Source of the DNA: Bacteroidota bacterium
GTDB lineage: Bacteria; Bacteroidota; Bacteroidia; 2-12-FULL-35-15
Assembly: GCA_947469885.1 (NCBI GenBank)
Contig: CANIQT010000004.1
Coordinates: 124,001 to 188,000, forward strand
Direction of reading: 5' to 3'
DNA: 64,000 nucleotides
Shown: positions 1 through 64,000 of the stretch, piece by piece
How positions within the stretch are numbered: the stretch's first letter is position 1
Layout of the letters: every line of letters starts with the position of its first letter
Notes under the pieces: model-generated
Database searches by the model: none
Told to the model about the DNA's origin: nothing
Seen by the model: the letters and a program-made list of their open reading frames with translations, nothing else
Translations under genes and position numbers: made by a program

Positions 1-906
1 ATAGGATATATTTTTATTTCTAATCTTATTGCGAGTTTAATAACACTGGTAATGCTTTCTCCTGAAATCTTTAGAGTTCAATATGTGTTTGATTCCATAC
101 TCTGGAAATTGATGATGAAGTATTCCCTCCCTTTATTAATTGCAGGTTTGGCAGGAATGGTTAACGAAACATTAGACCGGATTTTATTATCTCATATGTT
201 ACCGGAAAAAGTAGCAATGATACAAACGGGTATTTACGGAGCATGTTATAAGATTTCCATCATCATGACTATTTTTGTTCAGACATTTCGGTTTGCAGCA
301 GAGCCGTTCTTTTTTAATCATTCGAAAGAAAAAGATTCCAAAAAAACATATTCCGTGGTAATGAATTACTTTGTAATTGTTTGTTCCCTGATATTTTTAG
401 GAACAATGATGAACATGGAGTGGATTCAATATTTTGTTGGAGAAAAGTACAGATCCGGATTAGCAGTGGTTCCTATTTTGCTGCTTGCAAATATGTTTCT
501 TGGTGTATTCTTCAATCAATCCATCTGGTACAAACTGACAGGACAAACACATTACGGTGCTTTTTTAACAATATTTGGGGCAATAATTACCATCGTTCTT
601 AATATTTACTGGATACCACGGATAGGCTATATGGGCAGTGCTTGGGCTACATTAATTTGCTATGCAAGTATGATGATTGCTTCTTATTTTTTAGGTAATA
701 AACATTACCCTGTTAATTATGAGTTAAAACGCATATTGGGATACATTGGTTTATCAGTAACTTTGTATTTTATCAGTACATTTATTCAAACCAATTCTAC
801 AACAATAAAATTAATTATTGATAATTTATTGCTCGTTTGTTTTATCGCAGTTGTTTGGAAAATGGATGGAAAAAAATTAATACCAGAGAGGATAAATGAA
901 AATTAA
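1..906 (+). CDS. Polysaccharide flippase, 5' truncated
   Basis: This reading frame is open from the first base of the window, so the gene begins upstream and about 301 codons are visible. The protein is highly hydrophobic, with roughly seven to eight membrane segments separated by short basic loops, and it reads like the C-terminal half of a Wzx/MATE-type oligosaccharide flippase (lipopolysaccharide biosynthesis protein). Such proteins move lipid-linked sugars across the inner membrane. The segment around bases 115-200 ([19 protein letters not shown]) is typical of the family. It overlaps the next gene, dut, by 11 bases, so the two are probably co-transcribed. An internal ATG at base 52 is not the start, because the frame continues through it. 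Confidence 0.8.
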
Positions 907-1330
907 GATTATAAATAAATCAAAACATGAACTGCCAGCCTATGCATCAGATGCAGCAGCAGGAATGGATTTGAGAGCTAACCTGGACGAACCCATTGTT
1001 TTGAAATCGCTGGAAAGAACATTGGTACCAACAGGTTTGTTTATTGAATTACCAATTGGCTCTGAAGCTCAAATTCGTCCGCGCAGTGGGTTGGCATTTA
1101 AAAGCGGATTAACTGTACTCAACTCTCCGGGGACTATTGATGCTGATTACCGAGGAGAAATAAAAGTAATATTGGTAAATCTTTCTCACCAGGATTTTAC
1201 GATAAATGATGGCGAGCGGGTGGCGCAAATGGTTATTGCAAAGCACGAACAAGCCGAATGGATTGAAGTAGAACAATTAGAGGAAACCGCAAGAGGTGAA
1301 GGCGGTTTTGGAAGTACAGGAAAAAAATAA
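896..1330 (+). CDS. dut: dUTP diphosphatase
   Basis: The 144-residue product hydrolyses dUTP to dUMP and pyrophosphate, keeping uracil out of DNA and feeding thymidylate synthesis; it acts as a cytosolic trimer. All five trimeric dUTPase motifs are visible: AAGMDLRA (21-28), RPRSGLA (61-67), [11 protein letters not shown] (79-89, with the catalytic aspartate), RVAQMV (108-113) and the C-terminal glycine-rich [10 protein letters not shown] (133-142). Length is normal for the family. The ATG lies inside the end of the flippase frame, and the sugar nucleotidyltransferase starts nine bases after its stop, so it sits in the middle of an operon. Confidence 0.97.
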
Positions 1331-1339
1331 AATAAGTTT

Positions 1340-2338
1340 ATGAAAATAATTATTCCGATGGCAGGAATGGGCAAACGTATGCGCCCACACACATTAACAA
1401 CTCCCAAACCATTAATTCCTATTGCTGGGAGACCAATGGTGCAGCGAATAGTAGAAGATATCACTAAAGTTTGTGATGAAACAGTAGATGAAATAGCCTT
1501 TGTTATAGGTCGTTTCGGAAAAGAGGCGGAAGACAATTTGGTAAAGGTTGCCGAAAGTTTGGGTGCAAAAGGAAGTATTCATTATCAGGACCAACCATTG
1601 GGAACAGCACATGCAATCATGTGTGCAAAAGAATGTTTAACAGGCAAAGTAGTAATTGCCTTTGCTGATACTTTATTCAAAGCCGACTTTAAATTGGATT
1701 CTTCTCAAGAAGGAATTATTTGGGTGCAAAAAGTGGATGACCCGAAACCTTTTGGTGTGGTGAAGATTGATGCAAACAATGTGATTACTGATTTTGTTGA
1801 AAAGCCTCAAACCTTTGTTTCGGACTTAGCTATTATCGGAATTTATTATTTCAAAGATGGGGAATACTTGAAGAGTGAATTACAATATTTACTCGATAAC
1901 AATATTAAAGAAAAAGGAGAATATCAATTGACCAATGCGTTGGAAAATATGAAAGCCAAAGGAACAAAATTTAATCCTGGCAAAGTAACGGAATGGTTGG
2001 ATTGTGGAAATAAAGATGCAACCGTTTATACCAATCAACGAATTTTGGAATTTAATAAAGACCAGCAAAGAACTACTACTATTGTTAATGCCAACTCATT
2101 AATAGTAGAACCTTGTTTTATTGGTGAAAATGTTCAACTGATTAATTCGAAAGTTGGGCCACACGTTTCCATTGGAAATAATTCTGTAATAGAAAACTCC
2201 ATTGTCACGAACAGTATCATTCAAACAAACAGTAAAATTAAAAATGCTGAATTAAGTAATTCAATGATTGGTAACTATTCTGAATATACTGGAAAATCAG
2301 ATGATGCAAGCATCGGTGATTACAGCACTATCCGTTAA
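1340..2338 (+). CDS. Sugar-1-phosphate nucleotidyltransferase
   Basis: The 332-residue protein has the pyrophosphorylase signature GMGKRMRPHT (9-18) followed by TPKPLIPIAGRPM, which binds the nucleoside triphosphate in RmlA/GMP-type enzymes. A catalytic Rossmann-like domain spans about 1-240. The tail from about 255 (NSLIVEPCFIGENVQL, then VSIGNNSVIENSIVTNSII) has the hexapeptide rhythm of a left-handed beta helix. The reaction would be sugar-1-phosphate plus NTP giving NDP-sugar, for cell-surface glycans, which fits the flippase two genes upstream. The sugar and nucleotide cannot be fixed from the sequence; glucose-1-phosphate thymidylyltransferase and mannose-1-phosphate guanylyltransferase are both possible. 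Confidence 0.88.
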   Translation: MKIIIPMAGMGKRMRPHTLTTPKPLIPIAGRPMVQRIVEDITKVCDETVDEIAFVIGRFGKEAEDNLVKVAESLGAKGSIHYQDQPLGTAHAIMCAKECLTGKVVIAFADTLFKADFKLDSSQEGIIWVQKVDDPKPFGVVKIDANNVITDFVEKPQTFVSDLAIIGIYYFKDGEYLKSELQYLLDNNIKEKGEYQLTNALENMKAKGTKFNPGKVTEWLDCGNKDATVYTNQRILEFNKDQQRTTTIVNANSLIVEPCFIGENVQLINSKVGPHVSIGNNSVIENSIVTNSIIQTNSKIKNAELSNSMIGNYSEYTGKSDDASIGDYSTIR

Positions 2339-2350
2339 TAAAATAAATAA

Positions 2351-4108
2351 TTGAAAAATAAAGTCATATATTTTTTATTTCATTCAGCTATACTTGTTGT
2401 ACTTTCTGTTGTTCTCCTTTCCTCCTGTAAAACATTAGCTAAAGGAACAGCATCTTCAAAAGGTTCAACAGCAGTAAAAGGGGATAAAGAAAAAATTGCT
2501 TTCGAAGTAAAATTTTTTGATGCCAACCGAGAGAAACTGCTAGGTAATTATGATAACGCCATTGTATTGTTTGCGCAAGCTTTGCAAATGGACCCCAACA
2601 GTGCTGCTTCCAGTTATGAATTGGCAGGCATTTATGCAATTAAAAAGGACAAAACCAAAGCACTTGAATATAGTAAAAAGGCTGCAACACTCGACCCATC
2701 CAATGTTTGGTATCAATTGCTGTATGCCGACATTTTGAAACAAAACAAACAACCTTTTGAAGTAGCCGAAGTTTACAAAAGGTTGGTTAAAGACAATCCA
2801 GACAAAATTGATTTTTATTATGAGTTAGCTAATGCCTATTTGTATTCAAATAAAATAAATGATGCTTTGAAAGTGTACGATAAAATGGAGAGTATTTTTG
2901 GTGTAACCGAAGAAGCGTCAATGCAGAAACTAACTATATATAAATCAACCAAGGACTTTGATAAATCAATTGCCGAAATTCAAAAATTGATTAAACAGTT
3001 TCCGAAAGAACCCAAATATTTAGGTATGCTTGGAGAGTTATATCAATCCAATGGGATGAACGATAAAGCACTTCAGTCATATAATGATTTATTAAAAATA
3101 GATGCTACCAATGCATATGTGCATTTATCATTAGCTGATTTTTATCGAAGTCAGAAACAAAATGACAATGCATTTGATGAAATAAAAATAGCTTTCCGAA
3201 GTAAGGATTTGGATATTGATACAAAAATTAAAATCCTTTTGTCGTACTATGACATTACAGAAAAGTATTCTGAATTGAAGAATGACGCAAGCGAATTGTG
3301 TAAAATACTGGTTGATGTTCATCCTGACGAAGCCAAAGCTTTTGCTATGTATGGCGATTTTTTGTTTAGAGACAAAAAAAATGAGGAAGCTAGACTGCAA
3401 TACCGAAAAGCCATAGCGTTGGATAGAGAGAGATATGCAATTTGGGATAATCTAATGCGGGCAGATTCGGAACTAAATGACCTGACTTCTTTGGAAAAAG
3501 ATAGTAAAGAAGCAATGGAATTATTTCCAAATCAACCCTTACCTTATTACTTTAATGGAGTGACTAATATACAATTAAAAAAATATAAAGAAGCCATTGA
3601 CGCTTTAACAGAAGGGAAAGAATTTGTAATAGGTGATAAACTTATTTTAGCAGACTTTTATGCAAGGATAGGCGATGCTCAAAACGAGTTAAAAAACAAG
3701 GATGCCTCTGATGCCGCTTTTGATAGAGCTCTTGAATTTGATCCAAACAATGCTACAGTTCTAAACAATTATGCATATTTTTTATCCTTGAGGAAAACAA
3801 ATTTAGAAAAGGCGGGTATGATGTCAAAAAAATCAAATGATTTGGAGCCTAATAATAAGTCGTATCAAGACACATTTGGCTGGATTTTATTTCAGGAGAA
3901 TAAGTACGATGACGCCAAGGTTTGGATAGGTAAAGCACTTGATAATGGTGGAAAAGAAGATGGTACGGTGCTTGAGCACTTTGGAGATATATTATATAAA
4001 TTGGGCGAAACAGACAATGCATTGAAATATTGGATGGATGCCAAAAAAGCGGGTGGTGCATCCGATTTGATAGATAAAAAAATTACTGATAAAAAATTCT
4101 ATGAATAG
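2351..4108 (+). CDS. TPR-repeat lipoprotein
   Basis: The 585-residue protein starts at a TTG codon, the only start that keeps the full signal peptide (KNKVIYFLFHSAILVVLSVVLLSSC). The lipobox LSSC makes it a lipoprotein. The rest is a long run of tetratricopeptide repeats, for example residues about 60-125 (NAIVLFAQALQMDPNS, then ALEYSKKAATLDPSN), continuing to the C terminus, so it is probably a periplasmic or outer-membrane-anchored scaffold. It lies 12 bases after the nucleotidyltransferase and overlaps the DUF4292 gene by eight bases (ATGAATAG). Its partner is not evident from sequence. Association with DUF4292 and an EnvC-like protein points to envelope assembly, which is inference. Confidence 0.85.
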   Translation: MKNKVIYFLFHSAILVVLSVVLLSSCKTLAKGTASSKGSTAVKGDKEKIAFEVKFFDANREKLLGNYDNAIVLFAQALQMDPNSAASSYELAGIYAIKKDKTKALEYSKKAATLDPSNVWYQLLYADILKQNKQPFEVAEVYKRLVKDNPDKIDFYYELANAYLYSNKINDALKVYDKMESIFGVTEEASMQKLTIYKSTKDFDKSIAEIQKLIKQFPKEPKYLGMLGELYQSNGMNDKALQSYNDLLKIDATNAYVHLSLADFYRSQKQNDNAFDEIKIAFRSKDLDIDTKIKILLSYYDITEKYSELKNDASELCKILVDVHPDEAKAFAMYGDFLFRDKKNEEARLQYRKAIALDRERYAIWDNLMRADSELNDLTSLEKDSKEAMELFPNQPLPYYFNGVTNIQLKKYKEAIDALTEGKEFVIGDKLILADFYARIGDAQNELKNKDASDAAFDRALEFDPNNATVLNNYAYFLSLRKTNLEKAGMMSKKSNDLEPNNKSYQDTFGWILFQENKYDDAKVWIGKALDNGGKEDGTVLEHFGDILYKLGETDNALKYWMDAKKAGGASDLIDKKITDKKFYE

Positions 4109-4982
4109 TTTGAGGATTAATTATCGATTTTTTTTTTCTGGCAATAATTTTATATCGTTTTTTGTAATCTGTATTTTACTATGTACGTTGCCATCTTGTA
4201 AAAATCAAAAGAAGATAGTACTTAATAATGGTAAATGTATTTTGGATTATAAAAATGCTAAAGCATTAACTACAAATTTGAAAGCAAACGAATTTTATTT
4301 CGATAAGTTGAATGCAAAACTAAGTGTAGAGTCGCTTATTGATAGTAGTTCGAATTCATTTACTATTAATCTAAAAATAAAAAAAGATAGTGTAATATGG
4401 ATGTCGATTTCGAAATTTGGAATTGAAGGTGCGAGGGTATTGATTACTAAAGATTCGGTGAAGTTGAACATTAGTTTTGGTGAAAAAAAATACTTTGTTG
4501 GTGACTTTTCTTATATCAGTAAACTTTTAAATGCTGATTTGGATTTCGAAATTCTTCAATCATTATTGGTGGGTAATAGTGTGGCGTTTTATGACGAAGA
4601 CAGTAAACTAAAACCGGGAAACAACAATTGCCAATATACACTTGGAACGATAAGAAAACGTAAATTAAGAAGAGTAATGGAAAAAGGAAAAGAGCTAAGA
4701 GAGTCGGCTCAAAGTATTTATTTAATACCAGAATCGTTCAAGATTTCAAGGATATTGTTTTATGAATTTAATCCTGACAGAAGTTTAGACGTTCGATATA
4801 GCGATTATTCAACCGTTGATTCGGCACAAGTATTACCAATGAAGATGAGCTTGATTTTTAAAGGGCAAAAAAATATTTTTATGGATGCTACTTATACCAA
4901 AATCAGCCTTAACCAAGAACAAACATTTCCTTTCAAAATCCCTGAAGGGTACGAACAAATTATTTATGATGAAAAAAAGTAG
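4101..4982 (+). CDS. DUF4292-type lipoprotein
   Basis: The 293-residue protein has a signal sequence ending in the lipobox-like LPSCK at about residue 33, followed by a mostly beta-strand region (SFTINLKIKKDSVIWMSI, then GIEGARVLITKDSVKLN) resembling the LolA/LolB-like fold proposed for DUF4292. The family is found in Bacteroidota next to a TPR lipoprotein and an EnvC-like protein, exactly as here. It overlaps both neighbours. A role in handling lipids or lipoproteins is family-level inference only; nothing in the sequence shows an active site. Confidence 0.8.
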   Translation: MNSLRINYRFFFSGNNFISFFVICILLCTLPSCKNQKKIVLNNGKCILDYKNAKALTTNLKANEFYFDKLNAKLSVESLIDSSSNSFTINLKIKKDSVIWMSISKFGIEGARVLITKDSVKLNISFGEKKYFVGDFSYISKLLNADLDFEILQSLLVGNSVAFYDEDSKLKPGNNNCQYTLGTIRKRKLRRVMEKGKELRESAQSIYLIPESFKISRILFYEFNPDRSLDVRYSDYSTVDSAQVLPMKMSLIFKGQKNIFMDATYTKISLNQEQTFPFKIPEGYEQIIYDEKK

Positions 4983-6204
4983 TCTTTTTATTTTTATTGC
5001 AATTTGTGTTTCAATTTTCCTGAGCTCTTCTTTTTCTTTTGCTCAAAAGACAAAAAAGGAGCTAGAGAATAAAAAGAAACAGCTTCAAAAAGAAATTGAA
5101 TATACCAACCAGTTATTAGATGAAACAAAAAAGAATAAAAAACTTTCGTTAAATCAATTGGTGACCTTAAATAAAAAAATAAGTGTTAGAGAGGAACTAA
5201 TTGCAACTATCAATAATGAAGTGGCGACCCTTAATCGTCAGATAAATGAAAATAATAATTACATCAAAGGATTACAAAATGATTTGAGTCGTTTAAAAGC
5301 AGAGTATGCCAAAATGGTTTATAATGCCTATAAGAATCAAGATGCTTACAGCAGATTGATGTTTATTTTTGCAGCAAAGGATTTTGAGCAGGCTTTTTCC
5401 CGATTAAAGTACTTTCAGCAATATAGTGAATACAGGCATAAACAAGCTGAAATGATTCTTGCTACAAACAAAAATTTGAAACAAAAGGTACTGGACCTTG
5501 AAGTAAGAAAGACCGATAAACGAATTTTATTGGGGAGTCAGGAAAAAGAAAAAGAAAGCCTCACCGCTGAAAAGGGAGAGAAGGAACAAGTGTTCACCAA
5601 ACTACAAGAACAAGAGCAAAATTTAAAAAAGGATTTGGATAAAAAGAAAAAAGATGCAGAAAAGTTGCAATTGGCAATTCAACGTGCAATTGAAAAGGAA
5701 TTAGAAAAGGCACAAAAAGAAGCAGAAACGGATAATAAACCCAAACCATTAAAATTAGTTTTAACCCCAGAAGCTCAAGAGCTCTCTAATTCGTTCGAAA
5801 AAAACAAAGGCAAACTTCCATGGCCGGTTGCAAAAGGCATAGTTAGCGAACGTTTTGGAGTTCATCCCCACCCTTTGATGCCAGGTATTGATGTTAATAA
5901 TAATGGAGTGGACATAACAACAAGTAACGGAACGTTGGCGCGTGCAATTTTTGACGGAGAAGTTACTGCTGTTGGCAGTATTCCTAGTTCAGGTCAATTT
6001 ATTATTATTCGCCATGGTGAGTTTCTAACCATTTATTCTAATTTGAAAGATGTTTATGTTAAAGTTAAAGATAAGGTTAAAACAAAACAAAATATTGCTT
6101 CAATAATAGTGGATGAGGATGACTCAAAAACACTATTGAATTTGCAGGTTTGGAAGGGAAAAACCAAATTGGATCCCGAAGAATGGTTGTATGAGAATAA
6201 TTAG
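4966..6204 (+). CDS. EnvC-like murein hydrolase activator, degenerate LytM
   Basis: The protein has about 412 residues. The first 27 codons of the longer open frame (from 4885) lie inside the DUF4292 gene in another frame and lack a signal; the double ATG at 4966/4969 opens a clean signal peptide (KKSSLFIFIAICVSIFLSS...FAQ), so I start there. Residues about 25-270 are a long Lys/Glu-rich coiled coil and about 285-412 a LytM (M23) domain. The usual metal-binding HxGxD is NNGVD (Asn312, Asp316), and the usual YxHL is YSNL (Asn359), while Arg-His-Gly at 349-351 remains. Loss of two zinc ligands indicates no peptidase activity, as in EnvC, which activates amidases at the septum. The amidase partner is not in the window. 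Confidence 0.85.
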   Translation: MMKKSSLFIFIAICVSIFLSSSFSFAQKTKKELENKKKQLQKEIEYTNQLLDETKKNKKLSLNQLVTLNKKISVREELIATINNEVATLNRQINENNNYIKGLQNDLSRLKAEYAKMVYNAYKNQDAYSRLMFIFAAKDFEQAFSRLKYFQQYSEYRHKQAEMILATNKNLKQKVLDLEVRKTDKRILLGSQEKEKESLTAEKGEKEQVFTKLQEQEQNLKKDLDKKKKDAEKLQLAIQRAIEKELEKAQKEAETDNKPKPLKLVLTPEAQELSNSFEKNKGKLPWPVAKGIVSERFGVHPHPLMPGIDVNNNGVDITTSNGTLARAIFDGEVTAVGSIPSSGQFIIIRHGEFLTIYSNLKDVYVKVKDKVKTKQNIASIIVDEDDSKTLLNLQVWKGKTKLDPEEWLYENN

Positions 6205-6220
6205 GCAATCAATATTTTAG

Positions 6221-6228
6221 TATCTTTG
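6221..6228 (+). promoter_or_regulatory. -7 promoter box upstream of tatA
   Basis: TATCTTTG matches the Bacteroidota -7 consensus TAnnTTTG and ends 22 bases before the tatA ATG. No clear -33 TTTG is seen at the expected distance. Confidence 0.6.
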
Positions 6229-6250
6229 TAACCAATTAAAAAATCAACAA

Positions 6251-6451
6251 ATGTTAAACTCTGTAGTAATCGGATTTCTGGGCTTAGGTGGTTCCGAAAT
6301 GGTAATCATTCTAGTAATTGTGTTGTTGCTGTTTGGCGGCAAAAAAATTCCGGAACTAATGAAAGGTCTTGGTAAAGGCGTTAAAGAATTTAAAGACGCT
6401 TCGAAAGGCGAAGGCGCGGAAGAAAATAAATCTCCCGACAAAAAAGACTAA
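6251..6451 (+). CDS. tatA: Twin-arginine translocase subunit TatA/TatE family
   Basis: The 66-residue protein has the TatA layout: a short periplasmic N terminus, one membrane helix ([14 protein letters not shown], about 17-30), the hinge [16 protein letters not shown], then an amphipathic helix and a charged tail ([14 protein letters not shown]). TatA oligomers form the protein-conducting path for folded proteins in the Tat system. tatC is not in the window. The gene stands between the EnvC-like gene and gatA with its own -7 box at 6221. Confidence 0.95.
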
Positions 6452-6525
6452 TGTTTATTTTTAAATAACTTTACATCTTCCTCTGTTATCGCAGGGGATT
6501 TTGTATTTATAATATTCTGCAATCT

Positions 6526-7953
6526 GTGAAAACATACAATTCTCTATCAGAAATAAAATCTGATTTATTAGCTAATACTATTTCCTGCGTTGAGCTTGTT
6601 AATCAATATTTAAAACGTATTGACGAAAAAAAAAAATTGAACGCTTTTTTGGAAGTGTTCGCTGCTTCCGCTTTGGAAAAAGCAAAACAAGTGGATGAAA
6701 AACTAAAAACCAATACTGCTGGAAAACTTGCAGGTATGGTGATTGCACTGAAAGATAATTTATGTTACAAAAGTCATAAAGTATCGGCTTCTTCCAAAAT
6801 ACTTGAAGGTTTCGAATCGCTTTATTCTGCAACTGTTGTTGAGCGTTTGTTGGCTGAAGATGCCATCATCATTGGTCGTTGCAACTGTGATGAGTTTGCA
6901 ATGGGTAGTTCAAACGAAACTTCTTTTTATGGCAATGTTTTAAATCCTTTAGACCCTACCCGTGTACCGGGGGGTTCTTCGGGAGGCGCTGCTGTGGCTG
7001 TAGCTGCTGATTTATGCCTTGCTTCATTGGGAACTGATACTGGAGGAAGCATTCGTCAACCGGCTTCGTTTTGCGGAGTGGTTGGGTTAAAGCCCACTTA
7101 TGGTAGGGTTTCGCGCTATGGTGCCATTGCTTATGCTTCATCTTTCGACCAGATTGGACCGCTTACTAAAAGTATTGAAGATGCTGCTTTGATAATGGAA
7201 GTGATGGCTGGAAGTGACGATTACGACAGTACGGTTTCTTCCAAACCTGTTCCTGAATATTCGAAACAATTAAATAATAGACCAACAAAACTTCGAATTG
7301 CTTATATAAAAGACTGTTTGGAGGCAAATGGTTTGAATCCTGAAATTAAGACTTATATATATAGTTTAATTGAAAAACTAAAAGCTGCTGGACATACTGT
7401 TGAACCTGTTGATTTTCCATATCTTGATTATTTGGTTCCTACTTATTATGTGTTAACCACTGCCGAAGCATCGTCCAACCTTGCTCGATATGATGGTATT
7501 GGCTTTGGATACAGAAGTCCGAACGCTACTGATTTGGAAAGCACGTATAAAAAATCGCGAACTGAAGGTTTTGGTACAGAAGTAAAACGAAGAATAATGT
7601 TGGGTACATTTGTGTTGAGTGCGGGTTATTACGATGCGTATTACTCCAAAGGACAAAGGGTTCGGAGGCTTTTGCAAAACAAAACAAACAAAATTTTAAA
7701 TAATTACGATTTTGTTATTTTACCTACCACCCCCGGAACTGCTTTTAAATTTGGCGAACACAATGCCGACCCTATAGCCATGTACCTCGAAGATATATTT
7801 ACTGTACAGGCTAATATCACTGGCATTCCTGCCATTTCGTTGCCTATGGGAACTCATTCAAATGGATTGCCTTTTGGAATTCAGGTGGCTGGAAAACATT
7901 TTTCGGAATCCGAATTACTTTCCTTCTCTGAGTATTTGATGAAGCTGAAGTAG
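6526..7953 (+). CDS. gatA: Glutamyl-tRNA(Gln) amidotransferase subunit A / amidase
   Basis: The 475-residue amidase-signature enzyme starts at a GTG. The catalytic Ser-cisSer-Lys triad is visible as Lys76 (ALKDNLC), Ser151 in PGGSSGGAA and Ser175 in GTDTGGSIRQPASFCGVVGLKP. The overall match, including RVSRYGAIAYASSFDQIGP, is to GatA, which releases ammonia from glutamine for transamidation of misacylated Glu-tRNA(Gln). Length is normal. gatB and gatC are not adjacent, which is common in Bacteroidota. A stand-alone amidase is the less likely alternative. Confidence 0.92.
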   Translation: MKTYNSLSEIKSDLLANTISCVELVNQYLKRIDEKKKLNAFLEVFAASALEKAKQVDEKLKTNTAGKLAGMVIALKDNLCYKSHKVSASSKILEGFESLYSATVVERLLAEDAIIIGRCNCDEFAMGSSNETSFYGNVLNPLDPTRVPGGSSGGAAVAVAADLCLASLGTDTGGSIRQPASFCGVVGLKPTYGRVSRYGAIAYASSFDQIGPLTKSIEDAALIMEVMAGSDDYDSTVSSKPVPEYSKQLNNRPTKLRIAYIKDCLEANGLNPEIKTYIYSLIEKLKAAGHTVEPVDFPYLDYLVPTYYVLTTAEASSNLARYDGIGFGYRSPNATDLESTYKKSRTEGFGTEVKRRIMLGTFVLSAGYYDAYYSKGQRVRRLLQNKTNKILNNYDFVILPTTPGTAFKFGEHNADPIAMYLEDIFTVQANITGIPAISLPMGTHSNGLPFGIQVAGKHFSESELLSFSEYLMKLK

Positions 7954-8043
7954 TAAAAAGGCTCATTCTTCCATCAGTATCTCCTGCTTTTTAGATAGAA
8001 TTTATTACCTATTTTTTAAAAAATTAGTTCGATCACCATTTTC

Positions 8044-8071
8044 TTAACATTTACTTAACATTGAATTAACG
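8044..8071. promoter_or_regulatory. Pho-box-like triple direct repeat
   Basis: TTAACA at 8044-8049, TTAACA at 8055-8060 and TTAACG at 8066-8071 are spaced exactly 11 bases apart. This is the geometry of PhoB/PhoP boxes; in Bacillus the PhoP consensus is TTAACA at an 11-bp step. The site is about 40 bases upstream of a -7 box serving the phosphate genes, so phosphate-responsive control is a reasonable inference. Confidence 0.55.
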
Positions 8072-8112
8072 CAATGGTAATCTAGAATTTTCTTTTAGAT
8101 TCCATAAGAAGT

Positions 8113-8120
8113 TACTTTTG
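8113..8120 (+). promoter_or_regulatory. -7 promoter box upstream of the DUF47-PiT genes
   Basis: TACTTTTG matches TAnnTTTG and lies 45 bases before the DUF47 start codon. No good -33 box is seen, which would suit a promoter that needs an activator bound at 8044-8071. Confidence 0.5.
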
Positions 8121-8121
8121 C

Positions 8122-8149
8122 CTAACGTTAATTTAACATTGAATTCATA
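8122..8149. promoter_or_regulatory. Second weaker 11-bp-spaced repeat
   Basis: CTAACG (8122), TTAACA (8133) and TTCATA (8144) again step by 11 bases, but they lie around and after the predicted transcription start. They may be a second regulator site or coincidence. Confidence 0.3.
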
Positions 8150-8165
8150 TTAAAATCCATTTCAA

Positions 8166-8810
8166 ATGAACTTAAACATCTTTCAATTTTTCCAGCCAAA
8201 AGATAAAATCTTTTTTATCCTTTTCCGTAAAGCAACGGCTAATGCTACCGAAACTTCAAAAGCATTGGTTGAGTTAGTAACCACTACTTCTACCGACAGG
8301 AGAAAAGAATTATTCAGAGAAATTGAACGGCTGGAACATATGGGCGATGGCATTACCCACGAAACTTTTAATGAGTTGAGTTTAAATTTTATTACTCCTT
8401 TCGACAGGGAAGATATTCATGATTTAGTTTCCTCTATTGACGATATTGTGGATTATATTCATGGTGCATCCAAACGGATTGAACTTTACAAAGTAGAAGA
8501 AATGACTCCGGCTATTATTAAACTTTCTGAATTAATTTTGAAAGGCTGTGAGGAATTGGAAAATGCAGTGTCCGAACTTCGTGTGCTGCGCAATGTTTCT
8601 AAAATAAAAGAATCAACCGTTCGTATCAATAGTATCGAAAATCATGCAGATGATATTTATGATATGGCAATTGCAAAATTGTTTGAAGAAGAAAAAAACG
8701 CAGTGGAAGTTATTAAAATGAAAGATGTTTTGTTTGTGCTCGAAACCGCCACCGACAAATGCGAAGAAGCTGCGAATGTTATCAATACTATTTTAATTAA
8801 AAATGCTTAA
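8166..8810 (+). CDS. DUF47 family (PhoU-like) phosphate transport regulator
   Basis: The 214-residue all-helical protein belongs to the DUF47/PhoU-like family. Features include REIERLEHMGDGITHETFNELSLNFITPFDREDIHDLVSSIDDIVDYI at about 56-100, with the acidic EXXXD-type metal-binding positions of PhoU proteins, and a second half repeating the pattern (RINSIENHADDIYDMAI). DUF47 proteins are usually encoded just upstream of PiT transporters, as here, and are thought to gate or regulate uptake. It lacks a signal peptide and should be cytosolic. The 11-bp TTAACA repeats upstream suggest phosphate control. Confidence 0.92.
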   Translation: MNLNIFQFFQPKDKIFFILFRKATANATETSKALVELVTTTSTDRRKELFREIERLEHMGDGITHETFNELSLNFITPFDREDIHDLVSSIDDIVDYIHGASKRIELYKVEEMTPAIIKLSELILKGCEELENAVSELRVLRNVSKIKESTVRINSIENHADDIYDMAIAKLFEEEKNAVEVIKMKDVLFVLETATDKCEEAANVINTILIKNA

Positions 8811-8897
8811 ATAATTATGGGTTATGAGTTATGAATTATGAGTTAAGGGACATTCATAACTCATAATTCATAACTCATAATTCATAACTCAAAAACT
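8811..8897. repeat. Long-stem inverted repeat between DUF47 and PiT genes
   Basis: The 8824-8844 arm (ATGAGTTATGAATTATGAGT onward) is perfectly complementary to 8858-8878, giving a 21-bp stem with a 13-base loop. The right arm repeats the same AACTCATAATTCAT phrase once more. It fills almost the whole spacer of a co-directional pair. There is no T-run, so it looks like an mRNA-stabilising or mobile palindromic element rather than a plain terminator. Confidence 0.8.
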
Positions 8898-10550
8898 ATG
8901 ACTCTATTAATAATAGTAATAGCATTAGCACTGATATTCGATTTCATAAATGGATTTCATGATGCTGCAAACTCAATCGCTACAATTGTTTCAACCAAAG
9001 TGTTAACTCCTTTTCAGGCGGTGCTGTGGGCGGCATTTTTTAATTGTGTTGCGTTTTTAATTTTCAAAGACCATGCAGTTGCCAACACCATCGGCAAAAC
9101 AGTTTATTCCGATTTTATTTCTTTACCCGTAATTTGTAGTGGTTTAATTGCTGCTATCTGCTGGAACCTCCTCACCTGGTGGTACGGTATTCCTTCTTCC
9201 TCTTCGCATACGCTTATTGGAGGATTCGCTGGTTCTGCTATTGCCTATGCATTTCTGAGCAAAGGAATGATGCCTATCAGCGAAATTATTGATAGTAGTA
9301 AAATTGGAAAAACAATATTATTTATTTTTTGTGCTCCGCTTATTGGTATGATGATTTCTATATTTTTTACTCTTATTTTTATTCAGAACAGAACATGGAT
9401 AAAGGTAGGAATACTGGGAGGTTCGGCTTGTCTCATTTATTTTTTGTTTATCGGTTTTCAAGAAGATAAGTTGGCTGAAAACGTTAATAAATTTTTTAAA
9501 GTAGATAAATACACCTACGAAATAAATATAAAACACGATTCCACAAAAGCACATAAGCTAGAAAAAGCAATGCTGAGTGCCGCTACCTGTCAGCCTTTTC
9601 TTTCCAAATACGAATACCACGGTTCGGAGTATGTGGCAAACGAAATTGTGAACAATGTGGATATGAAAGAAATTACCATCAGCCGATTGGGCGACAAACT
9701 AAATACTTATTTTAAAATAGACCAGCTGAAAAACAAAGCCAAAGTGGACCCGGCATTTAAAGAAGAATATGAGGAAACAAAAAAAATAGTTGACAGTTTG
9801 AAACCCATCACCAAAAAGTATTTTGATTTAGGACATGACGGAATGGTGGCTACCATGACTACCTTGTATCCTATTAGCCCTGATAAATTGAAAGACTTCA
9901 GCAAAGCAATGGACATTAATATAAAAGCTGACCTTACCAAAGAATTGAGCAAGGCTGATAATAAAATAGTACGCTGGGGCTTAGTAGCCATGTTGTTTGT
10001 TTTTGCATTCATGTTTATTTACAACGAAAAAATAAAAACCCCGAGTGCCAAACGAACTTCCAACTCTTTCAAACGCGCACAATTACTGTCTTCTGCCGCT
10101 TTCAGTATTGGGCATGGAGGCAACGATGCACAAAAAGTAATGGGAATTATTGCAGCAGCATTGGTTGCCAACGGAAGTATTGTTGATATTAAATCAATGC
10201 CCGACTGGATTCCATTGTCCTGTTATTTAGCCATCGGATTAGGCACCTTAAGCGGTGGGTGGAAAATTGTAAAAACCATGGGAACCAAGATTACAAAGGT
10301 AACTCCGCTCGAAGGTGTATGTGCCGAAACAGCAGGTGCCACCACCTTGTTTTTAACAGAGCAAATGGGAATTCCTGTTTCCACTACTCATACCATTACC
10401 GGAGCCATTATTGGAGTGGGTGCCACCAAAGGACTTAGCGCAGTTCGTTGGGGAGTAACCGTTAGTTTATTATGGGCATGGATACTTACCATTCCTATCA
10501 GTGCTATACTAGGTGGATTATTTTATTGGATATTTAGCTTGTTTTTGTAA
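8898..10550 (+). CDS. Inorganic phosphate transporter, PiT family
   Basis: The 550-residue membrane protein carries both PiT signature repeats: GFHDAANSIATIVSTKVLTP near residue 20 and GHGGNDAQKVMGIIAAAL near residue 412. They flank paired membrane-spanning halves with SSSHTLIGG and STTHTITGAIIGVG. PiT proteins bring in phosphate with a cation gradient. About 165 residues between the halves (roughly 195-360) are soluble and charged, a loop larger than in the simplest bacterial PiT proteins. It follows DUF47 by 87 bases filled with an inverted repeat, so the two likely form one transcription unit. Confidence 0.95.
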   Translation: MTLLIIVIALALIFDFINGFHDAANSIATIVSTKVLTPFQAVLWAAFFNCVAFLIFKDHAVANTIGKTVYSDFISLPVICSGLIAAICWNLLTWWYGIPSSSSHTLIGGFAGSAIAYAFLSKGMMPISEIIDSSKIGKTILFIFCAPLIGMMISIFFTLIFIQNRTWIKVGILGGSACLIYFLFIGFQEDKLAENVNKFFKVDKYTYEINIKHDSTKAHKLEKAMLSAATCQPFLSKYEYHGSEYVANEIVNNVDMKEITISRLGDKLNTYFKIDQLKNKAKVDPAFKEEYEETKKIVDSLKPITKKYFDLGHDGMVATMTTLYPISPDKLKDFSKAMDINIKADLTKELSKADNKIVRWGLVAMLFVFAFMFIYNEKIKTPSAKRTSNSFKRAQLLSSAAFSIGHGGNDAQKVMGIIAAALVANGSIVDIKSMPDWIPLSCYLAIGLGTLSGGWKIVKTMGTKITKVTPLEGVCAETAGATTLFLTEQMGIPVSTTHTITGAIIGVGATKGLSAVRWGVTVSLLWAWILTIPISAILGGLFYWIFSLFL

Positions 10551-10585
10551 CTCGCAGCTTGCTCTAAATAGTTCAAATTTTATTT

Positions 10586-11203
10586 TTATTGAACATACAT
10601 GGAGATAGTATGGCTCCAAACAAGATTATTACTTGCGCCCACTCCAGCACCTCTAACAAACACTTTCTTTCCACTTTCTAAACCCTCAATTAATACTTTG
10701 GGATTAGTGGAAACTATTGTTTTCCATGTTTCAGGGTCGCTGTTTTCGTCCTGAGTATATCTGTAAACATATGTTCCTGCTTTGTATCCATACGATTTCA
10801 TACTTGCAAAAATTTCGTGCGAATTCAAACCTGGCTCAATGGTAAATTTTTCAGGTTTTGGTAAATCGCCCACCGGCTCTGCTTTTTTACGAATGTCGTA
10901 ACCACTTCTTAATGCTTTTGCTTCATCGTTACCGCAATTAATCTGAACGTATATCCCTAATTTGTTAAGTACATCTTCCAGTGCTTTGCGAGCCGATTTT
11001 TTAGCAGCCGTTTTTACTTTGCTACCTCTGTCTTTCAACGTATCTCTATAAGCATTGGTTTTGGTTGAAACCGCACTAAGAGGAGGCGTTGGAGAAGGAT
11101 ATTCTATTGAATCATCATTCATACACTTCCTTATTTTTCGGGCTTTCACCAGCAGTTCGTTATCCTTGTATCGTGTAAATCCCGTTTTTATTCTCACTTT
11201 CAT
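10586..11203 (-). CDS. Orphan protein with fibronectin-III-like C terminus
   Basis: I do not recognise this 205-residue protein. It has no signal peptide. The N-terminal half is basic and helical (GSKVKTAAKKSARKALEDVLNKLGIYVQI), and the C-terminal half (about 120-205) looks like a single beta-sandwich module ending GKKVFVRGAGVGASNNLVWSHTISMYVQ, similar in style to fibronectin type III-like ends. It stands alone, convergent with the PiT gene and followed by no clear terminator. The 21-bp repeat array at 11388 lies 185 bases upstream of its start. A second orphan gene of unknown function (35407-36360) has the same relation to another array. Confidence 0.65.
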   Translation of the reverse strand: MKVRIKTGFTRYKDNELLVKARKIRKCMNDDSIEYPSPTPPLSAVSTKTNAYRDTLKDRGSKVKTAAKKSARKALEDVLNKLGIYVQINCGNDEAKALRSGYDIRKKAEPVGDLPKPEKFTIEPGLNSHEIFASMKSYGYKAGTYVYRYTQDENSDPETWKTIVSTNPKVLIEGLESGKKVFVRGAGVGASNNLVWSHTISMYVQ

Positions 11204-11387
11204 GTCTCATCGTTTTTGTGGTTTAGCTGTATTACTTTCATTTTATCTTTTGTTCACGAGCTTTTCGGGAGTGAATCAACTTAACTCACCTCTTGCATCG
11301 CTTAATTTGTTTGTCATTAATCTATCTTTCATTTTAATTATTAATTATGCATGTGTTTCCAATTATTATACCTCTTTTTCCACTCTA

Positions 11388-11597
11388 TCTTCAATTAGAA
11401 ATGCTCCATCTGCAATTGATTATGCTTTGTCTGCAATAGGTTATACATTATCTGCAATAGAAAATGCTTCATCTGCAATAGCAAAAATGTTATCTGCAAT
11501 TGCGGTTACTCCATCTGCAATAAGAAAAACTCCATCTGCAATAGCAAAAATATCATAGGTAATTGCCGATGCCACATATTCAATTGCCGAAATTTCA
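11388..11597. repeat. Array A: degenerate 21-bp direct repeats
   Basis: Ten units step by exactly 21 bases from 11388. Units 2-8 share TCTGCAATAG followed by AAA and a CTCCA-like end; units 1, 9 and 10 are more decayed. The step is a multiple of three and units lack stops on the plus strand, so a frame with a seven-residue repeat (SAI plus four variable residues) runs through it. No gene is supported here. See the findings for the shared 21-bp step with four other arrays. Confidence 0.9.
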
Positions 11598-11618
11598 TTT
11601 GCAAAGCAAATAAAATGA

Positions 11619-11963
11619 ACTACAAATAACTTTATTGCTCCTTCAAATGCTATGGAATCAATAGGTTGCTATAAGTAAAGAACGTAAGTGGTAATAGTTA
11701 AAAGGTTAATAAATAGAAAACTAATTAATTTGTAGAGGTTTTATCAAGATAGTCCGGTATTTGAGGTTTAAATGGTTTTATAGTTGTTTTGTTAATTTAT
11801 ACGTAAATAAAATGATTGGGTTTCGTTTTTTGAGTAATTTTTTTGATTTCTTGAAAACATTGGGGATGTTCTTGAAATTGCGATTTAAAAAAATCTCTAT
11901 TAATCTTTGAATTCAATTTAGGTTGTAAATAATGCTGTAAGTTTTACTTACAATATTTAAAAC
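11619..11963. other. AT-rich spacer without a recognised gene
   Basis: This stretch between array A and the 3' end of the MsbA-like gene is AT-rich, with no open frame of note, no strong hairpin with T-run and no recognised repeat. I see nothing assignable in it. Confidence 0.6.
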
Positions 11964-13808
11964 CTACACAAACGCTTGCAAATCGTACAACTTCTTATAG
12001 GTACCATTACTTGCCAGTAAAACACTGTGAGTCCCTCGTTCAATAATTTCGCCTTGTTGCATCACAATAATTTCATCCGCATGTTGAATGGTAGAAAGCC
12101 TATGAGCAATAACCAACGAAGTACGGTTTTTCATTAATTTAAAAAGAGCATCTTGCACCAAACGTTCGCTTTCGGTATCTAAAGCAGAAGTGGCTTCATC
12201 TAAAATTAAAATGGGAGGATTTTTTAAAACCGCACGGGCAATAGAAATTCGCTGACGTTGCCCCCCACTCATTTTGCTTCCCCTATCGCCAATGTTGGTT
12301 TGATAACCATTTTGCATTTCCGAAATAAACTGATGGGCATTGGCTATTTTAGCAGCTTCTATCACTTGTTGCTCCGTTACGTTTTCAATTCCGAATGCTA
12401 TATTATTATATACAGTATCGTTAAACAAAATAGATTCTTGAGTAACAATACCCATTATGGAGCGTACATCTTTTATCCTTGCCTGTTTTATTTCTACTCC
12501 GTCAATCAATATTTCACCTTCGGTAGTATCATAAAAGCGCGGAAGCATATCAGCCAGTGTAGTTTTGCCAGAGCCCGATTGTCCCACCAGAGCAATAGTT
12601 TTACCTTTTTCTATTTTCAGATTTATTTTATTCAACACCCATCCAACTTCGCCTTCGCGATAAGCAAACGAAACATTACGGTATTCAATTTCTTTTTCAA
12701 ACCCTTTAATTGATTTTGGATTAGCAACATCTTTAATCGTTACTTCGGCATTCAATATTTTATCAATTCGTTCGGCAGAAGCTAATCCCTTTTGAACACT
12801 GTAATAAGCCGCAGTAAATGATTTGGCAGGAGGAAGCAATTGAGAAAACAACGCAAGATAAGTAATGAAGATAGCTCCTTCCATAGTTTTTTCGGATAAA
12901 ACCATTGCACCGCCAACATAAAGAATGACCACAAAAACTGCCACACCCAAAAACTCACTTAATGGAGATGCTAAGTCCACCTTACGCATTACTCTTACAG
13001 AAATAGAATTGTATTTATTGTTTTCATTTCTGAACCGCTCGCTTATTTTTTTCTCAGCATTAAACCCCTTGATGATGCGCAATCCGCCAAGGGTTTCTTC
13101 CATTATGGAAAGCAGGAGTCCCATTTTTTCTTTTCCAGTTGTGGAATTACGTTTCAAACTTTTTCCTATTCTTCCAATCAGTATTCCCACCAAAGGCAAT
13201 AAAATAAATGAAATAATTGTGAGCTTGATACTCAATGCAACCATTAATACTAAAAAGACAATGATTGTAACAGGTTCACGAAATATCATTTCCAACGAAG
13301 ACATTACACTCCATTCTATTTCGTTTACATCTGTTGTCATCAACGACATTATTTCACCTTTGCGTTGTTCGGAATAATAAGATAACGACAGGTCCATTGT
13401 TTTATTAAATATTTTATTTCTCATATCGCGCACCACACCATTTCGGATAGGTGAAAGAAAATACATGGCTAAGTATCGGAAAAGGTTTTTCAGAAAAAAG
13501 GTAATGATGATAAAGAGACAAATCCAGACAAGTACAGGCATTTTACCTTCCTCTATAGTTTCTTTTGCCAACATATAATTAATAGCATCCAGTATTTCGG
13601 TGGTAGAAAACCCAAAATGACTTTTGCCTCCTCTTATAATGTATTCCATTTTCGAATTGTCTTCCGAAAAAAGAATTTGAAGAAAAGGAAACACCATTGC
13701 AATGGAAAACAAGGAAAAAATAACAGAAAGTAAATTGAAGATAATATTTAATATACCATATCGCCAATAGCCTTTTACATAACGAAGAACTCCAAAGAAT
13801 TTTTTCAT
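11964..13808 (-). CDS. MsbA-like ABC exporter (permease plus ATPase)
   Basis: The 614-residue protein fuses an N-terminal six-helix exporter domain (about 15-340) to an ATP-binding domain. Walker A GQSGSGKT is at 409-416, the signature SGGQR at 514-518, Walker B ILILDE ends at Glu538, and the switch His is at 569. This is the half-transporter layout of MsbA/LmrA exporters, which work as homodimers flipping lipid A core or other hydrophobic substrates at the inner membrane. MsbA is the best guess because Bacteroidota usually carry one such stand-alone gene; drug export is possible. A -7 box lies only four bases before its ATG. Confidence 0.88.
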   Translation of the reverse strand: MKKFFGVLRYVKGYWRYGILNIIFNLLSVIFSLFSIAMVFPFLQILFSEDNSKMEYIIRGGKSHFGFSTTEILDAINYMLAKETIEEGKMPVLVWICLFIIITFFLKNLFRYLAMYFLSPIRNGVVRDMRNKIFNKTMDLSLSYYSEQRKGEIMSLMTTDVNEIEWSVMSSLEMIFREPVTIIVFLVLMVALSIKLTIISFILLPLVGILIGRIGKSLKRNSTTGKEKMGLLLSIMEETLGGLRIIKGFNAEKKISERFRNENNKYNSISVRVMRKVDLASPLSEFLGVAVFVVILYVGGAMVLSEKTMEGAIFITYLALFSQLLPPAKSFTAAYYSVQKGLASAERIDKILNAEVTIKDVANPKSIKGFEKEIEYRNVSFAYREGEVGWVLNKINLKIEKGKTIALVGQSGSGKTTLADMLPRFYDTTEGEILIDGVEIKQARIKDVRSIMGIVTQESILFNDTVYNNIAFGIENVTEQQVIEAAKIANAHQFISEMQNGYQTNIGDRGSKMSGGQRQRISIARAVLKNPPILILDEATSALDTESERLVQDALFKLMKNRTSLVIAHRLSTIQHADEIIVMQQGEIIERGTHSVLLASNGTYKKLYDLQAFV

Positions 13809-13812
13809 TCGG

Positions 13813-13820
13813 CAAATATA
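13813..13820 (-). promoter_or_regulatory. -7 box four bases before the MsbA-like start
   Basis: Minus-strand TATATTTG is followed by CCGA and then the ATG at 13808. This places the expected transcription start at or next to the start codon, suggesting a leaderless mRNA. Confidence 0.5.
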
Positions 13821-13841
13821 CGCTTTGCTTTATTTAATTAG

Positions 13842-13849
13842 TAATTTTG
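13842..13849 (+). promoter_or_regulatory. -7 promoter box upstream of rbfA
   Basis: TAATTTTG matches TAnnTTTG and ends 19 bases before the rbfA ATG. It is back to back with the minus-strand box of the divergent MsbA-like gene. Confidence 0.5.
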
Positions 13850-13868
13850 AATTCTTAAATAAACAAAA

Positions 13869-14207
13869 ATGGACAGTACACGACAATTAAAAGTATCGCG
13901 ATTGATACAAAAAGAATTAGGAGATATATTTCAGAGAGAAACAAAAATTCTTTTTGGAAAAGCATTAATAACGGTAACCCAGGTTCGCGTTAGTCCCGAC
14001 CTAAGTGTGGCTAAAGTATATGTAAGCCTTTTTAATGTGCCCGATACCAAAGTGCTTTTAAAATTAATTCAGGAACATACCAAAGAAATTAGAATGAAAC
14101 TTTCGGACCGGATAAAAAAACAAGTTCGCATTATCCCCAATCTTGTTTTCTTTCTGGATGATTCGCTTGATTATGCCATGAGAATAGATGAACTTTTGAA
14201 GAAATAG
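13869..14207 (+). CDS. rbfA: 30S ribosome-binding factor A
   Basis: The 112-residue protein matches RbfA throughout: STRQLKVSRLIQKELGDIFQRE at the N terminus, the KH-like core (ALITVTQVRVSPDLSVAKVYVSLF) and the end RIIPNLVFFLDDSLDYAMRIDELL. RbfA assists late 30S subunit maturation and 16S rRNA 5'-end processing in the cytosol. Length is normal. It is divergent from the MsbA-like gene and leads into the LolC/E-like permease across a spacer filled by the 37-bp repeat. Confidence 0.95.
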   Translation: MDSTRQLKVSRLIQKELGDIFQRETKILFGKALITVTQVRVSPDLSVAKVYVSLFNVPDTKVLLKLIQEHTKEIRMKLSDRIKKQVRIIPNLVFFLDDSLDYAMRIDELLKK

Positions 14208-14209
14208 AG

Positions 14210-14335
14210 GGTTACTAATAAACCAATCAAAACTAATTTACTAAATGTTGCTAATAGACGAATCAAAACTAATCTACTAAATCATTTGTATTGGACTTGT
14301 TTCGTAAATTCGTTTTGATTCGTTTATTGGTAACC
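14210..14335. repeat. 37-bp interspersed repeat, locus 1 (three copies)
   Basis: Two direct copies (14210-14246, 14247-14282) and one inverted copy (14299-14335) of an element beginning GGTTACCAATAAACGAATC and ending near TTACGAAAC occupy the whole rbfA-permease gap. The outer pair can fold into a long stem. The same element occurs at 37158-37194 and 50905-51030. Confidence 0.85.
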
Positions 14336-14346
14336 AAACCCACCCC

Positions 14347-15558
14347 ATGAATTTACCCTTCTTCATAGCCAAACGTTATCTGATTTCCAAAAAATCGCAC
14401 AACGCTATTAATATTATTTCGGGTGTTTCAGTTGTTGGAGTTTGTGTAGGAACTATGGCACTGGTCATTGTTCTTTCTGCTTTCAACGGACTCACTGATT
14501 TAGTGCAATCGCTCTATGGTCGTTTCGACCCTGATATTTCCATCACCATAAAACAAGGAAAAACATTTGACCCCAATGCAAATGAAATTCAATTTCTGAA
14601 AAGAGCAGAAGGTGTTGCTTACTTTACCGAGGTGATGGAAGGTAATGCACTATTAAAGTTTAACGACAAACAATGTGTTGCTACTGTTAAAGGAGTAAGT
14701 AGCATGTTTCAGAAAATGAGTGGATTTGATACTTTAATTACAGATGGCGTTTTCAGTTTAGAAAAAAACAATATAATTATGGGCAAAGGAATAGGGAATA
14801 TACTGGAAGCGAGTCCCAAAGATTTGTTCCGACCTATTTCCATCTATGCTCCAAAAAGAGGAAACACCAGTTCGTTAAATCCTGAAGATGCGATGAACGA
14901 AATGAAGGTGTATCCGGCAGGAACATTTACCATAAACGATGAGTTTGATTATAAATACATCATCATGAATATTGATAAAGCTCGGCAGTTGCTGGATTAT
15001 ACAAATGAAGTTACTTCCGTTGAATTAAAACTGCTGCCTACAGCAAACAAAGAGGAAGTGCAACAGCAAATAGTTGCTATGCTTGGCAATAGGTATGTGG
15101 TAAAAAACAGAGAACAGCAAAACGAAATGCTTTATAAAACCATGAAATCGGAAAAGCTGTGGGTGTTTATTATTCTTATTTTTATTTTAATCATCGCCAC
15201 TTTCAATGTCATTGGCTCGTTAACCATGCTTATTATTGAAAAGAAAAAAGACATTATCATATTAAATAATATAGGCGCAGATGTAACATTAATAAGAAGA
15301 ATATTTTTATTTGAAGGATTGATGATTACTGTAATTGGGGCAATAGCCGGGTTAGCGCTTGGTTTGTTGGTTTGCTGGTTGCAAATGCAATTTTCTTTGG
15401 TAAAATATTCTGAAGGTTTTGTGGTGGATGCCTACCCTATAAAAATTAATGCGTTAGATATGTTACTTATAATAAGTGTAGTATTGCTAATCGGCTTTTT
15501 TGCTGCCTGGTATCCTGTCAGATTATTTACAAAGAGAAATGTAGTTTCATTAGTTTAA
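14347..15558 (+). CDS. LolC/E-like ABC transporter permease (FtsX family)
   Basis: The 403-residue protein has the MacB/FtsX permease topology: one membrane helix near residues 22-48 (INIISGVSVVGVCVGTMALVIVLSAF), a large periplasmic domain (about 50-270), then three C-terminal helices (about 275-300, 325-350, 375-395). The N-terminal PFFIAKRYLISKKSHNAINIISG is characteristic of the LolC/LolE group that extracts lipoproteins from the inner membrane with LolD. No ATPase gene is adjacent. Following rbfA is a common arrangement in Bacteroidota. An assignment to lipoprotein release is likely but not proven. Confidence 0.82.
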   Translation: MNLPFFIAKRYLISKKSHNAINIISGVSVVGVCVGTMALVIVLSAFNGLTDLVQSLYGRFDPDISITIKQGKTFDPNANEIQFLKRAEGVAYFTEVMEGNALLKFNDKQCVATVKGVSSMFQKMSGFDTLITDGVFSLEKNNIIMGKGIGNILEASPKDLFRPISIYAPKRGNTSSLNPEDAMNEMKVYPAGTFTINDEFDYKYIIMNIDKARQLLDYTNEVTSVELKLLPTANKEEVQQQIVAMLGNRYVVKNREQQNEMLYKTMKSEKLWVFIILIFILIIATFNVIGSLTMLIIEKKKDIIILNNIGADVTLIRRIFLFEGLMITVIGAIAGLALGLLVCWLQMQFSLVKYSEGFVVDAYPIKINALDMLLIISVVLLIGFFAAWYPVRLFTKRNVVSLV

Positions 15559-15581
15559 GTTATATTTGTTTGCTATAAAAT

Positions 15582-16589
15582 ATGAGTACATCAACAAGTT
15601 TTACTTCCAAACTTACCTCCAGCGATGGAATAAATTATATCAATATAGGATTAATGCTAATAAGCGTGGTTGCAGCCTATATATTACCTTTCGAAGTTTT
15701 TTTGTTTTCGTATGCCGTGTTTGGACCATTGCATTATCTCACTGAAATATCGTGGCTGGACAAAAAGAACTATTTTGTCAAATCAAAAAAAGACATCTGG
15801 ATTTTTGTGGTGTTAGTTTGTATCATCACCATCGGAATGTTTGATAATAAATCTAGAGTAAACGGATTTGTTGGTAGCATTATGTTTTCAGGATTTGTAT
15901 ATGCACTCATCATTTTGTTTGTAGAAAAACTAAGCATAAAATTAGGATTAGTTTTTCTGACGTTTTTGGTTTCTGCCATATTTCATTTCAATAAATATCC
16001 TGATTTACCATTTATGATTTTTGCTGTTTGGCTCCCTACAATAGTTCATGTATTTATTTTTACAGGAGCGTTTATTTTGTTTGGAGCTTTAAAGTCGAGG
16101 AGTAAATCAGGAATTATTTCGTTAATCATTTTTATTGCTTGTGCGGCAATCTTCTTTATTTATGTGCCCGAAAATTTCGGGATTGCTGTAAGTGAATATG
16201 GTAAAAAGGCATATTCTTTTTTCAGGATTGTAAACACATCGTTATACGAATTATTTGGTTTTGGAACATTAAGCAGAGATGATGTGGCTTTATATATGAA
16301 TCCAAAAGCAGTTGCAGTAATGAGGTTTATAGCATTTGCCTACACCTATCATTACCTGAACTGGTTTTCAAAAACAACAGTAATAAAATGGAACCAGGTT
16401 TCGAAGAGAAGAATGTCAGTAATTATTTTTTTGTGGGTAGCTTCAGTGGTATTGTATGCAATCAGTTATAAAGTTGGTTTTTATGCTTTATTCTTATTAA
16501 GTATGTTGCATGTGTTTTTTGAATTCCCCCTTAATCATTTTACATTTATAGGAATTGGAAAGGAATTAAAAGCAATATTCAGGAAATAG
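15582..16589 (+). CDS. Polytopic membrane protein with several membrane histidines
   Basis: I do not recognise a named family. The 335 residues contain about nine hydrophobic segments and no signal peptide. Notable motifs at membrane borders are GPLHYLTEISWL (about 48-59), IFHFNKYPDLP, VHVFIFTGAF, YTYHYLNWFSKT (about 253-264) and LHVFFEFPLNHFTF near the C terminus. Repeated histidines at membrane edges could bind metal, as in membrane oxygenases/hydroxylases of the carotenoid dioxygenase or fatty-acid hydroxylase type, but this is only a resemblance. It follows the LolC/E-like gene by 24 bases and converges with the next membrane gene, overlapping it by 11 bases at the 3' ends. Confidence 0.7.
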   Translation: MSTSTSFTSKLTSSDGINYINIGLMLISVVAAYILPFEVFLFSYAVFGPLHYLTEISWLDKKNYFVKSKKDIWIFVVLVCIITIGMFDNKSRVNGFVGSIMFSGFVYALIILFVEKLSIKLGLVFLTFLVSAIFHFNKYPDLPFMIFAVWLPTIVHVFIFTGAFILFGALKSRSKSGIISLIIFIACAAIFFIYVPENFGIAVSEYGKKAYSFFRIVNTSLYELFGFGTLSRDDVALYMNPKAVAVMRFIAFAYTYHYLNWFSKTTVIKWNQVSKRRMSVIIFLWVASVVLYAISYKVGFYALFLLSMLHVFFEFPLNHFTFIGIGKELKAIFRK

Positions 16590-17247
16590 CTTTTTGTTTT
16601 ATTCCAATGTAAAATACAGAGAAACTCGCAACAAGAAAAACATGTGCAATGTCTAAATAAGTGAAATATTCATTAATTGAAACTTTTGTTCCGTTAACTA
16701 TGCCGGTAAAAAACAAAATCACAATTCCCCAACCAATCCATTCACTTCCCTTTTCTTTATCCTTTTTCTTAAAATGAATAACCATAACAGGGATTAAAGC
16801 AATTGCACTGTAAATAATAACAACTAAGAAATTACTAAAAACCAAAACAGCTACAGAAAAAAAAATAACCTGAATGATATAACTCCATTTCCAGATTTGT
16901 TTTTTGGGAGAATTTTTTAAAACAGAATGAAGTGTTGCCAATTGAACACAAAAGGCCGAAAAGATATTAAACCATTGCATAGGAAACCAAAATGATTTGT
17001 AACCAACCCCTTGATGAACTGCAAAAAATGCATGAGAGCAACCACCCACAAATGATGCACAAGTAAGAAAAACATAAAAAAGTTTCCAATAGGTACCACT
17101 TTTACTTACTGTTGGTATTTTAGTTAGTTGCCAATAAAAAAAGAAACATAAACCAGAAATAATAAAATCTGTAAAAGCCGTAACCGGTTGGTGAAAGGCA
17201 ATCCCACCAATGTTTATAGTCGTATCAATCTTTGCATAATCAATCAT
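16579..17247 (-). CDS. Seven-helix membrane protein, possibly CREST-like
   Basis: The 222-residue protein has about seven membrane segments. Conserved-looking polar residues sit in or near them: Ser-His in GGCSHAFFAVHQG (about 69-81) and Asp-x-x-His in YFTYLDIAHVFLVAS (about 195-209). This pattern of Ser, His, Asp and paired His resembles the CREST superfamily (alkaline ceramidases, PAQR receptors), which are zinc hydrolases, but I cannot confirm membership. Its stop lies within the end of the convergent upstream membrane gene. A -7 box stands four bases before its ATG. Confidence 0.7.
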   Translation of the reverse strand: MIDYAKIDTTINIGGIAFHQPVTAFTDFIISGLCFFFYWQLTKIPTVSKSGTYWKLFYVFLTCASFVGGCSHAFFAVHQGVGYKSFWFPMQWFNIFSAFCVQLATLHSVLKNSPKKQIWKWSYIIQVIFFSVAVLVFSNFLVVIIYSAIALIPVMVIHFKKKDKEKGSEWIGWGIVILFFTGIVNGTKVSINEYFTYLDIAHVFLVASFSVFYIGIKQKAIS

Positions 17248-17251
17248 TTCG

Positions 17252-17259
17252 CAAAAGTA
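17252..17259 (-). promoter_or_regulatory. -7 box four bases before the seven-helix gene start
   Basis: Minus-strand TACTTTTG is followed by CGAA and the ATG at 17247. The geometry is the same as at 13813, 17318 and 34560. Confidence 0.5.
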
Positions 17260-17317
17260 ATAAATAGTTTAAATCAGGGTTATATTATATATAAGTCATT
17301 CTTATACTATATAATAT

Positions 17318-17325
17318 TACTTTTG
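17318..17325 (+). promoter_or_regulatory. -7 box four bases before the methyltransferase start
   Basis: TACTTTTG is followed by CAGT and the ATG at 17330. It is divergent from the box at 17252-17259, with about 58 AT-rich bases between them. Confidence 0.5.
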
Positions 17326-17329
17326 CAGT

Positions 17330-18565
17330 ATGACGAAAGAATTTTATTTAAAACACCACACCTTTCATATCAAGGCAATTTTTGTTGCCCTCAAAGATAT
17401 TTTTGAAAGAAATGAATATGCTGATAAAGCAATTGAAAAAGTAATGCGTGCCAATAAAAACTGGGATGTGCGCGAACGGGGGTTTGTTTCAGATGTTACG
17501 TATGATATGGTACGCAACTGGCGATTGTTGTTTACATCATCTGGATTGGATCCAGATGCTAAACTTTCAGATAAAAACCTCTGGATGATTTTGGGAACCT
17601 ATTTGGTTTTTGATGGTTATACGCTGCCCGAAAGCAATTACTTCAAGGGATTGAATGAAAAAAAGATTATTTCTCAATTAGAGAAATTTCATAAGATTAG
17701 AAAAATAAGAGAGTCTGTTCCTGATTGGTTGGACAAGTTGGGAGAAAAAGAATTAGGGAAAGATTGGGATAAAACTATAAGAGCATTGAACCAAAAGCCA
17801 ACAACTGTTCTTCGTGCAAACTCTTTGAAAACAAATCCGAAGGATTTGCAAAAAACGTTGGAGGAGGAAAAAATAACAGATTCATCACTTATAATATGGT
17901 CGCCCGATGCAGTTGAATTAAAATTTCCGAGAAATGTTTTCCGTACCGAATCATTTCATAAAGGATTATTTGAAGTTCAGGATGCTGCTTCTCAAATGGT
18001 TTCTGAATTCTTAAATGTACAGCCCGGAATGCGTGTGGTAGATGCCTGTGCAGGAGCAGGAGGAAAAACATTGCACCTTGCAGCATTGATGAAAAACAAA
18101 GGACGTATCATCGCTTTGGATGTAAAAGAAAAGAAATTGCTGGAATTAAAAAAACGTGCAGCAAGAGCAGATGTAAGAATAGTTGAAACCAGGGGAATTG
18201 ATTCTTCAAAAGTTATTAAACGACTAAAAGATTCAGCAGATAGATTATTGCTAGATGTCCCATGCTCTGGTTTAGGCGTATTGCGTAGGAATCCTGATAG
18301 TAAATGGAAATTAAATCCTGAAGAGATTGATAGAGTAAAACTAATTCAAAGAGAAATCCTTTCTAATTTTTCAGACATAACAAAAGTTGGAGGAAAGATG
18401 GTGTATGCTACCTGTAGTATTTTACCAAGTGAAGGAGAAGAACAAGTGAAATGGTTTATAGAACAGACAGGTGATAAATGGAATCTTGCAGGAGAAAAAA
18501 GATATTCCCCCGAAACCCACCATGCAGATGGATTTTATATGGCACTTCTCGAAAGAATAAAATAA
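17330..18565 (+). CDS. RsmB/NOL1-type RNA cytosine-5 methyltransferase
   Basis: The 411-residue protein has an N-terminal NusB/RsmB-like helical region (about 1-150) and a Rossmann methyltransferase domain. The SAM-binding loop VVDACAGAGGKT is at 236-247, motif IV DVPCSG at 309-314 with Cys312, and motif VI ATCSILPSEGE with catalytic Cys362. The two cysteines are the hallmark of m5C RNA methyltransferases; 16S rRNA C967 (RsmB) is the likely target. The protein is slightly shorter than E. coli RsmB. It probably has its own leaderless promoter at 17318. Confidence 0.9.
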   Translation: MTKEFYLKHHTFHIKAIFVALKDIFERNEYADKAIEKVMRANKNWDVRERGFVSDVTYDMVRNWRLLFTSSGLDPDAKLSDKNLWMILGTYLVFDGYTLPESNYFKGLNEKKIISQLEKFHKIRKIRESVPDWLDKLGEKELGKDWDKTIRALNQKPTTVLRANSLKTNPKDLQKTLEEEKITDSSLIIWSPDAVELKFPRNVFRTESFHKGLFEVQDAASQMVSEFLNVQPGMRVVDACAGAGGKTLHLAALMKNKGRIIALDVKEKKLLELKKRAARADVRIVETRGIDSSKVIKRLKDSADRLLLDVPCSGLGVLRRNPDSKWKLNPEEIDRVKLIQREILSNFSDITKVGGKMVYATCSILPSEGEEQVKWFIEQTGDKWNLAGEKRYSPETHHADGFYMALLERIK

Positions 18566-18992
18566 TTTATTTAGTAAAATATAGTTCTTTGTTTTACTGA
18601 TTCCATTTTCATTTTTTGTAAATAATTCTCTTTTTTCAAAAGCAAAACAGAAAAAAATAAAAAATATTTTTTTTATTTTTTAAAAATCAGGATAGAATAA
18701 AATAATTTATTTCTCAAATTTATTCAATTCACTTTGTATCAAAAAATGTTTTTATAAAAAACAACAGTCCTCTGTAATGTATCTGTAATCAATACTTACA
18801 GAAGTTCATTAAATAAAAAACATTTTTTTATAACAGCAAAAAATTAATAATATTAACCGAACAATTTTAAAATTAATAAACCATCACCACTGTTATCAAC
18901 AAATTAGTGTTAATAAAATAAACTATATAAATAATTTTTGCATTAATATTTTAGCGTACTTCGTGGCATAATAATTAATAAACAAAAAAACC
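18566..18992. other. AT-rich leader region ahead of the histone-like gene
   Basis: About 430 bases of very AT-rich DNA with long A and T tracts, as in bent DNA. A 19-base direct repeat (AGAATAAAATAATTTATTT) occurs at 18554, across the stop of the methyltransferase gene, and again at 18694, 140 bases later. A second phrase of ten bases or so around TTTTTATAA is repeated near 18750 and 18825. A poor -7-like TAATTTTTG lies near 18933. No tRNA or other structured RNA is evident. Confidence 0.5.
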
Positions 18993-19100
18993 ATGGCAAA
19001 AAAAGCAGCAAAAAAAGCAGCTCCTAAAAAAGCAGCAAAGAAAGCAGCAAAAAAAGCAGCTCCTAAAAAAGCAGCTAAAAAAGCAGCTAAGAAAAAGTAA
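18993..19100 (+). CDS. 35-residue Lys/Ala-rich histone-like protein
   Basis: Starting at ATG 18993, the frame encodes only Met, Lys, Ala and Pro: MAKKAAKKAAPKKAAKK, then more of the same AKKAA/APKKA pattern to a KKK end. This is the composition of histone H1-like tails (chlamydial Hc1, AlgP, eukaryotic H1 C-terminal domains), here with no other domain. It should be a highly charged, disordered DNA- or RNA-binding protein. It sits alone behind a long AT-rich leader and has a strong terminator six bases after its stop, so it is its own transcription unit and is probably real despite its size. Confidence 0.8.
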   Translation: MAKKAAKKAAPKKAAKKAAKKAAPKKAAKKAAKKK

Positions 19101-19101
19101 G

Positions 19102-19131
19102 AAAAAGGGCTCGAAAGAGCCCTTTTTTTTT
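19102..19131. terminator. Strong bidirectional terminator
   Basis: The stem GGGCTC-GAAA-GAGCCC (19107-19122) is flanked by an A-run and a nine-base T-run. It ends the histone-like gene and, read in reverse, also serves the convergent epimerase gene. Confidence 0.9.
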
Positions 19132-19166
19132 GTCCTTTATTTTCCCTCCCTCAATTCATCAAATTA

Positions 19167-20189
19167 CTAAGTCTTCTGAACAACACCAATACCAGGCAGT
19201 TCATTCAATACAATTTTCCCATTTGCAAAAGTTATTCCATCAAACAAATCATTTTTAATTAAAAGAGCTCCATCCAAATCGGCATAATCTACCAATGGTG
19301 ATAGTTGAGCAGCAGCAGAGATTCCACATGATGTTTCGCTCATACAACCAATCAGCAATTTAAAATTTAATTCATGCGCTCGTTTTATCATTTTGTTTGC
19401 TTCAAACATTCCGGTACATTTCATCAACTTAATATTAATTCCATGAAAACAATCTTTTACTTTATCAACATCTGAATATCGTTGAACACTTTCGTCAGCG
19501 AAGATCGGAATTGGGCTTCTTTCAAAAAGCCAATGAGAATCATCTAGGTTTTCTTTTTGTAAAGGTTGTTCTACAAACAAAACATTTTTATCTGATAACC
19601 ATTCAATCATTTCCAAAGCAATGTGTTTATCTTTCCACCCCTGATTTACATCAATAGCAATAGGTTTATCCGTAACACTTCTAATAGTAGCAATAGTTGC
19701 TTTATCATTTTCACCATTTAGTTTTACTTTAAAATAGTTGTAATCTGAACCTTCAATAATTTTTTGTTTGATGATTTCCGGTTCGTCAATTCCAATTGTA
19801 TAAGTCGTAAATGGAATTTTAGTTTTATCACCTTTAAATAATTCCCAGCAGGATTTGTTTTGCAGCTTCCCTATTAAATCATGTAAGGCAATATCTATAG
19901 AAGCTTTTGCCGCGGTATTACCTGGAGCTATCAAATCAATTTCATTTAAAATTGATTCAATTTCAAAAGGATTTTGAAATTTGTTTAATACATCTTTTGC
20001 AATAGTTAAAAATGCTAAAACACTTTGATGCGACTCACCCAAATATGGTGGCATGCTTGCTTCTCCATATCCTGTTAATCCTTCATGCTCTGTTTGTGTT
20101 ATTACAATTGGAGTGGACGAACGAATGCCATGTGCTATTTTAAATGGTCGTTTGAAATATAATGTATGTGGTAAATAGGTAAGTTTCAT
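19167..20189 (-). CDS. Dipeptide epimerase (L-Ala-D/L-Glu type), enolase superfamily
   Basis: The 340-residue protein is a muconate-lactonising-type enolase superfamily member. Catalytic and metal positions are visible: KxK at Lys154/Lys156 (YFKVKLNG), Asp180 and Asn182 (IAIDVNQGW), Glu207 (LFVEQP), Asp232 (FADES), Lys254 (INIKLMK) and the substrate-specifying DLDGA at 304-308. Together these are the pattern of L-Ala-D/L-Glu epimerases, which recycle murein-derived dipeptides. Other dipeptide specificity is possible. The gene is monocistronic, converging with the histone-like gene and sharing its terminator. Confidence 0.9.
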   Translation of the reverse strand: MKLTYLPHTLYFKRPFKIAHGIRSSTPIVITQTEHEGLTGYGEASMPPYLGESHQSVLAFLTIAKDVLNKFQNPFEIESILNEIDLIAPGNTAAKASIDIALHDLIGKLQNKSCWELFKGDKTKIPFTTYTIGIDEPEIIKQKIIEGSDYNYFKVKLNGENDKATIATIRSVTDKPIAIDVNQGWKDKHIALEMIEWLSDKNVLFVEQPLQKENLDDSHWLFERSPIPIFADESVQRYSDVDKVKDCFHGINIKLMKCTGMFEANKMIKRAHELNFKLLIGCMSETSCGISAAAQLSPLVDYADLDGALLIKNDLFDGITFANGKIVLNELPGIGVVQKT

Positions 20190-20298
20190 AATTTTTAAGA
20201 AACGAAAGTAATAGAATATTGAACAGATGCTGGAATAAATAGTTGAATTGTTAAATATTTATCAAAACAAGAATGAGTTACATATTATATATAAGTTA

Positions 20299-20306
20299 TA
20301 TCTTTG
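20299..20306 (+). promoter_or_regulatory. -7 promoter box upstream of the 20331 lipoprotein
   Basis: TATCTTTG matches TAnnTTTG and ends 24 bases before the ATG at 20331. A TTG-started extension from 20304 would begin inside this box, which argues for the ATG start. Confidence 0.6.
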
Positions 20307-20330
20307 TCAAAGAAATTAAACTTCTGTGAA

Positions 20331-20852
20331 ATGAAAAAAATATTTTTATTATTATTGTGTGCTCCTACTCTTAGTTTGGTAATAAGTTGTGGAGGTTCTA
20401 AAACAGATCAACCGACTTCTACCATTCCTGGGATGAGGGAGGTTATACTAAAGATTAACGGCAACCCTTTATCCATTATGGTTCCTGATTCTACCAAAGG
20501 GAAACTCGAAATGATTGAACAATCGTGGGGTGCCACCGAAATTAAAGTGGGCAAAGATTTTCAAATATCTATTTCGGAAGGTGAAGGAGATATTGCATTA
20601 ACCAAAAGTGACATTGCCGGAAACGATGTAAATAAATTCAAACGTTATGTGAAAGACGAACCAACATTATTATTTTGGGAATCACAAATTACCGATTCCG
20701 AATACCATTTCTATATGATTAATAAAATAGGAACAGTATCCTATATAATAGAAGATGTAAAAGTGGAGCAATATGACGAAAAAGGAATTCAGGCAATGAT
20801 AGATGCTGCAAAAACTTTAAAAGCAACTTCTGTTGTAAAACCCAATTCCTAA
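20331..20852 (+). CDS. Small lipoprotein of unknown function
   Basis: The 173-residue protein starts with a lipoprotein signal peptide (KKIFLLLLCAPTLSLVISC, with Cys as the lipidated residue). The mature part is mixed alpha/beta (REVILKINGNPLSIMVPDS, then TEIKVGKDFQISISEGEGD) without a motif I can assign. I use the internal ATG because the longer frame starts at a TTG inside the -7 promoter box. The gene is a single unit ended by the terminator at 20873. Confidence 0.75.
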   Translation: MKKIFLLLLCAPTLSLVISCGGSKTDQPTSTIPGMREVILKINGNPLSIMVPDSTKGKLEMIEQSWGATEIKVGKDFQISISEGEGDIALTKSDIAGNDVNKFKRYVKDEPTLLFWESQITDSEYHFYMINKIGTVSYIIEDVKVEQYDEKGIQAMIDAAKTLKATSVVKPNS

Positions 20853-20872
20853 TTTCAATAACCTTATTTATT

Positions 20873-20910
20873 AAAACCATTTCTACTTTCGGGAAATGGT
20901 TTTTATTTTT
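20873..20910 (+). terminator. Rho-independent terminator
   Basis: AAAACCATTTC (20873-20883) pairs with GAAATGGTTTT (20893-20903), followed by a T-rich tail. Confidence 0.85.
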
Positions 20911-20941
20911 TTATACATACACACATTATTATTCTTAAACA

Positions 20942-22387
20942 ATGCAAACAATTAAAAACTACATCAATGGTGAACTGATTGAGCCAATTGGTAAAACCTA
21001 TATTGACAATTATAATCCGTCAATCGGAAAAGTATATTCCTTAATTCCTGATTCTGATGAGCGAGATGTGGAATTGGCTACCCAAGCTGCATTGCAGGCA
21101 TTTCCTAAATGGAGCATTACCCCTAAAGGGGAAAGATCTGCCATATTATTAAAGATAGCCGACTTAATAACAAAAAATTTAGAACGACTCGCAGTTGCTG
21201 AATCTGTTGATAATGGTAAACCTGTATCGTTAGCTAAACTTATTGACATACCACGTGCAGCAAGCAATTTTCATTTTTATGCAACTGGTATTTTACATTA
21301 CGCTGCCGAAAGTTACGCAATGGAAGACACTGCAATAAATTATACATTGAGAAATCCTGTTGGAGTTGCAGGTTGCATTTCTCCCTGGAATTTACCCCTA
21401 TATTTATTCACATGGAAAATAGCTCCTGCTCTTGCATCTGGAAATTGTGTGGTAGCCAAACCTTCCGAGATTACTCCCATGACCGCTTATCTTCTTTCTG
21501 AATTATGCATCGAAGCGGGTTTACCAAAAGGTGTTTTAAATATTGTTCATGGCTATGGTCATAAAGTAGGTGCCGCTATTTCTGCTCATCCGAAAATTCC
21601 GCTTATCTCTTTTACAGGAGGAACAAAAACCGGTGCGGAAATAGCCAGAGTGGCTGCACCCATGTTCAAAAAACTTTCATTAGAACTTGGTGGAAAAAAT
21701 CCAAACATCATTTTTGCTGATTGCGATTATGAGAACATGATGAAAACAACTTTACATTCTTCTTTTTCCAACCAGGGACAAATATGCCTGTGTGGTTCAC
21801 GTATATTTGTTGAGAAATCCATTTATGAAAAATTCAAAACCGATTTTGTTGATCGGGTGAATAAAATGAAAGTCGGTAATCCTGCCGATCCTGATAGTAG
21901 GTTAGGTGCGGTAGTTTCCAAACCTCACATGGAAAAAGTTTTATCCTACATTGAATTAGCAAAACAGGAAGGAGGTACTATTCTTTGTGGTGGCAATCAA
22001 GTGAAGGTGGAAGGTGAATTTGCAGATGGATATTATATTGCTCCAACAGTAATAGAAGGACTAACTTACAATTGCAGAACCAATATGGAAGAAATTTTCG
22101 GCCCTGTGGTAACCATCATGCCTTTCGAAACAGAAGAAGAAGTAATGATGTATGCCAACTCCACACAATATGGTTTGGCTTCTATTCTTTGGACAGAAAA
22201 CTTAACTCGCGCTCATCGCATTGCGAATAATTTACATACTGGTATTGTTTGGATTAATTGTTGGTTGCTTCGCGATTTGCGTACTCCTTTTGGTGGAGTT
22301 AAAAATTCGGGTGTAGGTCGCGAAGGTGGTTTCGAAGCGTTTGACTTTTTTACAGAACCAAAAAATGTTTGTATAAAACTAAAATAG
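20942..22387 (+). CDS. NAD(P)-dependent aldehyde dehydrogenase
   Basis: The 481-residue protein has a complete ALDH catalytic set: Asn150 (SPWNLP), Glu248 in LELGGKNP and nucleophile Cys282 in GQICLCGSR. It also has the cofactor-binding FTGGTKTG (224-231) and the C-terminal EEIFGPVV...FGGVKNSGVGREGG. It oxidises an aldehyde to the acid. The sequence is closest in feel to the 2-hydroxymuconic semialdehyde/betaine aldehyde group, but the substrate cannot be read from sequence and no pathway genes are adjacent. It ends directly against the convergent murF. Confidence 0.92.
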   Translation: MQTIKNYINGELIEPIGKTYIDNYNPSIGKVYSLIPDSDERDVELATQAALQAFPKWSITPKGERSAILLKIADLITKNLERLAVAESVDNGKPVSLAKLIDIPRAASNFHFYATGILHYAAESYAMEDTAINYTLRNPVGVAGCISPWNLPLYLFTWKIAPALASGNCVVAKPSEITPMTAYLLSELCIEAGLPKGVLNIVHGYGHKVGAAISAHPKIPLISFTGGTKTGAEIARVAAPMFKKLSLELGGKNPNIIFADCDYENMMKTTLHSSFSNQGQICLCGSRIFVEKSIYEKFKTDFVDRVNKMKVGNPADPDSRLGAVVSKPHMEKVLSYIELAKQEGGTILCGGNQVKVEGEFADGYYIAPTVIEGLTYNCRTNMEEIFGPVVTIMPFETEEEVMMYANSTQYGLASILWTENLTRAHRIANNLHTGIVWINCWLLRDLRTPFGGVKNSGVGREGGFEAFDFFTEPKNVCIKLK

Positions 22388-23692
22388 CTACAAAGCCTCT
22401 ACCACCTTCTCCAATTTAATTCCTCTCGAACCTTTTATTAAAATAGTGAAACCCTTCGGTTGAAATTGTTTTAAATAGCTTGTTGCTTCATCACTCGTAT
22501 CAAAGGTTTTTGCACCTGTGTTTTTTCCTGCTTCTTTAAAATGCCATCCAACTAACAAAACATTAGTAATATTTTTTTTCTTTAATAAAGCTACAATTGC
22601 TTCATGCTCTTTTGCACTATCCACACCCAATTCCAGCATATCACCCAAAACAACCATCTTGTCAGTTTGATTCATTTGTGCAAAATTTTCAATTGCTGCC
22701 TGCATACTCGATGGGTTGGCATTATAAGCATCCAGCAATAACAAATTATTTTTTGTTTGCATCACCTGCGAACGATTATTCGAAGGCACATATTTTTCTA
22801 ATCCTAATTTTATCTGTTCTTCCGAAACCTTAAAATGATTTCCAATACATGCAGCTGCCAATATGTTTTCGAAATTATATTTCCCAATCAACTGTGTTGA
22901 TATTTCAGGATTATCTTCCATAGATGATAAATCGTCTTTTGCTTTACATTTTAATTTTACAAACGGATTACTCTCCACAAATTTACCAACAAAATCACAT
23001 TTCTCGTTTGTTCCATATGTAATCTGATTTATCCCTTCCGAAAGTTTTTTCAGTAATTCGTTATCATCATTAATAAACAAAGTTCCCTTACTATCATTTA
23101 TATAACTATACATTTCGCTCTTTGCTTTTACAACTCCTTCAAATCCGCCAAACCCTTCCAGATGGGCTTTCCCAATGTTGGTTATCATTCCATAATCCGG
23201 CTCAGCAAGATTACAAAGCATAGAAATCTCTCCCTGATGATTCGCTCCCATTTCCACAATTGCTATTTCGTGCTCTTTGGTTATACTCAATAAAGTAAGC
23301 GGAACGCCAATGTGATTATTAAAATTTCCCTTTGTAGTTTGTACATTATATTTTTCACTCAATACTGCATTAATCAGTTCTTTCGATGTCGTCTTCCCAT
23401 TCGATCCAGTAATACTGATAATAGGTATCGATAATTGTTTACGATGATAATTTGCCAACTCTTGCAATGCTGTCAATACATCATCCACCAACAAATACCT
23501 GCCATCAATTTTGTATTGTTCCTCATCAATCACTGCCAACGAACATCCCGAACGTATTGCCTGTTCTGCAAACTGGTTAGCATTAAAGTTGTCTCCTTTT
23601 AAGGCAAAGAAAATTGCATTTGGTTTTATTTCCCTTGTATCGGTACAAATAAATGGGTGTTCCTGGAAATGAGAATATAGTTTTTGAATCAT
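22388..23692 (-). CDS. murF: UDP-MurNAc-tripeptide:D-Ala-D-Ala ligase
   Basis: The 434-residue Mur ligase has the N-terminal MurF domain (DTREIKPNAIFFALKGDNFN, 18-37), the ATP P-loop TGSNGKTT at 95-102, the central LEMGANHQGEI-like segment (VEMGANHQGEI) and a C-terminal domain. It adds D-Ala-D-Ala to UDP-MurNAc-tripeptide in cytosolic murein precursor synthesis. Unusually for a mur gene, it is not in a dcw cluster; this location next to nadE is typical of Bacteroidota. It starts three bases after nadE and is its operon partner. Confidence 0.95.
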   Translation of the reverse strand: MIQKLYSHFQEHPFICTDTREIKPNAIFFALKGDNFNANQFAEQAIRSGCSLAVIDEEQYKIDGRYLLVDDVLTALQELANYHRKQLSIPIISITGSNGKTTSKELINAVLSEKYNVQTTKGNFNNHIGVPLTLLSITKEHEIAIVEMGANHQGEISMLCNLAEPDYGMITNIGKAHLEGFGGFEGVVKAKSEMYSYINDSKGTLFINDDNELLKKLSEGINQITYGTNEKCDFVGKFVESNPFVKLKCKAKDDLSSMEDNPEISTQLIGKYNFENILAAACIGNHFKVSEEQIKLGLEKYVPSNNRSQVMQTKNNLLLLDAYNANPSSMQAAIENFAQMNQTDKMVVLGDMLELGVDSAKEHEAIVALLKKKNITNVLLVGWHFKEAGKNTGAKTFDTSDEATSYLKQFQPKGFTILIKGSRGIKLEKVVEAL

Positions 23693-23695
23693 TTT

Positions 23696-24478
23696 CTATT
23701 GTTTCAGTTCGTCCGGAATAATACAAACCGGTACGGGAATCATTTTATGCTGATTTGCTTTATTCATTTTTGTATAAATATCCAAAACTGTTTTTTGCCT
23801 TTCTGATAAAGTTGAATTGTTTTGTGAATGCTCAACAAATTTCATTGCTTCTTCCAGCTCATCATAACTAGCTCCTATCTGGTCTTCATCACTTCTTCCG
23901 TCATGAAACAAACCATCTGTTGGTGGAGCAATCAAAATCGAATTAGCCACTCCTAATTCTTTTGCCAATGCATATACTTCCGATTTCATAAGGTCGGCAA
24001 TCGGACTAATATCAACTCCTCCATCTCCATACTTGGTAAAAAATCCAATCCCAAAATCTTCTATTTTATTTCCTGTACCTGCTACCAATAATTTATAATG
24101 ACAGGCAAAAGCAAACAACGTAGTCATTCGCAAACGCGATCGGGTATTTGCCATTGTCAGCCAGTCCTGGGTTTCTTCAGGCAATGCAACACTAATACTT
24201 TTAAATGTTTCGGTGAGTTCCACTTCTTGAGACGAAACTGTATTATATTTACTTTTCAACCAATCAATGTGTTCATGCCCTCTGTCGTATTCTGCTTTGT
24301 TCTGGTGAATTGGCATGTTCAAACAAATGACCTGTTTGCCTGTCATTGCACAAAGTGTGGAAGTTAGAGCCGAATCTACTCCTCCCGAAATACCAATCAC
24401 AAAACCATTGGTATTACTCTGGTCCGAATAATGTTTCAGCCATTTCACTATATGTTGTATCGTTTCCTTTGTTTTCAT
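23696..24478 (-). CDS. nadE: NH3-dependent NAD+ synthetase
   Basis: The 260-residue protein is the short, ammonia-using NadE without a glutaminase domain. The P-loop SGGVDS is at 31-36, and the KIEDFGIGFFTKYGDGGVDISPIADLMKSEVY block and the C-terminal region are conserved. It converts deamido-NAD to NAD. Its ATG comes directly after the T-run of a strong hairpin (24488-24520), leaving no room for a conventional promoter below the hairpin, so transcription must start within or above the hairpin. Confidence 0.94.
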   Translation of the reverse strand: MKTKETIQHIVKWLKHYSDQSNTNGFVIGISGGVDSALTSTLCAMTGKQVICLNMPIHQNKAEYDRGHEHIDWLKSKYNTVSSQEVELTETFKSISVALPEETQDWLTMANTRSRLRMTTLFAFACHYKLLVAGTGNKIEDFGIGFFTKYGDGGVDISPIADLMKSEVYALAKELGVANSILIAPPTDGLFHDGRSDEDQIGASYDELEEAMKFVEHSQNNSTLSERQKTVLDIYTKMNKANQHKMIPVPVCIIPDELKQ

Positions 24479-24487
24479 AATAAAAAA

Positions 24488-24577
24488 AATCCCGATTCCA
24501 GTTATCGTGAAATCGGGATTAAAAGTACAATATTATGGGCAGTTCTAAAAATTAGATTTTTTAGGACTACCCATAAT
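24488..24577 (-). terminator. Two hairpins between the beta-barrel gene and nadE
   Basis: In minus-strand order, the first hairpin (24577-24532) has an eight-base outer stem (ATTATGGG with CCCATAAT) plus an inner stem. The second (24520-24488) has AATCCCGATT paired with AATCGGGATT and then an A/T tract of eight T residues ending at the nadE ATG. The second looks like an intrinsic terminator for the upstream gene, yet it is also the nadE leader. A TACTTTTA sequence between the hairpins could be a -7 box. Confidence 0.75.
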
Positions 24578-24579
24578 TT

Positions 24580-25464
24580 TTAGAAAAGTATTCCCACTGT
24601 TAATACTATTCCGTTCGATTTTATAGTTTGTGGCATTTTACTTTGTGTATAATCAATTCCTCCGTTAGTAAAGTTTGGTCCGTTCGTTTGTTTCTCCAAT
24701 GTTTCCGAGTCACTCTTGGTTACCGAAGTAAATCCTAAATTATAATGCAATCCTAACTCAACAGAGGTACTGCCGGAAAGATTGATTTCGCAACCTGCGC
24801 CAAGATGCAAAGAACCTACATAAATATTCATTTCTTTGGTGATATTAACGTTTGATTTTGTACTTGAAGCTCCTCCAGTGGCAGCTGTGGTAGGAAGTTC
24901 AATAACCTTATCTGTTGCTTTTGCTTTCCAACGAAATGAATTATCCAAACCCACCTGACCAAAATAAGTCATCATCCCTATTTCTTTTGTTTTCAATTTT
25001 ATTCCTATTGGTATAGTTACATAAGTTGCCTTAAATTCTCTTTCATTCAATTGGTATTTATAATGTGTTTGGTCGAAAGAGGTGTAACCTGCAATATCTC
25101 CAGGTCTTGAATTATAGTCTGCTATTACGTCATCCGTTTTCGAATACCAATAACTTACGGTATTTGAATTATTGTTTTGTATGCCTTCATTTGCATACTT
25201 TATCTTTCCTCCGTTTGTATTTATTTCTATCCCTGTTAATAGTGATGCCACTTTTGCCAATCGAAATTCAATACTTAACCCACCGCCAATTTTTGGAACT
25301 ATTCCATTTCCTGTCATTATTTTTCCATCAGGTTTGTACCAGTCGATAGAAGGTGTAACTATCAACCCAAAACGAACATTTTTTATGTCCTTTTCTGAAT
25401 TATCTTGTGCATCTACAAGGTTACCTGCAAATGCAATTATTGTTATAATTAAAATCTTCTTCAT
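24580..25464 (-). CDS. Outer-membrane beta-barrel protein
   Basis: The 294-residue protein has a cleavable signal peptide (KKILIITIIAFAGNLVDA) and then alternating amphipathic beta strands (NVRFGLIVTPSIDWY, ATYVTIPIGIKLKTKE, SVELGLHYNLGFTSV), ending in a final strand with terminal aromatic residue (GIVLTVGILF). This is the pattern of PorT-like or OmpW-like small outer-membrane barrels in Bacteroidota. It is divergent from gldB and upstream of nadE-murF, separated from them by two hairpins. The function is unknown. Confidence 0.82.
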   Translation of the reverse strand: MKKILIITIIAFAGNLVDAQDNSEKDIKNVRFGLIVTPSIDWYKPDGKIMTGNGIVPKIGGGLSIEFRLAKVASLLTGIEINTNGGKIKYANEGIQNNNSNTVSYWYSKTDDVIADYNSRPGDIAGYTSFDQTHYKYQLNEREFKATYVTIPIGIKLKTKEIGMMTYFGQVGLDNSFRWKAKATDKVIELPTTAATGGASSTKSNVNITKEMNIYVGSLHLGAGCEINLSGSTSVELGLHYNLGFTSVTKSDSETLEKQTNGPNFTNGGIDYTQSKMPQTIKSNGIVLTVGILF

Positions 25465-25472
25465 ATTTTTTC

Positions 25473-25480
25473 TACTTTTG
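25473..25480 (+). promoter_or_regulatory. Candidate -7 box for gldB
   Basis: TACTTTTG fits TAnnTTTG and lies 66 bases before the gldB ATG. It has no obvious -33 partner. Confidence 0.35.
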
Positions 25481-25546
25481 AGTTTTTATAAAACCTATTA
25501 ACGGAACAATTTTTACGATACAATATTAAGAATAATTTTTATATTC

Positions 25547-26557
25547 ATGACTAAATCTCTTGCATTCATTTTAGTAATAGTTGTATTTTTTTCTTGCGGT
25601 CGCGATACATTAAATGTAGATGTATCGGAGGTGGTAATTCCAGAAATTACCATCAATAGGATGGAGCAGGATATTTTTAATATGGATACTAATCATCTAG
25701 AGACATCGGTTTTGTTGCTCCAAAAAAAATACGGAAAGTTTTTTAATTCTTATTTAATAGGTGTTTTAAATAATGGTGGAATCCAAGATTCATCAAAGGC
25801 AAATAAATTAAAACAATTTATTTCTGACAAAGATATGCACGAAGCATACAATGATTGTCAGAAAGAGTTTTCGAACATTGATAATTTGAATGAAGAATTT
25901 TCGCAATCGTTTAAATATTTCAAACATTATTTCCCTAACAGAACTTTACCAAAGGTAGTGACCATGATGTCAGGTTTTAATTATGCCATTGTTACATTGG
26001 ATAGTACATTGGGTATTGGGTTGGAAATGTATTTGGGCAGCAATAATAAATTCTATCCAATGTTAGGATTGCCGCATTACAAAACTAATTTTATGAACAA
26101 AGAAAATATTTTGCCCGATGCTATGCGTGGATGGATGCTCAATGAGTTTCCTTATATGATGAATAAAAGCGATTTTCTTTCTGAAATAATTTATATGGGT
26201 AAAATAATGTACCTCACGGATGCGCTTGCTCCATCCATTTCCGATACCTTGAAAACACAATACACAAACCTTCAAACGGAGTATTGCAAACAAAACGAAT
26301 TTAATATGTGGAGTTATTTCATTGCTCAAAAACTTTTGTACTCTACCGATCATGCCGAAATTATGAAGTTTACAAACGATGGACCTTTTACCTCTGCCTT
26401 TAGCAAAAGTGCTCCTCCCAGAGTGGGCTATTGGATAGGACGACAAATTATCAAACAATATATGAAAAACAATGCTAACATAACTATCGAACAACTGATG
26501 AACGAAAAAGACGCGCAGAAAATTTTAACTAAGGCAAAATATAAACCATCAAAATAG
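25547..26557 (+). CDS. gldB: Gliding motility lipoprotein GldB
   Basis: The 336-residue protein has a lipoprotein signal (LAFILVIVVFFSC) and the GldB sequence pattern: ITINRMEQDIFNMD near residue 38, KYFKHYFPNRTLPKVVTMMSGFNYAI and LGIGLEMYLGSNNKFYP with QKLLYSTDHAEIMKFTNDGPFTSAFSKSAPPRVGYWIG. GldB is required for gliding and T9SS function in Flavobacterium; its biochemical role is unknown. It is paired with gldC downstream and stands near nadE, as in flavobacterial genomes. The GldB/GldC gap holds a G/C-rich palindrome. Confidence 0.93.
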   Translation: MTKSLAFILVIVVFFSCGRDTLNVDVSEVVIPEITINRMEQDIFNMDTNHLETSVLLLQKKYGKFFNSYLIGVLNNGGIQDSSKANKLKQFISDKDMHEAYNDCQKEFSNIDNLNEEFSQSFKYFKHYFPNRTLPKVVTMMSGFNYAIVTLDSTLGIGLEMYLGSNNKFYPMLGLPHYKTNFMNKENILPDAMRGWMLNEFPYMMNKSDFLSEIIYMGKIMYLTDALAPSISDTLKTQYTNLQTEYCKQNEFNMWSYFIAQKLLYSTDHAEIMKFTNDGPFTSAFSKSAPPRVGYWIGRQIIKQYMKNNANITIEQLMNEKDAQKILTKAKYKPSK

Positions 26558-26614
26558 TTCTTTGGTTCACTGGTAGAGTTGTGTAAAAAACGCAAAGCAC
26601 TTCAGGCTCAGTCA

Positions 26615-26652
26615 CCCCTCTCCTTTTTTCAAGGAGAGGGGCCGGGGGTGAG
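26615..26652. repeat. GC-rich palindromic repeat (copy 1)
   Basis: CCCCTCTCCTT (26615-26625) pairs with AAGGAGAGGGG (26631-26641) and is followed by a GGGGGTGAGG tail. A second copy in the opposite orientation lies at 41739-41768. Its base composition is unlike the surrounding DNA. Such CCCCTCTC...GGGGGTGAGG elements are common in Bacteroidota genomes. Confidence 0.8.
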
Positions 26653-26685
26653 GTCTAACAATGAAACATTTTAACAATAAAATAA

Positions 26686-27018
26686 ATGAAAAAATCAGAA
26701 ATTAAATTTACAGTAACACTTGACGAAAACAATTTGCCCGAAAAAATTGATTGGTCGGCTGACGATGCAAACGAACAAAGCACTAGCAAGGCAGTAATGA
26801 TTGCACTGTGGGATGCAAACGAAAACAACACTCTTCGTATTGACTTATGGACAAAAGATTTTTTGGCAGATGAAATGAAACAATTTTATCATCAGTGCTT
26901 GTTATCAATGGCAGATACTTTTGAACGTGCCACCAGCGAAACCGAAGCGGCAAAAGAAATGCGAAGCTTTGCACAACACTTTGGCGAAAAAATGGATTTG
27001 ATTAAGAAGAAAGAATAG
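26686..27018 (+). CDS. gldC: Gliding motility protein GldC
   Basis: The 110-residue protein has no signal peptide and matches GldC along its length (KKSEIKFTVTLDENNLPEKIDWSADD, DLWTKDFLADEMKQFYHQCLLSMADTFERAT). It is a small soluble protein that assists gliding in Flavobacterium, and loss of it gives a mild defect. It lies 128 bases after gldB, with only a palindromic repeat between, and converges with the sensor kinase gene. Confidence 0.93.
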   Translation: MKKSEIKFTVTLDENNLPEKIDWSADDANEQSTSKAVMIALWDANENNTLRIDLWTKDFLADEMKQFYHQCLLSMADTFERATSETEAAKEMRSFAQHFGEKMDLIKKKE

Positions 27019-27033
27019 TGCTTTAATAGCGTT

Positions 27034-28416
27034 TTATTTGTTTGGAATTCGGATTACAACCTTTGTCCCTTTATTGAGTTCCGAAGTAAGTGTAATTTCT
27101 CCTCCGTGAATTTTTATTATCTTTTCGGTGAGTGAAAGTCCGAGCCCGTTTCCATGAATATTTTTTACATTTTTAGCTCTGTAAAAGGGTTGGAATATTT
27201 TTTCGACATCTTCATTATCTATTCCTATTCCTTTATCCACAAATTCAACTGCTACATATTTTTCTCCAGCACTTATAAATACTTCTATAGTATTTTGGGG
27301 TGAATATTTACATCCATTATCCATCATATTACTTATGGCTGTTTTTAGCAAATAATCGTTTCCGAAAACCATAAGCTTTTTTTCATCGTCATTCACATTC
27401 TTAAATTGAATCAAAACCGTGTATTCTTTTTTTAGTTTCAATAATTCTCCTCTTGCTTCCCAAACAAGTTCATCAATCCGCAAATTTTTAAGTGATAGTT
27501 CTGAAATGTCGGAACTTACTTTTGCGAGATCAAGAAGTCCGTTAGATAACCCATTCAGATTTTTAATATCCTCTAATACTGATTCCAGAACACGTACGTA
27601 ATCTTCCTTTTCTCTTTCCTTGAGTAGCGACACTTCTATTTGTCCTGTAATAGATGTAAGCGGAGTTCGCAATTCGTGCGATGCGTTGGATACAAAACTT
27701 CTTTGCATTTCGAACGACCACTCCAATCGTTCCAACATTTTGTTAAAGGTAATGGCAAGCTGTGCTATTTCGTCTGTCCCGTTTCCTTCTTTTACTCTCA
27801 TGTTTAAACTGGCAGCATTTATTTTATCTACCTGTTTCACCACATCCGACATGGGTTCAAGTGCCTGTTTGGCAAAAACTCTTCCTATCAAAATAGTAAA
27901 TAGGATACTCAATAAAAAAGTAATGATTAATAAAAATTTCAAATAGCTCAATTTGCTCAACCCATATTTATCTAGTGCAGATACTACCACCACAAACCAA
28001 TTGTTTTTATTTTTATACAAAAGCCCAAGAACTTCATTTTCTCCTATTTTATAACGCAGTTTATTGTTTAACCTTATTGTGCCTAACTGCTCTTTATTTA
28101 TATGAATAGAATCATTATCCATACTTTTATATATGATTCTGTTTTTATAATCAAACACAGCCACCCTTTCGTTAAACATTAGATTTGCTGTGTTTTTGTC
28201 TATTATTTTTAGCAAATTATAATCCACTGCTTTTACATTTACTAAAATTCGTGCTGTTGTTAGCGCTTTGTTTTCAAGTCGCTCGTAAAACTCACTTTCT
28301 CTGTAAGAAGATGATAAATAATAAATGCTTAATGAAAAAACGATGAGAATAAACGCTACAATCAACGTAAATTGCAACGTAAGGCGGGTTTTTATTTTTA
28401 ATTGAAAAATGTTCAC
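27034..28416 (-). CDS. Membrane sensor histidine kinase (two-component)
   Basis: The 460-residue kinase has two membrane helices (about 13-35 and 158-180) bracketing a 120-residue periplasmic sensor. It then has a HAMP domain (about 180-232), the HisKA domain with phospho-accepting His247 in SNASHELRTPLTS, and the ATPase domain with N box (NMMDNGCKYSP) and GNGLGLSL. It overlaps the OmpR-type regulator by four bases (ATGA), so they are one operon and cognate partners. The signal is unknown. Phosphate (PhoR) or metal sensing are possibilities that the sequence does not decide. Confidence 0.92.
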   Translation of the reverse strand: MNIFQLKIKTRLTLQFTLIVAFILIVFSLSIYYLSSSYRESEFYERLENKALTTARILVNVKAVDYNLLKIIDKNTANLMFNERVAVFDYKNRIIYKSMDNDSIHINKEQLGTIRLNNKLRYKIGENEVLGLLYKNKNNWFVVVVSALDKYGLSKLSYLKFLLIITFLLSILFTILIGRVFAKQALEPMSDVVKQVDKINAASLNMRVKEGNGTDEIAQLAITFNKMLERLEWSFEMQRSFVSNASHELRTPLTSITGQIEVSLLKEREKEDYVRVLESVLEDIKNLNGLSNGLLDLAKVSSDISELSLKNLRIDELVWEARGELLKLKKEYTVLIQFKNVNDDEKKLMVFGNDYLLKTAISNMMDNGCKYSPQNTIEVFISAGEKYVAVEFVDKGIGIDNEDVEKIFQPFYRAKNVKNIHGNGLGLSLTEKIIKIHGGEITLTSELNKGTKVVIRIPNK

Positions 28417-29102
28417 TCTTTTAATATATAACCAACCCCTACTTGTGTTTTTATAAGTTTTGGTTCAAAATCTTTGTCAATTTTTTTTCTCAGAAAGTTA
28501 ACATACACATCAATAATATTGGTGCCCGAATCGAAAGCATTGTTCCATACATTCTCCGCTATCTCAGCTCTTGTAACCACCTTGCCTTTATTTCGCATCA
28601 AATATTCGAGCAATCCAAATTCTTTTTGCGACAATTCTATTCTTGTCTCGCCCCTTTTTACTTCGTAACTATCAAGATGCATTTCCAAATCCATAAATTT
28701 TAAAACTCTCAACGCTTTTTCTCCAGCTTTGGTGCGTTTCAGCAATGCCTTTATTCGTGCCATCAATTCCCCAAATTCAAATGGTTTTAATAGGTAATCG
28801 TCTGCACCGGCATCAAAACCTTTTAGTTTATCCAAACTGGTGCCCAAAGCGGTTAGCATGAGCACCGGAATTTTATCATCACTCTTTCTTATTTGTTTAC
28901 ATAATTCTATCCCACTAATTCCAGGTAGCATCACATCTAATATTACCAAATCGTAACTTCTCCTATCAAACAGTTGTTTCCCTACATTTCCATCATCAGC
29001 AGTTTCTACCCAATATCCAACTTCTTCCAAACCAAGTTTGATAAAAGAGGAAACCTTTGGCTCATCTTCCACCAGCAATATTCTTATTTTTATTTCTTCC
29101 AT
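28413..29102 (-). CDS. OmpR/PhoB-family response regulator
   Basis: The 229-residue protein has a receiver domain (about 8-120) with the acidic pocket (Glu12, Asp13), phospho-acceptor Asp56 in LVILDVMLP, the switch Thr and Lys107 in LLKPF. A C-terminal winged-helix DNA-binding domain (about 130-228) has ELSQKEFGLLEYLMRN and NIIDVYVNFLRKKID. It is the partner of the kinase whose start overlaps its stop. Its stop is TGA, showing that TGA is a normal stop in this organism. A -7 box lies 25 bases upstream, followed further up by 21-bp array B. Confidence 0.94.
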   Translation of the reverse strand: MEEIKIRILLVEDEPKVSSFIKLGLEEVGYWVETADDGNVGKQLFDRRSYDLVILDVMLPGISGIELCKQIRKSDDKIPVLMLTALGTSLDKLKGFDAGADDYLLKPFEFGELMARIKALLKRTKAGEKALRVLKFMDLEMHLDSYEVKRGETRIELSQKEFGLLEYLMRNKGKVVTRAEIAENVWNNAFDSGTNIIDVYVNFLRKKIDKDFEPKLIKTQVGVGYILKE

Positions 29103-29127
29103 TTTTCTGAAAATTAAATTATAGTGG

Positions 29128-29135
29128 CAAATGTA
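29128..29135 (-). promoter_or_regulatory. -7 promoter box for the two-component operon
   Basis: Minus-strand TACATTTG matches TAnnTTTG and ends 25 bases before the regulator's ATG at 29102. Confidence 0.55.
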
Positions 29136-29196
29136 TCCAATTAATTTTCACTAAAATTAAAATTGTATTAATTTAGATGACTTCATACAGCAGTTT

Positions 29197-29467
29197 AGGC
29201 AACCTTAAAATGTCTTGCAACCATGTTTTGAGGGCTTGCAACCTTACAAAACTGTTTTCGCACCTGCAAAAGTGTTTTATCAACCTTGCAAAACTGTTTT
29301 TGCAACCGCAAAAGTGTTTTAACAAACCTGAAAAAGTGATTTTGCAACCTTGCAAAACTGTTTTAGCACTTGCAAAAGGCTTTTTGCAACCTTGCAAAAC
29401 TGTTTTTGCACCTGAAAAAGTGTTTTTGCAACCTTGCATAGCGGTCTTGCAAGCTTGCAAGACTTTT
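29197..29467. repeat. Array B: degenerate 21-bp direct repeats
   Basis: Twelve units begin at 29215, 236, 257, 278, 300, 321, 342, 363, 384, 405, 426 and 447, so every step is 21 bases except one of 22. Two subtypes partly alternate: TTGCAACCTTGCAAAACTG and a variant with CACCTGAAAAAGTG, giving a 42-bp higher order. A decayed unit precedes them at 29197. The array fills the divergent space between the two-component operon and sufS. Confidence 0.9.
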
Positions 29468-29575
29468 TTCCAATATAATTACCTTCTTTTGCATAAAAGG
29501 TTTCCCGTTAAACCACTTTATTTACAACAGAATACCCTTTTATTTAGAATTATTCTTAATTTCGCGGTCCAAATT

Positions 29576-30823
29576 ATGACAACAGCCAAAACAATAGTAT
29601 CCAAACCTTTCGATATTAAAAAAATACGAGAGGATTTCCCGATTCTTTCGAGAAAAGTAAACGGAAAACCACTTATTTATTTCGATAACGCTGCTACTGG
29701 TCAAAAACCACAAGTAGTTATTGACGCAATAGACTATTATTATAAGTATCAAAATTCGAATGTTCACCGAGGGGTGCATACCATGAGTCAGGAAGTGACG
29801 GTGGTTTACGAAAACGCAAGGGCAACTATTCAAAAACATTTGAATGCTACACATGCCCACGAAATTATTTTTACTAAAGGAGCAACTGATGCTATTAATC
29901 TGGTTGCACATTCATTTGGCAAAAAATTTATTTCAAAAGGTGATGAAATAATTATTTCCACAATGGAACATCATTCCAATATTTTGCCATGGCAACAATT
30001 ATGTGAAGAAAAAGGAGCAATATTAATAGTGGTCCCGATTAATGATGCCGGAGAATTATTGATGGATGAATACAAAAAATTATTGAGTGATAAAACAAAA
30101 ATAGTAGCTGTAACCCATATTTCGAATGTGTTAGGAACCATTAATCCAATCAAAGAAATTATTGATATTGCTCATGCTAAAAATATTCCGGTACTGATAG
30201 ATGGTGCACAGGCAGTAGCACACACCATGGCGGATGTTCAAAAATTGGATTGTGATTTTTATATTTTCAGCGGACATAAATTATTTGGTCCTACAGGAGT
30301 GGGTGTTTTGTATGGGAAAGAAAAATGGTTAAACCAAATGCCACCTTACCAAGTAGGAGGAGGTACAATAAAAACAGTTACGTTTGAAAAAACAGAGTAT
30401 GCTGATTTGCCATTAAAATTTGAAGCCGGAACACCACATATAGAAGGAGGAATAGGATTAGCGGTCGCGATTGATTATGTAAACGAAATAGGTTTGGAAA
30501 ACATTGCGGCTTATGAAAATGAACTGCTGGTGCACGCTACAGAAGCATTAACAAAAATAGAAGGAGTAAAAATTATTGGCACTTCAAAACATAAAGCAGC
30601 AGTTGTTTCTTTTCTGGTAGAGGGTATTCATAATTACGACCTCGGTGTTTTGCTCGATACACAAGGCATCGCAGTGCGTACTGGTCATCACTGCACTCAA
30701 CCATTAATGCAACATTATAATCTCCAAGGTGTAATTCGTGCATCGTTTGCGTTTTATAATACAAAGGAAGAAATTGATATTTTTGTGGAAGGATTAAAAC
30801 GAGCTATAAAAATGTTAAAGTAA
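29576..30823 (+). CDS. sufS: Cysteine desulfurase SufS
   Basis: The 415-residue PLP enzyme releases sulfur from cysteine for Fe-S assembly. The PLP lysine is Lys235 (FSGHKLFGPTG), the persulfide-forming cysteine is Cys373 (RTGHHCTQPL, the short group II loop), and HHSN at 132-135 packs on the cofactor. The frame is open 133 codons further upstream, but that extension is only the translated 21-bp array, so the ATG at 29576, just before the conserved DIKKIREDFPIL, is chosen. sufE and sufT follow in the same direction. sufBCD are not in the window. Confidence 0.95.
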   Translation: MTTAKTIVSKPFDIKKIREDFPILSRKVNGKPLIYFDNAATGQKPQVVIDAIDYYYKYQNSNVHRGVHTMSQEVTVVYENARATIQKHLNATHAHEIIFTKGATDAINLVAHSFGKKFISKGDEIIISTMEHHSNILPWQQLCEEKGAILIVVPINDAGELLMDEYKKLLSDKTKIVAVTHISNVLGTINPIKEIIDIAHAKNIPVLIDGAQAVAHTMADVQKLDCDFYIFSGHKLFGPTGVGVLYGKEKWLNQMPPYQVGGGTIKTVTFEKTEYADLPLKFEAGTPHIEGGIGLAVAIDYVNEIGLENIAAYENELLVHATEALTKIEGVKIIGTSKHKAAVVSFLVEGIHNYDLGVLLDTQGIAVRTGHHCTQPLMQHYNLQGVIRASFAFYNTKEEIDIFVEGLKRAIKMLK

Positions 30824-30828
30824 GTAAT

Positions 30829-30861
30829 ACCCCTGTCAGGGTTCCAAACACTTACAGGGGT
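30829..30861. repeat. Short palindrome between sufS and sufE
   Basis: CCCCTGT (30830-30836) pairs with ACAGGGG (30854-30860) around a 17-base loop containing CAGGGTTCC. It has no T-run. It resembles the CCCTGTCAGGG spacer repeats of Bacteroidota. Confidence 0.5.
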
Positions 30862-30890
30862 AAGCACGAACTATTAGCTTTGAACTAAAA

Positions 30891-31310
30891 ATGAATATAG
30901 AACAAACAGAACAGGAAATAATAGAAGAGTTCGAAATTTTTAATGATTGGATGGGCAAGTACGAATACCTGATTGATATGGGAAAATCGCTACCGATGAT
31001 TGATGAGAAATATAAAACGGATGATAAAATAATTAAAGGTTGCCAAAGCAGAGTGTGGATGCATTCGGAATTGAAAGATGGAAAAATAATTTATACTGCC
31101 GATAGCGATGCAATAATAACCAAAGGTATGGTAGCCTTGATGATTAGAGTATTATCAAATCATGCACCTGACGAAATAATAAATGCAAAATTAGATTTTG
31201 TAGAAAAAATAGGATTAACACAACATTTGTCTCCCACCCGCAGCAATGGTTTGGTGAGCATGATAAAACAAATGAAATTAGATGCGCTTGTTTATAGGTC
31301 ACAACACTAA
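30891..31310 (+). CDS. sufE: Sulfur acceptor protein SufE
   Basis: The 139-residue protein matches SufE: EEFEIFNDWMGKYEYLIDMGKSLP at the N terminus and the sulfur-accepting Cys51 in KGCQSRVWMH. It receives persulfide sulfur from SufS and passes it to the SufB scaffold. Length is normal. It lies between sufS and sufT, with a short palindrome upstream. Confidence 0.95.
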   Translation: MNIEQTEQEIIEEFEIFNDWMGKYEYLIDMGKSLPMIDEKYKTDDKIIKGCQSRVWMHSELKDGKIIYTADSDAIITKGMVALMIRVLSNHAPDEIINAKLDFVEKIGLTQHLSPTRSNGLVSMIKQMKLDALVYRSQH

Positions 31311-31344
31311 TGACAAATGAACTAAAAAAGCAATGAACTAGAAA

Positions 31345-31674
31345 ATGCCAGCAATAATAAATACCCATAATACCGAGCTTACACAACGTGTTATTGATAC
31401 AATTAAAACGTGCTACGACCCGGAGATTCCAGTTGATGTTTGGGAATTAGGATTGATTTATGAAATCAATTTGGACGAAGGAAATAACCTCAACGTGAAA
31501 ATGACATTGACTTCTCCTTCTTGTCCAGTAGCGGAAACACTGCCTCCTGAAATAGAACAAAAACTAAGAGATGTGGAAGGAATTCGTTCAGCAAAAATTG
31601 ATTTGACGTTTGAACCACCTTGGGAAAAAGAAATGATGAGTGAAGTTGCACAGTTAGAATTAGGGTTTATGTAG
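31345..31674 (+). CDS. sufT: SUF-system Fe-S protein of the DUF59/MIP18 family (SufT-like)
   Basis: The 109-residue protein has the DUF59 signature CYDPEIPVDVWELGLIYEI (23-41) and the conserved Cys60 in TSPSCPVAETLP. This family helps mature Fe-S proteins and is a standard last member of Bacteroidota suf clusters. The symbol is by family and position. It stands 34 bases after sufE and 15 bases before the redoxin gene. Confidence 0.9.
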   Translation: MPAIINTHNTELTQRVIDTIKTCYDPEIPVDVWELGLIYEINLDEGNNLNVKMTLTSPSCPVAETLPPEIEQKLRDVEGIRSAKIDLTFEPPWEKEMMSEVAQLELGFM

Positions 31675-31689
31675 TTTGTTTGAATCAAG

Positions 31690-32223
31690 ATGAAAGATTC
31701 AAGAATCAAGATTGTAGTTGCTTTATTGTTAAGTTTTTCTTCGTTTTTAATTTCACAAAACAAAACGCTACCAGTTTCACAACCAATTACTGTTTATATT
31801 TTTTTATCTGAAACCTGCCTCATCTGCCAGAGTTACACGCTTACATTAAAACAACTTTACAACGAACACAAGAAAGATAACATTCGATTTGTCGGAGTTT
31901 TTCCGAATTATTACGCTACACAAAAGGGTGTTGATGAATTCAAAAGCACCTATTCCATTCCGTTTGATTTGATGTTAGATAAAAACAGGGAACTTACCAA
32001 ACACTTCAACGCAAGCATTACACCCGAAGTATTTGTTGAAAACGAAAACAAACAAATTTTATACAGCGGACGAATTGATGATTCGTTTTATGCAATTGGC
32101 AAACGAAGAACGGTAATAACTACAAACGATTTGGCGTATGCGTCATCTGCCATTGCATCTCACCAAAAAATAAAAGCACACACAACACAGGCGGTGGGCT
32201 GTGTAATAACATCCTTAAAATAA
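31690..32223 (+). CDS. Secreted thioredoxin-like (redoxin) protein
   Basis: The 177-residue protein has an uncleaved-looking or signal helix (IVVALLLSFSSFLISQ) and a thioredoxin fold. A CxxC is at Cys43/Cys46 (SETCLICQSYT), the cis-Pro motif is ITPEVFV, and the C terminus reads TTQAVGCVITSLK with another cysteine. The GRIDDSF and RRTVITTNDL segments recur in redoxins encoded next to cytochrome/copper-monooxygenase genes. It probably acts as a periplasmic thiol-disulfide enzyme, perhaps for haem or copper-site assembly of the protein at 33030. The partnership is inference from position. Confidence 0.8.
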   Translation: MKDSRIKIVVALLLSFSSFLISQNKTLPVSQPITVYIFLSETCLICQSYTLTLKQLYNEHKKDNIRFVGVFPNYYATQKGVDEFKSTYSIPFDLMLDKNRELTKHFNASITPEVFVENENKQILYSGRIDDSFYAIGKRRTVITTNDLAYASSAIASHQKIKAHTTQAVGCVITSLK

Positions 32224-32255
32224 TAATGCGAATCAACGGTTGGATTAGGTGCATA

Positions 32256-32397
32256 TTAATTGCCACGACCTTTAGGTCGTGGATAGATAAAACAATGAAA
32301 TTGGGCTTTAGCCAAACTTGTTTATTGTGGCTAAAGCCCAAAGATTATAACATTCAACCACGACATTCAACCACGACCTAAAGGTCGTGGCAATTAA
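32256..32397. repeat. Nested palindrome, MITE-like (142 bp)
   Basis: Perfect 27-base terminal inverted repeats (32256-32282 and 32371-32397) each contain the palindrome CCACGACCTTTAGGTCGTGG. Inside, TTGGGCTTTAGCC (32301-32313) pairs with GGCTAAAGCCCAA (32329-32341). No transposase gene is present. It fills most of the 222-bp gap after the redoxin gene. Confidence 0.85.
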
Positions 32398-32445
32398 ATC
32401 AACCATTGATACGCATTAATACACTACTTTTATACAAATAAAAAA

Positions 32446-33027
32446 ATGAGAACAATTAAAATATCTAGTGGTGTCGTATTTCTTTTCGCAATAACTATTG
32501 TTATTACTTCCTTCGTTAAAGGAGATGATGATAAAAAGAAAAAAGAAAAAGAAGACCCATCCACCATTTATTCGATGGGAGAAGTAAAAGCATTTTCGCC
32601 CGACAGTATTCCCTATGGCACTTATGTGGCTCTCACCAAAGAAACCATGAATAGGAAAGAAAATTTGATTACAATGAAGTCCGTCACTATTGATCAAAAA
32701 GGAGAAACAAAGGAATATAATTACGTGATGGATATTAACGACCCTAAATTTGTTATTCGTGATGTAGATGGAAATTATAGTGGAGTAGGCAAGCTACATG
32801 GCAAAGCATGGGAATGGACCAGCTGGAGTTACGATATTTATTTTACCAACCCTGTTGGGAGAATGGAAGCCTACAATTATGTGTCCTTGGTTGGATTAGT
32901 GGTGAACAAAGGCTTTTACGGACCTGATGGTAAGCTGGTAGTGAAATACAAAGAGCGACATAAGTTTATTACAAAAGAACAATTCGAAATTTTATATTTG
33001 CAGGTGCTCAAGTGTTCCACTAAATAA
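32446..33027 (+). CDS. Secreted protein of unknown function next to the monooxygenase
   Basis: The 193-residue protein has an N-terminal signal helix (ISSGVVFLFAITIVITSFVKG) followed by a KKKKEKE linker and a compact domain (about 45-193) rich in beta strands and aromatics (LHGKAWEWTSWSYDIYFTNPVGRMEAYNYVSLVGLV). I do not recognise the family. It is two bases before the cytochrome/copper-monooxygenase gene, so the two are surely co-expressed and may act together, but nothing indicates a catalytic role. Confidence 0.75.
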   Translation: MRTIKISSGVVFLFAITIVITSFVKGDDDKKKKEKEDPSTIYSMGEVKAFSPDSIPYGTYVALTKETMNRKENLITMKSVTIDQKGETKEYNYVMDINDPKFVIRDVDGNYSGVGKLHGKAWEWTSWSYDIYFTNPVGRMEAYNYVSLVGLVVNKGFYGPDGKLVVKYKERHKFITKEQFEILYLQVLKCSTK

Positions 33028-33029
33028 GA

Positions 33030-34559
33030 ATGAGAAAGGTTACCGCTGTTTTATTTTTTTACTTCGCTTTCATTTCTGCCAAAGCACAAGTTACTTTTTC
33101 CGAAAACATTGCCCCCATTATTTATAATAAATGCAGCGGATGCCACCATTCTGGAGGAATAGCACCGTTGCCATTTACAAATTACACAGAAATAAAACGT
33201 TCGGCAGCTATGATAACACTTGCTGCACTTGACCCTAAGATGCGGTTTATGCCGCCTTGGATGCCTGATACCACTTACAGTCATTTTGTGGATGAGCGCA
33301 CATTGACTGCTAACGAAGCCGAACAAATAAAAAAATGGATTGCCGATGGAATGCTCGAAGGCAACAAAGCTGCCGAGCCTGAATTACCATTATTTACAAA
33401 AGGTTCCCAATTAGGCAAACCCGATTTGACTCTTGGTATGAAAGAATCATTTTTGCACAAAGGAAATAATAAAGACGAATACCAGGTGTTTGTATTGCCA
33501 ACCAATTTAACCGAAGGGCACAATGTATCAGCAATTGAAATTGTTCCCGGCAATCCTAAAATAGCCCATCACATTATTCTAGGTTTGGATACTACTCAAA
33601 TGGCAGAAAAATTGGATGAAAAAACTAATGAGTATGGCTATGAACAATACGGTGGCTTTGGGTTTTATCCTACTTATGATAATTGGTCGGGTTGGGTGCC
33701 GGGCAATAAAACACGCTATTTCCCAACAGGAATAGGCAATTACGTGTTGCCTCATTCAAAAGTGTTGTTGCAAATGCACTACGGACCTTCACCAATAGAT
33801 GCAAAGGATTCAACAGTTGTCAATATTTTTTACAGCCACGAACCGGTTACTCGTTTTCTTAAAGGCTGGGTGCTGAGTCCGAACGATATTAAAGACGGAC
33901 CTTTTTTTATTGAAGCAAATACCAAACGAACTTTTCATGCACAGTTTAAAGTAACCAGCGATTATAGTTTGATAAGCGTTACTCCTCATGCACATTGGTT
34001 AGGCAAAAAATGGGAAGTGTATGCGGTGCATCCCAATGGCGATACCACACATTTGATAAGAATAAACGATTGGGATTTTAACTGGCAAAACTTTTTTAGT
34101 TTCAAAAAATTTATCAAACTCGAAAAAGGAACTATTATTTATTGCAATGCCACTTATGATAATACCGAACGGAATTTCCGCAATCCAAACAAACCGCTTA
34201 AAAATGTGATGTGGGGCGAAAGTGCAAAAGACGAAATGTTTCTTTTCTACTTTGCTTATGTGCCCTATCAGCAGGGCGATGAAAACATTGAGATAGGAGG
34301 GAGTGTTAATTTTTTGAATGTAATGAACGACAAAACATCAAACAAAACACGAATAGAATATAGCATTGCTGACAATTCGTTGGTAACTATTAAACTGTGT
34401 GATGATAAAGGAAAAGTGGTGAAGCAGGTAATAAATAACGAACAAACCAGTTCGGGCAAACACCAAACTGAAGCGGATTCGAAAGGATTAAAAGGAATAT
34501 ACTGGTGTAAAATTTCAACCGCTTCTTTTACGGATAGCAAAAAAATAATTATTGAGTAG
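33030..34559 (+). CDS. Haem c and copper-monooxygenase-like fusion with T9SS tail
   Basis: The 509-residue secreted protein has four parts. They are a signal peptide (1-20); a c-type haem domain with CSGCH (35-39) and a distal Met in MPPWM (74-78); a two-lobed copper type II ascorbate-dependent monooxygenase-like core; and a type A T9SS sorting domain (about 440-509, ending DSKKIIIE). The copper ligands of peptidylglycine monooxygenase all have counterparts: His180-His181 (PKIAHHIIL), His250 (VLLQMHYG), His320/His322 (TPHAHWLG) and Met403 (SAKDEMF). The haem probably supplies electrons in place of ascorbate. Substrate unknown. It forms a trio with the redoxin and the 32446 protein. Confidence 0.88.
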   Translation: MRKVTAVLFFYFAFISAKAQVTFSENIAPIIYNKCSGCHHSGGIAPLPFTNYTEIKRSAAMITLAALDPKMRFMPPWMPDTTYSHFVDERTLTANEAEQIKKWIADGMLEGNKAAEPELPLFTKGSQLGKPDLTLGMKESFLHKGNNKDEYQVFVLPTNLTEGHNVSAIEIVPGNPKIAHHIILGLDTTQMAEKLDEKTNEYGYEQYGGFGFYPTYDNWSGWVPGNKTRYFPTGIGNYVLPHSKVLLQMHYGPSPIDAKDSTVVNIFYSHEPVTRFLKGWVLSPNDIKDGPFFIEANTKRTFHAQFKVTSDYSLISVTPHAHWLGKKWEVYAVHPNGDTTHLIRINDWDFNWQNFFSFKKFIKLEKGTIIYCNATYDNTERNFRNPNKPLKNVMWGESAKDEMFLFYFAYVPYQQGDENIEIGGSVNFLNVMNDKTSNKTRIEYSIADNSLVTIKLCDDKGKVVKQVINNEQTSSGKHQTEADSKGLKGIYWCKISTASFTDSKKIIIE

Positions 34560-34567
34560 TATCTTTG
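34560..34567 (+). promoter_or_regulatory. -7 box four bases before the DUF2480 start
   Basis: TATCTTTG is followed by CAAC and the ATG at 34572, overlapping the stop of the preceding gene. The geometry suggests a leaderless mRNA separate from the upstream trio. Confidence 0.55.
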
Positions 34568-34571
34568 CAAC

Positions 34572-35081
34572 ATGGAAAATGAAATAGTAAATAAAGTATC
34601 CGAAAGTGGGTTAATAACCATTGACCTCGAAGAATATTATCCTTTGGGCGAAAGAGTGGTGTTTGATATTAAAGACCATCTTTTCCAGGGATTGATTTTA
34701 AGAGAAAAAGATTTTCGGGAATATATAAAGAACGAAGATTGGAATAAATACAAAAACAAATATGTTGCACTCATTTGTTCTGCCGATGCCATTGTGCCTA
34801 CCTGGGCTTATATGTTGTTGGCGACACAGCTGGAACCAATTGCTAAAAAGGTAGTGTTTGGCGATTTGGAAACGTTGGAAACAATACTTTATAACGAAAT
34901 TCTGTCTAAAATTAATCCTGCCGACTATCAAGATGCTCGAATTGTCATAAAAGGATGTGGAGATTTGCCTGTTCCCAAAGCAGCTTATGTTCAAATTACT
35001 TCTCTTTTGCGCCCCGTTGCCAAAAGCATTATGTATGGCGAGCCTTGTTCAACGGTGCCTTTGTACAAAAAAAGTAAGTAA
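34572..35081 (+). CDS. DUF2480 family protein
   Basis: The 169-residue soluble protein matches DUF2480 throughout: ENEIVNKVSESGLITIDLEEYYP, VFDIKDHLFQGLILREKDFR, the DAIVPTWAYMLLA block and the C-terminal VIKGCGDLPVPKAAYVQITSLLRPVAKSIMYGEPCSTVPLYKK, with two conserved cysteines. The family is confined to Bacteroidota and is usually the last gene of the suf cluster. Here it is separated from sufT by the redox trio. Its function is unknown; a role in Fe-S handling is inferred from position. Confidence 0.88.
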   Translation: MENEIVNKVSESGLITIDLEEYYPLGERVVFDIKDHLFQGLILREKDFREYIKNEDWNKYKNKYVALICSADAIVPTWAYMLLATQLEPIAKKVVFGDLETLETILYNEILSKINPADYQDARIVIKGCGDLPVPKAAYVQITSLLRPVAKSIMYGEPCSTVPLYKKSK

Positions 35082-35091
35082 TTACAATTTT

Positions 35092-35294
35092 GGTTCTACA
35101 AGGTTTCCTGTGCAACAGAAAAAAATCGAAACACATAGATACATAGAAAAAGGAGGACTGATAGTTCTTCTTCAAAGAATACACATAGTTCTCTATGTGA
35201 AAAGCGAAGCTTCTATGAATCCTTACTTTGAGAAAAACATAAACTATGTTCCTATGTGTTTAAATTTTTTACCCACAAGCAACCTTGTAGAACC
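35092..35294. repeat. Nested inverted repeat, about 200 bp
   Basis: GGTTCTACAAGGTT (35092-35105) is perfectly complementary to 35281-35294. Inside, ACACATAGATACATAG near 35130 pairs with CTATGTTCCTATGTGT near 35244, and ACATAGTTCTCTATGT forms a central hairpin. There is no open frame of note inside. It is a non-coding palindromic element after the DUF2480 gene. Confidence 0.75.
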
Positions 35295-35332
35295 CTAATA
35301 TTAAAATCTTATCTGTAATTTCAAAAACAAAA

Positions 35333-35370
35333 AAAACAGGTCCGGGGCTTCCACTCCCCAAACCTGTTTT
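35333..35370 (-). terminator. Terminator after the 35407 gene
   Basis: AAAACAGGT and GGGG at 35333-35347 pair with CCCC and ACCTGTTTT at 35356-35370, with A/T runs on both sides. It lies just 3' of the minus-strand orphan gene. Confidence 0.85.
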
Positions 35371-35406
35371 ACCAACTTCACAACTCACCCGAAAAAAACA
35401 ACACAC

Positions 35407-36360
35407 TTACAAAAACTCAACAGTAAACTCTCCTTTGTTAACACCATCAGGATTATACACGATTAAAAAATGTTGAGTGGTTACATTTCCCAAATCGCTT
35501 GCCGATACAGTACCATGGCGACCAGCTGCAAGAGAAAAAAATGTTGCACCAATAGCACCGTTTTTGGTATCCGACAAATAAAAACGTAACTCAGTTACTC
35601 CATCGTTTTCAATTAATAACTGAGCCGTTGCTTCAACGGTGCGCTCCACAATGGTGTACATCATCAACTTTTTTACATGACCCTGAAACAGCATTTGCAT
35701 AATGTTGCGAATAGTAGTTAAATCGAAAAACTGCCCAATCAAAATTTTATTGGTGATGAAATGTTGCATCAATGCCCCTAAATCGTTGTATTTTGCTTCG
35801 CACATCGCCACACGGGCAGTTTCCAACTCATTACTTTTTACTCCTGTTGCTTTTATACTTGCTTTTTGTTTATTCAAAGCAGTGGTTATTAGTGTAAAAA
35901 AATCATCAACAGCAGTTTTCACTGCTGTTAAAGCTGCATCAGCTCCAATAGCCAAACTCAACGACCCGATAGCTGCAATCCGTTCCTCCTGTGTACCCAC
36001 CTGAAATGGTCGGTGCCCGTTCGGAAACAGCGCATTGTAGCGGTCGCTTCCTTTTGCATAAACCACCTGAATGGCGGCATCCCATGCGTTTACCGTAGTT
36101 TTTCTCAATAAAGCCAACAGGTTGGTTAAAGCAATGGTGTCGCTTAACTGCTGTCCTTTTTGAGTTTTCCATGCGGTGTACTTACTTATGTAGTTCAAAT
36201 GAACTACTTCGTACACATTAAACAAAGCCAATATAAACAAATCGGCAATGCTCGCTTTCAGGGCTGCATAGTGTATCCTGGATACACGAAGCCCTAATCT
36301 GAAACTGCCTTGTGTGGCAATTTCGATGATGTCGGTTAAAAAAATCCATAATCTTCTCAT
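35407..36360 (-). CDS. Orphan helical protein of unknown function
   Basis: I do not recognise this 317-residue protein. Most of it (about 25-230) is predicted helical, with long Ala/Leu/Thr-rich helices (ADAALTAVKTAVDDFFTLITTALNKQKASIKATG), and the last 60 residues look like a beta module (TELRFYLSDTKNGAIGATFFSLAAGRHGTVSASD...FLIVYNPDGVNKGEFTVEFL). There is no signal peptide. It is a single gene with its own terminator. The layout, helical N-terminal part plus a beta C-terminal module, resembles the orphan at 10586, and both have a 21/42-bp repeat array a few hundred bases upstream. Confidence 0.7.
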   Translation of the reverse strand: MRRLWIFLTDIIEIATQGSFRLGLRVSRIHYAALKASIADLFILALFNVYEVVHLNYISKYTAWKTQKGQQLSDTIALTNLLALLRKTTVNAWDAAIQVVYAKGSDRYNALFPNGHRPFQVGTQEERIAAIGSLSLAIGADAALTAVKTAVDDFFTLITTALNKQKASIKATGVKSNELETARVAMCEAKYNDLGALMQHFITNKILIGQFFDLTTIRNIMQMLFQGHVKKLMMYTIVERTVEATAQLLIENDGVTELRFYLSDTKNGAIGATFFSLAAGRHGTVSASDLGNVTTQHFLIVYNPDGVNKGEFTVEFL

Positions 36361-36590
36361 GATTTCTATTTATTAAATTGTTATTATTTATTTATCCGCT
36401 ATACTTATAATTATATACTTACAACTCCATAGTGGCGGTTGAGGCTAAAGAGCGGTTTCTGGTTTTTAAATAAGTTGGCACCTGCTTATTACAGGCAAAA
36501 TAAAGTTTTTTCATGTTTTTAAGTTTTAAGTTAATTCAAAGGAACACTTTCCTTGGTAAAATGTTAAATTTTCGATTTTTAGAAATCAGG

Positions 36591-36865
36591 AATGCACCAA
36601 ATCATTCTGTTTGGTGTTGTATCGGATTCAACAATGCGTCAAACCACTCTGTTTGGAGCATTCCTGACTTTAACAATGCGTCAAATCATTCTGTTTGGTG
36701 CATTCCCAATTTCCCAAAAGGCTCATTTTTTATTTTTGTCGGTTTTCCGAATTCAGGAATGCGTCAAATCACCCTGTCTGGAGCATTCCTGACTTTAACA
36801 ATGCGTCAAATCATTCTGTTTGGACCATTGCTGAACCCGATACAGAGCCAAATCAATTGATTTGG
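36591..36865. repeat. Array C: 42-bp repeats with internal hairpins
   Basis: The phrase AATGCGTCAAATCATTCTGT recurs at 36591, 36633, 36675, 36758 and 36800, and a decayed copy is in step at 36842. Steps are 42, 42, 83 and 42. Within each unit, AATGC-xx-CAAA and TTTGG-x-GCATT form an imperfect hairpin; the first copy is a near-perfect 11-bp stem for AATGCACCAAA. The last copy contains the perfect 18-base palindrome CCAAATCAATTGATTTGG (36848-36865). Confidence 0.9.
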
Positions 36866-36906
36866 TGCATTCTGGAAATGGAAAAAGTGAAAAATGAGAA
36901 TTGTTG

Positions 36907-37653
36907 ATGTTTTTACTAACAAGAGGGAACAGAAAACCAACCGACATAGTTGTATTCCCTAAACGGGAAAACAATACATCAATTGATTTTGTTCATTCCC
37001 AAATTGGAAAAAACATCAAATTATTATAAAATGTCAAAGAACTAATGCGTAATGGTAAGCGTACTCGTTTGTGGAAGATTTACTTTTTTTTGCAGTAGTG
37101 TTTCAAATGGCAGATGGTTTTGAGTTTAGTAAATTTGTTTTTTGTTGGTAGTTGTTTGTTTTGTAAATTAGTTTTGATTCGTTTATTGGTAACCCTTTTT
37201 TTGGTTGTACTCTGTTTTTTTATTTAGGTTTCGTTTTTTGGTAATTATTTTTTGTTTTTATAGTAATAACGCAAAAAGTTAAAAAAGATACAGGGTTTTT
37301 GAAAATATATTTTAGGCTGCAACAGAAAGTGTGCCAAAGTTATTTTTTGAGTAACCTTTGCTTTCTAATTTTAATTGTATTATCCTTACACTCTCAAATG
37401 CTAATAGCATGATTTATGTTTTGAAAATACTCTTTACTCTTTTCATTTTTGATGATTCTATTTCTATTGCCCCATCCCTAATTTTACTCTTCTTTTTCTC
37501 TTCTTTTATTTTTTTAATTCTTACCAAAAGTACTTTATTACTTGCATTTGCAAAGGTGAAACAAAAAAAGAAGACCAGCCTCCGTACTTTTTGCTAAGCG
37601 CAAAAACAGGAGGCAAAATTTAGCGTTACTTTTCTTTTTTAAAATAAATACCA
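36907..37653. other. Gene-free stretch between array C and the T9SS genes
   Basis: No supported gene. It holds a further weak inverted repeat (GATGTTTTT near 36907 with AAAAAACATC near 37009), one inverted copy of the 37-bp repeat (37158-37194) and AT-rich filler. A 79-codon hydrophobic frame at 37358-37597 is dominated by Phe, Ile and Leu from AT-rich DNA and has no start context, so I do not call it. Confidence 0.6.
37158..37194 (-). repeat. 37-bp interspersed repeat, locus 2 (single copy)
   Basis: An inverted single copy of the element seen at 14210-14335 and 50905-51030, ending GTTTATTGGTAACC on the plus strand. It lies in a gene-free stretch rather than within an operon. Confidence 0.8.
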
Positions 37654-38676
37654 ATGAAAAATCTTTTATTACTATTCTGTTTTGTTTTAAGTTGTGTTTT
37701 TGGAAAAGCACAAAACCTTGTTCCTAATGGGAGTTTTGAGGTGTATGATACTTGCCCAAATAACTTAAGCCAAATTTCGTATGCTTTTCCATGGACTTTT
37801 CCATTTGGAACTTCTGATTATTTTAATTCCTGTGCTGGGTCTGGTTCAATAATAAGTGTCCCAACAAATTGGTGTGGACATCAATATGCGAGAACGGGTA
37901 ATGGTTACGCAGGTTTTATTCTAAGAGATGGGGGTTACCTGGAATATCTTCAAGTTGAATTAACGGATACTTTAATAGCTGGCAGAAAATATTGTGTGAG
38001 TTTTTATTTAAGTTTAGCTGACTCATTTGCTTATACAATTAGTAGTGTTGGTCTTTATTTTTCAGATACTGCAATAATAGCCACCAATTATTATCCCTTA
38101 CCCTATACACCTCAAATTCAAAATCCGCCAGCAGCATTTATTAATGAAACCGGTTGGACAGAAGTATCGGGTAATTATATTGCACAGGGGGGCGAGAAGT
38201 TTATCACAATCGGGAATTTTAATCCTAACATATATCCTGATTCTTTACTTCTAAATACTGATACCGTGCCCCATTTCAATGGAGGACCCTGTTGCTGGTA
38301 TGATTATGGAAATGGAGATACAATTTATCATTCACCATGGTCATCATATTTCTATCTTGATGATGTTTCCATCGTTCATTGCGATTTGACTGAGGAAGCG
38401 GATAATTTGAATGATGATGTTGTTGTTTCTATTTACCCTAATCCGGCAAAATTATTAGAAACAATCACAGTGCAAATTCCCTTTCAGGGAGATATTCCAA
38501 ACATTAATATAACAGATTTAGCAGGGAGAGAAATAAACAGTAAGAGTACATTTTTAAAAACAAAAAAAGAATATATTTTTCAAATACAACTAGTAAAGGG
38601 TGCAGAAGGTATTTATTTTATTTCAATTTATTTTAATAATAAACAGTATATAAAAAAATTAATAATTATCAATTAA
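37654..38676 (+). CDS. T9SS cargo protein with type A sorting domain
   Basis: The 340-residue protein has a signal peptide (KNLLLLFCFVLSCVFGKAQ). Its globular part opens with LVPNGSFEVYDTCPNNLSQI and contains many aromatic/Gly segments in the style of carbohydrate-binding beta sandwiches in Bacteroidota. The C-terminal sorting domain (about 262-340) runs SIYPNPAKLLETITVQI...DLAGREI...EGIYFISIYFNNKQYIKKLIIIN. It is exported to the cell surface by the T9SS. No enzyme motif is seen; adhesion or binding is a guess. It lies 20 bases before the interrupted cargo gene. Confidence 0.85.
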   Translation: MKNLLLLFCFVLSCVFGKAQNLVPNGSFEVYDTCPNNLSQISYAFPWTFPFGTSDYFNSCAGSGSIISVPTNWCGHQYARTGNGYAGFILRDGGYLEYLQVELTDTLIAGRKYCVSFYLSLADSFAYTISSVGLYFSDTAIIATNYYPLPYTPQIQNPPAAFINETGWTEVSGNYIAQGGEKFITIGNFNPNIYPDSLLLNTDTVPHFNGGPCCWYDYGNGDTIYHSPWSSYFYLDDVSIVHCDLTEEADNLNDDVVVSIYPNPAKLLETITVQIPFQGDIPNINITDLAGREINSKSTFLKTKKEYIFQIQLVKGAEGIYFISIYFNNKQYIKKLIIIN

Positions 38677-38696
38677 AAAACATAAAACAAAAAAAT

Positions 38697-41600
38697 ATGA
38701 AAAAAATTATCACAACGATAGTCATTGTTTTAATAATGATGCTATCGAATTTTAAAATGAATGCGCAAGCAGATAACTTACTTGTGCATGTAGGACCACC
38801 AGCTTTTTATTTAGGTTGGGGCGCAGCGCAACTGACACCTTTAGATATACGACATGATGGGTTAGCAGACATTAATTTTTACACAGGTGGTCCGCTTCCT
38901 CCTTTTCAACGAATGACAATTAAAGGTACTGGTTATGTTAACCCAGGCTTTGTAGGTATTGGTCAAGGTTTCTTAGCACCCTTATCCTTATTACATGTTG
39001 ATGGTACAAACAATTTAACAGGTGAAGTTTTCAGAACGGATTGCCCAATTGGTAGCGCAGCTGACCCAATAACAAGGTGGAGAATGTTTCGGACAGGAAC
39101 AGAGCGAGGTACATTATGGAATCCGTGGGCAGATGTAAACTTTCCAGGACCAAACTCATTATGGTTAAGATATACACCTAATGATTTTCTTTTGGATGCT
39201 CCTCAAGGTTCGTTTATTGTAAGGGGATGGACGAGGGATTTAAACGGAACAGATGGATTAAATGAAGTATTTAGAACTACCACTTTAGGTTCTATGCTCG
39301 ATTGGGATTTAACTCCTATGGGTGTAGACGGTTTGCAAATTACTACTCAGGATAAAAATACTTTTTTTGATGCTAATATTGATTTGTTTACAGGACCAGG
39401 CGGAGAAACTACTGTGAAGTTGGACAGAAACGGTACAATTACAGGAAGACAGAATGCTTTTTTCGTAATAGGTCAACGCTATGGTATAGTGATGGATGCT
39501 AACATAACAGGTTCACCAAATCCAGGTGGTCCAATTTTGCATGAGCAGCATATTGTTTTTAAAATTAATAATTCTGAAGGAATGCGCGTGTGTCCTGGAC
39601 CTCCAGATGTTAATGCCCAACATTTTGTACGAATAGGTGAAAACACATTTGACCCTATTTTAGGGCTCGCGGGTATGGGCGCTGAAGCAACAAGGCGTTA
39701 GGATGTGGTGGATGATGCAAAGGACCCTCAGTTTCGTATTGCTTTCACTGATAATTTTGCAGCACCAGGATCAGGATTATATACAGATTTTCAAACAACT
39801 TCCAATGGTGATTTGGCAATTTTTCCTACAGATGAGATAACCCCTAATCAACGGTTTGTTGGTATACAAACACCTAGTCCGAATAATACATTGGAAATAT
39901 TTTCAACAGCGTTAAGTCCTTGGAGTGCGGACCCTAGTGGGACAAGTGGTTTAAGGCTAACACACATGCCGGCAAATGCTATTACACATGCTAACCCAGG
40001 CAAAGGTGTACTTTCTGTAGATGCAAATGGGGATGTAATTTATGTGCCGGAGGGTGTAGCTCCTGCTGCTGCAAACTGAGGTACATCCTTAGATGCAACT
40101 GGTACGATAGTGCAATTGGGGGATGACTGTGCTAATCCAGGAGCTGCCAAATTATTAAGTAACCGGGAAATTCCGATGATGGATTTCAATCTAACACTTA
40201 CTGGTCAGGACAACAATTCGGCAGGACTAGGCTCTATAGTTAATTCTTTAGGTATTGGTACAACCTGCCCTAATATGGTTGGAAGATTAACTGTTTATGA
40301 AAAGGACCCTGTAACGCTTACTGTACCGAACTCGCATGGAGTATATTCTCAAAATTATGATGTTTTAGGAGTTAACGGAGTGGACGAAACTGGTGTTACG
40401 GGAGAAGCCCGAGGTCTGCAAATAAATCCAAGACCTAAAAATTACGGTGGAAAGTTTTATGCAGAAGGGGCAACTGAGGATTTTGGTGTATATGGTAAAG
40501 CTGATGGTACGGTTACAGGAACTTTAGGAGCTGGGTATGGTGGAGTTTTTGAAGCAGCAAATGGATTTGCAACATCAGTTGGGGTTGCCGGGATATCGCA
40601 AAGTTCAGCTACAACAGGTGTTGGGGTGTCAGGTGCTTCATTCAATTCTGCCCAAACCAATACCGGGGTTTCTGCTGTTGCTGCTGGGACTACTACCTTT
40701 ACTAATAGAGGGTTAATTGCAAGGTCAGGTGGTTCTTCTGTGCTTAATTATGGTGGTGATTTTAACACAACAAATACTTCTACACTTTTTAACTATGCGG
40801 TAATCGCAAAAGCTGATAATGCTTCCATAATAAATTGTGGGGTATCTGGGATTGCAAATGGACCTGCTACATCTATTAACTTTGGTATTTTCGGGCAGGC
40901 TACACCTGTTGGACCCAATAGTTATGCAGGGTTTTTTCAGGGAGATGTTTTTATTAACGGACCTACTTTTGCAACCACCATTGGATATATCTCAGACCAG
41001 CAATTTAAAATAGATGTTGACAGTATCACCAATTCGCTCTCAATAATAAAAAATTTAAAACCTAGGTCTTATTATATGGATACGGCTGGTGCTGGAAATA
41101 CCTATGGCTTTAACTTTTCAAGCAAGCGACAACTTGGTTTTATTGCTCAAGATGTAGAACAAATATTACCAGAGCTAATAATACCTGGTCATAAGCCTGA
41201 AGTATATGATACATTGGGTAATATTGTAACCCCTTCTGTCGACTTCAAATCTTTGAATTATATTGGATTTATTTCTCTTTTAACTAAAGGCATTCAGGAA
41301 CAAAGCAAAACTATTGATAGCCTAAGAACTAATAATGCAAACATGCAAGACCAACTTAATCAATTATCACAAATGATAAATGATTGTTGTAGTGCCAATC
41401 GTTCCCATGGTTCAAACATTAATAATAATAATTCGAATTCTACAACTTCTACAAATGTAAAACTAACAGACTCGCAAGCAATAGTGCTTGATAATGCAGT
41501 ACCTAACCCTTTTGCGGAGCAGACTACCATCAATTATTTTTTGCCTGATGATGTGGGCAAAGCGCAAATGTTGTTTTATAATGCGGGTGGTAAGTTAATA

Positions 41601-41735
41601 CAGTCGGTTGAATTAACACAGAGAGGACAAGGGCAGTTGAATGTGTTTGCACAGGATTTAACTAATGGTTTGTACACCTATACGTTGGTGGTGGATGGAA
41701 AAATATTTGAAACAAAAAAGATGGTGAAGCAATAA
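38697..41735 (+). pseudogene. Large T9SS cargo gene with two in-frame stop codons
   Basis: Three open segments (38697-39701, 39705-40079, 40110-41735) are in one reading frame, interrupted only by TAG at 39699-39701 and TGA at 40077-40079. The combined frame is about 1010 codons. It has a signal peptide (KKIITTIVIVLIMMLSNFKMNAQ), a long Gly/Asn-rich repetitive body, a chaperone-of-endosialidase-like (peptidase S74) module near the end (YISDQQFKIDVDSITN...LGFIAQDVEQILPELI), a short coiled coil and a type A T9SS sorting domain (VPNPFAEQTTINYFLP...KMVKQ). Protein homology flows across both stops. Either the gene is dead, the assembly has two errors, or the stops are read through. Confidence 0.8.
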
Positions 41736-41738
41736 CAC

Positions 41739-41768
41739 ACCCCCCAACCCCCCTCTTGAGAGGGGAAT
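41739..41768. repeat. GC-rich palindromic repeat (copy 2)
   Basis: CCCCTC-TTGA-GAGGGG (41751-41766) is preceded by a CCCCCCAACC run. In reverse orientation it matches the element at 26615-26652. Confidence 0.7.
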
Positions 41769-41778
41769 TACTAACGCA

Positions 41779-41817
41779 AAAAAATCCAGCCCTTCTGTTT
41801 GAACAGCGGGATTTTTG
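41779..41817. terminator. Bidirectional terminator between convergent genes
   Basis: AAAAATCC (41781-41788) pairs with GGATTTTT (41810-41817), with an inner CTGTT/AACAG stem. A-run and T-run flanks let it serve both the cargo gene and the convergent 41838 gene. Confidence 0.7.
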
Positions 41818-41837
41818 TAAACTGTAAAGTGAAATAG

Positions 41838-42212
41838 TTATCTCCTTACTTTATGACCTTTGTGGTTAAAATAAGGGTCGTGAGACGAATGTTTGACATG
41901 TGCATGACGCTTAGCTCTTTCTTCATCAGCTGCAATTTTGCGTTTTTTAGCCAAACTGGTGCTAAACCAAGCAATGGCAATAACCAAAGCAAACCCAACT
42001 GCCATATAGATGTAGGACCTGATTTCTTCAGGTGTCATTTTCGATTGCTCTTCTTTAATAGCATTCGCATTTTTGTTCACGTTTCCAAGACTCGGTCCGT
42101 CCTGAGCCATTGCATTGTAGGCAAATAGCATCATTGACGAAAAAAGTAAAGCACAAGTCCTTAATACTCTGTTCCGTCCATTTTCAAATTTGGTTCTGGC
42201 TGAAGTTTTCAT
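41838..42212 (-). CDS. Small membrane protein with signal peptide
   Basis: From the ATG at 42212 the protein has 124 residues: a signal peptide (VLRTCALLFSSMMLFAYNAMAQ), a polar linker, one membrane helix (YIYMAVGFALVIAIAWFSTSLA) and a basic His-rich cytoplasmic tail (RHAHVKHSSHDPYFNHKGHKVRR). The frame is open to 42290, but the extra residues add a second weak hydrophobic stretch in front of a good signal peptide, so I use the internal start. I do not recognise the family. The His-rich tail could bind metal, which is a guess. It is divergent from rimP. Confidence 0.65.
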   Translation of the reverse strand: MKTSARTKFENGRNRVLRTCALLFSSMMLFAYNAMAQDGPSLGNVNKNANAIKEEQSKMTPEEIRSYIYMAVGFALVIAIAWFSTSLAKKRKIAADEERAKRHAHVKHSSHDPYFNHKGHKVRR

Positions 42213-42372
42213 ATTATTCAATTTATTATATTTCATATTTCTAGAGATGGTTTTCAACAATATGGCGACAAAGGTAGAAAAAAAAGTCATTAACCAACCA
42301 CTCTCACCTCTATAGACGCAAATTACTTATAAAAGGTTGCATGTTGATAAAAATATATTTTGGGCAGATAAA

Positions 42373-42404
42373 TTTGCATAATACAGGAACTTAGCTTACT
42401 TTTG
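42373..42404 (+). promoter_or_regulatory. Promoter of the rimP-nusA-infB operon
   Basis: TTTG at 42373-42376 and TACTTTTG at 42397-42404 are separated by 20 bases. This is the full Bacteroidota -33/-7 arrangement and the best-formed promoter in the window together with 47432-47461. Confidence 0.75.
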
Positions 42405-42428
42405 TACCCGTAAAACAGAAAGAGAGTA

Positions 42429-42460
42429 AAAGAGGGGACACGAGTCCCCTCTTTCTTTTA
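42429..42460 (+). promoter_or_regulatory. Attenuator-like hairpin in the rimP leader
   Basis: AAAGAGGGGAC (42429-42439) pairs perfectly with GTCCCCTCTTT (42444-42454) around the loop ACGA, followed by CTTTTA. It lies between the promoter and the rimP ATG at 42474, so it is in the mRNA leader of an operon that encodes NusA. It could attenuate transcription or block initiation. Confidence 0.6.
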
Positions 42461-42473
42461 CCTTGAGAATGAT

Positions 42474-42938
42474 ATGATTACGGTTGAAAAAATACAATTA
42501 TTAACAGCAGCAAAATTAGCCGAAGGCACCGATTTTATTGTTGATATAAGTGTAAAACAAGGCAATAAGATTACCATTTTGCTCGACAACGACAAAGGAA
42601 TTTCGATAGCCAACTGCATAGCCATGAGTAGGTATGTAGAAAGTAATTTGGACAGGGAGGTAGAAGATTTTGAACTAAATGTGATGTCTCCGGGACTTAC
42701 TGAACCGTTCAAAATTGCTCGTCAGTATCAAAAAAACATGGGCAGACAAGTGGATGTGGTAACCAAAGAAGGCAAAAAATGGTCGGGTAAGCTTATAAAG
42801 GCAGATGATGAAGGAATTGAGTTGGAAACCAGAACCAAAGAAAAAACAGAAAAAAACAAAGAAAAACACTTAGTAATCAGTAATATCAATTTACAATTTA
42901 ATCAAATAAAAGAAACAAAACTAGTACTATCATTTTAA
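42474..42938 (+). CDS. rimP: Ribosome maturation factor RimP
   Basis: The 154-residue protein matches RimP: an N-terminal alpha/beta domain with LLDNDKGISIANCIAMSRYVESNLD and the LNVMSPGLTEPFK motif, then an SH3-like C-terminal domain (about 85-154). It assists early 30S assembly. It opens the conserved operon with nusA 13 bases downstream and infB after that. Its leader holds a strong hairpin. Confidence 0.94.
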   Translation: MITVEKIQLLTAAKLAEGTDFIVDISVKQGNKITILLDNDKGISIANCIAMSRYVESNLDREVEDFELNVMSPGLTEPFKIARQYQKNMGRQVDVVTKEGKKWSGKLIKADDEGIELETRTKEKTEKNKEKHLVISNINLQFNQIKETKLVLSF

Positions 42939-42950
42939 ACAGAAAAGAAA

Positions 42951-44201
42951 ATGGAAACCATTAATTTAATTGAATCGTTCTCAGAATTTAAAGAAGTTAA
43001 GAACATTGACCGTCCAACACTTATGAGCATCATTGTTGATGTTTTTAAAAGTATGTTGTTAAAAAAATATGGCTCGGACGATAATTTCGACATTATTGTA
43101 AACCCTGACCGTGGTGATATTGAAATTTATCACAACCGCACCATTGTGGATGACGAATTTGCTGAAGATAGTTTCGATTTCGACCCGGCTAAACACATTG
43201 GCTTGTCGGACGCTCACAAAATTGAACCTGATTTTGAATTAGGTGAGGATATTACTACTCCCGTTAAGTTGGACGATTTTGGAAGACGTGCGGTGTTGGC
43301 TGTTCGTCAAAACTTGGTTTCCAAGGTAATTGAATTAGAAAAAGATAGTTTGTATAAAAAATACAAAGAAAAAGTAGGCGAAATTATGGTTGGAGAAGTA
43401 TATCAAATATGGAAAAAGGAGTTGTTGATACTTGATGACGAAGGAAATGAGTTGATGTTGCCAAAAACAGAACAAATACCAACCGATTTTTTCAAAAAGG
43501 GAGATACCATTAAAGCGGTGGTTCAACGGGTGGAGATGAAAAACAATAGTCCAATTATCGTATTGTCGCGTACTTCTGCCATTTTCCTTGAGCGTTTGTT
43601 CGAATTGGAGGTTCCCGAAGTGTTTGATGGATTAATTACCATCAAAAAAATTGTTCGCGAACCGGGCGAAAGAGCTAAAGTGGCGGTGGAATCGTATGAC
43701 GACCGTATTGACCCAGTTGGGGCTTGTGTGGGAATGAAAGGTTCTCGTATTCACGGTATTGTTCGCGAATTGAGAAATGAGAACATTGATGTGATTAACT
43801 ATACCAGCAATCCTTCTTTATTTATTACCCGTGCGTTGAGTCCTGCAAAAATAACTTCGGTTAAAATTGACGAGGAAACAAAACATGCAGAGGTGTTCTT
43901 AAAGCCTGACCAGGTTTCGTTAGCAATTGGTAAAGGAGGGCATAACATTAAACTTGCCGGAAAATTAACAGGATACGAAATTGATGTGTATCGCGATACG
44001 GATATTGACACAGAAGATGTGGATTTAGAAGAATTTGCAGATGAAATAGAAAGCTGGATTTTGGATTCGTTGAAAAACATTGGTTGCGATACAGCAAAAA
44101 GTGTATTGGAATTATCGAACGAAGAATTGGTGAAACGTACTGATTTAGAAGAAGAAACAGTTAACGAAGTAAAACAAATATTACAATCAGAATTTGAATA
44201 A
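42951..44201 (+). CDS. nusA: Transcription termination/antitermination factor NusA
   Basis: The 416-residue protein has the NusA N-terminal domain (about 1-125, binds RNA polymerase), an S1 domain (about 130-200), and two KH domains (about 205-345) with ERAKVAVESYDDRIDPVGACVGMKGSRI and VSLAIGKGGHNIKLAGKLTGYEID. The C-terminal tail is short and acidic, with a single helix-hairpin unit, as is usual in this phylum. It modulates pausing, termination and coupling to translation. It is the middle gene of rimP-nusA-infB; the gap to infB holds a repeat-rich hairpin. Confidence 0.96.
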   Translation: METINLIESFSEFKEVKNIDRPTLMSIIVDVFKSMLLKKYGSDDNFDIIVNPDRGDIEIYHNRTIVDDEFAEDSFDFDPAKHIGLSDAHKIEPDFELGEDITTPVKLDDFGRRAVLAVRQNLVSKVIELEKDSLYKKYKEKVGEIMVGEVYQIWKKELLILDDEGNELMLPKTEQIPTDFFKKGDTIKAVVQRVEMKNNSPIIVLSRTSAIFLERLFELEVPEVFDGLITIKKIVREPGERAKVAVESYDDRIDPVGACVGMKGSRIHGIVRELRNENIDVINYTSNPSLFITRALSPAKITSVKIDEETKHAEVFLKPDQVSLAIGKGGHNIKLAGKLTGYEIDVYRDTDIDTEDVDLEEFADEIESWILDSLKNIGCDTAKSVLELSNEELVKRTDLEEETVNEVKQILQSEFE

Positions 44202-44302
44202 ATAGCGGATAGCGAATAGCGAATAGCGAATAGTGGATAGGAATTGCCTATTGCCTTTTGCCTATTACCTATTGCCTATTAACTATTAACTAATAAAAAT
44301 AT
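44202..44302. repeat. Hairpin made of 8-base repeats between nusA and infB
   Basis: The left half repeats GCGAATAG-type octamers (44205-44240), and the right half repeats their complement as CCTATTGC and CCTATTAC units (44246-44281), so the two halves fold on each other around AATTG. It occupies nearly the whole spacer. Confidence 0.75.
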
Positions 44303-47281
44303 ATGTCGGAAGTCACTGAACAACGATTAAGTAAATTAGCTAAGGAGTACAGCATTGGAGTACACACCATTACCGAATACCTGAAAGGGAAGGGTCATGA
44401 CGTGGGTAATAATCCGAATGCCAAAATTTCGGGCGAACTGGTTGCATTGGTGGCTAAAGAATTTCAATCCGAAAAAGCAAAAGGAGAAGAGGCTGCCAAA
44501 GTAACTGCGGGCTCGCAGGCGTTGAAAAAAGAAAGTATTACACTGGCTGAGGATGCCAAACGCCCTGAGCCAAGAAAACAGGAAGAGAAGGAAGAACTCA
44601 TCATTAAAAACGTTCCTACCCCTACTGCTGCTGAAAAGGAAAAGACCAATGAAAAAACTAAAAAGGTAGTTGAACCGCCCAAACCTGAACCGGAGGTAAT
44701 TAAAGCGGAAGCTAAGTCGGATGTAAAGTTTAAAGTAATTGATAAAATTGATTTAGACAATATCAATTCGAAAACCCGACCGGATAAGAAATCGAAGAAA
44801 GAGCTACAGGAACAGCGGGACGATAAAACACCTCCTAAAAAAGGAAGTAAAGCGGCAAAAGAAAAAGAAGCAAAAGAGGCTGCTGAAGAAAAAGTAGCAA
44901 AAACTGCTAAGGGCAAAGCCAAAAAAGAAGCGGACGAGAAAGAAGAGAAGGAAAAAGAAACCAAGAGCAAAAAAAGCAAAACAGCAGAGCCGGAAAAACC
45001 AGTTGTTGCGGCAGCTCCCGAACCTCCAGTTATTGAACATCATCAAACCAAAATTGAAAAACTGGAAGGCCTCAAAATTATGGGGAAGATAGATTTGCCA
45101 ACAAAAGAGCAGTCTAAAAAGCCGGTAGCATCTTCTCACGGGGCTAACAACGATAAGAAAAAGCGCAAACGAATTAAGAAAAATTTTGGAGGAGGAACTA
45201 TTGGCGATAACTGGGATCCAAAAAACAAACCTGCTGAGGGTGCACCAAAACCAGGAGTTGCAGGAACATCCAAACCGAGCGAAACGAAACCCGGAGCACC
45301 TAACACGGGTCCGAGAAAACAATACAACAATCCTCAACCGCCAAGAGGTAAATTTGTTCCAAGAGCTCCTAAAGTGGAGCTTACTCCTGATCAAATTCAA
45401 CAACAGGTAAAGGAAACGCTTGCTCGCCTTAGTGGTGCTGGTAAGTCAAAAGCATCGAAACATCGTAAATCAAAAAGAGAAACAGTAAGCGAGCGGATAC
45501 AGGAAGCAGCGGATTTACAGGAATCAGAAAAAAAGATAATTAAAGTAACAGAGTTTGTGTCGGCTAATCAGTTGGCTCAAATGATGAGTGTGCCGGTGAA
45601 CGAAATTATTTCTACCTGCATGAGTTTGGGAATGTTTGTTTCCATTAATCAGCGATTGGATGCCGAAACACTTTCTATTGTTGCTGAGGAATTTGGTTAT
45701 ACCTTGGAGTTTGTGAGTGTGGAGGTGCAAGAAGCGATTAAGGAAGAAGAAGACAAACCGGAGGATATGATTGACCGCTCACCTATTGTAACGGTGATGG
45801 GGCACGTTGACCATGGTAAAACATCTTTGTTGGATTATATCCGGAAAGCCAATGTTATTGCGGGAGAAGCAGGTGGTATTACTCAGCACATTGGTGCTTA
45901 TAATGTAAAACTTGAAAATGGCAAAACCATTACTTTCCTTGATACTCCTGGTCACGAAGCGTTTACCGCTATGCGTGCCCGTGGTGCTCAGGTAACTGAT
46001 ATTGCTATCATTGTGGTGGCGGCTGACGACAGTGTGATGCCTCAAACAGTGGAAGCTATCAATCACGCTCAAGCTGCTGGTGTGCCTATTGTTATTGCTA
46101 TCAATAAAATTGATAAACCAGGTGCAAACCCAGATAACATCCGTCAGGCATTATCGCAAATGAATATTTTGGTGGAAGAATGGGGAGGTAAATTTCAGTG
46201 TCAGGAAATATCGGCTAAGAAAGGACAAGGGGTGGAAGATTTGCTGGATAAAGTATTGCTGGAAGCAGAAATGCTGGCATTGAAAGCCAATCCGAAGAAA
46301 AATGCAAAAGGAACGGTGATTGAATCGGAGTTGGACAAAGGGCGAGGATATGTAAGTACTATTTTGGTGGAAGCAGGAACACTGCATGTGGGCGATATTG
46401 TGTTGGCAGGCTGTTTTAGTGGTAAAGTAAAAGCCATGCACAACGAGCGGGGCTCGAATGTGAAAGAAGCTGGTCCTTCCATGCCTGTGGAATTGCTTGG
46501 TTTAAGTGGTGCTCCTCAGGCAGGCGATAGATTTCATGTGATGGATGATGAGCGCGAAGCACGCGAAATAGCTGCTAAACGTTTGCAATTGCAGCGCGAA
46601 CAAGGTATTCGTACGCATAAACACATTACCTTGGACGAGATTGGAAGACGATTGGCTATAGGCGATTTCAAAGAATTAAATGTGATTGTAAAAGGGGATG
46701 TGGATGGCTCAGTAGAGGCATTATCGGACTCGTTACAAAAACTTTCGACTGAAAAAGTACAAGTAAAAATTATTCATAAATCGGTTGGAGCTATCTCTGA
46801 ATCGGATGTGTTGCTTGCTTCGGCATCGAACGCTATCATAATTGGTTTCCAGGTTCGCCCTTCGGCAACTGCACGTAAAATAGCTGAAACCGAACAAATT
46901 GATATTCGTTTGTATTCCATTATTTACGATGCCATAAACGAAATTAAAGCAGCTATGGAAGGTATGTTGGCAGCTGAATTTGTAGAAAAAATTGTTTGCA
47001 ACATCGAAATACGTGAGGTGTTTACCATCACCAAAGTGGGTACCATTGCAGGTTGTATGGTGTTGGACGGAAAAGTGACCCGGAATACCAAAATACGTGT
47101 TATTCGCGATGGCATTGTGGTTCACAGTGGTGAGTTGGGTTCGTTGAAACGTTTTAAAGACGATGTGAAAGAAGTAGCAAAAGGTTTTGAATGCGGATTG
47201 AACATCAATGGCTTTAACGACATTAAACAAGGCGATATTATAGAAGGCTACGAAATGGTGGAGGTGAAAGCGAAACTTTAA
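44303..47281 (+). CDS. infB: Translation initiation factor IF-2
   Basis: The 992-residue protein has the IF2 N-terminal module ([20 protein letters not shown], 7-26), a long Lys/Glu/Pro-rich disordered linker (about 55-390), a second IF2_N module (about 410-460), and the GTPase domain. G1 GHVDHGKT is at 500-507, followed by DTPGHEAF and NKID; domains II-IV follow to the C terminus. It delivers fMet-tRNA to the 30S subunit and promotes subunit joining. Length is usual for the phylum, whose IF-2 linkers are long. The last gene of the rimP operon; no strong terminator was found after it. Confidence 0.97.
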
Positions 47282-47431
47282 ATTAGTTCAAAGTTTAAAA
47301 GTCCAAAGCTAGCTGAGTTAATGTTTGCATGACATTCTCCAGAAATAGAAATCATTGGTTGAGGTGCTTTTTTCTTCAAAATCTCGAAATATCTCTCAAA
47401 TCTCATCTAAAAATTAAATTTTTCTTTAAAT

Positions 47432-47461
47432 TTTGCTGTAAAGCTTATTTTTTTACCTTTG
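47432..47461 (+). promoter_or_regulatory. Promoter of the DUF177-rpmF-fatty acid cluster
   Basis: TTTG at 47432-47435 and TACCTTTG at 47454-47461, 18 bases apart, form a -33/-7 pair. The DUF177 ATG follows after 27 bases, and a TTG-started extension from 47459 would begin inside the -7 box, which settles the start. Confidence 0.75.
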
Positions 47462-47488
47462 CGGTCTTTTCTTAAAAACTTAGATAAA

Positions 47489-48025
47489 ATGCAAACCCGA
47501 AAAGAATACATTATTCAGTTTGTAGCGTTACCTTTTGGAGAGCATCAATTTGAGTTTTTGGTAAAAGACAAGTTCTTTGAACCCCTTGATTATTCAGAAA
47601 TTAAACAAGGCAATATTACCATAAACCTCAATTTACTTAAGCAATCATCCATGATGGTGCTTCAGTTTGAGATTTCAGGAACTGTTAAAATGATTTGCGA
47701 CATCTGCGCTACAGAGTTTGATATGCCCATAGAAGGCAATTATAAGTTGATAGTAAAGGTAGGAGGCTTGGACGATGGCAAGGAAGATGATGACATTATC
47801 ACCATTGCTGCCAACGAACACCAACTGGACTTGTCGCAATATTTATATGAATACATTACCTTGTCGCTGCCTATCAAACGGACACACCCGGTTGATACAA
47901 ACGGAAAACCAACTTGTGACAAAGAAATGCTAAAGAAAGTAAAGAAATTTTTGACCAAAGAAGAAAAAAAAGAACAAACCACCGACCCAAGATGGGAAGG
48001 ATTGAAAAATATAAAATTGAATTAA
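47489..48025 (+). CDS. DUF177 (YceD-like) protein, probable 23S rRNA accumulation factor
   Basis: The 178-residue soluble protein matches the DUF177/YceD family: a CxxC motif (MICDICATEFDMP, about 70-82), the acidic DDGKEDDDIITIAANEHQLDLSQYLYEYITLSLPIK block, the PTCDKEM cysteine and the C-terminal DPRWEGLKNI. YceD homologues lie upstream of rpmF across bacteria, as here, and are linked to 23S rRNA accumulation. The start at 47489 is chosen because the longer frame begins inside the promoter. Confidence 0.9.
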   Translation: MQTRKEYIIQFVALPFGEHQFEFLVKDKFFEPLDYSEIKQGNITINLNLLKQSSMMVLQFEISGTVKMICDICATEFDMPIEGNYKLIVKVGGLDDGKEDDDIITIAANEHQLDLSQYLYEYITLSLPIKRTHPVDTNGKPTCDKEMLKKVKKFLTKEEKKEQTTDPRWEGLKNIKLN

Positions 48026-48082
48026 AGAGTATTAAGTATCAAGACGAAACAATAAACAATAATAAATAAACAATAAGAAATC

Positions 48083-48265
48083 ATGCCACATCCAAAGCGA
48101 AAATTATCAAGATCAAGAAGAGATAGCCGAAGAGGACAGGACAAAGCGGTAGCATCTACCATGTCCACCTGCTCTAATTGCGGAGCTCCAACTTTATACC
48201 ACCGTGTATGCGGTGAATGCGGTTACTACAGAGGTAAACTTGCAATAGAGAAAAAAACTGCTTAA
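48083..48265 (+). CDS. rpmF: Ribosomal protein bL32
   Basis: The 60-residue protein is bL32: basic N terminus PHPKRKLSRSRRDSRRGQDK and a zinc-ribbon with CSNCG and CGECGYYRG (paired CxxC). All four cysteines are present, so this is the zinc-binding form. It sits between DUF177 and plsX in the conserved rpmF-plsX-fabH order. Confidence 0.96.
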   Translation: MPHPKRKLSRSRRDSRRGQDKAVASTMSTCSNCGAPTLYHRVCGECGYYRGKLAIEKKTA

Positions 48266-48280
48266 TAGCATTATAAAATT

Positions 48281-48330
48281 CAGATTTCAAATTTCAGATT
48301 TCAGCAATATGAAATCTGAAATTTGAAATT
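48281..48330. repeat. Inverted repeat between rpmF and plsX
   Basis: The arms at 48283-48303 and 48310-48330 match at 20 of 21 positions (core AAATTTCAGATTTC), separated by six bases. The arm itself is an internal duplication of CAGATTTCAAATTT. No T-run follows. Confidence 0.8.
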
Positions 48331-48356
48331 CATAATTATTCGTAATTCGTAGGAAT

Positions 48357-49295
48357 ATGAAGATAGGTATAGATATTATGGGCGGTGATTTTGCACCCGA
48401 AGCTACCATTTCAGGAGCGGTGCAAGCTTATGGTGAATTACCCAAAGAAATAAAAATTGTTTTAATAGGCGATAAAAAACAAATTTTAGCAGGACTTGCC
48501 ACTCACAATGCAGATGCCAATGATTTCGAAATTGTAGACGCACCCGAAGTAATAGGCATGGGCGAACACCCTACCAAAGCTTTCTCACAAAAACCCAACT
48601 CCAGTATTGCAGTTGGGTTTCATCTTTTAAAAGAGGGAAAGATCGATGCTTTTGCAAGCAATGGAAACACCGGTGCCATGCTTATTGGCTGCATGTTTAC
48701 CATCAAAACTATTTCAGGAATCATTCGTCCGTGTATCACCACCATCCTTCCAAAAGAAAACGGAGGAGTGGGAATTATTTTGGATGTTGGTATCAATGCT
48801 GATTGCAAACCTGATGTATTATATCAATTTGGAGTGTTAGGTTCTATTCTTGCTCAAAATGTATATGGAATAAATAATCCGAAAGTAGGTTTGTTAAACA
48901 TAGGTGAAGAGCCCGAAAAAGGAAATCTGGTTGCTCAGGCTGCACATGCGTTGATGAAGGATTCAAAAGATTTTAATTTTATTGGTAATATCGAAGGTCG
49001 TGATGTGTTTAACGATAAAGCGGATGTAATAGTTTGTGATGGATTTACTGGTAATGTGGCCTTAAAACAGCAAGAAGCTTTTTACGAATTGATAAAAAGA
49101 CGTGGCATAAAAGATGAATATTTTGAGCGGTTCAATTACGAAATATATGGCGGTACACCCGTTCTTGGCATCAATTCTACAGTTATGATAGGTCACGGAA
49201 TATCAAACGACTTTGCTGTAAAAAATATGATAGTGCTTACCAAAGATGTAGTGGAAGCCAAATTGGGTGAAAAAATAAAAAACGTACTTCAATAA
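48357..49295 (+). CDS. plsX: Phosphate acyltransferase PlsX
   Basis: The 312-residue protein matches PlsX from KIGIDIMGGDFAPEATISGAV at the start through VDAPEVIGMGEHPTKAF, ASNGNTGAMLIGC and DGFTGNVALK. It makes acyl-phosphate from acyl-ACP for phospholipid synthesis. Length is slightly below the usual 330-340. It is followed by fabH after six bases in the classical order. Confidence 0.96.
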   Translation: MKIGIDIMGGDFAPEATISGAVQAYGELPKEIKIVLIGDKKQILAGLATHNADANDFEIVDAPEVIGMGEHPTKAFSQKPNSSIAVGFHLLKEGKIDAFASNGNTGAMLIGCMFTIKTISGIIRPCITTILPKENGGVGIILDVGINADCKPDVLYQFGVLGSILAQNVYGINNPKVGLLNIGEEPEKGNLVAQAAHALMKDSKDFNFIGNIEGRDVFNDKADVIVCDGFTGNVALKQQEAFYELIKRRGIKDEYFERFNYEIYGGTPVLGINSTVMIGHGISNDFAVKNMIVLTKDVVEAKLGEKIKNVLQ

Positions 49296-49301
49296 TTATC
49301 T

Positions 49302-50300
49302 ATGAAAACTACCGCTGCTATTACCGCTGTTGCGGGTTATGTGCCTGAATATATTCTTTCTAATTCTGAATTGGAAAAGTTGGTTCCTACTACTTCGGAG
49401 TGGATTGAAACTAGAACAGGAATTAAAGAAAGAAGAATATTGAAAGGTGAAGGGCTTGGTACTTCTGATATGTGTGTAGAAGCAATTAATTTACTTTTGA
49501 AAAAAAGAGGAATAGCTGCAACTGAAATAGATATGATAATTGTGGGAACTGTTACTCCCGATTTTGTGTTTCCTTCTACTTCCAATGTTATTTGCGACAA
49601 AGTGGGAGCTACCAACGCTTGGGGTTACGACCTTTCGGCAGCTTGTTCTGGTTTTGTTTTTGGCTTGGTTACAGGTTCTCAATTTATCGAAACTGGAAAA
49701 TATAAAAAAGTAATAGTAGTAGGAGCTGATAAAATGTCAGCCATACTTGATTATACCGACCGGTCCACTTGTATTATTTTTGGAGATGGAGCGGCAGCAG
49801 TGTTATTGGAACCCAATACAGAAGGTCTAGGGGTTATTGATTCCATTTTAGGGGTTGATGGTTCGGGCAGAAAATATTTGCATCAAAAAGCTGGAGGTTC
49901 AGTAAAACCTCCAACTCATGATACTGTTGACGCAAAGGAACACTTTGTTTTTCAGGACGGACAGCCTGTTTTTAAACGAGCAGTAGTTGGTATGGCAGAT
50001 GTATCAGCAGAAATAATGAAGAACAATAATTTAACTTCACAGGACGTTCAATGGTTAGTGCCTCACCAAGCAAACAAACGAATTATTGATGTAACAGCAG
50101 AGCGCATGGGTTTGCCTTCCGAAAAAGTAATGTTGAATATTCAGCGTTATGGAAATACAACTGCAGGAACCATTCCTCTTTGTTTGTGGGATTATGAAAG
50201 TCAATTAAAAAAAGGAGACAACTTAATTATTTCTACATTTGGAGCAGGATTTACCTGGGGAGCTGTATATGTGAAATGGGCGTATGACACCAACGAATAA
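49302..50300 (+). CDS. fabH: Beta-ketoacyl-ACP synthase III
   Basis: The 332-residue condensing enzyme has the catalytic triad Cys115 (LSAACSGFVFGL), His255 (VPHQANKRI) and Asn285 (RYGNTTAGT). It condenses acetyl- or branched-chain acyl-CoA with malonyl-ACP to start fatty-acid synthesis. It follows plsX directly and precedes the biotin carboxylase genes, giving a compact fatty-acid initiation cluster. Confidence 0.96.
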   Translation: MKTTAAITAVAGYVPEYILSNSELEKLVPTTSEWIETRTGIKERRILKGEGLGTSDMCVEAINLLLKKRGIAATEIDMIIVGTVTPDFVFPSTSNVICDKVGATNAWGYDLSAACSGFVFGLVTGSQFIETGKYKKVIVVGADKMSAILDYTDRSTCIIFGDGAAAVLLEPNTEGLGVIDSILGVDGSGRKYLHQKAGGSVKPPTHDTVDAKEHFVFQDGQPVFKRAVVGMADVSAEIMKNNNLTSQDVQWLVPHQANKRIIDVTAERMGLPSEKVMLNIQRYGNTTAGTIPLCLWDYESQLKKGDNLIISTFGAGFTWGAVYVKWAYDTNE

Positions 50301-50410
50301 CGAATTGATAAAATAAATTAAACCAAGGAATAAAATTATTTACATCATATTCGTTATTAGTGTAAATTCATTATTCGTTGGAAACAAAAAACAATAAAAC
50401 AATATACAAG

Positions 50411-50905
50411 ATGAAACTAAACGAAATTCAAGACCTGATAAAGTTTGTAGCTAAATCAGGCGTTAGCGAGGTGGAAGTGGAAACTAAGGATATTAAAATT
50501 ATCATTAAAACCCCTGCCGGAAAAGGAAAAGAGCAAGTGATGGTTCAGCAACCTGCGCCAATGGCACAAATGGTAGCTGCTCCAGTTGTTCATCAAGTTG
50601 CTGCTCCTGTGGCAGAAACTAAAGCTCCTGAAACCAAACCAGTGGCAGTAGCTGATGATGCAAAATACGTAACCATCAAATCGCCAATGATTGGAACTTT
50701 TTATCGTTCGCCTAGTGCCGACAAACCACCATTTGTAAATGTGGGCGATGACATTGCTCCCGGACAAGCTGTATGTATTATTGAAGCCATGAAATTGTTC
50801 AACGAAATAGAATCAGACATTAAAGGTAAAATAGTGAAAGTATTGGTGAACGATGCTACTCCGGTAGAGTATGACACACCTTTGTTTTTAGTGGACCCTT
50901 CATAG
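50411..50905 (+). CDS. accB: Acetyl-CoA carboxylase biotin carboxyl carrier protein
   Basis: The 164-residue protein has the N-terminal KLNEIQDLIKFVAKSGVSEVEVE helix-strand, a Pro/Ala-rich flexible linker (about 45-82) and a C-terminal biotinyl domain with biotinylated Lys128 in EAMKLFNEIE. The frame is open to a TTG at 50378, but the family start MKLNEI fixes the ATG at 50411. It carries CO2 between AccC, encoded next, and the carboxyltransferase. Confidence 0.95.
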   Translation: MKLNEIQDLIKFVAKSGVSEVEVETKDIKIIIKTPAGKGKEQVMVQQPAPMAQMVAAPVVHQVAAPVAETKAPETKPVAVADDAKYVTIKSPMIGTFYRSPSADKPPFVNVGDDIAPGQAVCIIEAMKLFNEIESDIKGKIVKVLVNDATPVEYDTPLFLVDPS

Positions 50906-51030
50906 GTTGCCAATAAACTAATCAAAACGAATTTACGAAACCTAACAAATACACAATTTAGTAATTAGTTTTTATTCGTTTATTGGTAACTGGTTTTAGT
51001 AAATTAGTTTTTATTCGTTTATTCGTAACC
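50905..51030. repeat. 37-bp interspersed repeat, locus 3 (three copies)
   Basis: One direct copy (50905-50941, overlapping the accB stop) and two inverted copies (50955-50990, 50991-51030) of the element also found at 14210-14335 and 37158-37194. As at locus 1, it fills the gap between two co-directional genes and can form a long stem-loop. Confidence 0.85.
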
Positions 51031-51040
51031 ATAATAAAAT

Positions 51041-52387
51041 ATGTTTAAAAAAATATTAATAGCCAACCGTGGAGAAATAGCATTACGTATTATTCGTACC
51101 TGCAAGGAAATGGGAATTCAAACAGTTGCTGTTTATTCCACTGCTGATAAAGAATCTCTTCACGTAAAATTTGCCGATGAAGCCGTTTGTATCGGTCCGC
51201 CTCCTTCCAAAGAATCTTACTTAAATATTCCAAGTATTATTTCTGCAGCCGAAATTACCAACTCTGATGCCATACATCCGGGCTATGGTTTTCTTTCGGA
51301 GAATGCAAAGTTTTCAAAAATATGTCAGGAACATGAAATAAAATTTATTGGGGCTTCGCCCGAAATGATTAATTCGATGGGCGACAAAGCATCAGCCAAA
51401 GCAACAATGATTGCAGCTGGGGTGCCTTGTGTTCCGGGTTCGGATGGACTTTTAGAAAGCGCAGCACAGGCCATTGAACTGGCACCTAAAGTGGGTTATC
51501 CTATAATTATAAAAGCTACTGCCGGTGGTGGTGGAAGAGGAATGCGCATTGTATGGAAACCTGAAGACATGGAGGCATTGTACGATTCGGCTTTTAAAGA
51601 AGCAGAAGCTGCTTTTGGAAATGGTGCGATGTACATGGAAAAATACATTGAAGAGCCCCGTCACATCGAAATTCAAATTGTTGGCGACCAATACGGAAAA
51701 GCTTGCCATTTGTCAGAAAGAGATTGTTCTATTCAACGCAGGCATCAAAAATTGATGGAAGAAACGCCATCTCCTTTCATGACTGACGAACTTCGCGAAG
51801 AAATGGGTGCTGCTGCCATTAAAGCTGCCATGGCTGTGAAATACGAAGGAGTGGGGACAGTTGAATTTTTGGTGGACAAACACCGCAAATTTTATTTTAT
51901 GGAGATGAACACTCGTATTCAGGTGGAGCATCCTATTACGGAAGAGGTGATTAATTATGATTTAATTCGTGAACAGATATTAGTGGCTGCAGGTGTGCCT
52001 ATTTCAGGAAAAAATTATTTTCCTCAATTACATGCCATCGAATGCAGGATTAATGCAGAAGACCCGTTTAATAATTTCCGGCCGTCACCGGGTAAGATAA
52101 CTAATTTGCATACTCCCGGTGGGCATGGTATTCGTGTGGACTCTCATATTTATTCGGGATACACCATTCCGCCAAATTATGATAGTATGGTTGCCAAACT
52201 AATTACTGTCGCTCAAACCAGAGAAGAAGCAATTGCAAAAATGCACCGAGCATTGAGCGAATATGTGATTGAAGGAGTAAAAACCACTATTCCTTTCCAT
52301 TTAAAACTAATGAAAGACGAAAACTTTATCAAAGGAAATTATACCACCAAGTTTTTGGAGGGTTTTGATTTGACGGAGGAAAAATAG
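51041..52387 (+). CDS. accC: Biotin carboxylase subunit of acetyl-CoA carboxylase
   Basis: The 448-residue ATP-grasp enzyme has [22 protein letters not shown] at the start, the ATP lid [16 protein letters not shown] (about 158-173), [12 protein letters not shown], and the catalytic [16 protein letters not shown]. It carboxylates the biotin on AccB with ATP and bicarbonate. Length is normal. It ends the fatty-acid cluster, with accA/accD elsewhere. Confidence 0.96.
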
Positions 52388-52541
52388 TTCATTGGTCATT
52401 AGTCATTGGTTCATTAGTATAAATTGGAAATAATATTTTGATGTCACAAATTGTGATATCAAAAAGACCGTAGAATTTGAAGTTTCAAATTGAAACCTCA
52501 AAGAAACAAACCCAATTGGATTTAAAACTAAAAAATAAATT

Positions 52542-53030
52542 ATGAAAAAATTATTCTTTATCCCCATCATCGCTTTGTTCTCCGCTTGCGGAAACAACAA
52601 CACCGAAGTTAAAAACCAAACAGCAACCAAAGATACTACTCTTCAATATTTTGGAGATAGCATTACCATTGATGGTGCTGTAGCTGCCGACCAGTTTGCC
52701 ACCATGATGAAAGGCAAAGATTCGATGAAAGTAAAACTAACCGGAACTATTGGCGATGTTTGCCAGAAAAAAGGCTGCTGGATGGATATGAGTATTGGCA
52801 ACAATCAAACAATGAAAGTGCGGTTTAAAGACTATGCCTTTTTTGTTCCTAAAGATGCTTCGGGCAAAACAGTTTATTTGGAAGGAGTGGCTAAAACAGA
52901 TACTACCTCTATAGCAGAGCTGAAACATTATGCCGAAGATGGAGGAAAAACCAAAGAAGAAATTGCAAAAATTACGGAGCCCGAAATAAATATTGGTTTT
53001 GAAGCAAATGGGGTTATTATTAAAAAGTAA
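52542..53030 (+). CDS. DUF4920-type lipoprotein
   Basis: The 162-residue protein has a lipoprotein signal (KKLFFIPIIALFSAC) and an OB-fold-like domain with the DUF4920 pattern VKLTGTIGDVCQKKGCWMDMSIGN...VRFKDYAFFVPKDASGKTVYLEGVA. Two conserved cysteines and the following Trp-Met are typical and could bind a metal. It overlaps the haem lipoprotein gene by 23 bases, so the two are co-translated and may act in the same periplasmic redox or metal process. The function is not known. Confidence 0.85.
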   Translation: MKKLFFIPIIALFSACGNNNTEVKNQTATKDTTLQYFGDSITIDGAVAADQFATMMKGKDSMKVKLTGTIGDVCQKKGCWMDMSIGNNQTMKVRFKDYAFFVPKDASGKTVYLEGVAKTDTTSIAELKHYAEDGGKTKEEIAKITEPEINIGFEANGVIIKK

Positions 53031-53490
53031 AAATTTTGTACTACTAATAGTAGTTGTTTTTGCTTTTTTGCTGTCGCGATGCAATAATGAGGACAAAACA
53101 ACCAACCCCACTGCCAAAGTAGATACTGCCACCTGCTCTAGCAAAACCATAAACCCAAACGGAGATAGCGAGCTGGCATTGCTGATGCGAAAAATGATTC
53201 AATCGTCAGCCAGTTTAAAGGAAATGGTGAAACAAGGCAAGCTGCCCGAACAGTTTCCAGAAGAGTTTTTAAAAATTCATACTGCCAAACCCACCAATTC
53301 GGATACCAAAAAAGCCAGTTTTGATGGTTTTGCTAACAATTATATAGATAATTTGAACACGCTTTATCATTCCCCAAAACAAGAACTCACCCGAAACTAT
53401 AATGCGGTTATTAATTCCTGCATTAGTTGCCATTCGGAGCATTGCCCGGGACCTATTAAGGCGATTAAGAAGTTAAGTATTACTCAATAA
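53008..53490 (+). CDS. Lipoprotein with single c-type haem site
   Basis: The 160-residue protein has a lipoprotein signal (LLLKSKNFVLLIVVVFAFLLSRC) and a haem-binding CxxCH at Cys138-His142 in NSCISCHSEHCPGPI, at the very C terminus. Upstream are helical segments (LALLMRKMIQSSASLKEMVKQG) resembling the cytochrome c' type helical bundle, in which the haem site is also near the end. I take the ATG at 53008; the one at 52993 adds five residues ahead of the signal. It is translationally coupled to the DUF4920 gene. Confidence 0.78.
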   Translation: MGLLLKSKNFVLLIVVVFAFLLSRCNNEDKTTNPTAKVDTATCSSKTINPNGDSELALLMRKMIQSSASLKEMVKQGKLPEQFPEEFLKIHTAKPTNSDTKKASFDGFANNYIDNLNTLYHSPKQELTRNYNAVINSCISCHSEHCPGPIKAIKKLSITQ

Positions 53491-53507
53491 TCAAGTTTGT
53501 TTTTGTT

Positions 53508-53676
53508 AAATACCAAATGGAATTTCTCAAATGCTAAATGGAGTCCCTTAAATTCAAAATGGAATTGTCGAAATGTTAATTGGGGGTCCTTTAAATTCCA
53601 AATAGAATTTTCAAAATGACAAACTGAATTCCCGAAATTCCATTTGACATTTAAGAAAAGTCAAACTCCTTTTAAG
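53508..53676. repeat. Array D: degenerate 21-bp direct repeats
   Basis: Eight units begin at 53508, 529, 550, 571, 593, 614, 635 and 656, stepping by 21 with one step of 22. The shared phrase is AAATxCCAAATGGAATTT, itself a weak palindrome (ATTCC with GGAAT). The array lies between the ends of two convergent genes, before their shared terminator. Confidence 0.88.
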
Positions 53677-53719
53677 CCCTCCTAACCAAAACAGTAGATT
53701 AAATATCAATACATCGCAT

Positions 53720-53755
53720 AAAAGACTCCTTTCAAGCTAATGAAAGGAGTCTTTT
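53720..53755. terminator. Bidirectional terminator
   Basis: AAAGACTCCTTTC (53721-53733) pairs with GAAAGGAGTCTTTT (53742-53755), with A and T runs on the two sides. It serves the convergent genes ending at 53490 and 53779. Confidence 0.9.
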
Positions 53756-53778
53756 TATAAGTAACTAAACAAATAGTT

Positions 53779-54774
53779 TTACCGTATCAAACTAATTCTA
53801 CCTTTTTTCTCGTACGTTTTACCATCTTTGCCTTCGGCAGACATGAAGTAATAATAAAGTCCGGCTTTGGCTTCTTTACCGTTTTTATCTTTCCCATCCC
53901 AATAAGCACCCACTTTATTACATTCAAAAATGGTTTTACCTTTTTCATCGGCTATCTGTCCGGTCATTTTCACAATATTACTGCCTTTAAAATAAAACAC
54001 ATCGTTCAAACTATCTCCGTTAGGGGTTAGTTCTCTTGGAACTTCGTACAAAGACGAATTGCCAGTTACCACAATTTTTGCGCTATCGGTTGCAGTTTTA
54101 CCTTCGGTATCGGTAGAGGTTAGTGTTACCCAATACACCCCAGGGTTTTCGAAAACATGTATTGGGTTAGCTGTTTTGTCATCTTTTTTACCATCGCTGT
54201 ATTTCCATCTGTACGTATTTCCTTTTCCGCTATTGGATAAGTTCACAATTAACGGAACAGTTCCACCGGTAGGGCTTGCAAAAATTAACGCAATAGGGTC
54301 GGCCGAAAATGTTTTGATAACCGATTGAATTTGTTTTTTGTCTTTAATAAATGGTTGAATAGCAAGTTTAGTTTCCTGCATTTTTTGCTCCTCTGTTTCG
54401 GCAGTTGCCACAGGTTTTGCAATTTCAGTTTTTACTTCAGCAACTGGGGCTTCAGTTTTCACCATTTCCTGTTTGTTTTCAGTCTTTGGTTGCTCAACCG
54501 TTTTTTCGGTTTGAGCTACAGCAGGTTTGTCTGTGTTTTTTACCGCATTACCTGTCCAGTGCATCACCCCAACAGTTCCAATCACTGTGGCAACAGACGA
54601 AACAACGGCAACAATGGTATTGGTTCCAATTTTATTGATAATAGCTTTGCCCAATAATCCAAGCCCAATGCCTTTCATCCCGGTTTTAATATTTTCCCAA
54701 ACACTCGAATCCACTTCCGCTTCGTAGTTCTCAAACGAGTCTTTGAACAAATCTTCAATACTTTTCTTTTCCAT
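53779..54774 (-). CDS. Anti-sigma-like membrane protein with PKD and T9SS type-B-like domain
   Basis: The 331-residue protein has a cytosolic head (KSIEDLFKDSFENYEAEVDSSVWENI, 4-29), one membrane helix (about 51-73), a Lys/Glu/Thr-rich spacer, a PKD domain (about 160-245, HVFENPGVYWVTLTSTD) and a gliding-motility-associated C-terminal domain (about 246-331: ELTPNGDSLNDVFYFKG, then YWDGKDKNGKEAKAGLYYYF and GRISLIR). It starts 12 bases after the ECF sigma gene, the usual place for an anti-sigma factor, and its head resembles such regulators. The last domain normally marks T9SS type B cargo but here is on a membrane-anchored protein. Confidence 0.8.
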   Translation of the reverse strand: MEKKSIEDLFKDSFENYEAEVDSSVWENIKTGMKGIGLGLLGKAIINKIGTNTIVAVVSSVATVIGTVGVMHWTGNAVKNTDKPAVAQTEKTVEQPKTENKQEMVKTEAPVAEVKTEIAKPVATAETEEQKMQETKLAIQPFIKDKKQIQSVIKTFSADPIALIFASPTGGTVPLIVNLSNSGKGNTYRWKYSDGKKDDKTANPIHVFENPGVYWVTLTSTDTEGKTATDSAKIVVTGNSSLYEVPRELTPNGDSLNDVFYFKGSNIVKMTGQIADEKGKTIFECNKVGAYWDGKDKNGKEAKAGLYYYFMSAEGKDGKTYEKKGRISLIR

Positions 54775-54786
54775 AAATCCTTTATT

Positions 54787-55308
54787 TTATAACGTAATTA
54801 CCTTTTGTAAATATGCTTTTGCCCTCGAATACTGCGATTTGGATGTACCTTCGGTGATACCTAACATATCTCCTATTTCCTTGTGCGAATACCCTTCAAT
54901 GGCATGTAAATTAAAAACTGTTTTAAATCCTGTTGGTAACGAGTGTATTATTTTCAATAATTCCTTAGCGCCTAAACTTTCTCCAAGGTGAGTGTAATCT
55001 TCAAGTGTCAATTCAATGCTTCCTATTTCAACGCTTCCTTCCATTTTTTTTGATTTTCTTATACTTGAAAGAGCAGTGTTCACTACTATTTTCCGTATCC
55101 ACCCTTCTAGAGAACCAGAAGCTTTAAACGAATCGATTTTTTCAAAAACATTGATAAATCCATTTTGCATAACGTCCTCTGCTTCTTCCTGTGAGTCACA
55201 ATAACGCTGGCACACGCCCATCATTTTTTTCGAAAATTTATCGTATAATGCTTTCTGAGCTAATGCTTTTTTTTTAACGCAACCTTCTATTATTTCGTCA
55301 TCGGTCAT
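54787..55308 (-). CDS. ECF-type sigma-70 family factor
   Basis: The 173-residue protein has region 2 (about 15-80: ALYDKFSKKMMGVCQRYCDSQEEAEDVMQNGFINVFEKI, with the -10 recognition helix) and region 4 (about 115-170: LPTGFKTVFNLHAIEGYSHKEIGDMLGITEGTSKSQYSRAKAYLQK). It directs RNA polymerase to a specific regulon. The next gene is very probably its membrane regulator. The sequence gives no clue to its target promoters. Confidence 0.93.
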   Translation of the reverse strand: MTDDEIIEGCVKKKALAQKALYDKFSKKMMGVCQRYCDSQEEAEDVMQNGFINVFEKIDSFKASGSLEGWIRKIVVNTALSSIRKSKKMEGSVEIGSIELTLEDYTHLGESLGAKELLKIIHSLPTGFKTVFNLHAIEGYSHKEIGDMLGITEGTSKSQYSRAKAYLQKVITL

Positions 55309-55411
55309 TTGCTATTCACTTAATAAGACGCAAAGTTGCGCCAAAAGGTTGCACCAAGGTACAAATATTATTTATTTATTAACAATATTTTCTTATTCCA
55401 TAAAACAATAG

Positions 55412-55419
55412 CACTTTTG
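55412..55419 (+). promoter_or_regulatory. Imperfect -7 box four bases before the RNase R start
   Basis: CACTTTTG (one mismatch to TAnnTTTG) is followed by AGCA and the ATG at 55424, the same four-base spacing as at 13813, 17252, 17318 and 34560. Confidence 0.4.
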
Positions 55420-55423
55420 AGCA

Positions 55424-57697
55424 ATGGCAAAAAAATACAATCCAAAGAAAAAAGGAGTTAAAAAAAATTACCTTTTCGAAGAAATCATAAAAGTGCTTTC
55501 TAAAAGCCCTAACAAGGCTTTTAACTACAAACAAATAGCTGCTGAAATGAACATTTCCGACCATTCGCAGCGGTTGCTTATTTCTTCCATTTTGGCAGAA
55601 TTAAAAAACGCAGACACTGTTTCGGAGCCCGAAAGAGGCAAATTTAAAATAAAAACAGTGGATAAATTTATTTCTGGTAAAGTGGATATGACCAGCAGTG
55701 GCATTGCTTATATTGTTTCTGACGAAAGTGAAGACGATATATTGATAAACCCGAAAAAAACATTGAATGCCCTGCATGGTGATGTGGTAAAGGTTCGGCT
55801 TTTTGCAAAACAACGAGGCAAACAGGAAGGAGAAATCATAGAAGTTATTCAACGGGCAAAGTCAGAATTTGTAGGAACGGTACAGCTTTCGCAACGTTTT
55901 GCTTTTTTGGTTCCCAGCAGTAACAAAATGAATGTGGATATTTACATTCCGCTCGAAAAGCTGAAAGGGGCTAAAGACGGGCAAAAAGCAATTGCTCGAA
56001 TTACCGAATGGGCAAAAAACGGAGTGAACCCAATTGGGGAAATTATTGATGTGCTTGGCAATGTAGGCGAAAACAATACCGAAATGCATGCCATACTTGC
56101 CGAATATGGCTTGCCGTATGAGTTTCCAAAAGATGTTGAACGAGCAGCAGATTTAATTCCCGTAAAAATTACCGAAGAAGAAATTGCTAAGAGACGCGAT
56201 TTCAGAGAAATTACCACCTTCACGATTGACCCAGTGGATGCAAAAGATTTTGATGATGCTTTATCCATTCAAAAATTAAAAAACGGAAACTGGGAAATAG
56301 GCGTTCACATTGCTGATGTTAGCCATTATGTAAAACCCGATTCGATGATTGATAAAGAAGCAGTTTCGAGAGCTACTTCTGTTTACCTTGTGGATAGGGT
56401 TGTTCCCATGCTTCCTGAAATTTTATCGAATAATGTGTGCTCGCTTCGCCCCAAGGAAGAAAAATTGTGTTTCTCCGCAGTGTTCGAAATGACGGATGAA
56501 GCAGAAATAGTGAACGAATGGTTTGGTAGAACAATTATTAATTCGGACCGAAGATTTACATACGAAGAAGCACAAACAGTTATTGAAACTGAAGAAGGCG
56601 ATTTTAAGGAAGAAATTTTAACTCTTGACAGGTTAGCAAAAATATTACGTGCCAATCGTTTTAAAAAAGGAAGTATAGCATTTGAGAAAATGGAAGTGAA
56701 ATTTCATTTGGATGAAGTAGGAAATCCAACAGGTGTGTTTTTCAAGGTTTCGAAAGATTCGAATCAGCTGATTGAAGATTTTATGCTTTTGGCAAACAGA
56801 AAAGTGGCGGAGTTTGTTGGCAAAACAAAACAACCAACAAACAACAAACAACAAACAACAGCCTCTCAAAAACCATTTGTTTATCGTATTCACGACAAAC
56901 CAAATCCTGATAAACTAAATAGTTTTGCTGAATTTGTTGCTAAATTCGGATATAAATTAAATGTAAAGAACGAAAGAGGAGTGGCTGATTCGATGAATAA
57001 TTTGTTGAAAGAAGTAAATCAAAAAAAAGAGGGAGGAATGATTGAACTACTTGCTATTCGTACCATGGCGAAAGCAATATATACGACTAAAAATATTGGG
57101 CATTATGGTTTGGGGTTTGATTATTATACGCATTTTACTTCACCTATCCGCAGGTATCCCGATGTGATGGTACATCGATTGTTACAACATTATTTAGATG
57201 GAGGCAAAAATCCTGATGTTGATTTGCTGGAAGCACAATGTAAACATTCATCCGATATGGAAAAACTGGCAGCAGATGCCGAGCGGTCTTCCATCAAATA
57301 CAAACAAGTGCAATTTTTGGAAGATAAAATAGGAGAGGAGTTTGATGGAACTATTTCGGGTGTTACCGAGTGGGGCATTTTTGTGGAGATAACCGAAAAC
57401 CACTGCGAAGGCATGGTTCGGTTAAGGGAACTGAAAGACGATAATTATTATTTTGATGAAGATAATTATTGTTTGCGAGGGCGCAAATTTGGAAAAGTAC
57501 TAACCCTTGGCGACCAAGTAAGGATTGAAATAAAACGTGCCGATTTAGTAAAAAAACAATTAGACTTTGTATTGGTTGAAATGATTGATAAAAAGAAAAC
57601 AACCACCATCAGTGAAAAGAAAAAAGAAACCCCCACTCCTAAAAAACCTTCGTCTCCCGACAAATTATTTAATGAAGAATGGGGGTTTGAATTGTAA
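55424..57697 (+). CDS. rnr: Exoribonuclease R (RNB domain)
   Basis: The 757-residue protein has a winged-helix/cold-shock N-terminal region (about 20-225), the RNB catalytic domain with the aspartate cluster IDPVDAKDFDD (268-278), and a C-terminal S1 domain (about 635-715: EEFDGTISGVTEWGIFVEI) with a basic tail. It degrades structured RNA 3' to 5'. A Gln/Asn/Thr-rich insertion (KTKQPTNNKQQTTASQKP, about 467-485) interrupts the RNB domain and looks like a low-complexity loop. It is divergent from the ECF sigma gene. Confidence 0.95.
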   Translation: MAKKYNPKKKGVKKNYLFEEIIKVLSKSPNKAFNYKQIAAEMNISDHSQRLLISSILAELKNADTVSEPERGKFKIKTVDKFISGKVDMTSSGIAYIVSDESEDDILINPKKTLNALHGDVVKVRLFAKQRGKQEGEIIEVIQRAKSEFVGTVQLSQRFAFLVPSSNKMNVDIYIPLEKLKGAKDGQKAIARITEWAKNGVNPIGEIIDVLGNVGENNTEMHAILAEYGLPYEFPKDVERAADLIPVKITEEEIAKRRDFREITTFTIDPVDAKDFDDALSIQKLKNGNWEIGVHIADVSHYVKPDSMIDKEAVSRATSVYLVDRVVPMLPEILSNNVCSLRPKEEKLCFSAVFEMTDEAEIVNEWFGRTIINSDRRFTYEEAQTVIETEEGDFKEEILTLDRLAKILRANRFKKGSIAFEKMEVKFHLDEVGNPTGVFFKVSKDSNQLIEDFMLLANRKVAEFVGKTKQPTNNKQQTTASQKPFVYRIHDKPNPDKLNSFAEFVAKFGYKLNVKNERGVADSMNNLLKEVNQKKEGGMIELLAIRTMAKAIYTTKNIGHYGLGFDYYTHFTSPIRRYPDVMVHRLLQHYLDGGKNPDVDLLEAQCKHSSDMEKLAADAERSSIKYKQVQFLEDKIGEEFDGTISGVTEWGIFVEITENHCEGMVRLRELKDDNYYFDEDNYCLRGRKFGKVLTLGDQVRIEIKRADLVKKQLDFVLVEMIDKKKTTTISEKKKETPTPKKPSSPDKLFNEEWGFEL

Positions 57698-57704
57698 AGA
57701 GGGG

Positions 57705-58463
57705 CTACAAAAAATTCAATCGTTTCGAAATGTCGTCTTTATACGACCCACCAATAGGGATTGATTTTTTGTCTTTCTCTAGAATTAGATTTGGAGTTTC
57801 AATGGCTACAATTTTATCGATGCGCACAATGAACGAACGATGAACGCGAATAAAATCTTGAGCAGATAATTTTTTTTCTATTTCTTTCATGGTTGAATGA
57901 ATGGTGAATTTTGCATTCTCGGTATTAACAACAACATAATCTTTTAATGCTTCCACAAAATAAATATCCTCGCTTTTTACTTTTACCTGGCGAGAATTTG
58001 ATTTAACAAATATCATGTCTTTGTCTTTCGATTCTTTGTTTTCTACAATAGAATATAAAAAGTCTCTTTCTTTTTTTAAATCAGTTTCCTTTTCATGTTT
58101 GTAAATCGCCATTTCGATTGACGTGTGCAAATCAATCTCTTTGAATGGTTTAATAATGTAGCCATAAGGCTCCGAAACTTTTGCTTTGCTCAACGTGCTT
58201 TCATCGGCATAAGCAGTTAGGTAAATAACAGGGATATTATATTTCTCCCTGATGTGCGATGCAGCTTCAATTCCTGTCATTTCGCCCTTCAGCATTATGT
58301 CCATTAATACCAAACTAGGTTTTAACTCTTCAACAATGCGTATGGCATCTTCACCATTCGAACAAATTTCGACTACAGTGTATCCTAGTTTTTTTAAACT
58401 GTGTTGAATGTCCTTAGCAACTATGCTTTCGTCTTCAACAATAAGAATGTTTGATTTTGACAT
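57705..58463 (-). CDS. LytTR-family response regulator
   Basis: The 252-residue protein has a receiver domain (about 4-122) with acidic residues Glu11/Asp12, phospho-acceptor Asp56 in SLVLMDIMLKG and a Lys in IIKPF. A short linker leads to a LytTR DNA-binding domain (about 155-250: IFVKSNSRQVKVKSEDIYFVEALKDYVVV, then FIRVHRSFIVRIDKI). It starts two bases after the kinase gene, so it is the cognate regulator. LytTR regulators bind paired direct repeats about two helical turns apart. Confidence 0.92.
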   Translation of the reverse strand: MSKSNILIVEDESIVAKDIQHSLKKLGYTVVEICSNGEDAIRIVEELKPSLVLMDIMLKGEMTGIEAASHIREKYNIPVIYLTAYADESTLSKAKVSEPYGYIIKPFKEIDLHTSIEMAIYKHEKETDLKKERDFLYSIVENKESKDKDMIFVKSNSRQVKVKSEDIYFVEALKDYVVVNTENAKFTIHSTMKEIEKKLSAQDFIRVHRSFIVRIDKIVAIETPNLILEKDKKSIPIGGSYKDDISKRLNFL

Positions 58464-58465
58464 GT

Positions 58466-61400
58466 TTATATTCTGTTTTTAGATTGATTGTGTTTAAATA
58501 GTATAGTGTATTGTGTTCCTTTTTTGTTGTCTATCTGAATGTTTCCATTTAATTGGTCAATCAAAGTAATTACTAATTGAAGTCCGAGCGATTCGGTATT
58601 TCTGAAATCAATATGGTCTGGCAAACCTACCCCGTTGTCAGCAATTATTAATTTTAAATTTTGCTCTTCCAAGTGCATCTTAATGGTAACAATGTTTTCA
58701 GCCTCATTATCAACAAAAGCATACTTAATTGAATTCGAAACAATTTCGTTGATGACTAAACCCGATGGAATTGCAAGGTCTAAATTAAGAAAAATTGTTT
58801 GAATATCGAGATTCAATTTTATTTTTATGTAAGAATCAGAATACGTTTGAATTAAATTTTGAGAAAGATTTACCACATATTCCGAAAAATTGATACTCGA
58901 AAAATCTTTTGTTTGATACAAACTTTCATGAATATACGCCATTGACTTTATTCTGTTTTGGCTCTCTTTCAATATGTTTAAGGTGTTTTGGTCTTTAACG
59001 TAGGAAGATTGAAGATTTAAAATACTAGAAATAACTTGTAAATTATTTTTCACTCTGTGATGAACTTCTTTCAAAAGCACTTCTTTTTCCTGTAACGATT
59101 GTTGAATCCTTTCATTTGCTTTTATTTTTTCTGTAATGTCATGACCTATTCCTGAAATTTCTACCACTTTTTTATTTTCATTGTAAATAGGATTTAAAAA
59201 TATTTCGTACCAAACGGTATTTCCAGTTGTGTCCACAAATTTAGTTTCAAAATATTGAGGAATTCCAGATAATGTCATATCATATTTTTTTATCCAAAAA
59301 GCATTAAATTCATTTGTGGAAATCATTGCTCCTTCCATCATTGAAATTCCTACATAAATTTCAACTTTATATTGTTGGCGAATAAAATCTTTAAAATTTT
59401 GATTAAACGAAGTTAAACAGGAACTTCTGTCGGCCGTCCAAACTAGATGTGAACCCGATTCAAAAACAGCATTTAATTTGGCTGCCTGTGCTTGTTGTTC
59501 CTTTTCTGTTTTTCTTCGTTCCGAAATATCCTGAAACACAGAAATGAAATGGGAAGGATTACCGACTTTATCCTTTACAAGCGAAATGGTGAGATTGGTA
59601 TAAACTATTTTGCCACTTTTATGCACATATTTTTTTTCAAAAGTTGTTTTTTCAATAACTCCTCTCAAAAATTTATCCCACAAACCAATAGATACTTTCA
59701 TGTCTTCGGGAGCAGTGATATCAACAAATACTTTCTGATACAATTCTTCTTGCGAATAACCAAGTATGGCACAGAGTTGTTCGTTTACCTGCAAAAATTG
59801 CCCTTGAAGACTAACCTTTGCAATTCCAATATATGCCTGATTGTAAATAGCCCGATATCTTTCTTCGCTGTCTCTGAGTTCTTGCTCTGCTTTTTTTGAT
59901 TCTGAAATATCGCGCGACACACCCATGGCTCCAACTATTGTCCCGTCTTCACTTTTCAAAACGGAAGCAGAAAGAAAGGAAGTGAATTTTTCTCCATTCT
60001 TTTTTATATTCGAAACCTCTCCCACATAAATTCCATTTTCAAGTAATTCCTTTTGTGTTATATGTGTACTGTCGGTGGGGTTGGAATACAACATTCGTAC
60101 ATTCTGTCCAATCACTTCCTCTGGTTTATACCCAAAAGTATTTTGAGCTGCAGTATTAAATTCGGTAATGTTTCCATCCTTACCCGTTGCACAAATCATA
60201 TCCAGCGAACTTTCGATAAGCAGGCGAGTGTATTTCTGATTGCTCAACAAAATCCGCTCTGCATTCTGTCTTTCCTTAATTTCGTGTTGTAGATTTTTAT
60301 TTGTTTTTTCTGCTACTTGTGTTAGCAATTGTTGTTTCAACAATTGCTTTTGTGTGGAGACGTTGTGTAATACAATAAGAGTGGCGTGCTTGTCATTATA
60401 TTCCACCAGTGTAGGTTTCGACTCAATATCAACTGTTTTTCCTCTTAAGGTTTTTACTTTTATTTCGGCAAACGGAACTAGTTCACCACTATTAATTTTT
60501 TCAATTCTTTTTTTTACAAATTCTCGAAACTCGGGAAGTATGAAATTAAAAATAGGTTGAAATTGCACCTGTTCAAGTTTTGCTTCCAACATTTTTAAAG
60601 CTGATTTATTTGCAAATTCTATTTTGCCATCCAAGATAATAAAGATACCATCTGGAGAATTATCAATTAAACTTTTATAGTTTTCCCGACTATTATTTAG
60701 CTCTATTTCATATCGTTTTTTATCATTGATGTCGGCAATAAAACCCTCTAAAAACAATAATTTACCTTTTGTGTCAAATACTCCCTGACCCTTTTCCCAG
60801 ACCCATTTAAAGCTCCCATCAGCGGTTATAATTCTATATTCAAGTTCATATATGGATTTGTTTTTTAGTGCTTTTTTTAATTTTTTATTCCCTCTGTCGT
60901 CAGGATGAATAATATCATTAAAGGCCCTTTTTTTATTGTTTACAAAGTCGCTGGAGTTGTAGCCTGTTAAATTTAAAAAACCATCGCTCAAAAATATCAT
61001 GGTAAGGTTTTCGTCTAAGTTGCATCGATAAGCAATCCCAGGAAAGTTATTTGACAAAACCGAAAATTTTCGTTCGCTTTCGTGTATTTTTGTTTCCGAT
61101 TCTTTTTGTAGAGTTATATCGCGAATGGCTGTAACCCTAGCAGGTAATCCGTTATACACTATTTGATTTACAAGAATCTCCACCCAAAATGTTTTGTTGC
61201 CTTTTCGCAACATTTGTATCTCATAAGGCGAAGCATCTTTGTTTTTTATTTTTTCAATTACTGTTTTATGAAAATCGGGATGAACGAAATCGAAAATGGA
61301 TCTACCAATTATTTCTTTTTCGGAGTACTCAAATATTTTGCCCACCGCCTTGTTTACTTCTACCACCATACCATCCTGATGAATTGCTATGCCTTCAAAA

Positions 61401-61840
61401 GAAGAGTCGGAGAGCTTTTTGAATCTTTCTTCGCTTAATTTTAATGCGTTTTTTGTTTCTCTTTTTTCGGTTACATCAATTGCCTGAAGAATGGCAGCAA
61501 CTGTTTTTTTATTTTCAATATGAGGAGTTGCACTGGTTGAATAGTAAGCTAGCCCTTTGTTATTGCCCCAACCAATGATTTCAAATTTTTGTGGTTTGCA
61601 GGTTTTGAAAACCGCTTCAATTGCTTTTTTAATTTTCTGTTCCGAATCTTTTGAAAAAAAATTGTAAACAGAAGTGCCTATGATGGTTTCTTTTTTATTG
61701 CCGAGTAAAACTTCGTTACTCTCTGTAATTATTCCTTTTTCATCAATTATAAGAATAATATTATCCGAATATTTTAAAAACGAATCCCATTTAGATTCGA
61801 AGGAACGAGGAGATACGATTGTTTTTTTAGAAGAAGCCAT
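58466..61840 (-). CDS. Cytosolic histidine kinase with seven PAS domains
   Basis: The 1124-residue kinase has no membrane helix. I count seven PAS/PAC units, starting near residues 18, 142, 256, 385, 525, 655 and 780 (for example FKKLSDSSFEGIAIHQDGMVVEVNKAVGKIF and YKSLIDNSPDGIFIILDGKIEFANKSALKML). A HisKA_2 domain with the phospho-accepting histidine in LLKEVHHRVKNNLQVISSILNLQ (about 925-950) and a HATPase domain to the C terminus (NEIVSNSIKYAF, DNGVGLP) follow. Such kinases sense small ligands, redox or light; no cofactor can be assigned. The LytTR regulator gene follows by two bases. Confidence 0.9.
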   Translation of the reverse strand: MASSKKTIVSPRSFESKWDSFLKYSDNIILIIDEKGIITESNEVLLGNKKETIIGTSVYNFFSKDSEQKIKKAIEAVFKTCKPQKFEIIGWGNNKGLAYYSTSATPHIENKKTVAAILQAIDVTEKRETKNALKLSEERFKKLSDSSFEGIAIHQDGMVVEVNKAVGKIFEYSEKEIIGRSIFDFVHPDFHKTVIEKIKNKDASPYEIQMLRKGNKTFWVEILVNQIVYNGLPARVTAIRDITLQKESETKIHESERKFSVLSNNFPGIAYRCNLDENLTMIFLSDGFLNLTGYNSSDFVNNKKRAFNDIIHPDDRGNKKLKKALKNKSIYELEYRIITADGSFKWVWEKGQGVFDTKGKLLFLEGFIADINDKKRYEIELNNSRENYKSLIDNSPDGIFIILDGKIEFANKSALKMLEAKLEQVQFQPIFNFILPEFREFVKKRIEKINSGELVPFAEIKVKTLRGKTVDIESKPTLVEYNDKHATLIVLHNVSTQKQLLKQQLLTQVAEKTNKNLQHEIKERQNAERILLSNQKYTRLLIESSLDMICATGKDGNITEFNTAAQNTFGYKPEEVIGQNVRMLYSNPTDSTHITQKELLENGIYVGEVSNIKKNGEKFTSFLSASVLKSEDGTIVGAMGVSRDISESKKAEQELRDSEERYRAIYNQAYIGIAKVSLQGQFLQVNEQLCAILGYSQEELYQKVFVDITAPEDMKVSIGLWDKFLRGVIEKTTFEKKYVHKSGKIVYTNLTISLVKDKVGNPSHFISVFQDISERRKTEKEQQAQAAKLNAVFESGSHLVWTADRSSCLTSFNQNFKDFIRQQYKVEIYVGISMMEGAMISTNEFNAFWIKKYDMTLSGIPQYFETKFVDTTGNTVWYEIFLNPIYNENKKVVEISGIGHDITEKIKANERIQQSLQEKEVLLKEVHHRVKNNLQVISSILNLQSSYVKDQNTLNILKESQNRIKSMAYIHESLYQTKDFSSINFSEYVVNLSQNLIQTYSDSYIKIKLNLDIQTIFLNLDLAIPSGLVINEIVSNSIKYAFVDNEAENIVTIKMHLEEQNLKLIIADNGVGLPDHIDFRNTESLGLQLVITLIDQLNGNIQIDNKKGTQYTILFKHNQSKNRI

Positions 61841-61855
61841 AAAATGAAATCAATA

Positions 61856-63415
61856 TTACTTTATACTTGGCTCAGAAGCTACTGTTTCGGGCACCACTTT
61901 TATACCATCAAAACGAACTTCAATGTCGTTATTAAACTGAATGGTTAAAAACAAATAACCTGTTTCGTCATAAAATCGCCATTCTCCTTCTTTACTTCCG
62001 CCCGCAAATTTCCCTTCTTGTTTTAATTTTCCGTTGGGATAATAAAACTTGTGTTCTCCATCAGGCACACCATCAATAAACTTACCTACAAATCGCAACT
62101 TGCCCGAACTAGTGTAATAGTGTTTCCATTCGCCATCGCGATGGTCGGCTTTGTAATTTCCTTCTTCTTTGTAATCAGGAAGCTCCAACATCCAAGGTCC
62201 TTCTTTCTGCCCATCCACTAGTTCGCCTTTGGTAATTATTTTTGCACTGTCGGTAGCTTTGTCTTCGTAGTCGGTCATAAAACCATCTTGCAAATTATTG
62301 CGGTAGGTTTCTTCTCGCCACAAATTGCCCGATTCGTAATACCATTTCCAGGGTCCCTGAGCTTTTCCCTTTTTATCATACTTTCCTTTCTGCTCTATTT
62401 TTCCGTTCGAATAATAAAATGTCCAGTCGCCAATTCGTTTGCTGTTCAAGTATTCTCCTTCTGCTTTCAGTTGTCCGTTTGGGTGATATTCTTTCCAAGG
62501 TCCTTGTTGCCGCCCAATGGTGTCTAAAATTCCTTCCCCTGTCAACACCCCGTCAACATAAGTTTTGGCAGATATTACTTTTCCTTCGGGAGAAAATACG
62601 CGATGTATTCCTTCGGCCACTCCATCTTTATAGGTGCCCGTAAATTTTACAATACCTCCCGGATAATAATCTGTTTTTACATCCAGTTTTGCCAGTTCGG
62701 GTGCATTTTTTTGTACCACTCCCATAACGTATTTGGTTGTATTCAGTAAACTTCCTGTAGGAGAATATTCTTTGTAATATCCATTCATTTTATCGTCACT
62801 GTATGTCACTTCATTTTTTACAATTCCTGTTTTATAAAATTGTTTCCAAATGCCTTGTTTCAAACTATCGGCATCTCTGCGGTTCATTTTTTCTTCGTAT
62901 TGAACAAATCCCATTTTATATTGCGTGAGTGTAATAATGGTACTATCAGGAGCATATTCAAATCCAGAACCTTCTTCTTTTCCCAAAATAAAAGGAATAG
63001 TTTGTTTCACTTTTCCATCTTTATAATAATAAATGGTGTTGCCCTGTTTCACATCGTTGGTGTAGTTTTCCGACATCACCAAAAATCCTTCTCTGGTATC
63101 GTACGTTTTGCGCAATCCGTTTTTCTTTCCTTCTTTATAATTGTATTCAAAAGCCAGCTTTCCTTTTTCGTTATAAAATTTCCAGGTGCTGTCTAATTGA
63201 AAATTTTTGCGGTTTCCTTCCGATTTTATTATTCCATATTCCGAAAAGGTTTTCCAGTAACCATCGGGCTTACCATCGCGCATGGTACCTTCGCTGGAAA
63301 CTTTTCCATTGTCGTAATAAAACTTATTGTATCCGTTCGGATTGGTGTTTTTATCCGTTTGTGCATTTGCTGCAATTGATAAAAACAATAAAATGAAATT
63401 TAATAATCTCCGCAT
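61856..63415 (-). CDS. Secreted MORN-like repeat protein (YwqK family)
   Basis: From the ATG at 63415 the protein has 519 residues: a signal peptide (RRLLNFILLFLSIAANAQ), then more than a dozen copies of a 20-25 residue repeat of the MORN/YwqK type (GYWKTFSEYGIIKSEGNRKN, WRFYDETGYLFLTIQF, with recurring YYxNGKxxxxGxYxxGxxxGxW). Such repeats form extended beta solenoids and are common in secreted Bacteroidota proteins. The longer frame from 63436 begins inside the -7 box, so the internal ATG is preferred. It may be co-transcribed with the kinase 15 bases downstream. The function is unknown. Confidence 0.85.
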   Translation of the reverse strand: MRRLLNFILLFLSIAANAQTDKNTNPNGYNKFYYDNGKVSSEGTMRDGKPDGYWKTFSEYGIIKSEGNRKNFQLDSTWKFYNEKGKLAFEYNYKEGKKNGLRKTYDTREGFLVMSENYTNDVKQGNTIYYYKDGKVKQTIPFILGKEEGSGFEYAPDSTIITLTQYKMGFVQYEEKMNRRDADSLKQGIWKQFYKTGIVKNEVTYSDDKMNGYYKEYSPTGSLLNTTKYVMGVVQKNAPELAKLDVKTDYYPGGIVKFTGTYKDGVAEGIHRVFSPEGKVISAKTYVDGVLTGEGILDTIGRQQGPWKEYHPNGQLKAEGEYLNSKRIGDWTFYYSNGKIEQKGKYDKKGKAQGPWKWYYESGNLWREETYRNNLQDGFMTDYEDKATDSAKIITKGELVDGQKEGPWMLELPDYKEEGNYKADHRDGEWKHYYTSSGKLRFVGKFIDGVPDGEHKFYYPNGKLKQEGKFAGGSKEGEWRFYDETGYLFLTIQFNNDIEVRFDGIKVVPETVASEPSIK

Positions 63416-63433
63416 ATTCTTTTTTCTTCTTGA

Positions 63434-63441
63434 CAAAAATA
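63434..63441 (-). promoter_or_regulatory. -7 promoter box for the MORN-like gene
   Basis: Minus-strand TATTTTTG matches TAnnTTTG and ends 18 bases before the ATG at 63415. Confidence 0.55.
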
Positions 63442-63527
63442 AACAATTTAAATTTAAGCAGGGTTTTCGGTCATCGCTTTAAATAATTTAACCAAAAAAT
63501 TAAAAAGTATGATTTCATGTGGTTACC

Positions 63528-63737
63528 TGAGCTGCTTAGTTAAACTCCTGAGCAGCTCATTCGGGCAAATGAGCTACCCATTTGGGCAAATGAACTAAAA
63601 ATACCTATAATGGAGGTATCCCCATAGGACCTAAAAATGCCAATTCGGGCAAATGAGTTGCTCATTCGGGCAAGGGAGCAACTCAGTTAAGTTCCTGAGC
63701 AGCTCAGTTAACCACATGAAGGAATGTCGAAAACCTA
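63528..63737. repeat. Array E: 21-bp repeats, each near-palindromic
   Basis: Ten 21-base units begin at 63528, 549, 570, 591, 612, 633, 654, 675, 696 and 717 with no drift; nine of the ten begin TGA or GGA, and the sixth (63633) is decayed. The shared phrase is TGAGCTGCTCATTCGGGCAA, containing the palindrome GAGCxGCTC. The arms 63514-63536 and 63698-63720 are also inverted copies of each other at 22 of 23 positions, so the whole block can fold into one long structure. Confidence 0.88.
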
Positions 63738-63898
63738 TAAAAATCTAATTGTCAACAAGTTATAAAATTCAGGAGTTAGGTAAGCGAGATAATTTTTCTT
63801 AAAATAGGTATTGTTGCGAACATTAAGATAAAATCAAAAAAACAAAGCCATATTATCAAATTTCACTTATTTTAAGGGTTTAAAACCAATATTATCAG
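63738..63898. other. AT-rich leader before the IscA/SufA-type gene
   Basis: No open frame, repeat or hairpin of note was found here. The promoter box of the downstream gene follows at 63899. Confidence 0.5.
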
Positions 63899-63906
63899 TA
63901 TCTTTG
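63899..63906 (+). promoter_or_regulatory. -7 promoter box upstream of the 63964 gene
   Basis: TATCTTTG matches the best form of TAnnTTTG. The ATG follows after 57 bases. Confidence 0.6.
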
Positions 63907-63963
63907 TAAACCATTTGGAACAAATCTAAATAAGGAATTAACTATACTATTAATATATAAGAC

Positions 63964-64000
63964 ATGATAACTGTATCAGAAAACGCAAAACAACATGCGT
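63964..64000 (+). CDS. IscA/SufA-type Fe-S assembly protein, 3' truncated
   Basis: Only twelve codons are inside the window: MITVSENAKQHA. This is the usual opening of HesB/IscA/SufA-family A-type carriers in Bacteroidota, which deliver Fe-S clusters to target proteins and often head a sufABCD operon. The promoter box at 63899 and an AT-rich leader support a real start. The call rests on a short sequence and could be wrong. Confidence 0.5.
   Translation, partial: MITVSENAKQHA

Follow-up and report, generated by a model that had tools for sequence, protein, structure and literature searches.

Upstream of a gene pair for a DUF47 protein and a phosphate transporter of the PiT family, a 64,000-nt stretch of a Bacteroidota genome (the window) carries TTAACA-like hexamers at an 11-bp step, raising the question of whether these repeats form a Pho box through which the pair is controlled. 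In Bacillus subtilis, the PhoP box is made of TTAACA-type repeats with 5-nt spacers; the repeats described here have the same hexamer and the same 11-bp step, but differ in their placement, at 9 + 11k nt from the Bacteroidota −7 box TAnnTTTG. The Pho box of E. coli, according to the available text of its description, consists of at least two 11-nt direct repeats with CTGTCAT, to which PhoB binds head-to-tail (PMC4415409). The likeness to the latter lies in the 11-nt direct repeats before phosphate genes and the difference in the repeat sequence, TTAACA here and CTGTCAT in E. coli.

Within the same phylum, PhoB of Bacteroides fragilis binds the pstC promoter in EMSA assays, and both pst and a phosphate/sulphate permease depend on it (with an entry of −52.2 for the permease BF3715), the sequence of the box not being given in the text of that paper as available (PMC3547664). 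Putative Pho boxes near plcP are described for marine bacteria in the accessible part of another report (PMC4796936). The literature search, with most subscription papers outside its reach, gave no Pho box definition specific to Bacteroidota. PhoB-dependent or phosphate-responsive genes had already been measured in the phylum (B. fragilis, Flavobacterium johnsoniae), and the definition of the box is what the present analysis adds.

The repeats upstream of the DUF47-PiT pair

In the initial annotation, the downstream genes had been read as DUF47 and PiT, and both proteins indeed scored above the Pfam cut-offs. Three strong hexamers at an 11-bp step had also been described, which were read directly as TTAACA (8044-8049), TTAACA (8055-8060) and TTAACG (8066-8071), along with three weaker ones, found as CTAACG (8122-8127), TTAACA (8133-8138) and TTCATA (8144-8149), with the same step of 11. 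The elements of the region are the following:

8033..8038, + strand: weak upstream unit TCACCA, extending array 1 (read from 8033 onwards, the matrix gives 22.5)
8044..8071, + strand: array 1, TTAACA-N5-TTAACA-N5-TTAACG, putative Pho box core, spanning roughly −81 to −54 relative to the predicted start
8077..8082, + strand: weak fourth unit GTAATC, extending array 1 (read directly)
8113..8120, + strand: TACTTTTG, match to the Bacteroidota −7 box TAnnTTTG, with a predicted start near 8125
8122..8149, + strand: array 2, CTAACG-N5-TTAACA-N5-TTCATA, possible second operator, at about −3 to +25
8166..8810, + strand: gene for the DUF47 (PhoU_div) protein (Pfam, 90 bits)
8898..10550, + strand: gene for the PiT-family phosphate transporter (PHO4; Pfam, 316 bits)

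Together with its two weak flanking units (8033 and 8077), the stretch 8044-8071 is very probably (at a rough probability of 80%) the Pho box of a PhoB-type regulator that would activate the DUF47-PiT pair. Its repeat unit is TTAACATTnnn; array 1 shows the tandem direct repeats at an 11-bp step expected of a Pho box, and it lacks the CTGTCAT repeat of the E. coli type. The exact pattern occurred once in the window, and when up to three mismatches were allowed two overlapping places were found, compared to a mean of 0.32 in shuffled sequences (at least two in 3 of 100). When the window was scored on both strands with a position matrix trained on 35 boxes from other genomes, the two boxes of the source genome being excluded, the top scores were 33.6 (8044), 24.2 (8055), 22.5 (8033), 15.0 (8122) and 9.8 (8111), compared to a maximum of 8.1 in the reversed window. 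At the place of the 8077 unit, a GTAAT- or TTAAT-like unit was common in relatives.

The initial annotation had proposed scanning the genome for the pattern and looking for hits before further phosphate genes, with a random spread over AT-rich spacers counting against the reading. With up to one mismatch, two matches were found in the source genome and none in the backwards control, the second site being located 69 nt upstream of the longest pstC ORF, in a cluster containing a porin-like gene, pstS, pstC, pstA, pstB and phoU. These two sites were ranked first by the matrix among 30 near-matches (35.7 for pstC and 33.6 for the window site, a shifted reading of which was also among the 30, at 22.5). 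A profile search (R1), in which 150 of 2619 candidates were scored, placed pstC at the top (E 1.5e-5), followed by the window site (E 0.009), with array 2 in ninth place (E 2.5); its alignments were partial and its hits included several non-phosphate sites. Upstream of the porin-like gene, whose product had no Pfam match, the site (porin-pstS) scored 11.4, below non-phosphate sites at 15-16, and as non-phosphate places of this genome reach such values, scores of that size carry no claim. With up to three mismatches, 31 matches were found vs. 57 in the backwards control, hence without any excess; as the loose matches are below the control, only strict or profile matches are informative. The scan thus bore out the proposal in that DUF47-PiT and pstC are the genes downstream of the two best sites, but the strong sites cover few genes; regarding random spread, the loose matches in the source genome do behave in this way, whereas the strict matches in the genus do not.

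The latter were obtained from 32 genomes, which are the whole set of the order at a completeness threshold of 80% and all belong to one genus. DUF47 was present in 28 of them, at 29 loci, and the array (at least 14 of 18 matches, at most 350 nt upstream) was found at 23 of these loci, compared to three for the backwards pattern, being absent from the other six. It also preceded pstC at 14 of 21 loci, and the seven loci without it carry a shorter type of pstC. A strict scan with up to one mismatch gave 24 places in the 32 genomes vs. four in the backwards control: eight before pstC, six before DUF47 (one reversed), three before porins or porin-like genes (two assigned by Pfam and one by likeness to the porin-like protein of the source genome), four beside dnaB, one at some distance from a gene that, from its first residues, we take to encode a polyphosphate kinase, and two others. 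As a control, 183 other 200-nt upstream regions of the same loci were scored, which are neighbours of phosphate genes and not a random sample of the genome. At least 15 of 18 matches were reached in 25 of them, compared to a maximum of 13 with the backwards pattern; according to labels read from their proteins, these regions belonged to a TonB-type gene facing phoB (9), pstC (7), phoB and neighbouring response regulators (5), porin-like genes (3) and a carbonic anhydrase beside phoB (1). Across the genus, the array is therefore positioned before phosphate-starvation genes, as a Pho box should be.

The triplet that adjoins dnaB in four relatives is conserved and TTAACA-like but of a different kind, and a weaker version was seen in the source genome at C6:146719-146746.

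Spacing to the core promoter and the putative regulator

The −7 box of Bacteroidota, TAnnTTTG, spans −12 to −5 from the start, as given in the accessible text of its description (PMC9723704). When the distance from the array end to the first TAnnTTTG was measured, in a search range of 15-60 nt, it was 9 + 11k nt (within 1) in 35 of the 35 genus promoters having both elements, which are related sequences and not 35 independent events. For DUF47, where 21 of the 29 loci had both elements, two boxed promoters had no TAnnTTTG and six loci were boxless, spacings of 20, 30-32, 41-42 and 52-53 were observed, with residues of 8, 9 or 10 mod 11 in all 21 cases. For pstC (n = 14), the spacing was 31 in 12 promoters, 32 in one and 42 in one. 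Ten class-level DUF47 loci, hand-picked from 29 new ones for a visible array and thus an illustration rather than a count, showed spacings of 8-9 or 19-20. In addition to its repeats and its genes, the array hence keeps a fixed position with respect to the core promoter. The 30 nt separating it from the −7 box were not conserved (identity 0.30), which would fit a promoter that depends on an activator and has no −33 element at a fixed place. Together, sequence and spacing provide a definition of the Pho box that is usable for Bacteroidota.

Regarding the regulator, the best PhoB match of the source genome is a response regulator encoded on contig C36, which does not reach the curated PhoB cut-offs. 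Likewise, 31 of the 32 genus genomes match the Bacteroides PhoB model at E 1e-58 or better, none of them passing its cut-off. Among 30 loci of relatives, the C36 orthologue has a histidine kinase beside it in 18 and a TonB-type gene facing it in nine. In the source genome, candidate PhoB- and PhoR-like genes are both present and unlinked, and a kinase on contig C3 is 75% identical to the kinase beside phoB in a relative. The array-like site upstream of the phoB-like gene was equalled or beaten by at most 4 of 100 shuffles at 23 of the 30 loci, and such sites point to autoregulation; the phoB promoter of the source genome itself reached a matrix score of only 1.6-2.6. The arrays borne by the phoB neighbours would predict that these genes respond to phosphate, in agreement with F. 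johnsoniae, in which phosphate depletion induces TonB-type genes beside phoBR; the available text of that paper uses none of the terms Pho box, motif or promoter (PMC8115612).

Two other candidates were rejected. One, a kinase/regulator pair next to a near-match on contig C2, had initially been read as PhoBR, but its regulator matches the RprY profile best and its kinase is a different one from that beside the C36 orthologues. The second best match to the PhoB model is a regulator in the window (28413-29102), which is nearer to a heavy-metal CopR-type profile; it is part of a histidine kinase and response regulator pair on the − strand (27034-29102), with 244 bits for the CopR/CzcR-type profile, below the cut-off. 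A separate observation is that purD, and not the kinase, adjoins the phoB-like gene at 5 of the 30 loci of relatives; in the source genome (C36:1117-3218), this gene is also followed by purD, the kinase being on a different contig.

Under phosphate starvation, PhoR, likely the kinase on C3, would phosphorylate PhoB, likely the response regulator on C36. This OmpR-family protein would then occupy the tandem 11-bp half-sites in head-to-tail order along a single helix face, its register relative to the −7 box being fixed, and would recruit RNA polymerase for the expression of DUF47-PiT, as may also happen before pstC in this genome.

Distribution beyond the genus and alternative explanations

When about 85,000 species were searched for exact matches to TTAACATTNNNTTAACATTNNNTTAACR, with no backwards control alongside, 73 stretches were found, none of them within an ORF of at least 150 aa. 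Phosphate genes adjoined 31 of these, according to labels and phyla assigned by reading: 15 of 18 in Bacillota (all before pst or Na/Pi cotransporter genes), 3 of 4 in Chloroflexota, 13 of 38 in Bacteroidota (a count that includes one Ignavibacteria-type record) and 0 of 13 in others. As the exact stretches reach phosphate genes in each of the three phyla, the TTAACA form is common to Bacillota, Chloroflexota and Bacteroidota. Adjoining phosphate genes were found for 27 of the 45 stretches with unlike spacers vs. 4 of the 28 with identical spacers. When pstC upstream regions were inspected across the phylum (29 loci), clear arrays were present only in some AT-rich families, with none before pstC in the high-GC families of this set.

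The other 25 Bacteroidota stretches had no adjoining phosphate gene, which counts against the Pho box. In an alternative reading, the array is the operator of another OmpR-family regulator, for instance an RprY-like one, which would control phosphate uptake among other genes. At least six OmpR-type regulators are encoded in the source genome, two of them closest to RprY, and TTAACA arrays precede non-phosphate genes in other Bacteroidota and also phage genes. Moreover, PhoP of Riemerella anatipestifer, from the same phylum, was assigned by DAP-seq a TTTAACA motif like the array found here, with autoregulation and 583 peaks, many at non-phosphate genes; it differs in that these peaks are discussed mainly with regard to virulence and aerotolerance, and neither "pst" nor "direct repeat" appears in the text as available (PMC9603813). 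Against such a regulator, strict matches in the genus are concentrated at pstC, DUF47 and porin genes and around phoB. The register is informative as well: in eight Bacteroidota phosphate matches of the exact scan having a −7 box, the nearest residues were 9 (six cases), 8 and 7, whereas in eight non-phosphate matches with a −7 box, two pairs of which come from related genes, they were 0, 1, 2, 2, 5, 5, 7 and 7, so the register kept in the former is lost in the latter. We thus regard control by another regulator as unlikely, and the spacing rule appears to tell phosphate-linked arrays from look-alikes, which would allow the regulon to be read from genomes.

It is highly improbable that the repeats arose by chance in an AT-rich spacer or are the remnant of a tandem repeat: loose matches were no commoner than in the backwards control and the 28 exact stretches with identical spacers look tandem-like, but the spacers here are unlike, and the matrix score, the conservation in the genus, the strict scan and the register all contradict this explanation.

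The Pho box therefore remains the preferred reading, supported by the matrix score, the conservation, the link to phosphate genes and the register, from which we infer the binding of PhoB, its phosphorylation, the activation of the pair and the identity of the regulator. It is weakened by the regulator scoring below the PhoB cut-offs, the low scores of the phoB and porin-pstS sites of the source genome, the lack of excess among loose matches, the DUF47 and pstC loci of the genus without an array, and the missing arrays in high-GC families.

Next to TTAACA arrays of Flavobacteriaceae, and likewise at C1:219275-219811 of the source genome, short secreted proteins that look alike by eye are encoded; they are perhaps targets of a sister regulator.

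Array 2 and arrays in viral contigs

Array 2 is a separate array placed over the predicted transcription start and not an extension of array 1. Since an operator over the start site is expected to block the polymerase, it could act as a brake on expression when phosphorylated PhoB is high, a role that we propose tentatively. Somewhat more probably, it is not an operator of this kind, being either part of an AT-rich leader or an auxiliary site that aids activation rather than braking it. In line with this alternative, its matrix score of 15.0 falls inside the genome-wide noise, its column identity (0.51) equals that of the next nine bases without exceeding it, and it is absent among phylum relatives with short leaders. 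In favour of an operator, 7 of the 21 promoters examined in the genus have a three-unit array with at least 13 of 18 matches at a fixed position, following the −7 box by 1-2 nt, compared to a mean of 0.08 and a maximum of two in 1000 trials with shuffled leaders. Also, all 11 promoters with at least 11 of 18 matches were in one half of the DUF47 tree (13 rows), whereas in the other half, where 10 were scored, the maximum was 9, the deep split between both halves being weakly supported (50/91). On this tree, array 2 required five changes (two forced by well-supported branches) vs. a mean of 7.8 after shuffling, with values as low in 7 of 500 shuffles, under a coding in which two promoters at 11 of 18 were entered as lacking array 2.

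The exact pattern was also detected in viral contigs, at 41 stretches. TAnnTTTG was present within 70 nt in 14 of them, each with a copy at 9-10 mod 11. Across the 41 loci, 112 two-unit arrays were counted vs. nine in the backwards control, and 29 of 30 −7 boxes were in register; as one contig group occurs several times, the figure after removal of near-copies, done for this count only, was 18 of 19. A free-gap scan (5 to 35) gave 83 stretches, and among the matches listed 83 of 87 positions had gaps of 8-10 mod 11, near-copies included. In the 107 viral loci, exact two-unit arrays numbered 196 vs. five backwards and 103 of 117 −7 boxes were at 8-10 mod 11. The first 40 kb (of 77.5) of Tenacibaculum phage Larrie contained 18 arrays vs. 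one in the control; a −7 box accompanied 15 of these arrays, at 31-32 nt in every case, the putative phage promoters lying at about 10.9-19.9 kb. No clear excess was found in Nonlabens phage P12024L (2 vs. 1) or Polaribacter phage P12002L (5 vs. 3). The terminase of one viral contig was nearest to those of flavobacterial phages, and the portal protein of another matched only these phages. Judged by its sequences, a class of putative phage promoters follows the array/−7 box code of the host.

An OmpR-type DNA-binding domain was absent from the 22 viral records searched, many of them fragments, and a PhoB-type protein of the host would be the reader of the phage arrays. A tblastn search of the phosphate proteins of the source genome against the 107 viral loci gave no match. 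If a host regulator reads the code in flavobacterial phages, infection would be tied to host nutrient signalling without a phage phosphate gene. Pho regulation in a Synechococcus virus has reportedly been treated in one study (PMC10976474).

Taken jointly, the 9 + 11k spacing of array and TAnnTTTG might represent an operator-promoter code that Bacteroidota share for a PhoB-type (or sister) regulator and that their phages have copied as a regular class of promoter, with array 2 conferring a biphasic expression on PiT, a combination that we consider rather doubtful. If true, phage gene expression would be wired to a two-component regulator of the host and, in the lineage of the window, PiT would be switched on at moderate and shut off at severe starvation.

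Two further features were seen near the DUF47-PiT pair. The intergenic region between both genes contains a long inverted repeat (8815-8887) with a predicted hairpin of −40.2 kcal/mol (z −13), whose arms contain a 14-bp tandem unit found nowhere else in the window. Downstream of the pair, positions 11383-11551 are occupied by tandem repeats of a 21-bp unit with ATCTGCAAT.

Follow-up and report, generated by a model that had tools for sequence, protein, structure and literature searches.

An ECF sigma factor paired with a Dma-like membrane protein that ends in a T9SS type-B domain: a possible coupling of cargo expression to secretion in Bacteroidia

Why should a membrane protein encoded next to an ECF sigma factor end in a domain that is otherwise typical of T9SS cargo? 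The question arises from a gene pair in the window, by which we mean the whole 64,000-nucleotide stretch of DNA analysed here, from the genome of an uncultured Bacteroidota bacterium (G000). A first-pass annotation had placed the pair at exactly the coordinates that we recovered (Table 1), and had described the second protein as an anti-sigma-like cytosolic head followed by one membrane helix, a PKD domain and a T9SS type-B domain. It further suggested that this protein is probably not cargo and that its periplasmic end may let the T9SS, or the saturation of the T9SS, control the sigma factor.

Table 1. Positions of the sigma locus and of the second promoter site in the window
Feature	Position	Strand	Basis or remark
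ECF-type promoter before the sigma gene, TGCAACC-N15-GCGTCT	55326-55353	-	Kept across the genus and in distant families
ECF sigma factor	54787-55308	-	173 aa; Pfam r2 and r4_2; orthologue beside every relative examined
Anti-sigma-like membrane protein	53779-54774	-	331 aa; Pfam, alignment of 30 orthologues, hydropathy
Predicted cytosolic sigma-binding head, residues 1-46	54637-54774	-	Head profile; two helices predicted to pack with the sigma factor, pLDDT ~90
PKD domain, residues 172-236	54067-54261	-	Pfam; optional in relatives
CHU_C / T9SS type-B domain, residues 244-331	53782-54045	-	Pfam, column comparison with cargo, tree
Second promoter copy, TGCAACCTTTTATAAGTAATTTGCGTCT	42314-42341	-	Perfect match
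Candidate regulon gene, small membrane protein	41838-42290	-	150 aa; behind TGCAACCTTTTATAAGTAATTTGCGTCT; related gene in G034 (L238) has the same promoter

The two genes are separated by 12 nt and their reading frames match. The sigma factor has Sigma70_r2 (54.3 bits) and r4_2 (48.7 bits) matches, both above the Pfam cut-offs. In the membrane protein, a hydrophilic N-terminal head of ~45 residues precedes the sole strongly hydrophobic segment (residues 53-71 by hydropathy), and a low-complexity tether with many P, K, E, T and A residues extends to about residue 160. A PKD_4 domain (45.9 bits, above cut-off) and a CHU_C domain (match to residues 244-327, 48.8 bits against a cut-off of 27) follow, which bears out the architecture first described. 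TIGR04131 scores 33.4, slightly below its cut-off of 35. The head carries the motif IEDLFKxSFENFEAEVxPSVWxNI. Pfam gave no FecR match in the membrane protein, which rules out a FecR-type anti-sigma factor, and a PDB sequence search with the membrane protein matched only PKD domains of collagenases and similar proteins. Genes for a multi-PAS sensor kinase of 1124 aa and a response regulator of 252 aa lie nearby at 57705-61840(-), and relatives of these genes also occur near the pair in L061, L065 and L094.

The membrane protein was matched in all 36 genomes of the family, which consists of one genus, although a few match by the PKD/CHU_C part alone; a profile of the head matches 35 of the 36, one of them weakly. 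The sigma gene lies directly upstream in 30/30 full-length genus relatives that were fetched. Across the class Bacteroidia, the head-only profile found matches in 73 of 395 sampled genomes, belonging to 42 genera, and we inspected 55 of these distant head proteins (15 + 40). A sigma gene adjoins the gene in every one of the 55 loci. Chance adjacency is ruled out by this and by the genus relatives. The protein ends in CHU_C in 43 of the 55, from 12 families including that of the window; nearly all of the other 12 are barrel-like proteins of ~500 aa that end at or near an aromatic residue, and one is of neither type. The combination of sigma factor, head and CHU_C thus recurs elsewhere, whereas the PKD domain of the first-pass description was detected in just 21 of 43 CHU_C-type relatives. 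Because of this count, and judged from sequence, CHU_C is the constant outer part of these proteins and PKD is optional. The distance between transmembrane segment and CHU_C ranges from 127 to 272 residues in distant relatives, with low complexity outside PKD. SprA is present in the window's genome and in 385 of the 395 sampled genomes, and its co-occurrence with the head is uninformative for that reason.

Several distant loci show further arrangements. Five loci of one distant genus (f16) carry another ECF sigma gene behind that of the CHU_C-type anti-sigma protein, giving sigma, anti-sigma and sigma in tandem (L126, with the second sigma at 2722-3192(+), L127, L129, L130 and L138). In L077, a free-standing 136-aa ORF directly behind the anti-sigma gene (6983-7393(+)) ends in a second anti-sigma-like CHU_C domain; the same ORF was found in L043, which is from the same genome. 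One locus, L075, has the CHU_C-type and barrel-type versions together, the barrel-type pair (8963-11147(+), Dma layout) lying 2 kb downstream of the other. The head of this barrel version matches the head profile at E=2e-6, and its sigma factor is 40% identical to that of the window.

We used AlphaFold2 to model the pair as one chain, the natural read-through of both in-frame genes, with the stop codon read as Gly and four linker residues. The top model, the one confident model among five in each run, had a pLDDT of 80.9 and a pTM of 0.77 for the window's lineage and 81.3 and 0.76 for a pair of a different family, with the fusion of the chains favouring contact. In both lineages the head is modelled as two helices at pLDDT ~90, placed on the sigma factor. 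The solved structures that fit these models best are ECF sigma factors in anti-sigma complexes (SigW-RsiW, RpoE-NepR and CnrH-CnrY; rmsd ~4-8), and RNA-polymerase-bound sigma forms fit poorly (rmsd ~26). As in CnrH-CnrY and RpoE-NepR (PDB 4cxf, 5uxx), a small helical segment would hold an ECF-type sigma factor closed; these systems have other periplasmic parts, and no sequence relation between them and the window's head was detected. The head is predicted to bind and sequester the sigma factor, and the models together with the universal sigma adjacency agree with its earlier description as anti-sigma-like.

The layout is close to that of the Dma proteins, in which a sigma-binding head, a transmembrane helix, a disordered tether and a beta-barrel are joined in one protein whose gene adjoins an ECF21 sigma gene (PMC13088901). 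The window's type shares with Dma the ECF sigma gene pair, a short head (its sigma binding predicted here), one transmembrane helix, a long disordered tether, a C-terminal module of outer-membrane type and a restriction to Bacteroidota, and the head profile also matches barrel-type proteins. It differs from Dma in that a C-terminal CHU_C domain, with or without PKD, replaces the barrel, and in having its own promoter class and T9SS cargo in its candidate regulon. A PNAS paper of 2024 reportedly also treats the Dma/Das dual membrane-spanning anti-sigma family of Bacteroides. Since CHU_C replaces the barrel, the CHU_C-type protein is, by its sequence, not a Dma as defined, but it probably works like one. 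We found no description of an anti-sigma factor ending in a T9SS type-B domain in a literature search that covered mostly journals outside subscription. The CHU_C type is a genuine form of the Dma kind of anti-sigma factor, conserved widely and apparently undescribed.

The pattern TGCAACY-N15-GCRTCT is found upstream of the sigma gene throughout the genus, a few genomes differing slightly, and the distant families have an identical or close form there. A promoter at this position makes autoregulation probable. A looser form of the pattern precedes 32 of the 43 distant CHU_C-type sigma genes and 2 of the 12 genes of barrel-type or other pairs (p=0.0005). The exact pattern occurs 17 times in the window's genome and, when reversed, not once; two matches fall within the window, where 0.18 are expected.

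For a view of the candidate regulon, we sampled the sequence that follows the sites in six genus genomes and in one genome of another family. Gene calling behind the sites was mechanical, and searches and the neighbouring genes of the same regions served as background. At 51 of the 58 genus sites, a gene in the right orientation starts no more than 400 nt away. In the six genus genomes, 24 of the 47 first complete genes behind a site encode proteins that end in a T9SS CTD, as compared with 48 of 293 neighbours (p=8e-7, Fisher), and several more first genes, for long secreted proteins, are truncated where a contig ends. The genome of the other family shows the same trend (3 of 5 first genes, 2 of 51 neighbours, p=0.003). 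This enrichment is in line with the T9SS link proposed in the first-pass annotation; the cargo genes are assigned to this sigma factor via the shared promoter, which other ECF sigma factors may share.

A gene for a CHU_C cargo protein of 1000-1400 aa adjoins the pair in roughly half of the genus loci, although no such gene lies beside the pair in the window. Outside the genus the strict pattern often yields the autoregulatory site alone, so that a large cargo regulon is clear only in the genus. For this reason, the class-wide association between the head and the possession of at least one site is weak (36 of 58 head-bearing genomes against 135 of 322 others, p=0.004, from counts read by hand). 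We considered and dropped the idea that the regulon favours type-B cargo over type-A cargo: the ratio of 15:9 departs from 45 to at least 150 genome-wide (p=1e-4), but the comparison with neighbours gave p=0.16. The genome-wide figures reflect a very large T9SS cargo load in the window's genome, with at least 150 type-A tails and 45 CHU_C domains above cut-off. Candidate regulon members other than cargo include a YqeY-like gene behind the promoter in two genus genomes (L193:179-619, L233:144-) and a 114-118-aa membrane protein behind it in two genomes (L190, L236).

We compared, column by column, 49 CHU_C domains of anti-sigma proteins with 86 CHU_C domains of cargo. The anti-sigma domains retain P-N-G-D, W-x-G and G-x-Y, and also G-x-[IV]-x-L-x-R at their end; the conservation of several of these elements is stricter than in cargo. 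The cargo motif [FY][DN]RWG (R in 98% and W in 93% of cargo) has lost its RW in the anti-sigma set, in which the four commonest residues at the tryptophan position do not include W; DR[WYF]G was found in 5 of the 43 distant CHU_C-type relatives, and the window's protein has DEKG at residues 276-279. In a tree, 48 of the 49 anti-sigma domains form a separate clade (support 0.91) with no cargo inside. The pair, its architecture and conservation, the promoter, the cargo enrichment and this specialised clade can be taken as established at the level of sequence.

The lost RW and the retained positions suit a CHU_C that may still be recognised by the T9SS yet is no longer exported, and they would also suit one that has left the T9SS; the loss of RW could mean that the anti-sigma CHU_C has no T9SS contact any more. 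In the latter case, a former cargo domain would now serve as a static anchor in the outer membrane, or in the periplasm as a sensor of a ligand or of the envelope state, and T9SS activity would go unread. A study of Flavobacterium johnsoniae (PMC12618676) argues for this, since each of five conserved type-B motifs, one of which may include RW, was needed there for secretion of the SprB CTD, and so does the fact that other versions of the head end in a beta-barrel, for which no T9SS is needed. However, the other cargo positions are kept or even sharper in the anti-sigma domains and T9SS cargo genes are enriched in the candidate regulon, and we consider this main rival unlikely, though it deserves to be taken seriously.

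A second alternative accepts the sigma/anti-sigma pair but has the cargo promoters serve mainly another ECF sigma factor of overlapping specificity, which would weaken the link to the T9SS. The barrel-type sigma factor in the same genus (the L075 pair) has a similar -35 element (GCAACCTTTT) and a different -10 element, and overlapping ECF regulons have been proposed in Flavobacterium psychrophilum (PMC9723704). Against this, the exact motif recurs before the present sigma gene in genome after genome and its looser form tracks CHU_C-type and not barrel-type pairs, and we judge the alternative rather improbable. That the membrane protein is ordinary T9SS cargo, freed from its anchor, displayed on the surface and co-transcribed with the sigma gene by habit, is suggested by a CHU_C score above the Pfam cut-off and was rejected as very improbable, given a deep, uncleaved anchor (the hydrophobic segment starts at residue 45-65 in 43/43 distant relatives), a conserved N-terminus that is the head, the absence of RW and a sigma gene that is always adjacent; here too the first-pass reading, "probably not cargo", holds.

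The interpretation that we favour is that of a sigma/anti-sigma pair of Dma layout with a T9SS cargo domain in place of the barrel, which couples the expression of T9SS cargo to the state of the T9SS; we regard its chances as evenly balanced. The cytosolic head would keep the ECF sigma factor inactive, and the transmembrane helix and flexible tether would bring CHU_C across the periplasm to the outer membrane. There, CHU_C may dock in a cargo-like manner on the T9SS or on a shuttle of the PorP/SprF type, and the state of the T9SS would pass through the tether to the sigma factor, which, when released, would transcribe the operon that encodes it along with a set of genes for T9SS cargo. SprB and other type-B cargo work with PorP/SprF shuttles (PMC12618676, PMC9143113), although we saw no such shuttle linked to the pair. 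The window's type resembles SprB-type cargo in its CHU_C domain, often preceded by PKD, and differs in its cytosolic head, its lack of a cleavable signal peptide (by hydropathy), the lost RW and its separate clade.

Release when the T9SS is available is the favoured sign, because the candidate targets encode cargo rather than machinery. Docking on a free T9SS would pull on or alter the tether and release the sigma factor, although the opposite sign is possible. Surplus cargo would then outcompete the anti-sigma CHU_C and turn cargo synthesis off, so that cargo output would track export capacity. The logic would be similar in function to that of FlgM and sigma28, built of different parts. FlgM is an anti-sigma factor exported by the flagellar type III system; in both cases, as proposed here, the sigma factor for the late substrates of an export machine is held back by a protein that itself has substrate-like features. 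Unlike FlgM, the window's anti-sigma protein is membrane-anchored, belongs to another sigma class and machine, and is not expected to be exported. In the PorA-PorXY-SigP system of Porphyromonas gingivalis, a CTD protein that is surface cargo acts via a two-component system on T9SS components (PMC7712824). There, as proposed for the present pair, a T9SS CTD protein influences an ECF sigma factor linked to T9SS genes, but here the CTD belongs to the anti-sigma protein itself and the candidate targets are cargo.

How Bacteroidota regulate the supply of T9SS cargo is largely unexplained; PorXY-SigP of P. gingivalis acts on components of the machine. With somewhat less than even confidence, we propose that a widespread, undescribed class of anti-sigma factors in Bacteroidia senses the T9SS via a cargo-mimicking CHU_C domain and matches cargo transcription to export capacity, which would make it the first secretion-coupled sigma switch known for the T9SS. 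The Dma layout is modular, in that either a BAM-type barrel or a T9SS-type domain may form its outer end, these being substrates of two different export routes at the outer membrane. A conserved anti-sigma protein that ends in an export tag, together with a candidate cargo regulon, makes the control of cargo supply testable by simple gene removals.
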